Assembly (NCBI GenBank): GCA_021787845.1
Contig: JAJYLH010000044.1
Span: 1-51,551 of the forward strand
Origin: Myxococcales bacterium
Lineage (GTDB): Bacteria; Myxococcota; Myxococcia; Myxococcales; JAJYLH01
Direction: 5' to 3'
DNA length: 51,551 nt
Position 1 is the stretch's first letter. The number at the start of each line of letters is the position of its first letter. The notes under the pieces are model-generated. The model ran no database searches, had not been told where the DNA came from, and worked only from the letters and a program-made list of their open reading frames with translations. The position numbers and the translations under genes were made by a program. Of the stretch, positions 1 through 51,551 are shown one piece after another.

Positions 1-112
1 AAGACCCTCGTCCCGACTCCGCCCAGGCGGACCGCTGCCCGCCTCCCTCGCGCGTCCCCTCTCCCAAGGCGGCCGAAAGCTCCCACGGCCCGCCTCGACC
101 AAGGGGGCGCGG

Positions 113-141
113 CTTTTACACGTCCCCCAAATCCCTGTCAA
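113..141 (-). promoter_or_regulatory. Candidate sigma70 promoter reading left out of the window
   Basis: On the minus strand there is a perfect TTGACA (136-141), a 17-nt spacer, and TAAAAG (113-118), which matches four of six bases of the -10 consensus. It points toward position 1, so it would drive a gene beyond the left edge. It lies 50 nt downstream of the permease stop. In GC-rich DNA such an A/T-rich pair stands out, but no transcript data support it. Confidence 0.35.
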
Positions 142-192
142 GCCCTCGGCGACGATTTTTTCGATTCGCCCAAAATCCAGGGGTTTCGCGCG

Positions 193-1002
193 CTAGATGT
201 GGAGCGCCTGGGCGAGCGCGGTCAGGCAGTAGTCGAGGGCCAGGATGCTGATGGCGCCGCCGACCACCGCGCGGGTGGTGGCGACGCCCACGCCCGCCGC
301 GCCGCCCTCGGCGTGGTAGCCGCGCTGGGCGGCGATGAGGCAGACGACGTACCCGAAAATCGCGGCTTTCACGAGGCCCTGGATGATGTCGGAGGGGTCG
401 GTGAACATCGGGATGCGCGCCTCGAAGTCGGCGCCGGAGAGGCCCGCCGACGCGACCGCGACGAGGTAGGCGCCGAAGAGCGCGACCGCGTTGAAGATGA
501 GCGTGAGGAGCGGCAGCATCACCATCCCGGCGATCGCGCGCGGCACGACGAGGTACTGCCGCGAGTCGACGGCCATCGTCTCCAGCGCGTCGATCTGCTC
601 GGTGACGCGCATGGTCCCGATTTCGGTAGCGATAGCGCTGCCGGTCCTCGCCGCGAGCATCAGGGCGGCGAACACCGGCGCGAGCTCGCGCGCGAGCGAG
701 AGCTCCACGGTCGCGCCGACCATGGTCTGCGCGTTGAAGAGGCCGAAGGCGTGCAGGCCCTGGAGCGAGAGCACCGCGCCGACGAAGAAGCCGGTGATGG
801 TGACGATGAAGAGCGAGCCGACGCCGACGGTCTCGAGCTGCTGGAGCAAGAGGCCCGCCCGCCACGGGCGCCGCAGCGCCATCAGCGGCACCTTCAGCGC
901 GAGAAGGAAGGTCGCGCCGAGGTCTTCGACCGTGCGCACGGTGCGGCGGCCGACGTCCTCGACCGCGAGCGAAAAGCCGGACTCGGCCGTCGAGGTCGCC
1001 AT
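193..1002 (-). CDS. MlaE-family ABC transporter permease
   Basis: The protein is 269 aa and about six hydrophobic segments fill it. It matches the MlaE/YrbE permease family, with the typical central region (TGSAIATEIGTMRVTEQIDAL) followed by hydrophobic helices. Family members work with an MlaF-type ATPase and an MCE-domain protein to move lipids between inner and outer membrane. The ATPase and MCE genes are probably beyond the left edge, since this gene reads leftwards. The start ATG (1000-1002) overlaps the stop of the alanine racemase gene by ATGA, so the two are translationally coupled. Family assignment is strong. The substrate, phospholipid in known members, is inferred. Confidence 0.88.
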   Translation of the reverse strand: MATSTAESGFSLAVEDVGRRTVRTVEDLGATFLLALKVPLMALRRPWRAGLLLQQLETVGVGSLFIVTITGFFVGAVLSLQGLHAFGLFNAQTMVGATVELSLARELAPVFAALMLAARTGSAIATEIGTMRVTEQIDALETMAVDSRQYLVVPRAIAGMVMLPLLTLIFNAVALFGAYLVAVASAGLSGADFEARIPMFTDPSDIIQGLVKAAIFGYVVCLIAAQRGYHAEGGAAGVGVATTRAVVGGAISILALDYCLTALAQALHI

Positions 1003-2186
1003 CAGCGGTAGACCCTCGGCACCCGCTTGCCGATGCCGCAGAGGATTTCGTAGCTCACGGTGTCCGCGTGGGTCGCGAGCTCGTCCGCGCCGATCGCCAC
1101 CGCGCCCTGGCGGCCGATGAGCACCACCTCGTCGCCGATGCTCGCGCCGGCGACGTGCGTCACGTCGAGGAGGCACGCGTCCATGCACACCCGGCCGACC
1201 AGCGGCGCGCGCCTTTCGCGCACCAGCATCTCCGCCCGGTTGGAGACCGCGCGCGGCAGCCCGTCCGCGTAGCCCACCGGGAGCGTCGCTAGTCGGCTCG
1301 GGCGGGTCGTCACGTAGGTCGCGCCGTAGCTGACCGGAAAGCCCGCCGGCACCTCTTTCAAGTGCGTGATGTGGGTGCGGAAGGTCAGCGCGGGCTTGAG
1401 GTCGGCCAGGCGCTTCAGGCGGGCAGCAGGAGCGATGCCGTAGAGCATCAGCCCCGGCCGGACCAGGTCCGCGTGCGTCTCCGGATGGTCGAGGAGGCTC
1501 GCCGAGTTCGCGAGGTGGCGCAGCTTCGGATGGAGGCCGCGAGCGCTCAAGCTCTGCGCGACCGCGTCGAACTTCGCGCGCTGCTCGGCCATCGAACGGT
1601 CGTCGCCCTGGTCGGCGAGCGCGAAGTGCGTCGCGAGCCCTTCCAGCTCCAGCGCCGGGTGGGCGCGGAGCGCGTCGAGGAACGCGCCCACCTCCTCGGG
1701 CAGCGCGCCGTAGCGGCCCATCCCGGTGTCGACCTTCAGGTGCACGCCGTAGTGCACAAGCCCTGCCGCCCTCACCGCGCGGGCGACCGCGGCGAGCTGG
1801 TCGGGCCGGTAGACCATCGGCGTCAGCCGGTGCTCGACCAGCGCGGCCGCCTCGTCCCCGGCGAGCCCGGAGAGCACGCAGATCGGCGCGACGAGACCGG
1901 CACGCCTGAGCTCCGCGCCCTCCTCGACGATGGCGACCCCGAGCCACGCCGCCCCGGCGCCGACGAACGCCCGCGCCGCCGGGACCGCTCCGTGCCCGTA
2001 GGCGTCCGCCTTGACCACCGCGAGAACCTGCACGGCGGGCCCGACCAGCCGCTTCGCTTCTTTCAGGTTGTGCGCGAGAGCGCCCAGGTCGACCTCCACC
2101 TCGGTCGGACGCAGGTGGAGCGGCGCTTCGTCGAGGGAGGGGACCGGGCGCGCGGCGGCGAGCGCTGGACGCAGGAGCTGGGTCAT
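1002..2186 (-). CDS. alr: Alanine racemase
   Basis: This 394-aa fold-III PLP enzyme interconverts L- and D-alanine for peptidoglycan. The PLP lysine is K59 in AVVKADAYGHG. The second catalytic residue is Y287 in VSYGAT. The C-terminal beta domain includes GRVCMDACLLDVT. The first 28 residues are a non-conserved leader before VEVDLGALAHNL, so the true start could be slightly downstream; no strong Shine-Dalgarno is visible at 2186. It is the first gene of a two-gene unit with the MlaE permease, both concerned with the envelope. Length is typical for the family. Confidence 0.93.
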   Translation of the reverse strand: MTQLLRPALAAARPVPSLDEAPLHLRPTEVEVDLGALAHNLKEAKRLVGPAVQVLAVVKADAYGHGAVPAARAFVGAGAAWLGVAIVEEGAELRRAGLVAPICVLSGLAGDEAAALVEHRLTPMVYRPDQLAAVARAVRAAGLVHYGVHLKVDTGMGRYGALPEEVGAFLDALRAHPALELEGLATHFALADQGDDRSMAEQRAKFDAVAQSLSARGLHPKLRHLANSASLLDHPETHADLVRPGLMLYGIAPAARLKRLADLKPALTFRTHITHLKEVPAGFPVSYGATYVTTRPSRLATLPVGYADGLPRAVSNRAEMLVRERRAPLVGRVCMDACLLDVTHVAGASIGDEVVLIGRQGAVAIGADELATHADTVSYEILCGIGKRVPRVYR

Positions 2187-2378
2187 CGTGTGCCGCTTTC
2201 GACTCTAAGGGAGCGCGAAAAGCCGTTCAAGAAAGCACCGTGCGAGCCCCTTGCAAGCGCCCGGCCTCCGCCCCGCGTCGAACGGCCGACGGCTCCTCCG
2301 ATCCGCCCGTCGGCCGCGCGCGGCCATGCTATGCAGGCGGCCCCGCCTCGAACGCGGGCCTGGTGCGGGAGCGTAGCC

Positions 2379-2786
2379 GTGGCTCAGAACCTGCGCGTCG
2401 GCGGCGAGATCGACGCCGTCTGCACGCGCTGCAAGATGCTCTTCGCCCACACGATTCTCGCGATGGTCGGGTCCCGGCCGGCCCGCGTCCAGTGCAACAC
2501 GTGTGGCGGGCAACACAACTACCGCGGCGCGCCCGACGCGCCATCGACGCGAAGCAGGAGCGCTTCCGCTGAGACGAAGCCCGACCGCCCGCGCGCCTCC
2601 TTCGAGCAGGCGATGGCGAGCAAGACCGGTCCGGGGAAGCGTTACACCCCGAAAGAGCGGTTCCTCCTGGACGAGGTGGTGCTTCACCCGACCTTCGGCC
2701 GCGGCTACGTCGCCGCGGTCCGCCAGGACAAGATCGACATCATCTTCCAGGTCGGAACGAAGACGCTCATCCACGGCCGGGGTTAG
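2379..2786 (+). CDS. Zinc-ribbon plus Tudor-like C-terminal domain protein, unknown function
   Basis: This protein of about 135 aa has an N-terminal zinc ribbon with Cys15, Cys18, Cys39 and Cys42 (CTRC, CNTC). A basic linker follows, then a C-terminal segment containing VLHPTFGRGYV and ending in a K-x-LIHG motif. That tail resembles the small Tudor-like domain at the end of UvrD/PcrA helicases, which binds RNA polymerase; this is a resemblance I see, not a proven homology. I chose the GTG at 2379 (GGGAG 7 nt upstream). An in-frame ATG at 2331 would add 16 non-conserved residues. The gene is transcribed away from alr and toward the DHH gene. Function unknown. Confidence 0.65.
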   Translation: MAQNLRVGGEIDAVCTRCKMLFAHTILAMVGSRPARVQCNTCGGQHNYRGAPDAPSTRSRSASAETKPDRPRASFEQAMASKTGPGKRYTPKERFLLDEVVLHPTFGRGYVAAVRQDKIDIIFQVGTKTLIHGRG

Positions 2787-2812
2787 CTCGCGTCGCGACG
2801 ACGTCCCGCTGC

Positions 2813-2855
2813 TCGGACCTGTCGGTCGGAGCGGACTGATCGGTCTGTTCGGCGG
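2813..2855. repeat. Degenerate copy of the 9-bp GATCGG iterated repeat
   Basis: The spacer between two converging genes contains tcggacc, gtcggtcgg, gcggactgatcgg and tctgttcgg. This is a decayed form of the tcggatcgg / accgatcgg units seen at 10259, 19382, 27082 and 35861. Confidence 0.5.
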
Positions 2856-2919
2856 GATGCCGCCCCGGCGCCAGGGGACCCGTCGAGGTGGCGCCGACGG
2901 GCGGTGCTGACGCTCTTTC

Positions 2920-3852
2920 TTACGCGAGCTCTGCCGCGCGAGCGAGGGCCGACAGCTTGGCGATCAACCCGTCCGCGTCCTTGGTCGGCCCGAACCGGAG
3001 GTCGTGCCGGCCGCGGTTCAGGTCGGCGAGCTCCTCGAGAGCGATGGCGCCATGGTACGTCGCTGCCGTGGCCCAGTAGCGCTTCTGGCTTCCTTCGAGG
3101 ATGAGCCCCACCGGCGCCGACTCCTGCAGCAGGGCGAGCAGGGCGAGACGCATCCGACCGTCGAGACGGGCGTCGAGCCGCACGACGCACACGCCCGGCG
3201 CTTCGAGCCGCTTCGCCGCCGCCAGGTTCTGCGCGCGCGCCCGTACGCTCTCGCCGGCGCGCGCGTACTGGTCCACCCGCGCCGCCAGCGACCCCTCCTC
3301 ACGCCCCGCCAGGAGCGATTCGGCCACCGCGCGATAGAAGACCGCGAACGCCGGCTCGTCCAGCTCGCTCGTGGCCTGCGACAGCGCTGCCGCCAGCCGC
3401 TCGCCGCGCGGCGACATCCGAAACCCGCGCCCGGGGCTGTCGGCGGCCCGGGCGTCTTCGTCGGCGCCCGGGTACGGCTCGACGCCGCCGGCGAGAAACC
3501 GCACCGCGCTCATCAGCCCGTCGAAGTCGTGGTGGGCGAGCACCCGCTCCACCGCGCCCGCGCGCGCGACCAGCTCCGGCGTCACGAGCTCCGGGCAGGC
3601 GGGAGCGGTGCGGCTAGGCACGAGGACGAACCGCGGGTCGCCCAGGTAGCGTGGCCACGCTTGCGCGTGCTCGTGGTGGTCGACCCACAGCTTGAGCCGC
3701 TCGCCCGCGCGCTCGATGAACGCGTGCGTCTGCTCGATGCCCTTGCCGCCGGCGAAGGCGACGTCCAGCACCACGAAAGCGCTGTCGGGAGGCGGCGGGA
3801 GCGCGTAGGGCTTGCGGACCACATCGAGGCGCGGGACGGTCGGCTGGCTCAT
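2920..3852 (-). CDS. DHH-type phosphoesterase-like protein with motifs in unusual order
   Basis: This 310-aa protein carries hallmarks of the DHH phosphoesterase superfamily. D30 ends a beta strand (FVVLD), DHH at 58-60 follows (LWVDHHEH), and HHDFDG lies at 107-112. In classical DHH enzymes (RecJ, NrnA, pyrophosphatase) the H-x-D-x-D motif precedes DHH, so here the order is reversed. The C-terminal 60 residues (GLILEGSQKRYWATAATYHGA) could be a DHHA1-like substrate domain. The likely activity is metal-dependent cleavage of a small nucleotide or oligonucleotide, by family only. A GAGG lies just before the ATG. An intrinsic-terminator hairpin ends 10 nt upstream of the start codon. Confidence 0.6.
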   Translation of the reverse strand: MSQPTVPRLDVVRKPYALPPPPDSAFVVLDVAFAGGKGIEQTHAFIERAGERLKLWVDHHEHAQAWPRYLGDPRFVLVPSRTAPACPELVTPELVARAGAVERVLAHHDFDGLMSAVRFLAGGVEPYPGADEDARAADSPGRGFRMSPRGERLAAALSQATSELDEPAFAVFYRAVAESLLAGREEGSLAARVDQYARAGESVRARAQNLAAAKRLEAPGVCVVRLDARLDGRMRLALLALLQESAPVGLILEGSQKRYWATAATYHGAIALEELADLNRGRHDLRFGPTKDADGLIAKLSALARAAELA

Positions 3853-3862
3853 CGTCGCCTCG

Positions 3863-3895
3863 AAAAAAAGCCCGCGAACCTCGCGGCCCGCGGGC
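3863..3895 (-). terminator. Rho-independent terminator or attenuator before the DHH gene
   Basis: On the minus strand GCCCGCG (3889-3895) pairs perfectly with CGCGGGC (3870-3876) around a 12-nt loop, followed by seven T (3863-3869). It may end the fructose bisphosphatase transcript, whose stop codon is 125 nt upstream. The T tract abuts the ribosome-binding site of the next gene, leaving no room for a promoter in between. Regulated read-through into the DHH gene is therefore plausible. Confidence 0.75.
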
Positions 3896-4020
3896 GGCGC
3901 CGGGACGAACTCGGCCGGAGGAGGGTGATCCCGCTGTCAGGAGGTGGCTCGTCCAGCGTGCTCGCGTCCGGCGGCCCATGTCCGGCCGGTCGGGAGCGCT
4001 GGACCCGCTCGCGGCGGCGA

Positions 4021-4986
4021 CTACCAGCCGTAGTTCGGCTTGCGCTCGAAATGGTGGTCGGTCTCCAGGTACCGGACGGTACCGCTCTTGGACCGCATGA
4101 CGACGGAGTGGGTCTTGGCGCCCCCGGCGAAGTAGCGCACGCCCTTCAGGAACTCCCCGCCGGTGACGCCGGTCGCCGCGAACATCACGTCGCCGTGCGC
4201 CAGCTCCTCCAGGTGCCAGATTCTCTCCACGTCGGCAATGCCCATCCTGGCGGCGCGCTCGATGTCCTCGGCGCCGCGGGGCTTGAGCCGGCCCTGGATA
4301 TCGCCGCCGCAGCTCCGGATGGCCGCCGCGGCCAGCACCCCCTCGGGAGCGCCGCCGATTCCCATCAGGACGTCCACGCCCGAGTCGTCGAAGCAGGTCG
4401 CGACCGCCGGCGCCAGGTCGCCGTCGCCGATGAGCTGGATGCGCGCGCCCGCCGTCCGCACCTCCTTGATCAGCCGCTCATGCCGCGGGCGATTGAGGAT
4501 GACCACCGTCAGGTCCTCGATGTAGACGCCCTTGGCGTCGGCGATGGCCCGAAGGTTGGCGGTAGGGCTCTTGCTCAGGTCGATGGCGCCCTTGGCCTTG
4601 GGCCCCACCGCGATCTTTTCCATGTAGGTGTCCGGCGCTTTCAGAAAGCCGCCGCGCTCGGCGATGGCGATGACGGAGAGCGCGTTCTGGCCGCCGGTCG
4701 CGCAGAGGGTGGTGCCCTCCAGCGGGTCGCAGGCGATGTCGACCTCGGTGTCGCCGTCGTGCCCGCGCCCGACTTTCTCCCCGAGGTAGAGCATCGGCGC
4801 CTCGTCGCGCTCGCCCTCGCCGATGACGATTTCGCCGCGGATGTTGACCCAGTCGAAGGCGCGGCGCATCGCGTCGACCGCGGCCTGGTCGGCGGCCACC
4901 TCGTCGCCCCGGCCCATCAGCCTGCCACACGAGAGCGCTGCTGCTTCCGTCACCCGCACGAACTCGAGAGCGAGGTTGCGTTCCAT
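4021..4986 (-). CDS. glpX: Class II fructose-1,6-bisphosphatase (GlpX type)
   Basis: This 321-aa enzyme hydrolyses fructose-1,6-bisphosphate to fructose-6-phosphate in gluconeogenesis. The lithium-sensitive phosphatase metal motif is VDIACDPLEGTT (D83, D87, E90-T92), and GEGERDEAPM supplies further metal ligands. Length is normal for GlpX. The ATG at 4984-4986 has a strong GGAGGA 4 nt upstream; an in-frame extension further upstream is not conserved. It is divergent from the SDR-fusion operon, with 287 nt between them. It probably stands alone, with the hairpin at 3863-3895 downstream. Confidence 0.93.
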   Translation of the reverse strand: MERNLALEFVRVTEAAALSCGRLMGRGDEVAADQAAVDAMRRAFDWVNIRGEIVIGEGERDEAPMLYLGEKVGRGHDGDTEVDIACDPLEGTTLCATGGQNALSVIAIAERGGFLKAPDTYMEKIAVGPKAKGAIDLSKSPTANLRAIADAKGVYIEDLTVVILNRPRHERLIKEVRTAGARIQLIGDGDLAPAVATCFDDSGVDVLMGIGGAPEGVLAAAAIRSCGGDIQGRLKPRGAEDIERAARMGIADVERIWHLEELAHGDVMFAATGVTGGEFLKGVRYFAGGAKTHSVVMRSKSGTVRYLETDHHFERKPNYGW

Positions 4987-5179
4987 CGGTTCCTCCGATT
5001 TTCGCCGCCGCGGTCGTCCGAGGCCACGCGCGCGGGAGACGAACCTTGTGCCGCGGTTCGCGCCCGAGCAACCCGAACGCGCGCGAGCCGTCCGCCGGCT
5101 CCACCCGGGGCTCGGCCGAACGGCGACGCACCGTATCAGCAACGCGCGGGGCCCGCTCAGTCGGCTCCAGGCAGCAGTC

Positions 5180-5215
5180 GATCGGACCGATCCGGTGGAT
5201 CCGACCGATCGGTCG
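5180..5215. repeat. GATCGG iterated repeat, divergent spacer copy
   Basis: gatcggaccgatcc, ggtggatcc and gaccgatcggtcg form an imperfect palindromic version of the 9-bp unit. It lies between glpX and the divergent reductase operon. Confidence 0.6.
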
Positions 5216-5273
5216 CCGGCCCCCGAGACGAGGGCGCGCGGCCGGCCGGCCGCGGTGCCGCTAGGATGCGCGC

Positions 5274-7202
5274 ATGAACCTCCTCGTCATCGGCGGTGCC
5301 GGGTTTCCGGGGAACGCCACCGTTCAGGCGCTGCACGATGCTGGGCACACGGTGCGCGTCCTGCCCGGCCTCGAGTCGACTCCCGACCGGGCGGCAGAGC
5401 TGGCGCAGGCGCGGCAAGGGTCCGCCCTCTTCGACGCGACGATCGACTTCTCCGCGCGGTCGGCCGAGGACGTGCGCCTCGTGCGCGAGACCTGGGGCGC
5501 GCTCGCCGGCCACTACCTGCTCGTCTCGAGCTGCGAGGTCTACCCCAACGTCCCGCGCGACTCGCCCTGGCGCGCGGACGAGCTCCCGCTCGTCTCGGAC
5601 GAGGGGCTCGCCTCCCTGTCGCCGCGTGTGCGCGGGCTGCGCGCCGCCGAACGCGAGCTGTGCTTGAGCGCTTCCGGTCTGCCTTGGACCGTCGTCCGGC
5701 CGGCGGTCGTCGAGGGCTCCGCCGACCCCGCACCGCGGGCCGCCTGGTTCGTCTCCCGGGTTCTCGACGGCGGGCCGCTCGTGCTGCCTGCCGGGAGCGG
5801 TCTCGTCTACCGTCACGTCACCGCGGCCGATCTCGCCCGCGCGCTCGGGGTGACTGCCGGTCGGCCGGAGACGTTCTCCCGCGTCCTCCACGTGACAGGG
5901 GAAGGGCTTCTGTCCACCTGGGGTCACGCGGCGATGCTGATGGACGGCCTCGGCCGCCGGGTGCCGTTCGCCTACGTCCCCGCCGACGAATGGCAAGCGG
6001 CAGGGCTCACGCTCCCCTACGGCGACGTCGCGCACGCCGCGTTCCTCGAGCCGTCGCAGCTCTTGTTCGACCTGGGTTTCGAGCCCTCCGACGAGCTCGC
6101 GAGCGTCAACGAAATGGCCCGCGCGATCGCCCAGAGCGCGCCGCAGCCAAACCCCCACGCGCGAGCTGCCGAACGCCGGCTCGCCGACGAGACGCAGGCG
6201 CGAGCGTCCTCTTCGTCCAGCAAGCGAGCGCGAGCGGCTTCCCCGGGGCGGCAATGGAAGCTGACCGGAGAGCCCGGGGCGCCGGCGACCGTTCGCCTCG
6301 AGTGGTCCGACGAGATCCCACCGCTTCCGGCGCCGGTGCTCAGAACGAGGCAGGTGGCGCTCTCGGTCGCCGAGCGCTTGCTGCTCGCGGGCGAGCTGCC
6401 GGCGGACCCGGGGCGGCGCGTGCTCGGACACGACGCGCTGGTCGAGGTCGTCGAGCCGGGCACCAGCGGTCTCGTGGCCGGTTCGCTCCACCTGCCGCTC
6501 GCGCGGCTGCCGTGCGACGTGCCGACCTGCGCCTGGTGCCGGGAACCGGCGGCGCTCACGCTCGGCGTCGACACCGATGGCTACGGCGCACGGTTCACGA
6601 CCACTCCGGCAGAGCACCTGGTTCCCGTCTCCCCTGCCGCTGAGCCTTACGCCCTGCTCGCCGATCCGCTCGCGCTCCTGACCGAGGCTCTCGCCAAGGT
6701 GATCGAGAAGAACGCGGTCGTCTGGATCTGCGGCCGTTCGGTGGAGGCCGTGATCTGCGGCTGGCTGGCGCGCGACGCGGGCGCGTCGGTGCGGTCGGTC
6801 GAACGGCTGGCGCACGCCGGCGAGAACGGCATCGACCCGACCATCGCCATCGACGAGGCGGTGGCGGCGGTGCAGCAGGCGCGGATTCCGCCGCCGGGAG
6901 TCGCCATCGAGCTGACCGGCAGCGCTGACCTGGGCCGCCAGCTCGCGTCGGCACTCGCGCCGCGGGGTGTGCTGGTCGGGTGGCGAAAGCCCGCGTTCAT
7001 CGATCCGCGCGTCCGGTTCGTCGCCCTCCCACCCGCGGCGCCGTCGCGGCAGAGCCTCGCCCAGGCGCTGGAGAAGCTCGTCCGCTGGGCGCCGGTGCGC
7101 GACCTGTCGCGCCTGACCGGCCCCGCGGTGGCGCCCGACCTCTTCTGGGACGCGTTCGCCCCCGCGCCATTCTCGTTGCCCTATCTCGAGGAGCGGCCGT
7201 GA
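5274..7202 (+). CDS. SDR-MDR fusion: epimerase-like domain joined to an alcohol-dehydrogenase-like domain
   Basis: The protein is 642 aa. Residues 1 to about 250 form an extended SDR/NAD-epimerase-like Rossmann domain (GGAGFPG at 7-13). About 290-320 is an Ala/Ser/Arg linker. About 325-640 resembles medium-chain dehydrogenases: a GroES-like part with CDVPTCAWC and a Rossmann part beginning VVWICGRSVEAVICGW. The SDR catalytic pair YxxxK is absent; the equivalent position reads RVRGL (118-122), while the downstream paralogous domain has YARGK. The SDR half may therefore be structural or only nucleotide-binding. It overlaps the next gene by GTGA. Substrate unknown; coupled oxidation/reduction of a sugar or ketone is an inference. 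Confidence 0.75.
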   Translation: MNLLVIGGAGFPGNATVQALHDAGHTVRVLPGLESTPDRAAELAQARQGSALFDATIDFSARSAEDVRLVRETWGALAGHYLLVSSCEVYPNVPRDSPWRADELPLVSDEGLASLSPRVRGLRAAERELCLSASGLPWTVVRPAVVEGSADPAPRAAWFVSRVLDGGPLVLPAGSGLVYRHVTAADLARALGVTAGRPETFSRVLHVTGEGLLSTWGHAAMLMDGLGRRVPFAYVPADEWQAAGLTLPYGDVAHAAFLEPSQLLFDLGFEPSDELASVNEMARAIAQSAPQPNPHARAAERRLADETQARASSSSSKRARAASPGRQWKLTGEPGAPATVRLEWSDEIPPLPAPVLRTRQVALSVAERLLLAGELPADPGRRVLGHDALVEVVEPGTSGLVAGSLHLPLARLPCDVPTCAWCREPAALTLGVDTDGYGARFTTTPAEHLVPVSPAAEPYALLADPLALLTEALAKVIEKNAVVWICGRSVEAVICGWLARDAGASVRSVERLAHAGENGIDPTIAIDEAVAAVQQARIPPPGVAIELTGSADLGRQLASALAPRGVLVGWRKPAFIDPRVRFVALPPAAPSRQSLAQALEKLVRWAPVRDLSRLTGPAVAPDLFWDAFAPAPFSLPYLEERP

Positions 7203-9388
7203 GAGTCCTCGTCGTCGGCGGCAATCGTTTTCTCGGCCGCGAGGTGGTCCACCGCCTCCTCGCCGACGGTCACGAGGTCTCGGTCCTCGCCCTCGACGAG
7301 CTGCCCGGCGCCATCGCGCCGCACGCTCGCCTGCTGCGCGCCGACCGCAACGACCGCGCGAACCTTACGGCAACGCTCCAGGGCAGCTCGTTCGACGCGG
7401 TGGTCGACAACATCGCCTACGAGGCGCCGCAGGTGGAGCTGCTCGCCGACGTCCTGCGCGGGCGAATCGGCCGCTACGTCTTGACGAGCAGCGTCGACCT
7501 CTACGGCCTCTGGCACCCGCGGGCGATGCGCGAGAGCCGAGCGCCACTGGAGCCGTTCGACGTGAGCGGTACCGAGGGGCATGAACGCTACGCGCGGGGC
7601 AAACGCGCCTGCGAGCGGGCGCTCCCGGCCCTGGAGCTGCCCTGGACGGTCTTGCGGCCCTGCATCGTCGCCGGGGTGCACGACAACCTCTCGCCGCCGC
7701 CGGGCGCGCGCCACCTCGCCTTCGGGGACGAGTCGTCGCGCTCCCTCTTCTTGCCGGCGAGGGTCCTCGACGGCGGTCCCGTTCTTCTGCGCGACGACGA
7801 CGAAGGCGTGTTCAAGCTGGTCTGGGTCGCCGACGTCGCGCGTGCGGCGTCGATGGCGCTTTCCGACGCGCGGATGGAGCGGCGGGCGTTCAACGTCACC
7901 GGCGACGAGGTGTGGACGACGGGCAGGCTGGCGCGGGCGCTGGCGGTCGCCCAGGGACGCGCGCCCGACCTGGTGACGGTCAGCGCGCGGGAGCTGGAGG
8001 CGGCGGGGCTCGCCGACTACGAAGGCCCCTATGGGCGCGGGCCGTACTGGTCGGTGGCGGAGAACCTCGCGCTCAAGGCGCTCGGCTGGGAGCCGACGCC
8101 GGCGGCGCGGTGGCTCTCGACGCTCCTCGAGAGCGCTGCCGGTCCCGGGATGCGGCCGAGCTACGAGCGGCGGCTGACCGAAATCGCTCTCGCCTACCAG
8201 GTGCGGCGTCGGCGCCGGGCGGCGGAGGTCGTGCGACCGCTGCCGATCGACCCGCCGAGCCGAGCGTCGGGGGTGCTGCCCGGCCGCCTCGCGCCCGACG
8301 CGACGCGAGCCTTCGTCCAAAGCCATCCCGAGCTCGACCAGACGCACTGGCGCGCGTTCGGGAAGGCGCGGGTCTCGAGCATGGGCCTCGGCAACTGGAT
8401 GGGAGACCTCTCGCCGGAGACCGACGCGGCCTACGTCGACGCGGCCGTGCGCGCGGTGCTCGGCGGGCTCAACGTCCTCGACACCGCCATCAACTACCGG
8501 CACATGCAGAGCGAGCGCGCGGTGGGGCGGGCGCTTAGGCGGCTCGAATCGCTGGGCGTCGGGCGCTCGAGCGTGCTGGTCGCGACCAAGGGCGGCTTCA
8601 TCACCCACGACGCCGCCAGCGGACGCGCGCCGGCCGATTACCTCGAGCAGACGTACGTCCAGCGCGGCCTGCTCACTGGCGACGATCTGCGCCGCGGCCA
8701 CTCCATCGACCCGCGCTTCATCGAGGCGCAGATCGCGCAGAGCCTCGCAAACCTCGGCCTCTTCCACCTCGACGTCTACTTCCTCCACAACCCGGAGCTG
8801 GCGCTGGCGCACTTCGACCGGCCTTCGTTCGAACGATGCTTGGCGGAAACGTTCTCGGTTCTCGAGAGCGCTGTCGCTGCCGGTCGGATCGGCTGCTACG
8901 GTCTCGCCACCTGGGAGGGCTTTCGGGTCCCGGAAGGGCATCCGTCCTACTTGCCGCTGGCACGGCTGGTCGAGCTGGCCCAGAACGCCTGCGGCAGCGC
9001 GGACCACCACCTGCGGGCCATCGAGCTGCCGCTGAACCGGGCGCTGCCGGAAGCGGCGCGGGAGACGAACCAGCCGCTCGGCGCCGCGCGGATGAGCGCC
9101 CTGGACGCGGCGCAGGAGCTCGGCCTCGCCGTCTTCACCAGCGCGACGATGCGCCAGGGGGCGCTCGAGCCGGCGGCGAGCGAGGACGGCCTGTCGGCGG
9201 CGCAGGCGGCCGCACAGCTCTCCCGCAGCGCTCCTGGAGTCACGGCCGCGCTCGTGGGCACCCGGCGGCTGGCTCACGTGGACGAGCTCTTGGCGCTCGC
9301 CGGGCGATCGGGGCTCGGGGAAGCGGCGGCGCGCGAGCGATGGGGAGCGAGCCTGCCCCCGCCGCTCGCGGCGACGGCGGCCGGCTGA
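7199..9388 (+). CDS. SDR-AKR fusion: epimerase-like domain joined to an aldo-keto reductase
   Basis: The protein is 729 aa and starts at a GTG overlapping the previous stop. Residues 1 to about 330 are an extended SDR with GGNRFLG (7-13), a serine-containing TSS (96-98), and intact Y131/K135 (YARGK). Residues about 390-725 are an aldo-keto reductase with a complete tetrad: Asp and Tyr in NVLDTAINYRH, Lys in LVATKGG, and His in YFLHNPE. Its SDR half resembles that of the preceding protein (shared LPWTV.RP), suggesting duplication followed by fusion to different reductases. The two are surely co-translated. Pathway unknown; nothing nearby names a substrate. Confidence 0.8.
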   Translation: MRVLVVGGNRFLGREVVHRLLADGHEVSVLALDELPGAIAPHARLLRADRNDRANLTATLQGSSFDAVVDNIAYEAPQVELLADVLRGRIGRYVLTSSVDLYGLWHPRAMRESRAPLEPFDVSGTEGHERYARGKRACERALPALELPWTVLRPCIVAGVHDNLSPPPGARHLAFGDESSRSLFLPARVLDGGPVLLRDDDEGVFKLVWVADVARAASMALSDARMERRAFNVTGDEVWTTGRLARALAVAQGRAPDLVTVSARELEAAGLADYEGPYGRGPYWSVAENLALKALGWEPTPAARWLSTLLESAAGPGMRPSYERRLTEIALAYQVRRRRRAAEVVRPLPIDPPSRASGVLPGRLAPDATRAFVQSHPELDQTHWRAFGKARVSSMGLGNWMGDLSPETDAAYVDAAVRAVLGGLNVLDTAINYRHMQSERAVGRALRRLESLGVGRSSVLVATKGGFITHDAASGRAPADYLEQTYVQRGLLTGDDLRRGHSIDPRFIEAQIAQSLANLGLFHLDVYFLHNPELALAHFDRPSFERCLAETFSVLESAVAAGRIGCYGLATWEGFRVPEGHPSYLPLARLVELAQNACGSADHHLRAIELPLNRALPEAARETNQPLGAARMSALDAAQELGLAVFTSATMRQGALEPAASEDGLSAAQAAAQLSRSAPGVTAALVGTRRLAHVDELLALAGRSGLGEAAARERWGASLPPPLAATAAG

Positions 9389-9425
9389 GGTACGATGGGC
9401 CGATCGGTGGTGGAGGTTCACGCGC

Positions 9426-10217
9426 GTGATCTGCCCCAACTGCCAGGCCCTGGTCGCGGACGACGCGACCTTCTGTGACTCGTGCAACGCCATCCTCGAC
9501 GCCTCGTTTCTCGGCGACGGCATCACCAACGAGGCGCCCGCGCCCGACCAGAACAAGACCCGCGTCAAGGCGGACCCCAACCAGACCCGCGTCCGTCCGG
9601 CGGATCCGAACGCGACCCGCGTCCGCCCGGCTGATCCGAACGCGACCCGGGTGCGCAGCGCGCCTGAGCCCAAGCGTCCGGTCGTGGAAGACGACGAGGA
9701 GGAGAAGCGGTCCGTCCTCGCGGGCGCCGCGCCCCCGCCGCAGGCCGCCCAGGCCTTCGAAGACCTCGCGAAGCAGTTTCGGAGCCTCGCTTTCAGCGAG
9801 AAGCTCGCCACCGTCGGCGGGCTCGCCCTGCTTCTGTCGCTCGGCCTGCCCTGGTCGTGGGCCAGGGTCGACGGAGGGACCACGAGCGCCATCGGGCTCG
9901 TTACGGGCGCCTGGCCGCTCGCGGTCCTGGCGCTCGCGATGCTGGTCGGCATCTTCTTGTGGCGCCATCCGAAAGCGCGGCCGCATCGGGACCTCGTCCT
10001 GGGAGGGTGCGCGGGCCTGAGCCTGCTCAGCTTCCTGGGCGCGCTCGCGTTCTTGCAGACGGTGGGCCGGGTGGTGACCCACGACGTCGGCGGCCGGCTC
10101 GACTCGACCGCCACCGCCGGCGCCGCGTTCGGCGTCTACCTCGGACTCGCCGGCGCCGCCGCGATGATGGTCGGTACCGTGCTGAGCTACCTCGGCCGGG
10201 AGAGGCTGCCGGAGTAG
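9426..10217 (+). CDS. Zinc-ribbon membrane protein with four TRV repeats
   Basis: This 263-aa protein starts at GTG with GGAGG 9 nt upstream. An N-terminal zinc ribbon has Cys3, Cys6, Cys17 and Cys20. Then comes an array in which T-R-V recurs exactly every nine residues (T45, T54, T63, T72, in DPNxTRV), an acidic-basic linker, and about four TM helices from residue 130 on. Short Thr-containing repeats in soluble tails of membrane proteins can be kinase targets read by FHA domains; that is speculation. It follows the SDR-AKR gene by 37 nt and may be its third operon member, although it has its own good ribosome-binding site. Function unknown. Confidence 0.75.
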   Translation: MICPNCQALVADDATFCDSCNAILDASFLGDGITNEAPAPDQNKTRVKADPNQTRVRPADPNATRVRPADPNATRVRSAPEPKRPVVEDDEEEKRSVLAGAAPPPQAAQAFEDLAKQFRSLAFSEKLATVGGLALLLSLGLPWSWARVDGGTTSAIGLVTGAWPLAVLALAMLVGIFLWRHPKARPHRDLVLGGCAGLSLLSFLGALAFLQTVGRVVTHDVGGRLDSTATAGAAFGVYLGLAGAAAMMVGTVLSYLGRERLPE

Positions 10218-10258
10218 GCGCCGGCGCGGCCCCCCGGTTCGCCGGCGGCGGTCTGGAC

Positions 10259-10300
10259 GATCGGACCGATCGGTCGGATCCGACGGATAGGTCTGATCAC
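10259..10300. repeat. GATCGG iterated repeat, convergent spacer copy
   Basis: gatcgg, accgatcgg, tcggatcc, gacggatagg and tctgatcac form a 9-bp unit array that decays to the right. It fills the 108-nt spacer between two converging genes. Confidence 0.65.
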
Positions 10301-10325
10301 GACGGCGCGACGCCAAGCGGCAGCG

Positions 10326-11324
10326 CTATCGCCCAGTGACTTCCGCGGCGCGCAGAATCGCGAGACCCCGCTGGAGGTCCTCGGGCAGGGGAGCCTCGCA
10401 GAGGATGTGCGCGCCCGTGCGCGGGTGCGCGAACGAGAGCGATTGCGCGTGCAGCGCCTGCCGGCCGATGGCGCGCGCCGCCTCTTGCACGGCGGGCGGC
10501 GCTCTCTTCTCGCGCCTCTTGCCGCCGTAGGTCTCGTCGCAAAGGAGCGGGTGGCCGGCCTCGGAGAAGTGCACCCGGATCTGGTGGGTGCGGCCGGTCA
10601 AAAGCTCCACCTCCACCCGCGCGGCGCCGGCGAGAAAGCGCTCCACGGTCTCGAAACGGGTGATCGCCCGGCGCGAACCCGCCTTCGCCTGCCGCGCGGT
10701 CATCCGCACCCGGTCGGTCGGATGGCGCCCGAAGGGCGTGTCGAACACGCCTCGGTCCGGCGGCTGCCCATGGACCACAGCGAGGTAGCGCTTGCCGACC
10801 TCGCGCGCTTGGAAGGAGCGCTGTAGCCCGGCAAGAGCGGTGTCGTTCTTCGCGACGACGAGGCACCCGCTCGTGTCCTTGTCGAGCCGGTGGACGATGC
10901 CGGGTCGCTTCTCCCCCCCGACGCCGGAGAGGTCCGAGACGTGGTGGAGCAGCGCGTTCACCAGCGTCCCGCCCGTCACCCCCGCCGCCGGATGGACCAC
11001 CATCCCCGCCGGCTTGTCCACCACGAGGAGGTCCGAATCCTCGTAGAGAATCGAGAGCGCGAGGGGCTCGGGCCGCGGCCGCGCGGGGACCGGCGGCGGA
11101 ATCGAGAGCGCGACGCGCTCGCCCGCCTTCACCTTCTGCGCCGGCTTCGCCGGGCGGCCGTCCAGGAAAGCATGAGCGCTCTCGATGAGCTGCGCGAGGC
11201 GCGAGCGCGATAGCGCCGGCCACCGCCGCGCGAGGAACCGGTCGAGCCGGAGGCCGGCCTCGCCGGCGGCCACCACGAACGATGCCTCCTTCGGCCGCTC
11301 GTCCGAAGTGCCCAAAGCCTTCAT
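10326..11324 (-). CDS. rluD: RluA/RluD-family 23S rRNA pseudouridine synthase
   Basis: The protein is 332 aa. An N-terminal S4 RNA-binding domain (about 22-75, GLRLDRFLARRW) precedes the RluA catalytic domain, with catalytic D148 in HRLDKDTSG. The later motifs LLTGRTHQIRVH and HPLLCDETYG are intact. Members convert uridines to pseudouridine in 23S rRNA; RluD modifies helix 69. The subgroup is inferred from the S4 domain and length. ATG at 11322-11324 lies 4 nt after the stop of the 88-aa gene upstream, so they form one operon. Confidence 0.9.
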   Translation of the reverse strand: MKALGTSDERPKEASFVVAAGEAGLRLDRFLARRWPALSRSRLAQLIESAHAFLDGRPAKPAQKVKAGERVALSIPPPVPARPRPEPLALSILYEDSDLLVVDKPAGMVVHPAAGVTGGTLVNALLHHVSDLSGVGGEKRPGIVHRLDKDTSGCLVVAKNDTALAGLQRSFQAREVGKRYLAVVHGQPPDRGVFDTPFGRHPTDRVRMTARQAKAGSRRAITRFETVERFLAGAARVEVELLTGRTHQIRVHFSEAGHPLLCDETYGGKRREKRAPPAVQEAARAIGRQALHAQSLSFAHPRTGAHILCEAPLPEDLQRGLAILRAAEVTGR

Positions 11325-11328
11325 GCCT

Positions 11329-11595
11329 TCACCAGATGCGGCTCTTGACGCTCGCCTTGCGCGCGAGGATGACGTCGACCAGCGCCCGCTCGTAGATGCC
11401 CTTGTCGCGCAGGTCGGGCACCACGTGCTCGACGAAGTGCGTCCGGCCTTCCTGGATTTCCTTCGCCAAGGCGTCGAAAAAAGTGTCCTCCTCGATGCCC
11501 TTGCGAATCTTCTCCTCGTTGTAGAGCGAGATGTCGCTCGCAATCGCGCGCGCCAGGCGCTTGGCGTCTTCCGGCGTTTCTTTCAGGGCTGGCAT
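11329..11595 (-). CDS. Small conserved helical protein, unknown function
   Basis: This 88-aa, charged, all-helical protein (KRLARAIASDISLYNEEKI near 12-30) has a strong GGGAGG before its ATG. The pattern of a RLAR-x-I-x-SDI-x-LYN helix followed by an EG-stretch resembles a short module I recall at the C-terminus of some delta-lineage zinc-ribbon proteins, but I cannot assign a Pfam family. It lies 4 nt upstream of the pseudouridine synthase gene and is surely co-transcribed with it. No signal peptide or TM segment. Confidence 0.7.
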   Translation of the reverse strand: MPALKETPEDAKRLARAIASDISLYNEEKIRKGIEEDTFFDALAKEIQEGRTHFVEHVVPDLRDKGIYERALVDVILARKASVKSRIW

Positions 11596-11764
11596 CGAAT
11601 CCTCCCGTTCGGGCCGCTCATCGTCGCCCGGATCGCCCCGCGCCCGCAACCCAAGAAAGCGACGGGGACTGCCCCTCGGAAAGAGCAAAGCCTCCTCGCC
11701 GCGCGGCGGTCCGCCTTCCCGTCCCCGACGTCGAGCCGATCGGCGGTTCGACGGGGCGCCGGGC

Positions 11765-14116
11765 TCATCGGTTCCCGCCCGCTTCCAGGCGGCGCTCGGG
11801 GTGGGCGGCCGGCAGATCGCCCGGACGCTTCGAGGGGGCCGGTGCCGTCGCCGCCATCGGCTCGGCCTTCTGCCCGGCAGAAGCGCTCGCGCTCTTCGCC
11901 GGGAGCGGCGGTGGCGACTCGATGGCGGCCAGCGCCTCCCGCACCCGGTCGTACAGCGCCAGCGCGGGCGTCGGCGGCCCGTTCTTCGCCGCCGATGTCG
12001 CCAGGGCCTTCAACCGCGCGAGGAACGGATGCGCCGTGCGATGGTCGCTGCCGGCGATGCCGCGGGCCAGGAGGTCGACCGCGTCCTTCCCCACCGCGGG
12101 CGGCGCGCGATTCAAGGATTCGATCAGCTCGTCGGGCGCGTCACGGCCGATTTCCTGGAGCCCGTCCGAAAGCAGAGGGGCAGCGCTCTCGTCCGCCTGC
12201 TCCTCGTGCGCGACCAGGAGCAGCTTGTCGAGCGCCTCCGTGTTGCCGCCGGCCGCCGCGTCGACGAGCGACGACACGAGCGGCGTCGGCTGGTCCAGCG
12301 CCTCGGCCACCGCCCGCAGCCGGGCGAAGGTCGCCGGCGAGGTCGGCACGTTGTCCAAGAGCGTCGTCGCCTCGTCGTCCGGGTCCGACCGGAAGATCGC
12401 GTCGGCCGCAACCGCGCGGAGCACCGGGTCCCGCTCGCCGGCGAGGGCGCTGCGCAAGAAGGGGACGTTGCGCTTGTCCGCGAGACGCGCGAGGTTCAGA
12501 TAGGCCGCCACCTTGGCGCGCAGCTCGGCGGGATCGGTCACCTCCTGCGACACCGCTTCCGGTGTGCCCCGCCCGCCCGTCGCGATCGCCTCCCCCATCC
12601 GGTCGACCTCGGCCACCACCGGCCCGTGTCCGGTCGAGAAGTCGTTCACCAGAATCGAGTAGGCCCACAAGGCGCCGCCTTCGACCCGGACGTAGCCCGA
12701 CAGCGCGGTCACGTTCTCCAGGGTCCCGGTCTTCGCCCGCAAGCGACCCTCCGCGGGGGTGCCGGTCATCCGGGAGTGGACGGTCCCGTCGCGACCGGCG
12801 ATGCCGAGCGCGCTCGCGAGCTCCGGGTAGAAGTTGGTCTTCGTCGCGACGTGGCGCAGGAGCCGGACGATCTGCGCGGCCGAGAAGCGGTTCTCGTCGT
12901 TCAGGCCCGAGCCGTTCTGCATCAGGTAGGAGCCGCGCGGGATCCCGATTTGCTCAAGGTAGTCCGCCACCGCTTCCGCCCCCTTCGGCCAGGATCCCGG
13001 CGTGCCCTCCATCTCGGCGCCCAGCGTCTTGAAGAGCTGCTCGGCCATGAAGTTGTTCGACTCCTTGTCCATCTGCCGCACGATCTCCGCGAGGTCGGGC
13101 GAGTAGGAGGTGAAGAGAATCGGCGTCCCCGGCGGCATCGTGCCCAGCCGCACCCCTCCCGTCACCCGGACGCCCCGCTGGCGCAGAATCGCCGCGAAGG
13201 TGTCGCCGGCGTAGAGCGGCGGGTTGTCAATCTTTTTGTAGAATACCGCGGTCCGTCCGCCGACGGGCACCCGGCCCCGCACCACGATGAGCTGGTGCTC
13301 GCCGGCGGCGATCGAGCGCGGGAAGAGGTGCCGTCGCCACCTCGGCGGCACCATCCGCACCCCGTTCTCGACCTTGAAGAAGCTGCTGGCCGGCTCCAAC
13401 CCGATGCGCGCCCGCCCCCACCGCCGGTCGGCCGGGGTGACGTAGATGGCGACCGCATTGTGGTTGATGCTCATCGCCCCCACCGGCGCGAGGTACGGCT
13501 TGTCGCCGTGGTCCTGGTTCCAGCCGGGGCCCGCCCGCACCCGGTCGAAGTAGCTGTCGTCCACCACGATCGACCCGACGCGCCCGAGGCCCCGGTGCAG
13601 CAGCTCCCCGGCGATGCCGTAGACCCGCTCGGTGTAGAGCGCCGGGTCGCCGTCGCCGCGCAGGTACAGCGTTCGGCAGCGGCCCTCCCGCAGGCCGCCA
13701 GCGCAGCCGAAATCCGTCGCGAACCGGTACTCGGGCCCCAGCCGCGCCAGCGCCGCCACCGTGGTGAAGAGCTTGGCGTTCGAGGCCGGGTTCAGCAGCT
13801 CGTCCGCGTCGTGCGCGTACATCACCTGACCGGTCGCGACCGACAGGACCTCGATGCCGACCCGGGCGTCCTCGAGCGGATGGCTCGCGAGAATCGCGTC
13901 GATCTCCTGCGCGAGCCGTTGCCGGGCGGCAGCGGTCGCGGTCGCCAGCGGCGCGGCGAGCGGCGGCGCCGGGGGGGAAGGGGAAAGAGCGCCGGGCGCG
14001 GGGGCCCCCGGAGGGGCGTGCCTGACGGCAGCGCTGCCGGCTCCCAGGAGTCCGGGCGCGTGCGCGAGACCGGCGGCGAGAACGAGCGCGGTGGTGAGCG
14101 TGACGAGGCGTCGCAT
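11765..14116 (-). CDS. dacB: D-alanyl-D-alanine carboxypeptidase/endopeptidase (PBP4 type) with long C-terminal extension
   Basis: This 783-aa exported protein cleaves D-Ala-D-Ala ends and cross-links of peptidoglycan. Signal peptide about 1-26, then a Pro/Ala-rich linker. The S13 peptidase domain spans about 65-515 with the three penicillin-binding motifs: S112-x-x-K115 (ASNAK), S353-N-N355, and K462-T-G464. E. coli PBP4 is 477 aa; here about 265 more residues follow, made of short helical repeats rich in Ala and Leu (HEAT-like in appearance) and a Pro/Ala tail. The extension may be a docking surface. It diverges from nagZ, another peptidoglycan gene, across a 305-nt spacer. Confidence 0.9.
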   Translation of the reverse strand: MRRLVTLTTALVLAAGLAHAPGLLGAGSAAVRHAPPGAPAPGALSPSPPAPPLAAPLATATAAARQRLAQEIDAILASHPLEDARVGIEVLSVATGQVMYAHDADELLNPASNAKLFTTVAALARLGPEYRFATDFGCAGGLREGRCRTLYLRGDGDPALYTERVYGIAGELLHRGLGRVGSIVVDDSYFDRVRAGPGWNQDHGDKPYLAPVGAMSINHNAVAIYVTPADRRWGRARIGLEPASSFFKVENGVRMVPPRWRRHLFPRSIAAGEHQLIVVRGRVPVGGRTAVFYKKIDNPPLYAGDTFAAILRQRGVRVTGGVRLGTMPPGTPILFTSYSPDLAEIVRQMDKESNNFMAEQLFKTLGAEMEGTPGSWPKGAEAVADYLEQIGIPRGSYLMQNGSGLNDENRFSAAQIVRLLRHVATKTNFYPELASALGIAGRDGTVHSRMTGTPAEGRLRAKTGTLENVTALSGYVRVEGGALWAYSILVNDFSTGHGPVVAEVDRMGEAIATGGRGTPEAVSQEVTDPAELRAKVAAYLNLARLADKRNVPFLRSALAGERDPVLRAVAADAIFRSDPDDEATTLLDNVPTSPATFARLRAVAEALDQPTPLVSSLVDAAAGGNTEALDKLLLVAHEEQADESAAPLLSDGLQEIGRDAPDELIESLNRAPPAVGKDAVDLLARGIAGSDHRTAHPFLARLKALATSAAKNGPPTPALALYDRVREALAAIESPPPLPAKSASASAGQKAEPMAATAPAPSKRPGDLPAAHPERRLEAGGNR

Positions 14117-14421
14117 GGAAGGCTTCTGTCGCGGGGTTCCACCCGGCGTGGGGGCGGCGTGAAGGCGTGGGCGAAAAGGCGGCCTGGAGCGAGCCCTCCT
14201 CCGGCGCGAGAATAGATAGGCCCGAGCGGGGGCGCCGACAATTCGTCCGCCCGGCCGCCCCGCCCGGGGGCGAACGTGCGCACTTTTCGTTTCGCTCTTC
14301 CCACGACGAGCGGCCGCGACGCAACATGCGGCAGACCGGCGGGCCGGCCCCTCGGCCCGAACGGAGGACCTCGCCTCGGCCCGGTCCTGCGCCCGCCCCT
14401 CGCGCTGGAGAAACCTCAAGG
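14117..14421. other. Divergent spacer between dacB and nagZ
   Basis: This 305-nt spacer should hold both promoters. It is uniformly GC-rich apart from a short A/T patch (agaatagatagg, about 14210). I see no convincing -35/-10 pair, palindrome or small gene in it. Confidence 0.4.
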
Positions 14422-15516
<1,095 letters not shown>

Positions 15517-15526
15517 ACCTCCGGCC

Positions 15527-15898
15527 CTAGGACCCCATCGCCGCCCGCACCGTGCTCAGGAGCGTCGCCGTCTGAAACGGCTTGACGAGGTAGAGCGCCG
15601 CCCCCGTGCGGAAGCCCTCCCGCACCCCGTCGGCGGCCTGGTTGGCGGTCGCGAAGACGAGCGGCACCTGCCGCGCCGGGTCCCGGGCCGCGAGCGCCCG
15701 CGCCAGCTCGTACCCGCTCATCCCCGGCAGCATCACGTCGAGCACGAAGAGGTCGAACTCCTCCTCCGCGGCGAGCGCGAGCGCCTCGCTCGAACCGGGA
15801 GCCCCACGCACCTCGAACCCGGCGTGGCGCAGAAGCCGCTCTTCCAGCGCGAGGATCGCCGGGTCGTCTTCCACCACCAGAATGCGCTTGGCGCCCAT
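15527..15898 (-). CDS. Single-domain response regulator (receiver)
   Basis: This 123-aa protein is a bare CheY-like receiver: acidic pair E10/D11-D12, phospho-acceptor D54 (LFVLDVMLPG), T84 and K106 (VKPF). It has no output domain, so it must act by protein contact or as a phosphorelay shuttle. I chose the ATG at 15898, which has GAGGT upstream at good spacing; a GTG 9 nt earlier is possible. It lies 54 nt downstream of the PocR kinase and is its obvious partner. Confidence 0.9.
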   Translation of the reverse strand: MGAKRILVVEDDPAILALEERLLRHAGFEVRGAPGSSEALALAAEEEFDLFVLDVMLPGMSGYELARALAARDPARQVPLVFATANQAADGVREGFRTGAALYLVKPFQTATLLSTVRAAMGS

Positions 15899-15952
15899 GC
15901 CGGTCACCTCATCGCGCCCCTTTGGCGAGAGCGCTCCCGCTATCCGCCTGCG

Positions 15953-17368
15953 CTACGGCCGCGCCGGCTGCGCCGTCTCCAACGGCAGGTCGAGGGTGAA
16001 GGTCGAGCCCTCGTCGAGGCGGCTTTGCACCCACACCTTTCCGCCGTGCGCCTCGACGTAGCTCTTCACCAGCGACAGCCCCAGGCCGGCGCCGCCGTGG
16101 GCCCGGGTCGAGGAGCTGTCGACCTGGTAGAAGGTCTCGAAGATTCGCTCCTGCTCAGCGGGAGCGATGCCGATGCCGTTGTCCTGCACCGAGACGAGGA
16201 ACCGGCTCGCCCGCCCGAAGGGACCGGTGCCCTCCGGCGCCTGCGGCAACAGCCCCGAGCGCACCAGGATTTTCCCGCCGTCCGGGGTGAACTTCACCGC
16301 GTTCGACAGGAGGTTCACGATCGCTTGGCGCAGCTTGTCCGGGTCGACCACCGCCGGCGGCATCGACTCGTCCACCTCGGTGGAAAGCTCGATTCTCCTC
16401 TTCGTCGCGAGCGGCAGCACCGTCGAGACGCTCTGCCGGACGATCGCCGGCACCGCCGTCTCCTTCAGCGCGAGCTTGACGCCCTGAGACTCCACCTTCG
16501 ACAGGTCGAGAAGCGAGGTGATGAGGTTCAGGAGCCCTTCCCCTTTCTCCAGCACCGTCGAGAGGTAGTCCTCCTGCTCCGGGTTCAGCTCGCCCGCTAG
16601 CCCCGCGAGCAGCATCTCCGAGTAGCCGATGATGCTCGTCAAGGGCGTCCTCAGCTCGTGGCTGACCGTCGCGAGGAAGTTCGACTTCAGCCGGTCGAGC
16701 TCCTGCAGCCGCTCGTAGCTCTCCTTGAGCTCGCGGCTCTTCGCCTGCAGCTCCCGGTAGTCCTCGCTGATGGCCTCGATGTGCATCTGGCTCGTCAGCG
16801 CCGCCCGGTAGCTCGCGAAGAGCAGCACCTCCAGCACCTTCCCGAAGTGCTCGGCGATGCGGCGCACGGCGGTCTCGCTCGCCCGGCGGATGCGCTTTTG
16901 CAGCTCTCGCACCCGCTCCAGGTCGAAGGCGCCCGCGAGCTCGAAGAGCTCCGGCGAGAGGTCGCCCGCCTCTTCGGGCACGAACGGCCCCAGCACCACC
17001 CGCCCCAGCAGGTCGCCCTCGTGGACGATCGGCGCCATCACGTAGCGGGTGCCGGAAAAGCACGTCCGCGCCTCGCACCCGCGCTCGTTCCCCACCACCG
17101 GAAGCGGATGCTGCTTCAGGTAGGTCACCGTCTCGGTGCAGCGCTGCTTGCCCGGGCTCTTCGTGAAGAGGTAGGCGCAGAAGTCGCCGCTCCCGGTCTT
17201 GATGTCGACGAGCCGCGCCCCGTCCTCGTCGAACACCTTCACCCCCAGGCGGTGAAGCTCGACGAAGCTCATGCACAGGTCGGTCAGGCTCGGCTGGTCC
17301 ACCAGCTCCCGCAGGGTCATCCGCCGGTCGAGCACCCCCACCGGCCGCACGGGCGAGACGACGCTCAT
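15953..17368 (-). CDS. Sensor histidine kinase with N-terminal PocR domain
   Basis: The protein is 471 aa. Residues about 20-190 are a PocR sensory domain with its typical cysteines C64, C77, C98 and C103. A coiled segment (200-230) leads to HisKA with phospho-acceptor H237 (SHELRTPL), then a HATPase domain (LSNAVKF, DNGIGIAP, GAGLGLSLV). No TM segments, so it is a soluble kinase sensing a cytoplasmic signal. PocR domains bind small ligands, and the four cysteines could hold metal; this is an inference. The start codon overlaps the GTPase stop by ATGA. The unit is GTPase, kinase, receiver. Confidence 0.92.
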   Translation of the reverse strand: MSVVSPVRPVGVLDRRMTLRELVDQPSLTDLCMSFVELHRLGVKVFDEDGARLVDIKTGSGDFCAYLFTKSPGKQRCTETVTYLKQHPLPVVGNERGCEARTCFSGTRYVMAPIVHEGDLLGRVVLGPFVPEEAGDLSPELFELAGAFDLERVRELQKRIRRASETAVRRIAEHFGKVLEVLLFASYRAALTSQMHIEAISEDYRELQAKSRELKESYERLQELDRLKSNFLATVSHELRTPLTSIIGYSEMLLAGLAGELNPEQEDYLSTVLEKGEGLLNLITSLLDLSKVESQGVKLALKETAVPAIVRQSVSTVLPLATKRRIELSTEVDESMPPAVVDPDKLRQAIVNLLSNAVKFTPDGGKILVRSGLLPQAPEGTGPFGRASRFLVSVQDNGIGIAPAEQERIFETFYQVDSSSTRAHGGAGLGLSLVKSYVEAHGGKVWVQSRLDEGSTFTLDLPLETAQPARP

Positions 17369-18039
17369 CGCGGTCCCCCGGCCCGGCTCCCCTCGAGCGT
17401 CCTGGCGAGCGACCCCAGAAGCTCCGCGAGGTCCAGCCCGGTGCTCCGCGCCAGCCCGTGCTCCCGGTCGAGGCGCTCCAAGGTCAGCGAGACGAGAGCG
17501 CTGAAGGTCTCCTTGACCCCTTCGCCGCGGATGGCGGTCGCCGCGAACACCGGCCGCCTCGAGTTGCGAGCGGTCTCGGCGATCTCCTGTCTCAGCGCTC
17601 CATCCGCGAGATCGCACTTGTTGAACTGGATCACGAGCGGGAGGTTCTCGGTCGAGATCCCGTTCTCCCGCAGGTTCTCCCCCAGGTTTCGCCAGTAGTC
17701 GAAATTCGCCTGCCGCTCGCCGGGCTGCGCGTCGGCGATGAACGCGACCGCGTCGGCGCCGGCGAGCACCAGCCGCCGGGTCGAGTTGTGCATCACCTGC
17801 CCCGGCACCGTGAAGAGCTTGAGCTTCACCTTCAGCCCGCTCGAAGTCTGGAGGAACAAGGGCAAGAGGTCGAAGAACAGGGTCCGGTCGTCGGCGGTGT
17901 CGACGGTCATCAGCCGGCCCCGGCCCCGCGGGTCGGCCGTCTGGAAGAGCGCGCGCAGGTTCGTCGTCTTCCCGCTCAGGCCGGGACCGTAGTAGACGAA
18001 CTTCAGCGCGAGCTCCCGCTTGTCCGGGTTGAGCTCCAC
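17365..18039 (-). CDS. MglA-family small GTPase
   Basis: This 224-aa Ras-like GTPase is of the bacterial MglA group, which controls motility and polarity in myxobacteria. P-loop GPGLSGKTT (18-26), the MglA-type switch TVPGQ (77-81) in place of DxxG, and NKCD (140-143) are visible; the ADAVAFIAD strand also matches the group. The GTG at 18039 fits the family N-terminus, but the best Shine-Dalgarno (GGGGAGG) lies 14 nt away, which is long. There is no MglB/Roadblock gene nearby; instead it is coupled by ATGA to a PocR kinase, suggesting the GTPase switch is tied to this two-component system. Confidence 0.85.
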   Translation of the reverse strand: MELNPDKRELALKFVYYGPGLSGKTTNLRALFQTADPRGRGRLMTVDTADDRTLFFDLLPLFLQTSSGLKVKLKLFTVPGQVMHNSTRRLVLAGADAVAFIADAQPGERQANFDYWRNLGENLRENGISTENLPLVIQFNKCDLADGALRQEIAETARNSRRPVFAATAIRGEGVKETFSALVSLTLERLDREHGLARSTGLDLAELLGSLARTLEGSRAGGPR

Positions 18040-18354
18040 CTTGGTTTTCTTAACCTCCCCGAGGCCGGCGCGGCTCTCCGGCGAGCGGATTCCAGAACCG
18101 TGCCACCACCGACCCGTCCTCCGCGCGGGTGCTCGTCTTTCGCCCGAGCGCTTCACGAGCCTGTTTGCGCGATCGATCGGGGCGCAAGTGGGCGAGTGTA
18201 CCCCTGCCGGAGAAGGGCAGGATGTGGCATCGATGCCACGCCCGGAACGGGGTCGGGGCGGCGGAGGCGAATGCCGAGCGGCGGCGCTCCCGGGGCCCTG
18301 CGGCGCGACCGAAATCTGGACAGGGCGCGGCCGACCGGCCCAACATGCCCGCCG
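18040..18354. other. Divergent spacer between the GTPase operon and the coiled-coil gene
   Basis: This 315-nt spacer probably carries promoters for both directions. The only clear structure is the perfect palindrome at 18224-18239, annotated separately. Confidence 0.4.
18224..18239. promoter_or_regulatory. Perfect 16-bp palindrome, candidate operator
   Basis: GTGGCATCGATGCCAC is its own reverse complement. It sits in a divergent promoter region, about 115 nt upstream of the coiled-coil gene and 185 nt upstream of the GTPase. Size and symmetry suit a dimeric repressor such as a TetR or GntR family member. No regulator gene lies nearby. Confidence 0.5.
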
Positions 18355-19359
18355 ATGGGACACCTGTTGACGAGCGTGCGCGAAGCGGAAGAGCGGCTCG
18401 CAGCCGTGGCCCGGGCCCTCTCCAGCGCCTACGACGAGGAGATTTCGGAGGCGAAGACCGCCCAGGTCGCGGCCCGGGCGAGCCTCGGACGGGCGCTGGC
18501 GATGGACGAGCTGGCGCAGGCGCTGGGCCGGGTCGAGCTGTCGCAGCGGGTGCGGGAGGTCATCGCCTCGCTCGAGGCGAGCGCCCAGGACGCCCGGTCG
18601 CGGCTGGAGGAGCTCGCCCAGGTCGAAGAGCGCCTGCACGCGCAGCTCGCGACCTCGAGCCCGCCGCTGCTCCAGGAACCCGCGCCGCCTACCGAGAGCG
18701 GGCCCGAAATCCGGCTGCCCTCCACTCCCCTCCCGACCGCGCCGGAGGCGAAGGAGCCGACGCCGACCTTGCGGTCCGAGCCGCAGGAACCGGCGGCCTC
18801 GCTGCCCGTGGAGGCCGCGGTCGAGGTCGAGATCCCCCGCGCCATCGAAGGAGCCCCGGCTCCGGTCCAGGTCCCGAGCCAGGCGGCAGCGCTAGATGCT
18901 ACCGTCGAGGAGACGGTCGAGGTCGACGTCGTGCCCGCCGAGGTCGCGACCGAGAGCACGTCCAAGGTCGCGGTCGAGCCGAGCGAAAGAGCCGCCGCCG
19001 CGGAACCGACCCCACCGTCGCTTTCGGACGAAGCCCGCACCCGCGTCGCGCAGCTCGCGAACCGCGTCGAGGAAATCGCCCGCGGGGCGACAAGGTGGCC
19101 GGAACCGGTCCTGGAGGCCGCGATTCAGGAGCATGTCGCCCTGGCGCGGCTGCTCGCCCTCCGGTTCGGCGAGCCGCCCGGCGCCGCGCGAGGCGCCCTC
19201 GCCTCCGCCCTCGAGAAGCTCGCCGCGATCGCGAAGGAGCACGCCGTCGAGCGGCTCATCGGGTTAAACGAGAGCGATGCCGCCGACTGGAACCGCCTCG
19301 CCTCGGCGTCGCGCGCCAAGCGGCTCGCGTTCGTCGAAGCCCGCCGGGCGAAGAAGTAG
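18355..19359 (+). CDS. Coiled-coil protein with Pro/Glu-rich middle, unknown function
   Basis: This 334-aa protein is not recognised. Residues 1 to about 105 are charged helix with heptad pattern, likely coiled coil. About 105-220 are low complexity, rich in Pro, Ala, Glu and Val. About 225-334 are again helical and end in a basic tail. No signal peptide or TM segment. An in-frame TTG 12 nt downstream is an alternative start. It is divergent from the MglA-like GTPase operon. Whether it is a GTPase partner is unknown, though coiled-coil partners are common for MglA proteins. Confidence 0.65.
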   Translation: MGHLLTSVREAEERLAAVARALSSAYDEEISEAKTAQVAARASLGRALAMDELAQALGRVELSQRVREVIASLEASAQDARSRLEELAQVEERLHAQLATSSPPLLQEPAPPTESGPEIRLPSTPLPTAPEAKEPTPTLRSEPQEPAASLPVEAAVEVEIPRAIEGAPAPVQVPSQAAALDATVEETVEVDVVPAEVATESTSKVAVEPSERAAAAEPTPPSLSDEARTRVAQLANRVEEIARGATRWPEPVLEAAIQEHVALARLLALRFGEPPGAARGALASALEKLAAIAKEHAVERLIGLNESDAADWNRLASASRAKRLAFVEARRAKK

Positions 19360-19381
19360 GGGCAGCCGCTCTCTGCCCGGC

Positions 19382-19418
19382 GATCGGACCGATCGGTCGG
19401 ATCGGTCGGATCGGTCCA
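19382..19418. repeat. GATCGG iterated repeat, clean copy
   Basis: gatcgg followed by accgatcgg, tcggatcgg, tcggatcgg and tcc: four near-identical 9-bp units in the 159-nt gap between two rightward genes. Confidence 0.8.
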
Positions 19419-19518
19419 ATCTTCGCCGAGGGCGCGCAAGCCGGAGCGTCGGCGACCGGCCTTGACGGCCCGCGCCGGGCGCGACAGCTTCTCCCGCTCG
19501 AACCGAGGTCCCAAGCCG

Positions 19519-20004
19519 ATGCGCTACACGCTTCACGTCAACGGCCGGCCGCACGAGGTCGAGGCGGCACCGGAAGCGCCCCTCTTGAGCGTCTTGCGCG
19601 ACGAGCTCGGCCTCACCGGCGCCCACTACGGCTGCGGGCAAGGCGTCTGCGGGGCCTGCACCGTGCTCGTGGGGGGAAAAGCGGTGCCGAGCTGCACCAT
19701 GCGCGTCGCCGAGGCGGCCGGACGCGAGATCGTGACCATCGAGGGACTCCCGCCGGCGGAAGGTCGGCTGCACCCGGTCCAGGCGGCGTTCGTCCGCGAG
19801 GACGCGATGCAGTGCGGCTACTGCACGCCCGGGATGATCGTCGCGTCGGTGGCGCTGCTTTCGCACAGCCCCCACCCCGACGAAGAGGAAATCCGCGACG
19901 CGCTGGTGCCGCATCTGTGCCGGTGCGGCACCTATGGGCGGGCGATTCGGGCCGTGCAGGCGGCCGCGCGCGAGATGGCGACGCGCGAAGAAGGAGCGGC
20001 CTAG
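19519..20004 (+). CDS. 2Fe-2S subunit of an isoquinoline 1-oxidoreductase/aldehyde-oxidase type enzyme
   Basis: This 161-aa iron-sulfur subunit has the plant-type 2Fe-2S cluster in its N-terminal half (CGQGVCGACTVLVGG and a later Cys) and the second cluster in the C-terminal helical domain (CGYCTPGM, then CRCGTY). It passes electrons from the molybdenum cofactor of the next protein to an acceptor. The gene ends with TAG directly followed by the ATG of the large subunit. There is no FAD subunit gene, as in IorAB-type two-subunit enzymes that hand electrons to a cytochrome c or quinone. Confidence 0.92.
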   Translation: MRYTLHVNGRPHEVEAAPEAPLLSVLRDELGLTGAHYGCGQGVCGACTVLVGGKAVPSCTMRVAEAAGREIVTIEGLPPAEGRLHPVQAAFVREDAMQCGYCTPGMIVASVALLSHSPHPDEEEIRDALVPHLCRCGTYGRAIRAVQAAAREMATREEGAA

Positions 20005-21999
20005 ATGAGCGATCACCCGACGCCCCCGCGCGCGGGGAGCTGGCCGCGCCCGCAAGCCACGCCGCGGATCGAGTCGCTCCTGCGCATCGAGTCGGACGGC
20101 ACCGTCGTCGCGCTCTCCGGAAAGGTCGAGTACGGCCAGGGCATCCGCACCGGCTTTCGGCGCATCGTCGCCGAGACGTTGGACCTGCCGCTGGACCAGG
20201 TCCGCGTCGTGCTGGGCGAGACCGCTTCTACTCCCTGGGACATGGGGACGTTCGGGAGCATGTCCACGATGACCGACGGTCGCGCCTTGCGCGCCGCGGC
20301 GTGGTTCGCGAGACAACAGCTTCTCGTGCGGGCCGCCGCCCGATTCGGGGTCGCCATCGAGGCGCTTTCCTTCGGAGCCGGGCAGGTGTTCGCGCCCGAC
20401 GGCCGCGCGGTGAGCTTCGCGGAGCTGGTGCGGGACCAGCCGCTGGCCGGCGACCTCCCTGAGGCCCCTCCTCGGGCAGCGCCGCCGGCCACCGACTCGC
20501 CGATGCGGCAGGAGGCGATGGACATCGTCACCGGGCGCGCGAAGTACGCCATCGACGTGCGCCTGCCGGGAATGCTCCATGGCTCCATTCTCCACCCGCC
20601 GACCCTGGGCGCCCGCCTCGAGTCGCTCGACCCGGCCGCGGCCGAGAAGGTTCGCGGCGTGGTCCAGGTGGTGCGCGACGGCGATTTCGTCGGGGTGGTG
20701 GCGGAGCGGGCGCTCCTCGCTCGGACTGCGGCAGCGCTCCTGAAGGCCACGTGGACGGCGGGCGCGCCGAGGTCCGGCGGCCAGGACATCGTGCTCGAGA
20801 GCGATCCCGAGGCGGAAGAGGCCTTTCGAGGGGCAGCACGGGTCCTGAAGGCCGAGTATTTCGTCCCGCACGTGTCGAACGCCTCCCTCGGGCCCAGCGC
20901 GGGAACCGCGGACGTGCGGCCGGACGGCGCGGACCTCTACACCGCGACCCAGCGGCCGTTCCCCTTGCGGGACGAGGTCGCGCAAACGCTGGGCGTGCCG
21001 AAGGAGAAGGTGCGGGTGTGGCCGCAGCTCGTCGGCGGGTCGTACGGGAAGAACGGGGCGCACGACGCGGCGCTCGCGGCGGTGCGCCTCTCGAAGGCGG
21101 TCGGGCGGCCGGTGCAGGTCGCGTGGTCGCGGGCGGAGGAGTTTCGCGCGAACACCCATCGGCCCGAGCTGCGCGGCGAGCTCGAGGCGGGCCTCGACGG
21201 GGACGGTCGCCTCTCGGCCTGGCGCTATCACTCCTGGACGAACCCGCACACCTACGGCGAGGCGGGCCGGATGCCCGAACGGCTGATCGTCGCGACCAGC
21301 GGGCGCGGCGCGGTCCCCGAGTACCGGCTGGGGAAGGCGGACATCCAGCTCCACCTGCGGCCCGGGAAAGTCCGGACCGGCGCCTTGCGGTCGCTCGCCG
21401 CTGCGCCGAACACCTTCGCCATCGAGTCGTTCATCGACGAGTTGGCCGAAGCGGCGGGCACCGACCCCATCGACTTCCGCCTCGCCCACCTCGACGACGA
21501 ACGCCTGCGCGGCGTGCTCCGAGCGGCCCGGGAGCTGAGCGGTTGGGATGCGCGGCCGCCCGAGCCGGGGCGAGCCCTCGGCGTCGCGTGCGCGGCCTAC
21601 CACGGCACCTACGTCGCCGAGGTGGTCGAGGCGCGAGCGCGCGCGGGCGGGCGGGTGCGCGTCGGGCGCGTGTGGTGCGCGGTCGACGCGGGCCACCTCG
21701 TGCATCCGGACGGCGCGCGAAACCAGGTCGAGGGCGCGGTGACGCAGGCGCTGAGCTGGGCGTTGTTCGAGTCGCTCGCGCACGAGGACGGCCGGGTGCT
21801 GGCCTCGTCCTTCGCCGACTACCCCATCGCCACCGCCCGGGACGCGCCGGAGGCGATCGAGGTGACGTTCATCGGCCGCGACGAGGTGCCACCGACGGGC
21901 GTCGGGGAACCAGGAGCGGTGCCGTTCGCCGCTGCCCTCGCGAACGCCGTCTATCGCGCCTGCGGCGTCCGCGTCCGCGAGCTGCCGCTGCGCACCTGA
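20005..21999 (+). CDS. Molybdenum-cofactor large subunit, xanthine dehydrogenase family (IorB-like)
   Basis: This 664-aa protein binds molybdopterin and hydroxylates an aldehyde or N-heterocycle. The N-terminal cofactor segment (GTVVALSGKVEYGQG) precedes the a/b hammerhead-like segment (DIVTGRAKYAIDVRLPGM), the order known from IorB. GGSYGKNG is a cofactor-binding motif, and the catalytic glutamate is in PTGVGEPG near the C-terminus. There is no Tat signal, whereas many IorB proteins have one; the electron acceptor is therefore uncertain. Substrate cannot be told from sequence. Confidence 0.9.
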   Translation: MSDHPTPPRAGSWPRPQATPRIESLLRIESDGTVVALSGKVEYGQGIRTGFRRIVAETLDLPLDQVRVVLGETASTPWDMGTFGSMSTMTDGRALRAAAWFARQQLLVRAAARFGVAIEALSFGAGQVFAPDGRAVSFAELVRDQPLAGDLPEAPPRAAPPATDSPMRQEAMDIVTGRAKYAIDVRLPGMLHGSILHPPTLGARLESLDPAAAEKVRGVVQVVRDGDFVGVVAERALLARTAAALLKATWTAGAPRSGGQDIVLESDPEAEEAFRGAARVLKAEYFVPHVSNASLGPSAGTADVRPDGADLYTATQRPFPLRDEVAQTLGVPKEKVRVWPQLVGGSYGKNGAHDAALAAVRLSKAVGRPVQVAWSRAEEFRANTHRPELRGELEAGLDGDGRLSAWRYHSWTNPHTYGEAGRMPERLIVATSGRGAVPEYRLGKADIQLHLRPGKVRTGALRSLAAAPNTFAIESFIDELAEAAGTDPIDFRLAHLDDERLRGVLRAARELSGWDARPPEPGRALGVACAAYHGTYVAEVVEARARAGGRVRVGRVWCAVDAGHLVHPDGARNQVEGAVTQALSWALFESLAHEDGRVLASSFADYPIATARDAPEAIEVTFIGRDEVPPTGVGEPGAVPFAAALANAVYRACGVRVRELPLRT

Positions 22000-22045
22000 T
22001 ATCCGGCAGCGGCTCCGCCCACCGGCAGCACGACTCGAGCGCGGA

Positions 22046-22837
22046 ATGGCTACCGTAGATCGCCGGAGGTCGAACGTCCTGCGGGCCGCGGTCATCCTCT
22101 CGTTCTTCGTCGCCGCGACGGCCCGCGCCGACGGCGTCTATCGGCTCGATCCGCCGGTCGACATCCCGGTGACCGCCGCGAGCTACCTGACCTTGCTCGT
22201 GGGCTATTCGTTCGCCGCGGACTTCATCCGTCCGCGCTGCCCCTGCAACTCGAGGGAAATCAATGCGTTCGATCGGGGCGTCGTCGGCAACCACAGCGAC
22301 GCGGCCGACCTCGTCTCCACCCTCACCGTGGTCGGCGCGGTCGCGGCGCCTGCCTTCTACGACTGGGATAAGGATCGCTTGACCGTGGGGTTCTTCGACG
22401 ACGCGGTGGTGCTGGTCGAGACCTTGGGCGTCAACGCCGCGCTCGTGACCGTCGCCAAGGATGTCGTGCAGCGCCCGCTGCCGCGCACCTACGCCGGCGA
22501 CCCGGCGCTCCTCAACAGCCCTGGCGGTTACCGTTCGTTCTACTCGGGGCACACCTCGACCGCCTTCGCCGCCCTCGGCTACCTCGCGTACACGCTGCGC
22601 CTCCACGGCGTGCGCGGCGCCTGGCCCTGGATTCTCGACGCGGTCGTCGGCACCAGCGTCGCCGCCGAGCGGGTCCTCGCGGGTCGCCACTTCTACACCG
22701 ACGTCATCGTCGGCGCGGCCGCTGGCGCGCTCGTCGGCTGGGCAGTACCGGCGCTACACAGGAAGAGCGGTCTCGTCCTCTCCGCGGGGCGCGTCGGCGA
22801 AAACGGGGTCCTGTTCAACCTCGCGGGGGTCTTCTGA
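22046..22837 (+). CDS. PAP2-family phosphatase, exported or membrane-bound
   Basis: This 263-aa protein has an N-terminal signal or anchor (about 10-28, ends ARADG) and several hydrophobic helices. The three PAP2 motifs are present in order: KDVVQRPLPR, SFYSGHTSTAF, and ERVLAGRHFYTDVI. These catalyse removal of phosphate from lipid phosphates such as undecaprenyl pyrophosphate, phosphatidate or lipid A. It starts 46 nt after the molybdenum enzyme, possibly co-transcribed, and ends 8 nt from the converging pump gene. Substrate is inferred only at family level. Confidence 0.9.
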   Translation: MATVDRRRSNVLRAAVILSFFVAATARADGVYRLDPPVDIPVTAASYLTLLVGYSFAADFIRPRCPCNSREINAFDRGVVGNHSDAADLVSTLTVVGAVAAPAFYDWDKDRLTVGFFDDAVVLVETLGVNAALVTVAKDVVQRPLPRTYAGDPALLNSPGGYRSFYSGHTSTAFAALGYLAYTLRLHGVRGAWPWILDAVVGTSVAAERVLAGRHFYTDVIVGAAAGALVGWAVPALHRKSGLVLSAGRVGENGVLFNLAGVF

Positions 22838-22845
22838 ACGGACGG

Positions 22846-24435
22846 TCAGTGCGGCGCCGGGAGGTTGCCGCCGCGGCCGCGCTTGAAGAGGAAGAGGAGC
22901 GGCAGCGCTGCTATTCCCAGCACGGCGATGATCCGAAACAGATCGACATAGCTCAGGAGCATCGCCTGCTGCTCCAGCATTCCGGCGAGAGCCCGCAGAG
23001 CGGTCTCGCGCGGATGGACGGCGTGCGCCTGCGCGAAGTGGTGCGTGAGCCCCACGAGAGCGGTGCGGGTCGACTGTGAGGTCGCGACCAGGTGCGCGCC
23101 GAGCCTGGCGTGGTGCGTCTGCCGGCTCCGGTCGAGAATCGTCGTCAGAATCGCGATGCCGAACGATCCCCCGAGCTGTCGGAAGAGGTTGTACAGCCCC
23201 GAGCCTTGCGCCAGGTCGCGCGTCGGCAGGGTGGCGAGCGCCAAGAGCGACAGCGGCACGAACTGCAGCCCGATGCCCGCGCCGCGCCAGACGAGCGGCC
23301 AGAAGAAGGCGCCCTCCGGCGTGTTCAGGGTGAAGCGCCCCGAGAACGCCCACATCGAGTAGATGGTCAGGAGCATCCCCGCGCCGACCAGAAACCGGCG
23401 GTCGATGCGATTCGAAAGCTGACCGACGAGCGGCATCATCGCCGCCGATGCGAGCCCCCCTGGAATCAGGATGATGCCCGTCTGCTCCGCGGTGAAACGT
23501 TCGAGGATCTGCCAGTACTGCGGGAGAGCGAAAACGGTGCCGTACAGCACGAAGCCCAGGCCGAAGGCGTAGATGGTGCCCGTGGTCAGATTGCGCTGCC
23601 GGAGGAGGCGGAGATCGACCGCCGGATGCCGGTTGTGCGGGCGCAGCTCCCAGTAGACGAAGAGGACGAGCCCGACGGCGGCGAGGACGGTCATTTCGCG
23701 GATGAACGGCGACGAGAACCAGTCCTTCTCCTGGCCCTTCTCCAGCAGCGTCTGCAGCGCCCCGAGCCCGACCGCGAGCAAGCCGATGCCGATGAGGTCC
23801 ATCCGCCGCCGGCCGGCCGACGCGGGCGAGTCGGGCACGTACAAGCCACTCAGGAGCGCTGCCACTACCCCGATGGGCAGGTTGACGAAGAAGATGAACG
23901 GCCACGAGTAGCGGTCGGTGAGAAAGCCGCCCAAAGTCGGCCCCAGAGTCGGCGCCATGATCACGCCGATGCCGAACATCGCTTGGGCGAAGCCCTGCTG
24001 CTTCTCGGGGTAGATCTCGATCAGCGTCGCTTGCGCCGTCGACAGGAACGCCGCGCCGCCCGCCCCCTGGAGGACGCGGAATCCGACCAGCATCAGGAGC
24101 GACCGGCTCAGGCCGCAGCCGAGCGAGCTCAGCGTGAAGAGCACGATCGAGCCGGTCAGGTAGCGCTTGCGCCCGAACCAATCGGAGAGCCATCCGGTCA
24201 GCGGCAGGACGATGACGTTCGAGATGATGTAGCCGGTCGCCACCCACCCGATTTCGTCGAGCGTCGCGCCGAGCGACCCCTCCATGTGCGGGAGCGCGAC
24301 GTTGACGACCGAGATGTCCAGCACCTCCATCAGGGTCGCCGCCATCACCGCGAGGGTGACGATCGCCCTCGTCCCCGGGGAGAGCGTCTCGGCGAGCGCC
24401 CCGGCCTTCGCGGGTCCGCCGTTCGCCTCGCTCAT
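22846..24435 (-). CDS. DHA2-family MFS efflux pump (EmrB-like)
   Basis: This 529-aa, 14-TM drug:H+ antiporter resembles EmrB. MFS motifs visible include the acidic first-helix segment EVLDISVVNVALP, motif A-like GWLSDWFGRKRYL, and the motif C-like stretch GIGVIMAPTLGPTLGG. It should export hydrophobic toxic compounds through a tripartite pump with the HlyD-type protein encoded directly upstream; the two genes overlap by ATGA. No outer-membrane TolC gene is present here, so one must be supplied from elsewhere. Confidence 0.92.
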   Translation of the reverse strand: MSEANGGPAKAGALAETLSPGTRAIVTLAVMAATLMEVLDISVVNVALPHMEGSLGATLDEIGWVATGYIISNVIVLPLTGWLSDWFGRKRYLTGSIVLFTLSSLGCGLSRSLLMLVGFRVLQGAGGAAFLSTAQATLIEIYPEKQQGFAQAMFGIGVIMAPTLGPTLGGFLTDRYSWPFIFFVNLPIGVVAALLSGLYVPDSPASAGRRRMDLIGIGLLAVGLGALQTLLEKGQEKDWFSSPFIREMTVLAAVGLVLFVYWELRPHNRHPAVDLRLLRQRNLTTGTIYAFGLGFVLYGTVFALPQYWQILERFTAEQTGIILIPGGLASAAMMPLVGQLSNRIDRRFLVGAGMLLTIYSMWAFSGRFTLNTPEGAFFWPLVWRGAGIGLQFVPLSLLALATLPTRDLAQGSGLYNLFRQLGGSFGIAILTTILDRSRQTHHARLGAHLVATSQSTRTALVGLTHHFAQAHAVHPRETALRALAGMLEQQAMLLSYVDLFRIIAVLGIAALPLLFLFKRGRGGNLPAPH

Positions 24436-25754
24436 GGATCGAGGCCCAGCTTCGCACTCGGGTGGCGATTTCGCTCCCGCTTGGCATAAGGCGTCCCGCC
24501 CACCTGGACGGTCACCTCGACGCTCATCCCGGCGCGCAGGCGGGGGAGGTCCGGTGGGAGGCGCACGAAGGCGAGCCGCACCGGCACCCGCTGGACGATC
24601 TTCACGAAGTTCCCGGTCGCGTTCTCGGGCGGCAGGAGCGAGAAGCGCGCCCCGGTGCCGCCGGAGAAGCTCTCCACCCGCGCCTTCAGCGCGCGGCCCG
24701 GGTAGGCGTCGACCGACACGTCCGCCGGCTGGCCGACCCGCATCCGCTCGAGCTGCGTCTCCTTGAAGCTCGCGACGACGTACACCCGGTCGGGCACCAA
24801 TTCCGCGACGGTCTGCCCGGGCTGGACGAGCGTGCCGACGTGCGCGGTCAGGTTCGAGACGACCCCGTCGACCGGCGCGACGAGCCGCGTCTCCTCGAGC
24901 GCCAGCTTCGCCAGCGCCAGACGCGCCTTCGCCGCCGTCGCCGCGTCCGCCGCGAGACGCGCGGTCGCGTTTGCCGCCTGGATGCGCGCCGCGACGGGCG
25001 CCGCCGCCCCCAGCTCGCCCCGCTGGCGCGCCACCGTCTCCCGCGCCGCCACCTCCGCCTGCCGGGCCTGCGCCAAGAGCGCTCGCGCGCGCGCCCACGC
25101 CGCCTTCGCCTCGGCCGCGCTCGCCCGCGCCGCATCGAGCTTCGCCTCCGGAATCGCCCGCGCCCGAAAGAGGCTCTGCGCCCGCCGGTCGTCCAGCCGC
25201 GTCCGGCGCTCGGCCGCCGCCGCCTGGCGCACCGCCGCCGCGGCCGCCGCCACCTCGGCCTTCGCGCCAGCCAGGTTCGCCGCCGCCCGAGTCACCGCCG
25301 CGCTCGAGCTCGAATAGCCGCCCATCGCCTGAGCGGCAGCGCTCTCGGCTTGGGCTTGCGCCGCTAGGGCCTTCTGCTCCGCGGAATCGAACGCGGCGTG
25401 CGCCTCGGCCAGACGCGCCTGGTATTGCGCGCCCTCCAGCTCGACCAGGACCTCTCCCGCCCGCACGTGCTGGTCGTCCAGCACCGTCGCGCGCGCGATG
25501 CGCCCGCCGACCTCCATCGCGAGCGGCACCACGTCCGATTCGATCTGCGCGTCGTCGGTCGATTCCTGACCGAGATGCGAGAAGTGCCACCACGCCCAGG
25601 CGCTGGCGAGCGCGACGGCGCAGGCGAGCAGAATCCAGGCAGGCTTCGGCCGCCGCCGCTTCGGCTCGGGCGGAGCTTCCGCCGGGCTCGGAGGTCCCTC
25701 CGCGGGGGAATCGGCCGCCGCTGCCGATTCTCTGGTGCCGTCGAGGTCCCCCAT
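24432..25754 (-). CDS. HlyD/EmrA-family membrane fusion protein
   Basis: This 440-aa adaptor has a Pro-rich cytoplasmic start, one TM segment (about 40-58), and a lipoyl-like domain with VVPLAMEVGGRIARATVLDD. A very Ala-rich coiled-coil hairpin (about 110-290) reaches toward an outer-membrane channel. It then returns through LVAPVDGVVSNLTAHVGTLV to a beta-barrel domain. It pairs with the DHA2 pump downstream. No TetR or MarR regulator lies beside it. The 166-nt spacer to dnaJ should carry both divergent promoters. Confidence 0.9.
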   Translation of the reverse strand: MGDLDGTRESAAAADSPAEGPPSPAEAPPEPKRRRPKPAWILLACAVALASAWAWWHFSHLGQESTDDAQIESDVVPLAMEVGGRIARATVLDDQHVRAGEVLVELEGAQYQARLAEAHAAFDSAEQKALAAQAQAESAAAQAMGGYSSSSAAVTRAAANLAGAKAEVAAAAAAVRQAAAAERRTRLDDRRAQSLFRARAIPEAKLDAARASAAEAKAAWARARALLAQARQAEVAARETVARQRGELGAAAPVAARIQAANATARLAADAATAAKARLALAKLALEETRLVAPVDGVVSNLTAHVGTLVQPGQTVAELVPDRVYVVASFKETQLERMRVGQPADVSVDAYPGRALKARVESFSGGTGARFSLLPPENATGNFVKIVQRVPVRLAFVRLPPDLPRLRAGMSVEVTVQVGGTPYAKRERNRHPSAKLGLDP

Positions 25755-25920
25755 CGACCCGAAAAGCTGGCGACGGCCGTTTCGCCGGACAAGCGACGGA
25801 TCGAGCGCCAGCAGCGGACGCCGGGGAATCCGGGGATTGCCAGCTTCGAACCTTGCGTTACGGTAATCATCCGGTCAGGTGCGCCCGGCGGGCGCCCTAT
25901 CCTTCTCCGAGGACTTTCTT

Positions 25921-27066
25921 GTGGCCAAGCGCGACTACTACGAGGTGCTCGGGGTCGAACGCGCCGCGAGCGACCAGGAAATCAAGAGCGCCTTTCGCAA
26001 GCTCGCCCACCAGTTCCACCCGGACAAGAATCCGGGCGACCGGCAGGCCGAGGAGCGATTCAAGGAAATCAACGAGGCGAACGAAGTCCTCTCCGACCCG
26101 CAGAAGCGAGCTCAGTATGACCGCTTCGGGCATGCAGGAGCGCAGATGCCCGCCGGCTACGGCGAGCCGTTCGGCGCGAGCATGGCCGACATCTTCGGGG
26201 ACTTCTTCGGCGACATGTTCGGCGGCCGCCGCGGCGGGCGCACCAGCCGCCGGCGCGGCCACGACCTGCGCTACAACCTCGAGGTCAGCTTCGAAGAGGC
26301 GGCGTTCGGCACCAACGCGACCATCCGCATCCCCCGCCACAAGACCTGCGAGGCCTGTGGCGGCAGCGGCGCCCGCCGCGGAACGAGCGCCCGGCGCTGC
26401 TCGACCTGCGGCGGCGCGGGCGAGGTCCGTTTCTCGCAAGGGTTCTTCTCGGTCGCGCGCACCTGCCCGGCGTGCGAGGGCAAGGGCACCGTCATCCCCG
26501 ATCCGTGCCCGGAGTGCCGGAGCGCCGGGCGCGTCGTCTACCAGGCGGCGGAGACGATTCCGGTTCCGGCGGGCGTCGACGACGGCGCGCGCTACCGGCT
26601 CGCCGGTCGCGGCGACGAGGGGGAGGACGGCGGCCCTCCTGGAGACCTTTACATCCACGTGTCGGTCAAGGAGCACCCGCTCTTCACCCGCGAGGAATCG
26701 GACGTCATCTGCGAGCTGCCGATTTCGTTCACGCTGGCGGCGCTCGGCGGCAAGGTCGAGGTCCCGACGCTCGACGGCAAGGTGCAGATGTCGATTCCGG
26801 CGGGCACCCAGAGCGGGAAGAACTTCCGCCTGCGCAACAAGGGCATCACGCGGCTGGGCGGCGTCGGCCGGGGCGACCAGATCGTCCAGGTCACCGTCGA
26901 GGTTCCTCGCCACCTGACGAAGAAACAGCGCGAGCTGGTCGAGCAGCTCGCCCAGTCGATGGGCGAGGCGCAGCACCCGAGGTCGCGCTCGTTCTTCGAC
27001 AAGGTCAAGGAGCTGTTCGGCGCCGAGCCGGGCGCCGAGGCGAGCGACGTCGAGTCGACCGGGTGA
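25921..27066 (+). CDS. dnaJ: DnaJ chaperone
   Basis: This 381-aa type I J-protein stimulates DnaK ATPase activity and delivers unfolded clients. The J domain carries HPD (33-35). A Gly/Phe-rich region with [13 protein letters not shown] follows. The zinc-binding domain has four CxxC motifs (C143, C160, C182, C196), but the last reads CPECRSAG rather than CxGxG. The C-terminal client-binding barrels follow. I chose GTG 25921 for its GAGG at 8-nt spacing; another GTG 42 nt upstream is less likely. No dnaK or grpE is adjacent, so this may be a paralogue rather than the main dnaJ. Confidence 0.92.
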
Positions 27067-27081
27067 GCGTCGACGGTCGCC

Positions 27082-27119
27082 TCGGACCGATCGGTCCGAT
27101 CGGTCCGATCGGTCCGATT
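27082..27119. repeat. GATCGG iterated repeat, cleanest copy
   Basis: tcgg, accgatcgg, tccgatcgg, tccgatcgg, tccgatt: exact 9-bp periodicity. It fills almost the whole 58-nt spacer between two converging genes. Units such as ACCGATCGGT are palindromic, so the RNA could fold from either strand. Confidence 0.85.
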
Positions 27120-27124
27120 CGCGC

Positions 27125-27517
27125 TCAGGCGTGCAGCGCGGCGACGATTCGAAAAGCGTCCCAAGCCCACATCAACAAGACGAGCGCGGCGAAGGTCCAG
27201 GCCGGAGGCGCGCGCGACAGCCACCCGGTCGCGGGTCCGGGAAGTATCCGGCGCAAGAGCGGAGCCAGCGCGAGGAGCACCGCGCCCGCGAAGAAGACGA
27301 ACGCGAACGGGTTCTCGTGCCAGGCGAGTCCGACCTGCCCGCGGCAGAGGGCGCAGAAGCCGTGGGTCAGGCCGCAGCCGGGACAAGGCAGCCCCGTCCA
27401 GCGGCGCATCGGGCACACGACGGTGTGCGGAAGCCCTGCCGGACCCAACAGGGCGCCGAGGGCGAGCGCCGCCAGGGCCACGCCCGACCATCCGCCGCGC
27501 AAGGTCCGCGCGGGCAC
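27125..27517 (-). CDS. DUF2752 membrane protein
   Basis: This 130-aa protein begins at GTG. It has the DUF2752 signature near 35-60: CPMRRWTGLPCPGCGLTHGF, with conserved cysteines followed by a TM helix. Two or three TM helices in all. Function is unknown for the family. The start lies 1 nt after the stop of the next upstream gene, so it is the last member of a three-gene membrane-protein operon. Confidence 0.85.
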   Translation of the reverse strand: MPARTLRGGWSGVALAALALGALLGPAGLPHTVVCPMRRWTGLPCPGCGLTHGFCALCRGQVGLAWHENPFAFVFFAGAVLLALAPLLRRILPGPATGWLSRAPPAWTFAALVLLMWAWDAFRIVAALHA

Positions 27518-27518
27518 G

Positions 27519-27986
27519 TCAGCGCGCCGGGGTCAGCGCGGCCGACGGGTCCACCGGGATGGCGTTCTTCAGCTCGCTCGCCTTGATGAGCCAGACGATG
27601 AGCAGCACGAGCGTCGCGAGGCCCGCTAGGTAGTTCAAGATCGGGACCAGGCAGCAGACGGTCGCAATCGAGTAGGCCAGGGCGATGCCGTAGCCGCAGT
27701 CGCCGACGTCCGTGCGCCCGATCGACGCGAAGTAGGCTTGGTAGCTCTGCGCGAGCTTCGGGTGAACGAAGAAGTTCCACACCAGGTTGAAGCAGGGGAT
27801 GAGCAAGAGCCACACCATCCCCGGCTCTTGCTTGCGGAACTCCGGCGGCACGCGCTTGAGGCAGGTCGAGAGGAACCAGGCGATCAGCGCCGAGATGCCG
27901 AGGCCGACGAGGAGCCCGACGAGCGCGACGATCAACACGATGCCCTCGGCGAGAGCGCCTGAGTCGAGGTGGTTCGGGAAGCCCAT
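27519..27986 (-). CDS. Multi-TM protein, DUF4328-like, unknown function
   Basis: This 155-aa protein has about four TM helices, with a WLLLIPCFNLVWNFFVHPKL segment that resembles DUF4328-type small membrane proteins; the match is my impression. The middle gene of the three-gene operon, it starts 29 nt after the DUF4190 gene. No catalytic residues visible. Confidence 0.7.
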   Translation of the reverse strand: MGFPNHLDSGALAEGIVLIVALVGLLVGLGISALIAWFLSTCLKRVPPEFRKQEPGMVWLLLIPCFNLVWNFFVHPKLAQSYQAYFASIGRTDVGDCGYGIALAYSIATVCCLVPILNYLAGLATLVLLIVWLIKASELKNAIPVDPSAALTPAR

Positions 27987-28015
27987 TTCTTCCTCCGGGG
28001 AATTTGGGGTGGACG

Positions 28016-28354
28016 CTACCGGTCCAGGTAAGGGAGAGCGATGGTGAAGGCCGTGGTCGCGAGCCAGACGAGCCCGAACAAGCCGCCCGCGACAATGCCA
28101 ATCCAGGCGTGGACCTTGCCCTTGACGACGGGGTTCGCCCTGGCGCGTTTGAGCCCGATGATGCCGAGGACGAACCCGGCGATGCCGATCGGGAAGCAGG
28201 GGATCAGCGCGAACACGCCGCAGTAGTAGGCGATGAGCGCCGGAACGTTCTTGTACGGAATCAGCCCTCCGGTCGCGTCGCCGGTGGGCAAGGCGCCGGC
28301 GGGCACGGGGACCACCGGCACGGCAGGGGGCTGATACGGGTTCGACTCCGACAT
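28016..28354 (-). CDS. DUF4190-type small membrane protein
   Basis: This 112-aa protein has a Pro-rich N-terminal tail with NPYQPP and two TM helices separated by a short basic loop (GLKRARANP). This is the DUF4190 layout: a helix with GIAGFVLGIIGL, then a second helix with WIGIVAGGLFGLVW. The first gene of the operon with the DUF4328-like and DUF2752 genes. These three families often sit together in delta-lineage genomes. Function unknown. Confidence 0.8.
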   Translation of the reverse strand: MSESNPYQPPAVPVVPVPAGALPTGDATGGLIPYKNVPALIAYYCGVFALIPCFPIGIAGFVLGIIGLKRARANPVVKGKVHAWIGIVAGGLFGLVWLATTAFTIALPYLDR

Positions 28355-28573
28355 CCGAAGCCTCGGCTCGTGCCCGACGGCGCATCGAGCGTGCGGCGCC
28401 GATCGAAAGCAGAGTCGCCGCTCGGTTGTCAAATGGCGGGCAACTGCTTCTCGGGCTCAACCTACCGGGCCGCAGGGCCAACGCCGCTCATCTCGGGCGC
28501 AGTCGCGGGACGAGCCGGTCGGGAGCTCGAGCGAGGTGCGTCGACCCGACAAGCAGTTAGCGAGCGACTGCGG

Positions 28574-30343
28574 CTACTTCTTCTTGGCGAAGAGGTCGGC
28601 GAAGGTGCCGAAGCCCTTGCCGCTGGCGGGCTTCTGGGTCTCCATCCACGCGCGCACCTCCGAGCGCTCCTCGGCCTGAGCGGCAGCGGTAGCGGAGAGC
28701 CGGACCTTGCCGTCGCCGCGCACTTCGACCACCGCCGCTTTCAGGGGGGAACCCAAGGGGAACGCCTTGCGCAGGTCGGCGCCCTTGGGCAGGTCGAGCT
28801 CGTTCGTCGGCACCAGGCCGCGGCCCGCCGCCCAGCGGACGAAGAGCCCGAACGACTCGATCTTGTCGACGGTCGTCTCCAGCACCGAGCCGACCGGCGG
28901 CGCGGCCATCTCCTCCGGCTTGCGGGCACCGGCGGCTGGCGTCGCCGTCTCGAGCGGCCGGCGGCCGAGGATCTTCGGCTGGCGGCTGGGGCTGCGCTTT
29001 GCGGGAGCGCTCACGCCAGCCGGCGGCGGTTCCGTCGTGCGATCCGGCGCCTTGGCTGGTGCGTTGGCCGGAGCAGATGGACGGGCTGCCGCGGCGTGCA
29101 TCCGGCGCACCCGGAGGCCGCCCGGTTTCGTCTGGATCACCGGCTTCGGCGGCGCAACGGGGACGACTTCGGTTTCGGGAGGCGGGAGCGCTTGCGGTGC
29201 CATGCCGGGCTCGATGGCCGGCGCGGGCTCGGACGCCGGCACCTCTTGCCCCACGTCGCCGACGATCGACTCGAGCTCCTCCTTCGGGACGAACGAGAGC
29301 GAGACGCGCTGGTTCTCGCGGTCGACGCTCTCGATGCGCACCGCGACGTCGTCGCCCGGCTGGACCATCTCCGACGGGTGCCCGATGCGCTTGCCGAAAG
29401 CGCTGACGTGGATGAGCCCGTCGACCCCGGGAACGATTTCGACGAACGCGCCGAACGGCTGCACCCGTTGGACGACGCCCCGGACCAGGTCGCCTTCGGT
29501 CAGGTCGGCGAGCGCGTCCCACGGGTCGGCCGCGAGCTTGCGCATCGACAGAGCGATGCGCTCCGACCGGTCCTTCGGCCCGGGCGGCTCGAGGCGCAGC
29601 ACCTCGACCTCGACCGTCTGCCCCGCCCGCACGAGGTCCTGCGGCTTCTGGTGGCCGTAAGCGATTTCGCTCGCCGGCACGAGCCCTTCGAGACCGCCGA
29701 TGTCGACGAAGGCGCCGAAGTCGCGGACGTTCGTGACGGTGCCGGTGAAGCGCGCGCCGACCTCGAGCTGCGTGCGGGTCCTCGCCGCACGCTCGGCCAG
29801 CTCCTCCTCGATGAGCGCCCGATGGGAGAGGACGACGTCGCGGCTTCCGCGCAGCTCGCTGACCCGGAACGGCAAGCGCAGGCCGATCATCGTCCGCGGA
29901 TCGTCGATGCGCTTGACGTCCATCTGCCCGAGCGGGCAGAAAGCCCGGGTGCTCGCGACCTCGACCACGTAGCCGCCCTTGTTGACCTCGACGATGAGGC
30001 CCTCGACCGGTACCCCTGTGCGGTAGGCCTCTTCCAGGGCGAGACGGGCGCCGGGGCCCTTGCCGAGGCTCTTCGCCAGGATGACGATGCCGTCCTCGAA
30101 CCGGGCGACGTAGAGCTCGACCCGGTCGCCCGTCTGGACCTGCGGCTCGCTCCCGCGTTCGGCGAATTCCGCGAGCTCCGCGAGCCCGTCGAGGCCGTCG
30201 CCCAAATCGACGATGACGCGCTCCTTGCCGACCTGGGTGACGGTGCCGGTCACCTTCTCCCCCGGCGAAAGGCGGCGCGGCGCCTTGCGCTGGCTCTGCT
30301 CGAACAGCTCGGCGAACGATTCCTCGTGCTCCTGGTCGACCAC
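28574..30343 (-). CDS. Multi-S1-domain RNA-binding protein (ribosomal protein S1-like)
   Basis: This 589-aa protein has about five S1 OB-fold repeats: roughly 27-95, 110-180, 195-270 (FTGTVTNVRDFGAFVDIGG), 285-355 (QRVQPFGAFVEI) and 475-545. A Pro/Ala/Lys-rich linker (about 365-470) separates the last. It should bind mRNA or structured RNA in translation. True bacterial S1 has four to six S1 repeats and lacks such a linker, so this may be S1 itself or a paralogue. It begins at GTG with GAGGTG 5 nt upstream. Confidence 0.85.
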   Translation of the reverse strand: MVDQEHEESFAELFEQSQRKAPRRLSPGEKVTGTVTQVGKERVIVDLGDGLDGLAELAEFAERGSEPQVQTGDRVELYVARFEDGIVILAKSLGKGPGARLALEEAYRTGVPVEGLIVEVNKGGYVVEVASTRAFCPLGQMDVKRIDDPRTMIGLRLPFRVSELRGSRDVVLSHRALIEEELAERAARTRTQLEVGARFTGTVTNVRDFGAFVDIGGLEGLVPASEIAYGHQKPQDLVRAGQTVEVEVLRLEPPGPKDRSERIALSMRKLAADPWDALADLTEGDLVRGVVQRVQPFGAFVEIVPGVDGLIHVSAFGKRIGHPSEMVQPGDDVAVRIESVDRENQRVSLSFVPKEELESIVGDVGQEVPASEPAPAIEPGMAPQALPPPETEVVPVAPPKPVIQTKPGGLRVRRMHAAAARPSAPANAPAKAPDRTTEPPPAGVSAPAKRSPSRQPKILGRRPLETATPAAGARKPEEMAAPPVGSVLETTVDKIESFGLFVRWAAGRGLVPTNELDLPKGADLRKAFPLGSPLKAAVVEVRGDGKVRLSATAAAQAEERSEVRAWMETQKPASGKGFGTFADLFAKKK

Positions 30344-30442
30344 TAAGTCACCTCGGGCGGCCGCTATTCCGGGCCGAAACGAGCGCGATGTAGCAGATGC
30401 GAGTTGAGCGCGCCACGCGACCGATGCTTACGCCTTCAAGGC

Positions 30443-30649
30443 ATGGGGGCCAAAGCGCGCCTGGGCGAGCGGCTCTGGTGGTCGGCGGTGCTGGGAATCG
30501 CCACGGGAATCGCGACTTTCGCGGCGGCGCGGCTGGCCGCCTGGGCATGGGCGCAGGCGCGCGGGCACCCGCCGCCCAAGCCGGTGGGGCTGCTCACGTC
30601 GGTCGCCAGCCGCACGAGCGAGCGCGCGGCCCGCGGGATGGGGTTCTAG
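30443..30649 (+). CDS. Small single-TM protein, DUF4235-like
   Basis: This 68-aa protein starts with ATG at 30443; upstream in-frame GTG exists at 30404. It has a hydrophobic helix (about 10-35), then an amphipathic WAWAQARGHPPPKP segment resembling the end of DUF4235 proteins. Its basic tail ends 22 nt from the converging glycosylase gene. Function unknown. Confidence 0.5.
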   Translation: MGAKARLGERLWWSAVLGIATGIATFAAARLAAWAWAQARGHPPPKPVGLLTSVASRTSERAARGMGF

Positions 30650-30674
30650 GTAGCGTTCTTCTCGACCGAGCGAT

Positions 30675-31538
30675 TCACCGCTTCGTGATTCGGCGCCAGT
30701 CGACCAACGCGCTCTGGCGCGCGTCGGGCTGGCAAGTCGGGCAGAACTCGGCGTCGTGCCCGTGGACGCCGGCGCTGCGCAGCTTCGTTCCGCACCGCGG
30801 GCACGGCTCGCCGTGGCGGCCGCGCACCATCAGGAAGTCGCGCAGCTTCTCGTCGAGCGCGGGCCGGCGTTCCGCGATGGTGCGCCGCGCGCGGTCGAGG
30901 ACCCGCACGATGGCGTCGTGCAGCTCGTCGAGTTGCGCGTCGCCAAGGCCGCGGACCATCGTCTTCGGATGCAGCCGCGCCTCCCACAGCACCTCGTCGG
31001 CGTAGGCGTTGCCCATCGCGTCGAGCGCCGACTTGTCCATCAGGAACACCTTCACCTGGTCGCGCCGTTTCTTCGCGAGCGCGCGGAAGGCCTCGCGGGT
31101 GAACGCCTTCGGGTCGAGCACGTCGAGACCGATCGTCGCGAGCCCTGGGACCACCGACCACGCGCCGCGCGGGATGACGTAGACCTTTCCCATCTGCACG
31201 TCGTCGCGGTAGCGCAGCTCGCGTCCGTCTTCGAGCGCGAACGCGACGGCGAGGTCGGCGGGCGATTTCGTCGTCGCGGGCGCGATCGCGAATCGCCCGG
31301 CGAGCATCGGCGACACGACGAGGTCGAGCGCCGGCTCGCCACGCAGGTCGAAGAGCACGAAGTGCGCCCGACGCGACACGCCCTCGATCCGTTGGCCCGC
31401 GAGCAGCGCTTCTGGCGAGCCCTCCATCGCCACGCGCAGGACGACCGGCTTTCGCACGCGCACGCCCGCGAGCCGCGCGCCCGCGAGCTCGCGCGCGAGA
31501 ATCGGCACCACGTACTCGAGGTCCGGTCGCTCCGGCAC
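30675..31538 (-). CDS. Fpg/Nei-family DNA glycosylase (formamidopyrimidine-DNA glycosylase type)
   Basis: This 287-aa base-excision repair enzyme removes oxidised purines and nicks the strand by beta/delta elimination. After removal of the initiator, the N-terminus is PERPDLE: catalytic proline then glutamate, close to the usual PELPEVE. The H2TH helix region contains DAMGNAYADEVLWEARLHP, typical of Fpg. The C-terminal zinc finger has CPRCG and CPTCQ. The start is a GTG with a weak ribosome-binding site, 16 nt downstream of the GH84 gene. Fpg versus Nei is not settled by sequence alone. Confidence 0.9.
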   Translation of the reverse strand: MPERPDLEYVVPILARELAGARLAGVRVRKPVVLRVAMEGSPEALLAGQRIEGVSRRAHFVLFDLRGEPALDLVVSPMLAGRFAIAPATTKSPADLAVAFALEDGRELRYRDDVQMGKVYVIPRGAWSVVPGLATIGLDVLDPKAFTREAFRALAKKRRDQVKVFLMDKSALDAMGNAYADEVLWEARLHPKTMVRGLGDAQLDELHDAIVRVLDRARRTIAERRPALDEKLRDFLMVRGRHGEPCPRCGTKLRSAGVHGHDAEFCPTCQPDARQSALVDWRRITKR

Positions 31539-31554
31539 CCCAAGAGGATAGCCG

Positions 31555-33408
31555 CTACTGCGGCGAGAGCTGCGCGATCATTCGCTTCGCGAAACCGTCG
31601 AAGGCCGAGTCCGCGTACATCACCTGGTTCTGCTCGAGCGCGGTGAGCCGCGACTGGAAAGCGGCGAGGTCGGCCGCCGACGCGCCGTGCGGGTCCTGGT
31701 CGGCGGCGGCGACGAGGTCGAGCGCGAGCTGCGACCACGCCTTCGCCTTCTCGGTCCACGGCGCGACTTCCTTGACCAGCGCCGGGTCGGCCGAGGCGAG
31801 GCCCGCGTCGATGCCGCGAAGCTTCGTCAGGAACGCGACCAGCACCGTTTCGCCCGCGTGCGGATCCGCCTCGTACGCCGCGATGTCCGCACGCAGCTCG
31901 GGAGCGCTGGCGCTCTGGCCCGTCGACGAGAAACCGATGCCTTCCGCCTGCGCGGCGAAGAAGGCGAAAGCGTCGTTCGGCCCGCCGGCCGCGACCTCGA
32001 CGCCACGCTCGAACGCGCGCTCCGGGTCGTACTTCGCCGGATTCCACGCCAGCTCGGCGATGCTCGCCAGCGCGACGAACGACGCGCGCGCATTGACCAT
32101 CGCGTTGCCGCCGTAGGCCGAGAGCTTGGAGAAGATCGCCGGGTCGCGGCCGGTGATCGGCAGCATCTCCAACGGCCCGACGGCGTTGCCCGCTCCCGCG
32201 ACCGGGTAGTTGTCGACGAGCGCCGGCGGCCGGCCCAAGAGCTCCGTCGCGAGCGACACGTCGGCCGGCGAAACCGCGGGCGAGACGACCTCGGCGCCGG
32301 TCCAGCCCAGCTCGATCGACGGCGGCAAGGTCTTCAACTGCGCGACGGTCGCCGTGTCCTGCTGCATCATCGCCGTCGAGTACGCGTTCGGCACCACCGC
32401 GAGCGACGCCGGCTCGGGAAGCGACGCGAGGTGCGTCGCGACCTTCCGGATGAAGTCGGCCTGAAGGACCCCGTACGCCCTCCCGGTCGCCTGGTCCGCT
32501 GAGTCGAGCGTCTCGTCGGTGTCATCGAACGCCAGGACGAAGCAGCGCACGCCCGCCGCGTAGAGCGAGTCGTATTTCGCATCGAGCAGTCCGAGCTGCG
32601 CGGGATCCGAGTAGGTGACGTGGCCGCCCGGCTCCAGCTCCCAGCAGAACTCGACGCCGCGCGCCTTCGCGTAAGCGGCGATGGTCCGCGCCTGCGCGAG
32701 CTCGCCGTCGTCGTCGGTGTACGGCTGGGCCCAGAGGAACGTCGACAGGTAGTCCGCCTTGGGCGCGTGCGTGTAGACGTTCATCCGGAGCGCCGCCGCT
32801 CGGCGCACGGCGGCGAGGCGCGACTCGAGGTCCCACTGCCAGCCGTAGAAGCCTTCCATCACGGTGCGCTGCTGCACGACCGGCGCGTCGATGATGCTCG
32901 CCCGCGGAAGCTCGCCGCCGGTCGCGTGCTCGAGGAGCTCGGTCAGGGTCGACAGCGCTCGCGCCTGGCCCGTCTCGGTTCCGGCGATCGACGCCATGCC
33001 GTCGCTGATGACGAGGGCGTAAGCGTCGTCGCTTTGCGGCACCGCCGCCTTGCACCGCGATTTCGCTTCGCTGAACGCCGACGTGCCGAGAAAGCGGATC
33101 GTGAACCCGCTCGCGCTTGCGCTCGCGCCGGAGCCGCCGGCGGGCTTCGTGTCCTCGGAAAGGCGCGTGTCGGCGAGGAAGTCGCTCCAGGTGCCCGACA
33201 GCGGCGTGCCTCGTCGCGTCACGTGCGCGGGCAGGGCGACGGGGCTTCCGCTCGTCCGGACCACGACCGGCTGGGGAGAGAGGTGCAGGTCGGCGTCTTC
33301 GGCGCCGCACAGCGCGGCGTTCGAGAAGCCGGCCCACGCATCGGTTGGCGACGGCGAGCAAGCGAGACAGGCGAGCGTTGCGGCGGCGAGCAGAACCCGA
33401 GCGCGCAT
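31555..33408 (-). CDS. GH84 beta-N-acetylglucosaminidase lipoprotein
   Basis: This 617-aa secreted lipoprotein (lipobox LAC, lipidated C17) belongs to the family that includes bacterial hyaluronidase-like and human O-GlcNAc hydrolases. An N-terminal GH20-like domain (about 40-175) precedes the catalytic barrel, which begins VMEGFYGWQWDLESR and NVYTHAPKADY. The two catalytic aspartates are D295 and D296 (FVLAFDDTDET), as required for substrate-assisted catalysis. It would release GlcNAc from glycans outside the cell. I used ATG 33408; the TTG 12 nt upstream is less likely. No nearby amino-sugar uptake genes. Confidence 0.9.
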   Translation of the reverse strand: MRARVLLAAATLACLACSPSPTDAWAGFSNAALCGAEDADLHLSPQPVVVRTSGSPVALPAHVTRRGTPLSGTWSDFLADTRLSEDTKPAGGSGASASASGFTIRFLGTSAFSEAKSRCKAAVPQSDDAYALVISDGMASIAGTETGQARALSTLTELLEHATGGELPRASIIDAPVVQQRTVMEGFYGWQWDLESRLAAVRRAAALRMNVYTHAPKADYLSTFLWAQPYTDDDGELAQARTIAAYAKARGVEFCWELEPGGHVTYSDPAQLGLLDAKYDSLYAAGVRCFVLAFDDTDETLDSADQATGRAYGVLQADFIRKVATHLASLPEPASLAVVPNAYSTAMMQQDTATVAQLKTLPPSIELGWTGAEVVSPAVSPADVSLATELLGRPPALVDNYPVAGAGNAVGPLEMLPITGRDPAIFSKLSAYGGNAMVNARASFVALASIAELAWNPAKYDPERAFERGVEVAAGGPNDAFAFFAAQAEGIGFSSTGQSASAPELRADIAAYEADPHAGETVLVAFLTKLRGIDAGLASADPALVKEVAPWTEKAKAWSQLALDLVAAADQDPHGASAADLAAFQSRLTALEQNQVMYADSAFDGFAKRMIAQLSPQ

Positions 33409-33510
33409 GCGCCGGATCAAATCGCACGATGGCGCGGCCAGAGCAAACGGCGCGAGCGTCGATGGACCTCCGGTGCCGGGTCGGCTCGAGCGGGATTCCG
33501 AAGCGGTGAG

Positions 33511-34128
33511 TCAGCTCTCCGGGTCTTTCGGCGGTTCCGACGTTTCTGGCTCGGGCGTTTCGTCGGGGAACGTCCACAGCTCGGCGAGTGAAATCTCCAA
33601 GCCGGGAAATGTCTCCGGGCGGAAGACGTCGTCGTCCGCGAAGCTCTTGAAGCGCCAGTCGCCCTCGACCAGCACGAACCGCTGCAGCGACCGCTCGTCG
33701 GGGTCGATGATCCAGTATTCGGGCACCCCGATGGATTGGTACCACGTGAGCTTCTGCACCCGGTCGTAGCGGCCGCGGCCGGGCGAGACGATTTCGACCG
33801 CGAGATCGGGTCGGCCCTGCTCGAGCGCGATCGGGTGCCCTGGATTCCCCTTGGCGAAGAACTGCACGTCCGGCATCACGCCGCGCTTGGCGCTCACCTG
33901 CACCTTGTAGCCCGACGCAAGCACTCGGCCGGCTCGCCGCGTCAGTGTCCAGTTCATCAAGCGCATGATGATCATCGCGACGATGTGTTCGTGAATCTGG
34001 TTGGGCACTTCCGTCTCCTCGAAGAAGCCATCGATGAGCTCGCGACGGTCGTCATCGGGGAGGGCGACGAAGTCTTCCCAGGTGAACGGGCCTTCTGATG
34101 GGCGCCTGGCGGGGTTGGGATTCCACAT
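33511..34128 (-). CDS. Uma2-family (DUF820) restriction-endonuclease-like protein
   Basis: This 205-aa protein has the PD-(D/E)XK nuclease pattern of Uma2/DUF820: MPDVQFF near 90-96, LAVEIVSPG about 113-121, a lysine in QKLTWYQ, and EYWIIDP. N-terminal WEDFVALPDDDRRELIDG is also typical. The family is abundant in cyanobacteria and myxobacteria. Biological role is unclear, and these are often proposed as transposon-associated or defence nucleases. A GGAGG precedes the ATG. It sits directly beside REP-like palindromes. Confidence 0.88.
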   Translation of the reverse strand: MWNPNPARRPSEGPFTWEDFVALPDDDRRELIDGFFEETEVPNQIHEHIVAMIIMRLMNWTLTRRAGRVLASGYKVQVSAKRGVMPDVQFFAKGNPGHPIALEQGRPDLAVEIVSPGRGRYDRVQKLTWYQSIGVPEYWIIDPDERSLQRFVLVEGDWRFKSFADDDVFRPETFPGLEISLAELWTFPDETPEPETSEPPKDPES

Positions 34129-34185
34129 CGGGATCGCCTCCGGCGGAAAGTATGGGCGTGGGGACGGACATGGCGCAACCGCGCG

Positions 34186-34277
34186 CCTGCCCGCCGCAAC
34201 CCAAGCCGTAGGATGGGTGGAGCGCAGCGTAGCCCATCGTTTGCGGCCGTGGATGATGGGCTCTGCTCACCCATCCT
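34186..34277. repeat. Dispersed palindromic element, GGATGGGTGGAGC type, inverted pair
   Basis: 34208-34238 has GGATGGGTGGAGCGCAGCG then AGCCCATC. 34254-34275 is an inverted second copy (GATGGGCTCTGCTCACCCATCC). It is preceded by gccgcaacccaagccg. The same element, in reverse orientation and with its gcaaccca flank, occurs at 48959-49015. A half copy occurs at 38007-38034. Confidence 0.75.
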
Positions 34278-34367
34278 TCGCGGCAGGCGGCTCCGGCCGA
34301 GCAGCTCGAGCCGGCTCGGCGCCGCTATTAATCGTTGCAAAAGTATCTGCACCTCGCATCATCAGTC

Positions 34368-34437
34368 GTGGCACGGGCGTCCCCGCCCGGGTAGCCTTCG
34401 TTGTGGCTTTCACAGGCGAGGACGCCTGGGCCATGAG
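34368..34437. repeat. Dispersed GGCACGGGCGTCC REP-like element, inverted pair
   Basis: The left arm is GTGGCACGGGCGTCCCCGCC. The right arm, on the other strand, is GGCGTCCTCGCCTGTGAAAGC. The same two arm types recur as an inverted pair at 38058-38149. Each arm also contains its own small hairpin (GGGCG / CGCCC). Confidence 0.75.
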
Positions 34438-34450
34438 ACTCCGACTGCGA

Positions 34451-35755
34451 CTACTTTCGAAACGATTGATACAGCACGCTGCGCATCGCGGCTTCGACGC
34501 GAGGGAGCGCTTCCTGGATTTCGCGGACGTTGGTGGCGCCGACGGAGAGCCGGAACCAGCCGGACTCGTCGGGGTAGCCGAACGCCTGGAACGGGACGAC
34601 GGCGAAAGCGGCCTTGTCGAGCAGGAGCGCTCTGATCTGATCGTTGGTCGTGATGCCACCCTTGCCGACGAGGTCGAACTGCACGGTCAGGTAGATCGCG
34701 CCCTGCGGGGAAATCGCCCGCACCGGCAGGCCGCGCGCGCCCAGCGCGGTCAGGCCGTCGTAGAGCGCGCTCAGCCGTTCGTCGACGCGCCGGCGCATCT
34801 CGACGAGCGCCGCCCGAGTCGCCGCGTCGTCATCGAGGAACTTCGCGCACGCGACCTGCTCCGCCTTGGGCGCCCAGGCGCCGACGTGGCCCAGCACGTC
34901 CCGCATCCGCGCGATGATCGCCGGCGGCCCGACGCCCCAGCCGACGCGGATGCCGGTCGCCGCGAACTCCTTGGAGACGCCGTCGACGAAGACGGTGTAC
35001 GCCGCGATCTCCGGGACCAGCTCCACCGGCGTCGCGTGCTTCTCGCGCAGCGCCAGCTCCCAGTAGATCTGGTCGTAGAGCAGGATGATCGGGTTCGCCC
35101 CGCGCGCCGAGCGGCGGCGGTTCTCTTCGACGATGCCCTTCGCGATCGCCTCGAGCTGGGCGGCGGGCATCATGGTGCCGGTCGGGTTGAGCGGGCTGCA
35201 CAGGGCGACGAGCCGCGCGTCGGCGAGGTGCGGCGCGAGCTCCTCGGCGGTCGGCATGAAGCCGCGGTCGGCGCTCGTCTTCACCGGGACGCCGCGCGCG
35301 CCGACGAGGTGCACGTAGTGGTTGTTGTTCCAGCTCGGCACCGGGTAGACGACGGTCTCGCCCGCGTCGATGACCGACCGGTAGACGCCGTAGATGATCG
35401 GCCGCGCGCCGCCGGCGATGACGATGCTCTCGATCGGGTACGCGAGGCCGAGCTTGCGCTGGTAGAGGCGCCGCACGCTCTGCCGGAGCGCGAGGACGCC
35501 GTCGCTCGGCGGGTAGTTCGTCTCGCCCGCTTCGAGCGCGCTCGCGATGCCGCGGCTGAGCACCGGCGGGAGCGGGAACTCGCTCGTCTTGAAGTCGCCG
35601 ACGGTCAGGTTGCAGGTCTTCGTGCCGCTCGCTTCGAGCGCCCGGATGTCCGCGGCGATGCGCAGGATTTCGCTCCCGATGATGCCGCGCGCCATCGTGC
35701 CCACGACCGCGCCCTCGGTGAACGAGCCCAGCTTGTCGGAAAGGTCCAGCGCCAT
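34451..35755 (-). CDS. Class I/II pyridoxal-phosphate aminotransferase
   Basis: This 434-aa fold-type I aminotransferase of the aspartate aminotransferase superfamily has PLP lysine K262 (VDGVSKEFAATGIRVGW), Asn190 (SPLNPTG), Asp228 and Tyr231 (LYDQIYW), and Arg270. It transfers an amino group between an amino acid and a 2-oxo acid; the substrate is not predictable. The ATG at 35755 has GAGGAGG at good spacing. It is divergent from the TIM44-like gene; the spacer holds a GATCGG repeat. No biosynthetic neighbours. Confidence 0.9.
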   Translation of the reverse strand: MALDLSDKLGSFTEGAVVGTMARGIIGSEILRIAADIRALEASGTKTCNLTVGDFKTSEFPLPPVLSRGIASALEAGETNYPPSDGVLALRQSVRRLYQRKLGLAYPIESIVIAGGARPIIYGVYRSVIDAGETVVYPVPSWNNNHYVHLVGARGVPVKTSADRGFMPTAEELAPHLADARLVALCSPLNPTGTMMPAAQLEAIAKGIVEENRRRSARGANPIILLYDQIYWELALREKHATPVELVPEIAAYTVFVDGVSKEFAATGIRVGWGVGPPAIIARMRDVLGHVGAWAPKAEQVACAKFLDDDAATRAALVEMRRRVDERLSALYDGLTALGARGLPVRAISPQGAIYLTVQFDLVGKGGITTNDQIRALLLDKAAFAVVPFQAFGYPDESGWFRLSVGATNVREIQEALPRVEAAMRSVLYQSFRK

Positions 35756-35860
35756 CAGCAGCCTCCTCGTCGCGCGGGGCGGACCATACACCCAAGCCAT
35801 GCCCTTCCGGTTGACGCACCTGCGCCCGGTCGATCGTCGAAGGGCAGAGGCTCGTCCATG

Positions 35861-35901
35861 TCCGATCGGACCGATCGGTCGGATCGGTCCGATCGGTCGT
35901 C
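35861..35901. repeat. GATCGG iterated repeat, divergent spacer copy
   Basis: tccgatcgg, accgatcgg, tcggatcgg, tccgatcgg, tcgtc: four 9-bp units, in the 230-nt spacer between divergent genes, 85 nt before the rightward start codon. Confidence 0.85.
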
Positions 35902-35985
35902 TTGAGGCAGCGGCGAGTCGCGTGGCCGATTCGCTCGGCACGGTTCCCGCGCCTCGTTCGCGCGAGGCGACTATGCTGCGCGACC

Positions 35986-37929
35986 ATGACCGGGAAGAAC
36001 CCGCGCGGCTCGCGCATCCGATGGCTCGTTCGCCTCCTCGTCGCGTCGCTTCCGGTGCTGCTCTTCAGCCTGCCGGCCCTGGCGCGGTTCGGCGGCGGCG
36101 AGCACTTCGGCGGCGGCAGCTTTGGCGGCGGCTTCCACGGCGGCGGGTTCCACAGCGGCGGCAGTGGCAGCGGCGGGGGCGGGCTCTTCTACGTCGTCTA
36201 CTACGCGCTCCAGCTCACCATCGATTACCCGAAGTTCATGCTCCCGCTGTGGGGCGTGGTCATCGTCGGCTACATCTACTTCCACCGCAACGTGGTGAGC
36301 CGCGACGACGACGAGCCGGTGCGGCCGATCCGCCGGCTCGAGACCGCGCGCGTCTCCTTCGACAAGCCCGACGACCAGCTCGGCAAGCTCAAGGGCCGCG
36401 ACCCGGCGTTCGACGAGGACGCCTTCCTGAACCGCACCCGCCGGGTCTTCCACGAGCTGCAGGAGGCATGGTTCTTCCGCCATCTCGAAAAGGCGCGCCA
36501 GTACATGAGCGACGGCCTCTTCCGCCGCTACGACACGCTGGAAACGATCATGCGGCTCGAAGGTCGGCGCGACGCGCTCGCCGACGACAAGGTGACGCGC
36601 GCGCGCATCGTCGGCGTGGAAGAGACGGCGGCCTTCGACATCATCACCGTGCGCATCGACGCGACCATCCGCGACACCGACGTGCCCGCCGATCGCACCG
36701 ACGACCAGGCCCGCGCGGCGGCGGCACGCCAGGGCGCCGAGCCGTTCACCGAGATGTGGACCTTCGTCCGCCGCCTGGGCGCGAAGAGCCGTCCCGGCTT
36801 CGACGTGAGCGAGGGCCACTGCCCGAACTGCGGCGCCGACTTCAAGGGCGGCGAGTCGAACACCTGCGAGTACTGCAAGGCCATCGTCAACAGCGGCAAC
36901 TACGACTGGGTGCTCGCGGACATCACCCAGCTCGACGAGTACGTGCGCTCGGGCCGCACCGCGCCGGGCATCGAGGCTCTGCTCGGGCGCGACCCGGACG
37001 CCGCGCCGGAGATTCTGGAAGACCGGGCGCAGCTCCTGTTCTGGAAGTGGCTGCACGCGTTCGCCGCGAGCGATCCGAAAATCCTCCAGAAGGTGGCCAG
37101 GAGCGGTTTCGTCGACGGGGTGCGCTCCCAGCTTGCGGCGCTGACCGCGCAGGGCACGCACGCGGTCGTCAAGGTGCCGGCGGTGGGCGGCGCGGACGTG
37201 GTCGCGGTCGAGGTCGACGACGACGGATGGGACCGGGTGCACGTCGACATCCGCTGGAGCGGCATCGTCGCCCTGGAGCCAGGCGACGCGCTCGGGCGGC
37301 TGACGCAGCGGCCCAGGCGGCACGTGCTCCAGATGATCCGCCGGACCGGCGCGACGACCGACCGCGGCGCCGGGCTCGCGACCGAGCGCTGCGGCAACTG
37401 CCAGGCGCCGCTGACGAACAGCGATTCGACGATCTGCGAGTACTGCGGCCACGACCTCGCCGGCGGCGAGAAGGATTGGCTCGTCGAAGCGCTGGTGCCG
37501 TACCTCTCCTGGTCGCGGCCGCTGAGCTCCGACGACGGCGGGCCCGTCATCCGCCTCGGCGGCGCGTCGCGCGGGCACGTCTTCGGCACCATGAGCGAGC
37601 GCACGCGCCTCCTTCAGGTGCTGACGGCGCTCGCGAAGGCGGACGGCCTCGTCGATTCCGGCGAGCGGCGCATCCTGCGCAAGTGCGCGCAGCGCTGGGG
37701 CGTGCCGTGGGACCGCGTCGAGGTGATGCTCTCGAGCGGCTCGTCGTTCGGGCTCGAAGGGCTCGACCGCATTCCACCGGAGCAGGCCGCGGAGCTGATG
37801 AGCGAGCTGACGGAAATGGTCGGCTCGCACGGCGGCCGCGTCCACCCGAGGGAACGCGCGCTCTTGCGCGAGTGCGCCCGCCGCCTCAACGTCCCCGCGG
37901 ACAAGATGCCGGGCATCCTCGACGGGTGA
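35986..37929 (+). CDS. TIM44-like membrane protein with two zinc ribbons and a TerB-like C-terminus
   Basis: This 647-aa protein has a signal or anchor (about 13-33), a Gly/His/Ser-rich stretch (35-66), a TM segment (about 67-98), then a TIM44-like domain (about 140-310). It ends in a zinc ribbon (C279, C282, C294, C297). A second similar domain (about 345-465) ends in another ribbon with the same CEYC (C469, C472, C484, C487). An about 100-residue helical TerB-like domain follows (LLQVLTALAKADGLVDSGER). The domain-plus-ribbon unit is thus duplicated. Function unknown; TIM44-like proteins bind membranes. Confidence 0.75.
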   Translation: MTGKNPRGSRIRWLVRLLVASLPVLLFSLPALARFGGGEHFGGGSFGGGFHGGGFHSGGSGSGGGGLFYVVYYALQLTIDYPKFMLPLWGVVIVGYIYFHRNVVSRDDDEPVRPIRRLETARVSFDKPDDQLGKLKGRDPAFDEDAFLNRTRRVFHELQEAWFFRHLEKARQYMSDGLFRRYDTLETIMRLEGRRDALADDKVTRARIVGVEETAAFDIITVRIDATIRDTDVPADRTDDQARAAAARQGAEPFTEMWTFVRRLGAKSRPGFDVSEGHCPNCGADFKGGESNTCEYCKAIVNSGNYDWVLADITQLDEYVRSGRTAPGIEALLGRDPDAAPEILEDRAQLLFWKWLHAFAASDPKILQKVARSGFVDGVRSQLAALTAQGTHAVVKVPAVGGADVVAVEVDDDGWDRVHVDIRWSGIVALEPGDALGRLTQRPRRHVLQMIRRTGATTDRGAGLATERCGNCQAPLTNSDSTICEYCGHDLAGGEKDWLVEALVPYLSWSRPLSSDDGGPVIRLGGASRGHVFGTMSERTRLLQVLTALAKADGLVDSGERRILRKCAQRWGVPWDRVEVMLSSGSSFGLEGLDRIPPEQAAELMSELTEMVGSHGGRVHPRERALLRECARRLNVPADKMPGILDG

Positions 37930-38006
37930 GCTGAACGAACGATGCCTATTCCGGTTGACGGCACTTGCCCGATTTCACCCACGTGAAGGGCTAGCCGCTT
38001 CGCTTA

Positions 38007-38034
38007 GCGCGGGCCGACGCCCGCAACCCAAGCT
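38007..38034. repeat. Half copy of the dispersed palindromic element
   Basis: gcgcgggccgacgcccgc followed by aacccaagct is the reverse complement of the segment at 48988-49014 that flanks the full element there. The GGATGGGTGGAGC palindrome itself is missing. Confidence 0.55.
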
Positions 38035-38057
38035 CGACCTCGGAGACGTTCGGAATC

Positions 38058-38149
38058 GTGGCACGGGCGTCCTCGCCCGTGAAAGCCCAGTCGAACCCGC
38101 TGGCATGGCAGGTCCCCAAGCGCTCAGGGCGGGGACGCCCGTGCCACGA
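38058..38149. repeat. Dispersed GGCACGGGCGTCC REP-like element, inverted pair
   Basis: The left arm has GTGGCACGGGCGTCCTCGCC then CGTGAAAGCC (38058-38087). The right arm (38119-38149), on the other strand, has GTGGCACGGGCGTCCCCGCC. Paired with 34368-34437. Confidence 0.8.
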
Positions 38150-38278
38150 AGTCGTGCTACGTGGCGCCGAGAATCTGCGCGCCGCGCGAGCCTTTCGAGG
38201 CTTAGTAAGGCAGGTAGACGGTAATCGTGGCGTTCGCGGTGAACCGCGCGTGGAGCGAGCCGAAGCTCTTTTCGGCCC

Positions 38279-38353
38279 GCGGAGCAAGCGGCTCCAACCG
38301 AAGGTTCCGGGATGGCTGATCCACGCGCCTTCCGCGGGAGCCGCTTGCTCCGC
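38279..38353. repeat. 17-bp perfect inverted repeat
   Basis: GCGGAGCAAGCGGCTCC (38279-38295) and GGAGCCGCTTGCTCCGC (38337-38353) are exact reverse complements 41 nt apart. Could be a cruciform, another REP type, or the ends of a lost small element. Confidence 0.7.
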
Positions 38354-38468
38354 ATCCGGCGACGGCGCCGGGAACGGCGAAGAATCTAGGAGTCAGATGC
38401 CCGAGCGACCAGCCGGGGTCCGGGCAGGCGGGCTGCGCGCCGACGACACCGATCCCGACAGTCGTCGC

Positions 38469-39200
38469 TCACGATGGGCGCGTTGCCGACACCAGCGTCG
38501 TCGCCATCCACGGGCCGCCGTACCAGAAGCGGAGGCCGAGGCCGCGCCGCGAAACGCTGAACCCCGCCTGCTCGAGCGAGCCCGCGTAGTCCGCGGCGTA
38601 CCGGATGTCGGCGACGAGGACGCGGCCGCCGGGCTTCACGACGCGAGCGATCTCGGCCACTGCCTTCGCGCGTCCCGCCGCGTCGGGCACGTTATGGATC
38701 GCGAGGCTGCTGAGGACGACGTCGAAGCTCGCGTCGGCGAACGGGAGCTGTCGCATGTCCCCCGTGTGCAGCTCGACGCGGTCCAGCACGCCCTCGGCGG
38801 CGGCGTTCCTCTCGGTCGTCGCGAGCGCGTTGCCGGACTGGTCCTGCGCCTGCCACAGGTCGATGCCGGTCGCCTTGCCGCCCGACGATAACCGGTCGGC
38901 GGCCATCAGCAGCACCGCGCCCCGGCCGCAGCCGACGTCGAGGACGCGCTCGTCACCGCGCCACGGGAGCGCTGCCAGAAGCTCGTCCCACACGGCGAGC
39001 TTCCCCTTCCGCGTGGTGTAGACGTAGCTCGCCGCACACGCGACGAGGAAGCCTGCCAGGACGGCCATGCTCACGGTCTGCGCGGGTCGTCGGGCGAGCG
39101 CCGCGTGAACCGCCCCCACCCACAGCGGCAGCGAGCCGAGCAGCAGCAGCGCCGGTACGTAGGGCGTGTCGAAGCCGTAGTCGCCTTTTCGCGCGATCAT
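38469..39200 (-). CDS. Membrane-anchored SAM-dependent methyltransferase
   Basis: This 243-aa protein has two TM helices (about 14-34, 42-60) followed by a class I methyltransferase domain: motif I VLDVGCGRG (86-94), acidic GIDLW, LPFADASFDVVLS (motif IV) and VKPGGRVLVADI. It looks like a UbiE/Methyltransf_11 type, methylating a small or lipid substrate at the membrane. Start ATG 39198-39200; the frame is open further upstream but unlike a protein. Substrate unknown. It is the last gene before the accessory region. Confidence 0.85.
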   Translation of the reverse strand: MIARKGDYGFDTPYVPALLLLGSLPLWVGAVHAALARRPAQTVSMAVLAGFLVACAASYVYTTRKGKLAVWDELLAALPWRGDERVLDVGCGRGAVLLMAADRLSSGGKATGIDLWQAQDQSGNALATTERNAAAEGVLDRVELHTGDMRQLPFADASFDVVLSSLAIHNVPDAAGRAKAVAEIARVVKPGGRVLVADIRYAADYAGSLEQAGFSVSRRGLGLRFWYGGPWMATTLVSATRPS

Positions 39201-39397
39201 GACGAGCGCAGCAATAGCACGGGGGGAAGGTCGCTGCGGGGACGAAGGGCGGCACGCTGGCTCTTTGGCCTGGAGAGCGCCGCGCCCGCGTCGAGCGGTC
39301 CGGCGAAAAGGCGCGCCACGTCGAGCACGATCGCGGCGCCCACGCATGGTGCTCAGGCTTGCACACGAGGCCGGCCGGCGGGCGGGGGCGACGCGAT

Positions 39398-39600
39398 CCC
39401 GGTCGATGAAAATCAGCGACCGATCTCTCCGCCGAAGGCCCCGGTCGTCCGAAAAGAGGTCGCTTTCTCTCCGTCGAGGATCCCGGTCGTCCGAAAAAGG
39501 TCACTTTCTCTCCGCCGAGGGTCCCGGTCGTCCGAAAAAAGGTCACTTTCTCTCCGCCGAGGGTCCCGGTCGATGAAAAACACCGGCCGATCGAGGAGAA
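39398..39600. repeat. Tandem array of a 42-bp unit, about 4.5 copies
   Basis: Units start with CCCGGTCG at 39398, 39440, 39482, 39523 and 39565, giving lengths of 42, 42, 41 and 42. Each unit has a CCGAAAA-type A run and CTTTCTCTCCGCCGAGG; the outer two units begin CCCGGTCGATGAAAA instead of CCCGGTCGTCCGAAAA. The 41-nt unit breaks reading frame, so the array is not a protein repeat. No unique spacers, so not CRISPR. Confidence 0.85.
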
Positions 39601-39666
39601 GACGCGCCCGGTCAGTGCATGAGACCGTCCGCCCGAGACGCGCACGGGCCCGATCGAACTGGCCAC

Positions 39667-39920
39667 GGCACCGGTCCGGCAAATCGGCACGGCTGCCGCT
39701 CGGCGCACGCGCCCGAAACGCCTCGCCACCCGACAGGCATCCTGCTGAGCATGAACACTTCGATCGCTCACGGCACCGGTCCACTCACCCGGCAGGGCTG
39801 CCGCTCGGCATGCGGCGGAAATCGAAAGCCTCGGACCAGCGACTCGCTCGCTCGAGGGTGGCCCAGGACATCGGGCTTTCGGTCGGCGACTTGATCGCGC
39901 GTTCCCCGCTTGCTAGGCAC
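39667..39920. repeat. Duplicated leader block, copy A
   Basis: This block of about 254 bp repeats at 40914-41169. It contains two related subunits beginning GGCACCGGTC at 39667 and 39772, exactly 105 bp apart, then a shared GGGCTTTCGGTCGGC and GCTAGGC. The first 105 bp align with copy B without gaps, 87 identical by my hand alignment. It ends 90 nt before the nucleotidyltransferase gene. Confidence 0.8.
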
Positions 39921-40009
39921 TTGCAGAGCCGGCGCATCAACGTCGGCGCTCATCGGCGGGTGTTAGCGAGGGAGCCCCCAGCGCGGACTGCCGAACGGAG
40001 GTCGACTCG

Positions 40010-40543
40010 ATGGCCCGACGACCCCGACCTCCGCGATCGCGAACGGCAGAGGTGCTCCCCGCGTCCCTGAACATCACGGACGAGCTCGATGGCCTGGTCG
40101 CAGGTCTCCTGGATGCCGGCGTGGACTTCGCGATCTGCGGCGGCATCGCGGTGACCGTTCTTTCGGTTCCCCGCTTCACCAAGGACATAGATTTGCTGGT
40201 GCCCGGCCGGGCGCTGGACGCCGCCCTGGCTGTGGCACGAGAGAGGAGTTTCGTGTTCGAAGCCCGGCCGATGACCTTCGATAGGGGCACCCCGCGCGAG
40301 CGCACCGTGCGCCGGGTCACGAAGCTGCGCGGCAAGGCGTCGCTGACCCTGGACCTGGTTCTGGTCGAGCCCGCGTTTGGAGCGGTTTGGGATTCCCGCG
40401 TCGAGGTCGAATGGCGCGGTCGCCGGATACCGGTCGTCTCCCGTGAGGGGCTGGCGTTCATGAAGCGAATCGCCGGGCGACGCCAGGACCGCGCGGACCT
40501 GGTGCTGCTCGGAATGGAGAAGGACGATGGGCCGGAAACCTGA
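40010..40543 (+). CDS. Nucleotidyltransferase (AbiEii/MNT-like), toxin-antitoxin type
   Basis: This 177-aa minimal nucleotidyltransferase has a G44-G45 motif (CGGIAV), metal aspartates D59 and D61 (TKDIDLLV) and a third D115 (LTLDLVLVE). The end, VSREGLAFMKRIAGRRQDRADL, is a typical C-terminal helix in AbiEii/DUF6036-like proteins. Such enzymes add nucleotides or phosphate to tRNA or protein partners in abortive-infection and toxin-antitoxin systems. Excellent GGAGG before the ATG. It overlaps the next small gene by 17 nt. The pair lies between two copies of a duplicated non-coding block. Confidence 0.8.
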   Translation: MARRPRPPRSRTAEVLPASLNITDELDGLVAGLLDAGVDFAICGGIAVTVLSVPRFTKDIDLLVPGRALDAALAVARERSFVFEARPMTFDRGTPRERTVRRVTKLRGKASLTLDLVLVEPAFGAVWDSRVEVEWRGRRIPVVSREGLAFMKRIAGRRQDRADLVLLGMEKDDGPET

Positions 40544-40796
40544 GGCCGACGGGGACCTGTCGCCCGAGGCGGTCGCGCGCCGGCTGCAAGACCTCGCCGA
40601 GCTCTACGACCTGGCCACGTCGCTCGCGGGGGCGCGCATCCTGGGACCGGTCCGCGCCGACCCGCCGCGGGCTTCGCGCGGCGGAGCGCCGGAGCACGCA
40701 GGGCTTGACCGGCGCGCGGCGCCGAGCTCTCGCCGGCGCCCGCCCGCCCCCAGAGCGTCCAGCAAGGCCGTCGGGAAACGGCGCACGCCGCGCTGA
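40527..40796 (+). CDS. Small basic partner of the nucleotidyltransferase
   Basis: This 89-aa protein has an N-terminal helix (LSPEAVARRLQDLAELYDLA, about 11-30) and a disordered tail rich in Arg, Pro, Ala and Ser. Reading frame overlap of 17 nt with the nucleotidyltransferase points to coupled expression. Small second genes of this kind follow many such nucleotidyltransferases; whether it is an antitoxin or cofactor is unknown. The tail may reflect decay, since only the first 35 residues look conserved. Confidence 0.6.
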   Translation: MGRKPEADGDLSPEAVARRLQDLAELYDLATSLAGARILGPVRADPPRASRGGAPEHAGLDRRAAPSSRRRPPAPRASSKAVGKRRTPR

Positions 40797-40913
40797 GCGG
40801 GAGATCCTGGCGACCCGTGCGCCCGACCGGCCCGTCGGCCCCAGCGAGAAGGGCGCCCGAGCGATGAACGCGCCTTCGATCGACGCGAGACCGCGCTCCA
40901 TCGAGGTGGTCTC

Positions 40914-41169
40914 GGCGCCGGTCCGGCCAATCGACAGGGCTACCGCTCGGCTCACGCGCCTGAAACGCGGCGCCACTCGACAGGCCTCCCGACGAGCAGG
41001 AGCACTTCGATTGCTCAGGGCACCGGTCTGCCCGATCGACAGGGCTGCCGCTCTCCGTGCGGACGCGAATCGAGGAATCGAGAGCCGACGCTCGCCCGTT
41101 CGAATGAGCCTCGAAATGCCGGGCTTTCGGTCGGCCTCTTGACGGCGCTTGCCACGTTGGCTAGGCCAC
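40914..41169. repeat. Duplicated leader block, copy B
   Basis: This block of about 256 bp corresponds to 39667-39920. Subunits begin at 40914 and 41019, again exactly 105 bp apart. It ends 34 nt before the Lys-rich gene at 41203. The 40797-40913 stretch before it has no recognised signal. Confidence 0.8.
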
Positions 41170-41202
41170 GGATTCCACGTCCTTCGGGCGCGAGGAGGCA
41201 AG

Positions 41203-42003
41203 ATGCCAACCATGACCAAGAAAACGGCCACGAAGTCGAAGACCACCGCTTCGAAGGGAACCGCGTCGAAGCGAACGGCGTCGAAGAAGGCGCGCGCGAA
41301 GAAGATTCGCCAGATGGCGAAGGGGCAGCCGGTGCCGAAGGTGGAGCACTGCTACGACGTTCGCGACGCGCTCAAGGTCCAGCGGGCGATGAAGAAGTTC
41401 CTGCCGGCGCTGAACGAATTCGGGCTGACCGACGAAGAGGTCAAGCTCTTCGTGGCGGCGATCGCGCTGGGGAAGAAGCTCGAGGGCACCGGCCAGCGGC
41501 TCTCGCTCGACAAGACCCGGAAGGACCTGAAAGACCTGGTCGGGCCCTACCGGCGCGCGGCCAGGCTCGCCAGCAATGGTCTCAAGGGTCGCGACCCGGA
41601 GAAGATGAAGGCGCTGCGGGTGGACGTCGCGTTTCCCGACAACGACAAGCTCCTCGACGCGTACGTCACCGACATCGGGCCGGTGATGAAGCCGCATGCG
41701 GCCGAGCTCGCCCGCCGCAAGTTCCCGGTGGCCGAACAGACGAAGCTGGTCGACGCCGCCGCGGCGTTCCATCAGGCCCTCGTCGGCCGCCCGGACGCCA
41801 AGGCCGCCGCGGACGAAAAGAGCCAGGAGCGCGAGACCGCGATGAGCGATCTGCGGACGATGACGAGCTACGTCCGCGAGGTCGCTCACTCCGCCCTCCA
41901 CGACAGCCCCGACCTCTCCGCGTTCAACCGCGTGAAGCCGACGAAGAAGAAGACCGCGCCGAGCGAGCCGCCCGCGCCGCCCGTGACGCCGCCGGGGACC
42001 TAG
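41203..42003 (+). CDS. Lys/Ala-tailed helical protein, unknown function
   Basis: This 266-aa protein has a histone H1-like N-terminal tail (Lys, Thr, Ser, Ala over the first 38 residues), a helical body with many charged residues (40-240), and a Pro/Lys-rich C-terminus. The basic tail suggests nucleic-acid binding; I recognise no family. GGAGG lies 5 nt before the ATG. It stands alone, preceded by block B, with its upstream region being a copy of that before the nucleotidyltransferase gene. Confidence 0.7.
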   Translation: MPTMTKKTATKSKTTASKGTASKRTASKKARAKKIRQMAKGQPVPKVEHCYDVRDALKVQRAMKKFLPALNEFGLTDEEVKLFVAAIALGKKLEGTGQRLSLDKTRKDLKDLVGPYRRAARLASNGLKGRDPEKMKALRVDVAFPDNDKLLDAYVTDIGPVMKPHAAELARRKFPVAEQTKLVDAAAAFHQALVGRPDAKAAADEKSQERETAMSDLRTMTSYVREVAHSALHDSPDLSAFNRVKPTKKKTAPSEPPAPPVTPPGT

Positions 42004-42351
42004 GGCGAGCACGCTTCTCTCGAAATACCCCGGCGCCGCTGCTGCTCTGCTGATGCCGCGGCGGGCTTCCGACACACTTTGGACTGCGCGGCCGGCAGAC
42101 CGGGCGAGCCCGAACAATCTCCACGCGCACGTTCCGAGCGCCGCCGGCCTTCCCGGCTCGGGGACGCCGGCGCACCTGCCCGCTGGCGAAGAGCCGCAGC
42201 CGCCACGCCCGCCCTGGGCGGCGACGCCGACGGCGATGCTGCGTCCTCCCCCTCAAGTCCCTCGATTCTCGCGCCGTTCGCGCGTCTTGACGGAGGCATT
42301 GCGTCGTCCACCCAACCGTGGTACAGGACTTCCCTCGATAGGAGGTTCTCG
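42004..42351. other. Spacer before the lipoprotein cluster
   Basis: 348 nt of GC-rich DNA. Several reading frames are open, but none has a plausible start with Shine-Dalgarno or any family resemblance. An AGGAGG at 42340-42345 serves the short frame that follows. Confidence 0.4.
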
Positions 42352-42495
42352 ATGACCGCTTCCGCTCCTGCCCCCCACGCCGCGGGCCAGTGCGCCCTCG
42401 CACCCGAAAGGATGACCACCATGACCGCTCCCACCTACCTCGCAATAACCAGCCGCACCGGTACCGCCCCCCCCCTGCCACACCTGGACGGCTAG
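42352..42495 (+). other. Short ORF ending at a C9 tract, likely out-of-frame N-terminus of the next gene
   Basis: This 47-codon frame begins with ATG and a strong AGGAGG (42340-42345); a further in-frame ATG is at 42421. It runs through nine consecutive C (42467-42475) and stops at 42493-42495, overlapping the upstream in-frame extension of the next gene. Losing one C would join it to HTWTARALLVAVALLGLGSAGC, a full lipoprotein signal peptide with positive N-region. As written, the downstream gene must start at a GTG (42506) with only 12 residues before the lipid cysteine and no positive charge. Confidence 0.6.
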
Positions 42496-42505
42496 GGCGC
42501 TCCTG

Positions 42506-44713
42506 GTGGCCGTCGCGCTCCTCGGGCTCGGGTCGGCCGGGTGCTCGCTCAAGGTTTCGTCCGATCGCGCGACCGCCGCCGAAGGCGAGGTCGTCCACAT
42601 CAAGGTCGATGCAACCGCGGCGGGCTTCATCCCGTGGAACACGATGGCCACGCTCTCGGTGCCAGCGGACAGCGGCGCGTACTTCGTGGTCAGCGGGTCA
42701 CCCGCGTCCACCGTCTCGTGCGCGACGAACAGCGGCGCTTGCGCACAGCTCACGTCGGGCACGGAAAGGCCCGCGCTGGTCACTGCGACTGCCGGCGGCC
42801 AGTCGAGCAGCGCAACCGTGACCTTCGTCCCTTGCCTGGCGACCGGCGGAAGTTGTGACACGGATGCGAACTGCTGCTCCGGGGCCTGCCAGAGCGGGGC
42901 TTGCGCTGCGGGAACCGGCGGGCCGACTTGCCCCGCCGGCTATTGGGACTGCGACAACAACCCGGCCAACGGTTGCGAGACCGATCTGCTCGCAGACGCG
43001 AAGAACTGTGGACCTTGCGGGAACGCCTGCCTTTCGGGAGAGTCGTGCGATAACGGTTCTTGCTCACTCCCTCCGGGTCAGACCACGCTGACCAACCCGA
43101 TCTTCATCAACGGCGGACAGGAAGATGTCGACGGCGATGGCGTTCCGGACTTCACCGTCACAGTCGCCGGGGACGAGCGGATCATTGAGGCAATGACCAA
43201 CGGAAAGCCTTACCTCATCGATCGCGAACGGAACGGCATGATCGAGTCCTACCAGCTCGATCGCAACGGCGACGGCGAGATGGACTACTCGGTGACCACG
43301 ACCTGGGCGAACGGGTTGCCCAGCGAAATCGACACCACGTCCGACGATGACTATGACGGCGTGACCGACTGGGAATCCGTCGTCATCTACTCGGCCGACC
43401 GCAGCACGAGCGAAAGGAAGTTCCTGCAGAGGACTTCCCCGACCGCGCCGCTCCAAGTGGTGTCGGATGTCACTGAACAGGAGCCGCATGGAGAAGCGAG
43501 CGCCACCGACGACGCAGGGTCTAATTGCCTGGATCCAACGGCGCTGACCGATTGGCACTCGATCGTATACGATAGTCTGACAACGGCGCCGGGGAACGAG
43601 AGGCGCGTTCAGCTTCCCCTGACGACCTACTCACATGTTCTTCCGGACGAGGTCACCGTCGGCGGGTACCGCGTCCTGGTCAAAGGACCGTTTGCATGTA
43701 GCCAGATAGCTGTGAATGCGATCGTGGATGCGATGACGATTATCAACGACACCTCGATGAAGTGCTTGGCGATGTTGAACAAGACATTCTGGGAAGGGAT
43801 CGGTGTGCAGCTCCAAAGAGGGGACACCTTGATAGGCTGCTACTCGGATGGAACCGGCACCTGCAATGGCGTCACTTTTTCGGACACGAATGAACCGGGC
43901 ACCGAGTGGACCTTGCCTAACGGCAAACAGGTGTCGTATCACCCCGACGAGGCCAACCCGTCAAACACATCGGGTGCTGACCCGGTGGCGTTACAGCTAG
44001 TTCTCTTGAACTTCCCCGATGCGGTTCCTGCCACTGCTCCTCATCCTGTTACGTGGTATCCGGAGCATACGCCATCGATTCTCCTTCACGAGCTGACCCA
44101 CCGGTCGCTCGGCAGGGCCGCTGATCATGCGCCACCTGGCAACGGTAGCATACCCGGCCGGCCGCTGGAGGGCATGCATGTCGATCAGGTTTACGCCTGC
44201 GCGCGGTTCTGTGGCGATTGCGACGAGAGGGAGCCCGGCGTTGGAAGCCGCGAGCCAGCAGACGATAGCAGCGGCACCTCCGACGATGGGCCTTGGGACT
44301 GTGCGAGGTGTGCGCTACCCGATTCGAAGTGGTTATGTGGCGAGAAACCGACGTGGCCGGACCACTTGGTGAAACAGCCATGCGATGGCGAGAAGTGCCA
44401 AGGGGAGTGCGATGTGAACGCTGGGAACTGCCCCGTTGCTGACGCTACCGCGTGCTCCATGTGGGAAGAGACGTCCTGTGACAACGAAGCGACGCAGTCT
44501 CTGCAGTGTGTCGATACCTGTCCCTATCCGCTACCGCTTTCCGGTCACGATCTTCCTGTCGGGAGTTGGGAGCATTGCAGCGGAACAGACATCCCCGACC
44601 TGCTTGGGACGGCTGGCTATTGCAGCCGAGGGACGACCGACCAGAGGGCCGCCCTGGGCAACGGCAACCCCCTCCCCCTCAGCGGTGCGGTTCAGGAGTT
44701 CTGCAACCAATGA
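42506..44713 (+). CDS. Cys-rich, Ca-binding-repeat lipoprotein with HExxH metallopeptidase motif
   Basis: This 735-aa protein has lipobox GSAGCS near the start. An Ig-like domain (about 20-105) and a Cys-rich stretch (about 110-185) follow, then three Asp-rich calcium-type motifs (DVDGDGVPD, DRNGDGEMD, DDDYDGVTD). HELTH (codons at 44087-44101) lies in LLHELTHRSLG, and a second Cys-rich region follows. HExxH in this context suggests a surface zinc peptidase; the third metal ligand is not obvious. The true N-terminus is probably upstream across the C9 tract. It overlaps the next gene by ATGA. From about 43.4 kb on, A/T-rich codons are more common than in the left half. Confidence 0.75.
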   Translation: MAVALLGLGSAGCSLKVSSDRATAAEGEVVHIKVDATAAGFIPWNTMATLSVPADSGAYFVVSGSPASTVSCATNSGACAQLTSGTERPALVTATAGGQSSSATVTFVPCLATGGSCDTDANCCSGACQSGACAAGTGGPTCPAGYWDCDNNPANGCETDLLADAKNCGPCGNACLSGESCDNGSCSLPPGQTTLTNPIFINGGQEDVDGDGVPDFTVTVAGDERIIEAMTNGKPYLIDRERNGMIESYQLDRNGDGEMDYSVTTTWANGLPSEIDTTSDDDYDGVTDWESVVIYSADRSTSERKFLQRTSPTAPLQVVSDVTEQEPHGEASATDDAGSNCLDPTALTDWHSIVYDSLTTAPGNERRVQLPLTTYSHVLPDEVTVGGYRVLVKGPFACSQIAVNAIVDAMTIINDTSMKCLAMLNKTFWEGIGVQLQRGDTLIGCYSDGTGTCNGVTFSDTNEPGTEWTLPNGKQVSYHPDEANPSNTSGADPVALQLVLLNFPDAVPATAPHPVTWYPEHTPSILLHELTHRSLGRAADHAPPGNGSIPGRPLEGMHVDQVYACARFCGDCDEREPGVGSREPADDSSGTSDDGPWDCARCALPDSKWLCGEKPTWPDHLVKQPCDGEKCQGECDVNAGNCPVADATACSMWEETSCDNEATQSLQCVDTCPYPLPLSGHDLPVGSWEHCSGTDIPDLLGTAGYCSRGTTDQRAALGNGNPLPLSGAVQEFCNQ

Positions 44714-45450
44714 ACCGGGGTCCTCTTCATTCGGCGGTGGCGTTCTTCTGCCTGGCCATCAGCGGTTGCGCGCACCTTCCCGGAGGTGAGCGACAGGCGC
44801 ATGCCACGCGGCCGGGCGAGGTGGCTTCGCAAACGTTTTGCGACCGCATCGCAACGTGGAAGTCCCTTGCCCGGCAGATCGACCTTCCTCCAGCACGACG
44901 AATCCCTGGTGTTGAGGTCAGCGTCACGCGCTCCTTGTTCAGCACCGAAGTCTTGCAGATGGTTTCTTACCGCGAATGTGTAGCTGGCGCGCACCGAAAT
45001 TACTATGCCAACGGTCAAGTCATGGCAATCGACGACATGCGGATAAGAGGCGAGAGACGGCGATGCTCGCATCCAAACCGGAGCGTGGATATTGGGATCA
45101 AATTGGGGTATCCGCAACCGGAGGTCGAGGCAGAGGCGACCGTCGATGTGTTCTTCGAGGGAGGTCCGAATGGTGATCCGCTCGGCTCAGGTGGATGCGT
45201 CATGGTCTATTACCCTTCCGAAGCGCCGCGGCGTGTAAATTGGCCACCAGCCTGCGCGGGGCGTCCGTGGGTGGTCTGCAAAGCGTTCGGTCCACCGCGG
45301 CGCCCGAGCACAACGCCCTGGGTTCTAGCCGTTTCCACTTGCTCACCCGAATACCAGTGTCCTGCGTTCCCGCGGATCATCACCAAGTTGATTCAGGACG
45401 CCTGGAACGCGCGGCCGCGGTCGGCGGCGGCCAAGACACGCGGTCGCTGA
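44710..45450 (+). CDS. Lipoprotein, first of two paralogues, unknown function
   Basis: This 246-aa lipoprotein (lipobox AISGC) is translationally coupled to the HExxH protein by ATGA. After the signal peptide it contains FCDRIATWKSLARQIDLPP, matching FCERLPKWESFSREIDLPS in the next protein. A beta-rich body with paired cysteines follows, and a C-terminal CPAFPRIITKLI matches CRSFPTIIAALV of its neighbour. The two are tandem duplicates with low identity. Probably partners or substrates of the putative peptidase; that is an inference. Confidence 0.75.
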   Translation: MNRGPLHSAVAFFCLAISGCAHLPGGERQAHATRPGEVASQTFCDRIATWKSLARQIDLPPARRIPGVEVSVTRSLFSTEVLQMVSYRECVAGAHRNYYANGQVMAIDDMRIRGERRRCSHPNRSVDIGIKLGYPQPEVEAEATVDVFFEGGPNGDPLGSGGCVMVYYPSEAPRRVNWPPACAGRPWVVCKAFGPPRRPSTTPWVLAVSTCSPEYQCPAFPRIITKLIQDAWNARPRSAAAKTRGR

Positions 45451-45459
45451 GAGAGGAAG

Positions 45460-46122
45460 ATGATGATGCCGAGCCCACAGGTGCGTGCCCATGTCGCCTC
45501 TCGTGCTGCAACGCTGAGAAGATGGAGCGCGGCCCTGGCCCGGACGGCGGGGGCTGTCTTGGCTCTGGTCACGGTCACAACTACCGGGTGCGCGCACGTC
45601 TCCGCTCGGAGCGCTCCCGAGAGTTTCTGTGAACGCTTGCCAAAGTGGGAGTCGTTTTCGCGGGAGATCGATCTGCCTTCTGGCAGCAGGCCCTCGCGGG
45701 TTCGCGTGGCAGAGCGGACGAAATCGGGCGTTCTGTGGCAGACCGTCACCTACGACGGTTACCTGGTGGCGCAGCGCGCGTACGGGCAGGGGCACCTGGT
45801 CGGACTGACCGACAATCTGAGAGACGGGGAGGCATACCGCGTAACTTTCGACGCCCTCTTGAGCCACCGACCACAAGACACCTACGACCGGGTGGCGGTC
45901 ACCGTGTATTTGGAGAAGGCGGTGACGTTCCGAGACAAGACTGGCACGTCGTCTTACCTGCCGGGAGGGTGCACGAACTGGTATGCGCCCCAGCGGCCGC
46001 ACGGCTCGACTTGGGTACTGGTGCCGTCGCGCACAACTTGTCCTGCTGTCCTCCAGTGCAGGAGCTTTCCAACGATCATCGCGGCCCTGGTCGGCGCTGC
46101 GGAGAAAGCACGACCTCACTGA
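45460..46122 (+). CDS. Lipoprotein, second of two paralogues, unknown function
   Basis: This 220-aa lipoprotein (lipobox TTTGCA) follows 9 nt after its paralogue with AGAGAGG before three tandem ATG codons. Body features match the previous protein: FCERLPKWESFSREIDLPS, a VTVYLEKAVTF strand equivalent to VDVFFEGG, a GGC motif, WVLVPS.TTCP and the terminal CRSFPTIIAAL. No catalytic residues visible. It closes a three-gene operon. Confidence 0.75.
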   Translation: MMMPSPQVRAHVASRAATLRRWSAALARTAGAVLALVTVTTTGCAHVSARSAPESFCERLPKWESFSREIDLPSGSRPSRVRVAERTKSGVLWQTVTYDGYLVAQRAYGQGHLVGLTDNLRDGEAYRVTFDALLSHRPQDTYDRVAVTVYLEKAVTFRDKTGTSSYLPGGCTNWYAPQRPHGSTWVLVPSRTTCPAVLQCRSFPTIIAALVGAAEKARPH

Positions 46123-46175
46123 CTAAAGCTTTCGGCGTCCTTGGTGCTTGGCCGCCAAGGAGTAGCCATGCCTGT

Positions 46176-46394
46176 GTGTGCATCGGCCAGGCCGTCTCCA
46201 TACGCAGGCGCCTCACCCAGCACTTCGACGGCGGGAAGCGCGGGACGATCACGCCCGATGGTCGAGTGTCGCAGGTCTGGTGGCGCGCCCACGACGCCAG
46301 GCAGTTGAACGCGCTGGAGCGTGGCTGGCTGGAGTCCGTTCGTCTGCGCGATGGCGCCCTGCCTGCGATGAACCGGGCGAGCGCCCCGACGTAG
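46176..46394 (+). pseudogene. GIY-YIG endonuclease-like remnant
   Basis: The 72-codon frame reads VCIGQAVSIRRRLTQHF, later ERGWLESVRLRDGALPAMN, matching the middle and end of GIY-YIG domains (the RR-x4-H region, the catalytic-type glutamate, and P-x-x-N). The first strand that carries GIY is missing. A good GGAG-ATG lies just upstream (46168) but in another frame, so a frameshift has probably occurred. Confidence 0.5.
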
Positions 46395-46458
46395 GAGCAA
46401 CGCTCATCGGACGCGCAGTCCGACACGGGGAGGCACCTGGCAGGGGGCCGGTTCCTGC

Positions 46459-47025
46459 TCACGCGATGATCGGTCTCAAATCGAGCCTTCCCTCTCGTTC
46501 CTGGGCCCAGAACGATCGGCCGTCCTCGTCCGCGACAAGAATGGGGCCCGCGCGGAGCCGTCGACGGATCTCGTCTTCGGCCAGAGGGTTGCCGAATTGG
46601 GAGCCATAGATCGCTTGGACCGTCTCGAGCTTGATCCCGCGCAGCTCTCCGTAGGTCACGACGCCGAGAAAGCAGTTGGATGGATCAAACGCTTTGGGGT
46701 GCTCGTCGAGGACGCGAACCTTCGCGGCAACTGAGTACGTCCCGAGGGGCATCGCTGGGAGCTTGAGGTCCACCAGTTGTGGTTCCGATGTCGCATGCCC
46801 CTTCACGGCAGGGCCTTCGGCCAGCGGCTCGTCAGGAACCAACTTGCGCCGTTCGATCTCGTGGTAATCGAAGACTCTCGTCGTGATCGAGACTCTCACA
46901 CGTGTCTCCGGAGGAATCTCCGGTTGGCCGAAGCTCCGAACCAGGCGGTAGCGGGCACGCACCGTGCGCCTATCTTGGAGGAACTCCACGAGGTTCGATT
47001 CGACGCCGATCTTCTCAGGGAGCAT
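46459..47025 (-). CDS. Beta-rich protein of unknown function, HEPN-operon member
   Basis: This 188-aa protein from ATG 47025 (a TTG at 47046 is possible) is not recognised. Alternating strands over residues 20-125 with a PLGTYSVAAKVRV stretch suggest a beta sandwich. The C-terminal 60 residues are helical with a WAQEREGRLDLRPI end. No signal peptide or TM segment. It overlaps the upstream gene by 11 nt. Being the third gene of a unit headed by a broken HEPN gene, it may be a surviving passenger. Confidence 0.6.
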   Translation of the reverse strand: MLPEKIGVESNLVEFLQDRRTVRARYRLVRSFGQPEIPPETRVRVSITTRVFDYHEIERRKLVPDEPLAEGPAVKGHATSEPQLVDLKLPAMPLGTYSVAAKVRVLDEHPKAFDPSNCFLGVVTYGELRGIKLETVQAIYGSQFGNPLAEDEIRRRLRAGPILVADEDGRSFWAQEREGRLDLRPIIA

Positions 47026-47368
47026 GGCTGTCACCGATTTGGACAAAGGTCGGACGGAGCAGGCCAGCGCCCATCACCGGTATCGGCAGAGGCTGCGTCT
47101 GACGCACCCAGGCGTAGTGGGCTGTTGTCGCCTCGGGGGTGTGAAAGACGAAGGTCAGGTCGACACCATGCTCGCGACGGACGCTCTTTCGCAGCGGCCA
47201 GAGTCGCGCGACTGCGGCCCGCTGCTCGGATGCCGGGACATCGAAGACGTCGACCGTCCAATCGCGCCCGTCAAAGTCGCCGCGGGTGATCGTCTCGTCC
47301 GTCCAGCGCACCGGGATGCCGTCAAGCATGATCGAGAATCGGCTCAGTAGTTCCGTGCGGTCGATCAT
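47015..47368 (-). CDS. Small protein of unknown function, HEPN-operon member
   Basis: This 117-aa protein (MIDRTELLSRF...) has mixed helix/strand content and conserved-looking LTFVFHTPEATTAHYAWVR. Its ATG overlaps the TGA that would end the HEPN frame (ATGA), and its 3' end overlaps the next gene. I recognise no family. Coupling to HEPN on one side suggests it belonged to the same two- or three-gene module, perhaps as antidote or sensor; this is inference. Confidence 0.6.
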   Translation of the reverse strand: MIDRTELLSRFSIMLDGIPVRWTDETITRGDFDGRDWTVDVFDVPASEQRAAVARLWPLRKSVRREHGVDLTFVFHTPEATTAHYAWVRQTQPLPIPVMGAGLLRPTFVQIGDSHAP

Positions 47369-47738
47369 GCGTCCTCCGGCGGCCCCAGTAGTGCATGGAC
47401 GAAAGCCTCCGCGCTGTCGAGAGCTTGCACGCTCTCCTCGTACGTCAGCGAGTCGTGTTGCTAGTAGTCGGCCTTGATCCTGACGCCTCGCAGGAAGTCC
47501 AGCGTCTGCGCTTGCTCGCGGGACACGACGCCCGCGTCTTCGGCATCGCCTGGGAGCCTGTCATGCCGGAAGTAGCGTGCCCCGCGCTCGTCCGGCGGCG
47601 CGATTCCCTCGTCCTCCATGCGCACCCAGCAAGCCTGGTAGGCCGCGTAGTACGCGCGCGATGCCGCCGCGTTAGGATGCGGCTCCCGGCAAGCAGCAAT
47701 CGGGCGGCCGAGAGGTTCTCGCGCGCACGGGCTTCCAT
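47365..47738 (-). pseudogene. HEPN-domain gene broken by a frameshift and an amber codon
   Basis: The start frame gives MEARARENLSAARLLLAG (from 47738). After a shift near 47676-47690 another frame continues as NAAASRAYYAAYQACWV, a HEPN helix, and on to FLRGVRIKADY. A TAG (47461-47463) follows, after which the same frame reads QHDSLTYEESVQALDSAEAF, the expected last HEPN helix, until a TGA at 47365. Two independent lesions imply decay. Small HEPN proteins are RNases in toxin-antitoxin pairs or adaptors for nucleotidyltransferases. Confidence 0.65.
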
Positions 47739-47847
47739 GCCGTCGGCCTCCCGCGGGGCGCCGCAAGTGCGACTAGGCGCCAGGCAACTCAACTCTGGCC
47801 GAATCGGTCTTATCTGTCAAGGGTAAGTCGCGCGCGATCGACGCGTG

Positions 47848-47988
47848 GTGCGGCCGCTCGAGCCCGGGCACGGCGCCTCGTTCATCGTCCGCCTGCCGAA
47901 AGAGCCTCGGCAGTCGCGGATCGCGGGCGAGGCACCGCCCATGGTGCAGCAGGTCGCGGTGACGCTCGCCTGGAGCCGTGGCCGATGA
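47848..47988 (+). pseudogene. Possible histidine-kinase C-terminal remnant
   Basis: One frame reads VRPLEPGHGASFIVRLPKE, which looks like the G2 box and last strand of a HATPase domain (usual form G-x-G-x-x-F-x-V-x-LP). It continues 27 codons to a stop. No other kinase motif precedes it. The rest of 47739-48134 holds nothing I can name. Confidence 0.3.
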
Positions 47989-48134
47989 TGCCCGTCCTCG
48001 GGCTACCCCGATCCCTCCACCGGCCGCGTCGGAAGCTGGAGACGGCGCAGCGTGCGGACCGGCGGGAGCTCAACTATCTTCCTGCCGGGGCCCGTCCCCG
48101 CCGGCTTGGTGGCCATCGGCGTCCGAGGTGCTGC

Positions 48135-48788
48135 GTGTCGAAGGTCAGCGTGGCAAGCTTTTCGATCTCTCTGGACGGTTTCGGCGCCGGGCCGAACCAA
48201 GACGCGGAACATCCGCTCGGCGTGGGCGGGATGGACCTGCACCGCTGGTTGTTCTCGACGCGGACGTTCCAACGCCTTCACGGGGACGGGAAGGGCGGGG
48301 CGACCGGCGTCGACGACGAGATGGCCGCACGCGGGTTCGAGAATGTCGGCGCGTGGATCCTGGGGCGCAACATGTTCGGCCCCGTGCGCGGTCCCTGGCC
48401 CGACGAAGGATGGCGAGGCTGGTGGGGAGAAGACCCGCCGTACCACGTTCCCGTCTTTGTCCTGACGCACCACGCGAGGCCGACCCTCTCGATGGAGGGC
48501 GGCAACGTCTTCCACTTCGTCACGGGCGGTATCCACGAGGCGCTCGAGCGCGCGAAGGAAGCCGCCCATGACAAGGACGTGCGCATCGGCGGCGGCCCGA
48601 ACACGATCCGGCAGTTCCTGAGGGCCGGCCTCGTCGACGAGATGCACCTCGCCGTAGCTCCTGTGCTCCTGGGACGGGGGGAGCCGCTGTTCGTCAGCCT
48701 CGACTTCTCCGAACTGGGCTTCGTGGTCGCGAGCTTCGCGGCGAGCGAGCTCGCGGCGCATTACCTGCTGCGTCGCAGGACCGGCTAG
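48135..48788 (+). CDS. Dihydrofolate-reductase-family protein (RibD C-terminal type)
   Basis: This 217-aa protein from GTG 48135 (GAGGTG upstream) belongs to the bacterial DHFR/RibD_C group of putative NADPH reductases. SISLDGFGAGP is the first strand and loop. ILGRNMFG, an NADPH-loop-like HFVTGGIHEALERAK, RIGGGPNTIRQFLRAGLVDEM and APVLLGRGEPLF are diagnostic of the family. Role unknown; such stand-alone reductases are common in actinobacteria and myxobacteria. No riboflavin genes nearby. Confidence 0.85.
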   Translation: MSKVSVASFSISLDGFGAGPNQDAEHPLGVGGMDLHRWLFSTRTFQRLHGDGKGGATGVDDEMAARGFENVGAWILGRNMFGPVRGPWPDEGWRGWWGEDPPYHVPVFVLTHHARPTLSMEGGNVFHFVTGGIHEALERAKEAAHDKDVRIGGGPNTIRQFLRAGLVDEMHLAVAPVLLGRGEPLFVSLDFSELGFVVASFAASELAAHYLLRRRTG

Positions 48789-48958
48789 GGAGCGAGCTTT
48801 CGGAGGAGGCGGCAGACCGCGGTGCCGCCCGAGTCGATGCAGAACGACCAGGGCACTCCCCGCGGGTGCGGTTCCGGCGGCCCTCAGAAGTCGGGCATGA
48901 CTCCCACGACCCCGTCGTCGAGAGCCGTCGCGATGACCGAACGGAAGCGGCGCTCGCC

Positions 48959-49015
48959 GATGGGCTCCGCTCCACCCATCCTACGGATTGGGTTGCGGGC
49001 GTCGGCCCGCGCCAA
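48959..49015. repeat. Dispersed palindromic element, GGATGGGTGGAGC type, reverse orientation
   Basis: GATGGGCTCCGCTCCACCCA continues into TCCTACGGATTGGGTTGCGG and GCGTCGGCCCGCGCC. This is the reverse complement of 34186-34238 with a longer flank; the flank also matches 38007-38034. Confidence 0.75.
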
Positions 49016-49026
49016 GCTTGTCGAAC

Positions 49027-49170
49027 CATGCGTTTGAGGGCTCGCGCTGCAAACGGCGTCTGCGTCCGATCGCCGCGCTGCACGACCCCGAAGAGATCGC
49101 CCGCTACCTCGCCCACACCAGTGAGACCACCACCTACGCCCGCGGCCCGCCGCGGTTGGCCGCGCAGCTC
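49027..49170 (+). pseudogene. IS91-type transposase C-terminal remnant
   Basis: The frame reads CKRRLRPIAALHDPEEIARY and on to a proline-rich GPPR. The pattern of a Cys-containing stub, then RLR-x-IA-x-I-x-DP-x-x-I-x-R-x-L, matches the last 40 residues of IS91/IS801-family rolling-circle transposases. Everything upstream is missing, replaced by the palindromic element at 48959. Confidence 0.45.
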
Positions 49171-49384
49171 CTCTCGATCGGTAGCTCTTCCTCGGGCGCT
49201 TTCAGCCAGCCCGTCGGGAGCGGTTCGTCTCGACGCTGGCCACCGGCGCTCGACTTGACGCTTTCGGACAGAACATCTACCCTCTCGGCCCGTGAACGAT
49301 GCCGACCAGGACCGCCAGCGACCGCGATCACGACGCCACCGAGGCACGGGTTCGCACCTGCGGGCCGCTTGGGCTTCTTACACG

Positions 49385-49981
49385 TCATGGCGCGGCCTTC
49401 TTGCCGCAGCACAGCGCGGCGACGGTGCGGACGAATTTGTCGAAGCTCGGCGACACGGCGCGAAGCCGCGCGATGTCGATTTGCCGTGTGAGGAGGAGCT
49501 GGCTGGTGGTCGGCCGGTACCCCTTGACGAGCGTCTGCAATCGTTCCTTGGCGCCGCGGACGACTTCCGGAGACCGGGATGACGGCGCTGGAATGCGGTA
49601 GCCATATCGAGACCAGAGCAACCAGCCCTCGAACTCGCGAACTGCCATGACTGCAGCGCCGGTGTCGCCCCGCTCAGCAAGAAGCTGCCCCACGCTTTGC
49701 GCCCACGCCCCCGGGCAGTCGTCATCGGCATCACACAGGATCAGCACCGCGGAAGCCGGGCGTGCGCGCGCCATCGCCATCGCCCGCGCGATTCCATCCC
49801 GATGACAAAGACGCCCTGGACCCGGCGCGCCCTCGTCGACCATCTGGTTGCGGTGGCGCCGGACCGGGTTGCCGTCCACCACCCACCCCTGGATGTCGAG
49901 GTGCCGCAGCACGCGGGCGCAGAGATTGGGAACCGCTGCGACCTCGCCCTTGCCCTCGACGACACACACGAGACGGTTCAC
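49385..49981 (-). CDS. DUF4276 protein, TOPRIM-like, partner of the upstream ATPase
   Basis: This 198-aa protein starts at GTG 49981, overlapping the ATPase stop by GTGA. DUF4276 proteins have a TOPRIM-type core: the glutamate is E9 (VVEGKGE), the acidic pair D84/D86 lies in ILCDADDDCP, and a further EFEGWLL follows at about 116-122. TOPRIM proteins next to ABC-type ATPases are nucleases in OLD, Gabija and PARIS anti-phage systems. This pair is not one I can name as a characterised system. All the metal-binding acidic residues appear intact. Confidence 0.85.
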   Translation of the reverse strand: MNRLVCVVEGKGEVAAVPNLCARVLRHLDIQGWVVDGNPVRRHRNQMVDEGAPGPGRLCHRDGIARAMAMARARPASAVLILCDADDDCPGAWAQSVGQLLAERGDTGAAVMAVREFEGWLLWSRYGYRIPAPSSRSPEVVRGAKERLQTLVKGYRPTTSQLLLTRQIDIARLRAVSPSFDKFVRTVAALCCGKKAAP

Positions 49982-51177
49982 GGCTCGACCGTCGCCGGCT
50001 GGATGGTCGGAGACGGCCGGCCCTCGATGCGCAGCGGCTCCGACCGCATCAATTCCGCCACGGTCAGCAGGCCCTTGCGCACCAGCTCGCGCTGCGAACT
50101 GGCCAGGGGCCCGACTCTCGTGGTCCCGTCGGTGTATTCGCACACCAGGACCTCCTCGGTGCTCGCTGCATCGAGAAGGTCGGCACTGTGGGTCGTGACG
50201 AGGACCGCACCGCGACGCGAGGCGTCCTTGAGGATTTCGAAGAGGAGCTGCGCCGCTCCCGGGTGAATCGAGACCTCCGGTTCCTCGATGATCAGCAATT
50301 CGTCGACGCGCATCTGGCTGGCGGCGACGACCACGCCCAGCGCCCGGATGGCGCCCTCGGACATATCCGCGGCCGCGAACTCCGCCGTCTGACCGCCGGG
50401 CTGCTCCTGGAAGAAGCGCATCACCCAGTAGCGCCCCAGAGTGCCGACGTCGATGTCTTTGAGCCCAGGAATGATCCGGGCCATGGTGGCAAGAACCGTA
50501 TCCCAGTCCGCCCGCTCGCGAAGCGCTTGAAGGACCTCGGCGATGTTGCTACCGTTCTCGTCGAGCCGCGTCCGCTCGGTGGCAATTTGCGGCTGGCGCA
50601 TCACGTCGGGATTCAGACGAAACCGGCGCACCTTGCCCAACCCGGCAAGCTGTCGCGCCTGCGGCAAAAGGAACGGCAGCGCGCTGGTGTTGCCGGCAAT
50701 CTCGAGTCCGATGCGATCGATCCGCTTCGCCGCGCCGGCGGTGGAAGGCACCGGCGGAATGAGTGGTGGGTCGAGGTCGACATCATCGCCAGTGCGAACG
50801 GCACCGAAGGAACGCTTCCCGCGTTGGACGATTTCCATCTCCTCGCGGGAGAACTTCCACTCCCCCCCGCGCCCGCTGCGCAAAGTGAAGCGGTGGCGCC
50901 GGTAGCTGCTATCCAGCTCGTTCTGCGCCGGGGCCATGCGAATGTCGAGCGTGATGTCGGCGGCACCGTGAGGTCTCCAGCGGCGCACCGCGGCGATTCC
51001 CCCGCGGTTCTGGACCGCCGCGGCGCCGCCGCTGACCACGTCGCGGGCGAACACGAAAGCATCGGCGAAGTTCGATTTCCCGCTGCCGTTGGGGCCGACG
51101 ACGACCGTGAAAGGCGCGAGGTCGACAGCGGCGAATTCGATGCTACGGAAATTCCGGACTTCCACACGGCGCCACAT
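49978..51177 (-). CDS. AAA/ABC-type ATPase (AAA_21, RecF/OLD-like)
   Basis: This 399-aa SMC/RecF-like ATPase has no long coiled coil. Walker A is GPNGSGKS (28-35). MSEGAIRALG is an ABC signature, LLIIEEPEVSIHP is Walker B with catalytic glutamate, and LVTTHSADLL is the H-loop. N-terminal VRNFRSIEF is typical of the AAA_21/AAA_15 group. GGAGG lies 6 nt before ATG 51177; the GTG one codon earlier is not needed. Coupled to DUF4276 by GTGA. In comparable systems the ATPase forms a scaffold that holds the TOPRIM nuclease until phage infection. The defence role here is inferred. Confidence 0.88.
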   Translation of the reverse strand: MWRRVEVRNFRSIEFAAVDLAPFTVVVGPNGSGKSNFADAFVFARDVVSGGAAAVQNRGGIAAVRRWRPHGAADITLDIRMAPAQNELDSSYRRHRFTLRSGRGGEWKFSREEMEIVQRGKRSFGAVRTGDDVDLDPPLIPPVPSTAGAAKRIDRIGLEIAGNTSALPFLLPQARQLAGLGKVRRFRLNPDVMRQPQIATERTRLDENGSNIAEVLQALRERADWDTVLATMARIIPGLKDIDVGTLGRYWVMRFFQEQPGGQTAEFAAADMSEGAIRALGVVVAASQMRVDELLIIEEPEVSIHPGAAQLLFEILKDASRRGAVLVTTHSADLLDAASTEEVLVCEYTDGTTRVGPLASSQRELVRKGLLTVAELMRSEPLRIEGRPSPTIQPATVEP

Positions 51178-51551
51178 CACGGGCCTCCGAAGCGGAGAGC
51201 CTAGCTGATTGGCAGGCCCCTGTCGAGGGATGCTTCGGCCGTTCCGGGCGAACCCGACGGGCCGGGGGTTGACTCTTGGGAAGCTGGGTATCCAGACATC
51301 TCAGGTTGTCGTTCCCGCTCGCCCTGAGGCGGCCGGGCCCACGGACCTCGCTCGTTGCCACCGCCCTCGTGCCCGGCCCTCGAAGGGCCGTGAGGGCTCG
51401 GCACAGCCTGTGCCACCCTCGCGCTCTGTCGATTCTCAAAACCTTTCCCCCCGTACTTCCAAAACTTTCCCCCCCTGCGTGACGCGGACGTGATGATCGT
51501 CAGTTGGCTCCCTTTTGTCCAGCGGCGAGTCTGGGTTTGAGCCTGGGGCGG
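51178..51551. other. Right-end spacer upstream of the ATPase
   Basis: About 370 nt upstream of the leftward ATPase gene, so its promoter should be here. Open frames crossing it have no family resemblance. The only clear structure is the direct repeat at 51437-51475. Confidence 0.4.
51437..51475. repeat. Direct repeat CAAAACxTTTCCCCCC, possible IS end
   Basis: CAAAACCTTTCCCCCC (51437-51452) and CAAAACTTTCCCCCCC or a one-base slip (51460-51475) are spaced 23 bp apart. Their reverse, GGGGGGAAAGTTTTG in tandem, resembles the multiple terminal repeats of IS21-type elements. This is recalled, not verified. The element itself would lie beyond the right edge. Confidence 0.5.

Follow-up and report, generated by a model that had tools for sequence, protein, structure and literature searches.

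A conserved pair of coupled SDR/MDR and SDR/AKR fusion genes from a Myxococcales bacterium, with degenerate reductase motifs in the first chain

Layout and domains of the gene pair

The window analyzed here is a 51,551-nucleotide stretch of a Myxococcales bacterium (contig JAJYLH010000044.1, assembly GCA_021787845.1), in which two coupled genes lie on the forward strand. Gene 1 (5274..7202, +) is a single open frame of 642 aa that starts with ATG, has eight homologous frames elsewhere, and encodes a fusion of a pseudo-SDR with a pseudo-MDR domain. Gene 2 (7199..9388, +) encodes an SDR/AKR fusion of 729 aa, and its start was assigned to the GTG at 7199, although the longest ORF begins at a GTG further upstream. 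The stop of gene 1 and the start of gene 2 overlap by 4 nt (GTGA; 7199..7202, +), and the corresponding 4-nt overlap of the relatives reads ATGA.

Pfam searches detected an N-terminal Epimerase domain in both proteins and Aldo_ket_red in gene 2. In gene 1, the Epimerase match (E = 7.8e-6) marks the domain that we term SDR1 (approximately residues 1-295; 5274..6158, +), which was further supported by alignment with the corresponding domain of gene 2 and by a residue table. The remainder of the chain (approximately residues 323-642; 6240..7199, +) matched Pfam ADH_zinc_N weakly (E = 0.019). When the profile of the gene 1 family was compared with the PDB, however, the best matches were archaeal MDR glucose dehydrogenases (3e-7), and the MDR assignment is therefore firm; alignment with five intact MDRs agreed with it. 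In gene 2, the domain that we term SDR2 (7199..8263, +; Epimerase, 1.2e-13) is followed by an aldo-keto reductase domain (8306..9385, +; 1e-20).

AlphaFold models were of low confidence (mean pLDDT 50.6 and 62.2) and served for domain assignment only. The low-confidence model of gene 1 gave SDR matches over approximately residues 1-229 (best Z 14.8 over 170 residues) and an MDR match to glucose dehydrogenase 2cdb over approximately residues 397-634 (Z 12.8 over 186 residues), while the barrel fold of the AKR half matched 7utf (Z 25.9 over 275 residues). Sugars or nucleotide sugars are the substrates of several of the closest relatives with solved structures, which we regard only as a hint. The initial annotation had described a coupled gene pair in which each chain joins an extended SDR to a different reductase, MDR in one and AKR in the other. 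This description was borne out, and the arrangement is conserved across the family.

Distribution and conservation

A profile of the AKR half, run against one genome per species, matched mostly stand-alone AKRs, and the whole SDR-MDR / SDR-AKR pair was found at six of the seven best loci (one Zetaproteobacterium, two Sulfuritalea and three Magnetococcales). A second copy in one of the Sulfuritalea genomes and a fourth Magnetococcia copy were added later. The family thus comprises nine copies in eight genomes, and the hosts beyond the window are Zetaproteobacteria, Sulfuritalea and Magnetococcales. Seven of the eight further copies are complete in both genes, and in the remaining one, L178, the contig ends within gene 2. 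A scan of the genome collection with gene 1 itself as query returned no match, and the close relatives in the order of the window were only stand-alone AKRs (~40-47% identity) or generic SDRs (~35%).

Members of the family are rare: one of 195 genomes of the window's phylum contained full-length gene 2, and gene 1 was detected in one of 399 genomes of the order and two of 299 of the family of Sulfuritalea, in one of 78 genomes of the class of the Zetaproteobacterium and in four of 48 of the class of Magnetococcales. In a draw of 398 genomes from the phylum of Magnetococcales, gene 1 and gene 2 occurred in the identical five genomes. Further, the 4-nt overlap between the genes was found in all nine copies, in each of which the frame of gene 1 was open throughout. 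The two genes form one unit, probably of single origin. With the same architecture recovered by database search in eight further copies, with the same frames and overlap, an annotation or assembly artefact as the source of the fusion was ruled out. When close copies were compared, the dN/dS values of SDR1 and the MDR half (0.04-0.23) spanned a range equal to that of SDR2 and AKR. All four domains are under purifying selection, and gene 1 is therefore not a decaying pseudogene; its chain is retained for some role.

The AKR half of gene 2 shares its subfamily with unfused, stand-alone AKRs of haloarchaea, Rokubacteria, Acidobacteria and others, to which it is ~40-47% identical. In a quick tree of 93 AKRs, the fused AKRs formed a separate clade with support of 100. 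No common theme was found among the neighbors of the stand-alone AKRs.

The neighbors of the pair in the window, a glpX-type fructose-bisphosphatase and a zinc-ribbon membrane protein, are not common to the relatives, whose own neighbors differ between groups. In the Zetaproteobacterium and at the second copy of the Sulfuritalea genome, the pair is preceded by a barrel-like exported protein that is 62% identical between the two loci and by a long exported protein that is repetitive and whose N-terminus is conserved (63%). This barrel protein was not found in the genome of the window. Several Magnetococcales copies adjoin a polyhydroxybutyrate cluster. A promoter and terminator scan yielded nothing above chance, and a plasmid search yielded partial generic matches only.

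Catalytic residues of the four domains

Alignments that included all nine copies were used to tabulate the catalytic residues. SDR1 and SDR2 of the window are 31% identical, and RVRGL of SDR1 (5625..5639, +; Arg118 and Leu122) was aligned to YARGK of SDR2 (7589..7603, +), which contains the catalytic Tyr131 and Lys135. Tyr131 and Lys135 are present in every copy of SDR2, whereas both residues are absent from SDR1 in all nine copies, where the two positions are occupied by Arg and Leu in the window and by Ala, Glu or Ser and by Ala elsewhere. A Tyr-Lys pair elsewhere in SDR1 was sought in the alignment and was not found. The proposal in the initial annotation that SDR1 is unable to act as a normal SDR thus stands.

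The glycine-rich motif of SDR1 is complete only in the window copy (GGAGFPG). It is degraded in the other eight, from which approximately 25 residues of the Rossmann domain that are present in the window copy are also absent. SDR2 carries the motif GGNRxxG in all nine copies (GGNRFLG in the window), and the same variant occurs in stand-alone relatives. In a tree of SDRs, from which the misframed row L178_SDR1 was disregarded, the copies of SDR1 and SDR2 formed one clade each, in which the window copy was the first to branch off, and these clades were sisters (96/89). This topology suggests that a single SDR was duplicated before the lineages parted; such a duplication is likely rather than certain, because two long branches meet at the point where SDR1 and SDR2 join.

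For the MDR half of gene 1, five intact glucose-dehydrogenase-type MDRs from related genomes served as the reference. The Cys of VGVCGTD, a ligand of the catalytic zinc, is replaced by Ser, Thr, Asn or Leu in all nine copies (Ser364 in the window; 6363..6365, +). The catalytic-zinc His is retained; its GHE motif reads GHD or GHN, and the Glu of TEPL is replaced by Asp. At the structural-zinc site, the first three Cys are invariant, and the fourth is lost with a short deletion in all copies. Further, the nucleotide-binding motif GxGxxG (GAGPVG in the reference) is changed to GR[ST]xEA in all nine copies after a deletion of approximately 15 residues; in the window, the position is occupied by GRSVEA, starting from Gly487 (6732..6749, +).

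In the glucose dehydrogenase of S. solfataricus, the zinc ligands are Cys39 and His66 at the catalytic site and Cys93, 96, 99 and 107 at the structural site (PMC8689651). This enzyme (2cdb) represents the source family of the MDR half of gene 1, which, unlike it, lacks the catalytic Cys, two further ligand positions, the fourth structural Cys and GxGxxG. Judged from fold and sequence, the MDR half descends from a glucose-dehydrogenase-type MDR and is degenerate, as is SDR1, a feature that was not recognized in the initial annotation. Motif loss can nevertheless be compatible with surviving cofactor binding, as illustrated by GGAGFPG in SDR1 of the window and by the active glucose dehydrogenase 3wic, which has GSGSEA at the GxGxxG position.

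In the AKR half of gene 2, the tetrad Asp428, Tyr433, Lys464 and His530 is conserved in the eight copies that reach these residues. Gene 2 therefore looks intact in both halves, with Tyr/Lys in the SDR and Asp/Tyr/Lys/His in the AKR. Of the four domains, SDR2 and AKR alone thus keep the residues for ordinary redox chemistry. Because the MDR half is degenerate too, the view that three reductase folds act in a channelled multi-step conversion has lost support. The other reading offered in the initial annotation, a regulatory pseudoenzyme, has gained support from the degeneration of both halves of gene 1, and we favor it over channelling.

A probably non-catalytic chain beside an active one

We consider it somewhat more probable than all other readings together that gene 2 is an active two-domain oxidoreductase and that gene 1 is its dedicated partner, a pseudoenzyme in both domains. 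Gene 1 is probably a non-catalytic partner because catalytic residues have been lost in both of its halves and the chain is nevertheless conserved by selection. Since SDR1 is a paralogue of SDR2, the simplest mechanism would be pairing of the two chains via their SDR domains, as extended SDRs dimerize. In such a pair, the dead chain would stabilize, position or control the active site of SDR2, and its MDR half may add a docking or ligand-binding surface. The substrate of the NAD(P)H-linked steps of gene 2 would probably be a small carbonyl compound, a sugar or a polyol. We infer complex formation, the scaffold or regulatory role of gene 1 and the substrate class from these comparisons.

Known systems show that such a mechanism is possible, although they do not prove that it operates here. 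BbsCD, the heterotetrameric SDR of anaerobic toluene degradation, is among the structure matches of the gene 1 model (PDB 7pcs), and the title of its report refers to inactive pseudoenzyme subunits (doi 10.1111/febs.16216; PMC10818641). BbsCD is likewise reported to consist of two related SDR chains from neighboring genes, one of them described as an inactive pseudoenzyme. Its chains are single-domain, whereas here extended SDRs are each fused to another reductase fold, and the dead chain, gene 1, has a second fold that is dead as well. In modular polyketide synthases (PKS), the ketoreductase (KR) is made up of a catalytic SDR half and, paired with it, a structural one devoid of NADPH-binding sites, and in some modules an MDR-type enoylreductase (ER) is inserted between the KR halves (PMC11228615). 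The likeness lies in a live SDR half beside a structural one, with an MDR-type fold nearby; unlike gene 1 and gene 2, however, these domains belong to a single megasynthase chain, which has an active ER and lacks an AKR. In trypanosomes, the dead paralogue prozyme activates AdoMetDC, its live counterpart (PMC5201418). Prozyme resembles gene 1 as a catalytically dead paralogue dedicated to a live partner, but its fold and chemistry are unrelated, and activation has been measured there and is only inferred for gene 1. Gene 1 and gene 2 share with such pseudoenzyme-enzyme pairs the co-occurrence of dead and live paralogues kept by selection. Literature searches found no report of the SDR-MDR / SDR-AKR architecture.

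Two successive enzymes of one pathway would also account for the co-occurrence and translational coupling. It is conceivable, if unlikely, that gene 1 has acquired a new catalytic activity other than redox chemistry and that the two proteins catalyze consecutive steps. An enzyme would be expected to show the purifying selection and the long invariant stretches seen in gene 1, and another active site could lie, for example, in the WGHAAM stretch of SDR1 or in the tail of the MDR half (GPAxxxDxxWDAxxPxPFxLPxLE); operon coupling suits pathway neighbors. However, the searches matched no known non-redox MDR or SDR of such a kind, and chemistry has been lost from two independent folds of one chain, for which a switch to a binding role is the simpler explanation.

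Zinc-free MDR reductases exist. It could therefore be argued that three working reductases are present after all, with the MDR half binding NAD(P) and reducing without zinc while SDR2 and AKR perform further steps, and the retained overall match to the MDR fold is in line with this. We regard it as rather improbable, since GxGxxG has given way to GR[ST]xEA throughout the family after the deletion described above, and the Cys pattern of the structural-zinc site points to an ancestral zinc enzyme that later lost its ligands. The idea that gene 1 senses a nucleotide or metabolite and reports to gene 2 has a precedent in MAT2B, an NADP-binding SDR protein that is the partner subunit of another enzyme (PMC3793261), and is in keeping with the glycine-rich motif of the window SDR1 and the three invariant structural Cys of the MDR half, but it is very improbable, as the nucleotide site of SDR1 is eroded in the other eight copies and nucleotide sensing is therefore unlikely in them.

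Returning to gene 1 as the dedicated partner of gene 2, we tentatively suggest a wider scenario of a two-chain complex, in which an entire SDR + MDR oxidoreductase came to serve another two-domain oxidoreductase as its non-catalytic subunit. In Zetaproteobacteria and Sulfuritalea, as a guess, this complex may modify the Thr-rich exported protein whose gene lies immediately upstream.

The best-known examples of dead partners of live enzymes are single-domain proteins. Automatic annotation would label gene 1 a reductase, and such labels call for caution. The nine natural copies represent different stages of decay, in which SDR1 of the window keeps its nucleotide motif and the others have lost it, while the active paralogue is fully retained alongside. 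This family therefore makes it possible to test which segments of a dead reductase are maintained because they bind its partner.

Genes flanking the pair

Immediately 3' of gene 2, the window encodes a zinc-ribbon membrane protein (9426-10217) that carries a short repeated stretch, DPNATRVRPA. This gene was not kept next to the pair at the other loci. In three Magnetococcales genomes (loci L178, L179 and L180), a putative polyhydroxybutyrate gene cluster, judged by eye, adjoins the pair in divergent orientation. Further, a DUF3472 exported protein is encoded next after the pair in L179 and in another locus, L095.

AKR relatives outside the pair

When the gene 2 protein of locus L091 was used as the query, a relative of the AKR half (36%) was found on a Nostoc plasmid (L189, 5926-7131), within a non-ribosomal peptide synthetase cluster. 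In Haloarcula (L111, 3780-4667 and 5935-7059), a gene for an epimerase-like protein is followed two genes on by a stand-alone AKR; a candidate DHH-type phosphoesterase gene, recognized by eye, separates them.

Exported-protein cassette upstream of the pair

Upstream of the pair, at loci L182 (237-3865) and L177 (3268-4967), both the Zetaproteobacterium and one Sulfuritalea genome carry a cassette for two exported proteins. One of these is barrel-like (62% identity between the two genomes); the other is long, repetitive and rich in Thr (63% identity at the N-terminus). Because the cassette is common to different classes, these results suggest that it was passed between the classes of the Zetaproteobacterium and Sulfuritalea.
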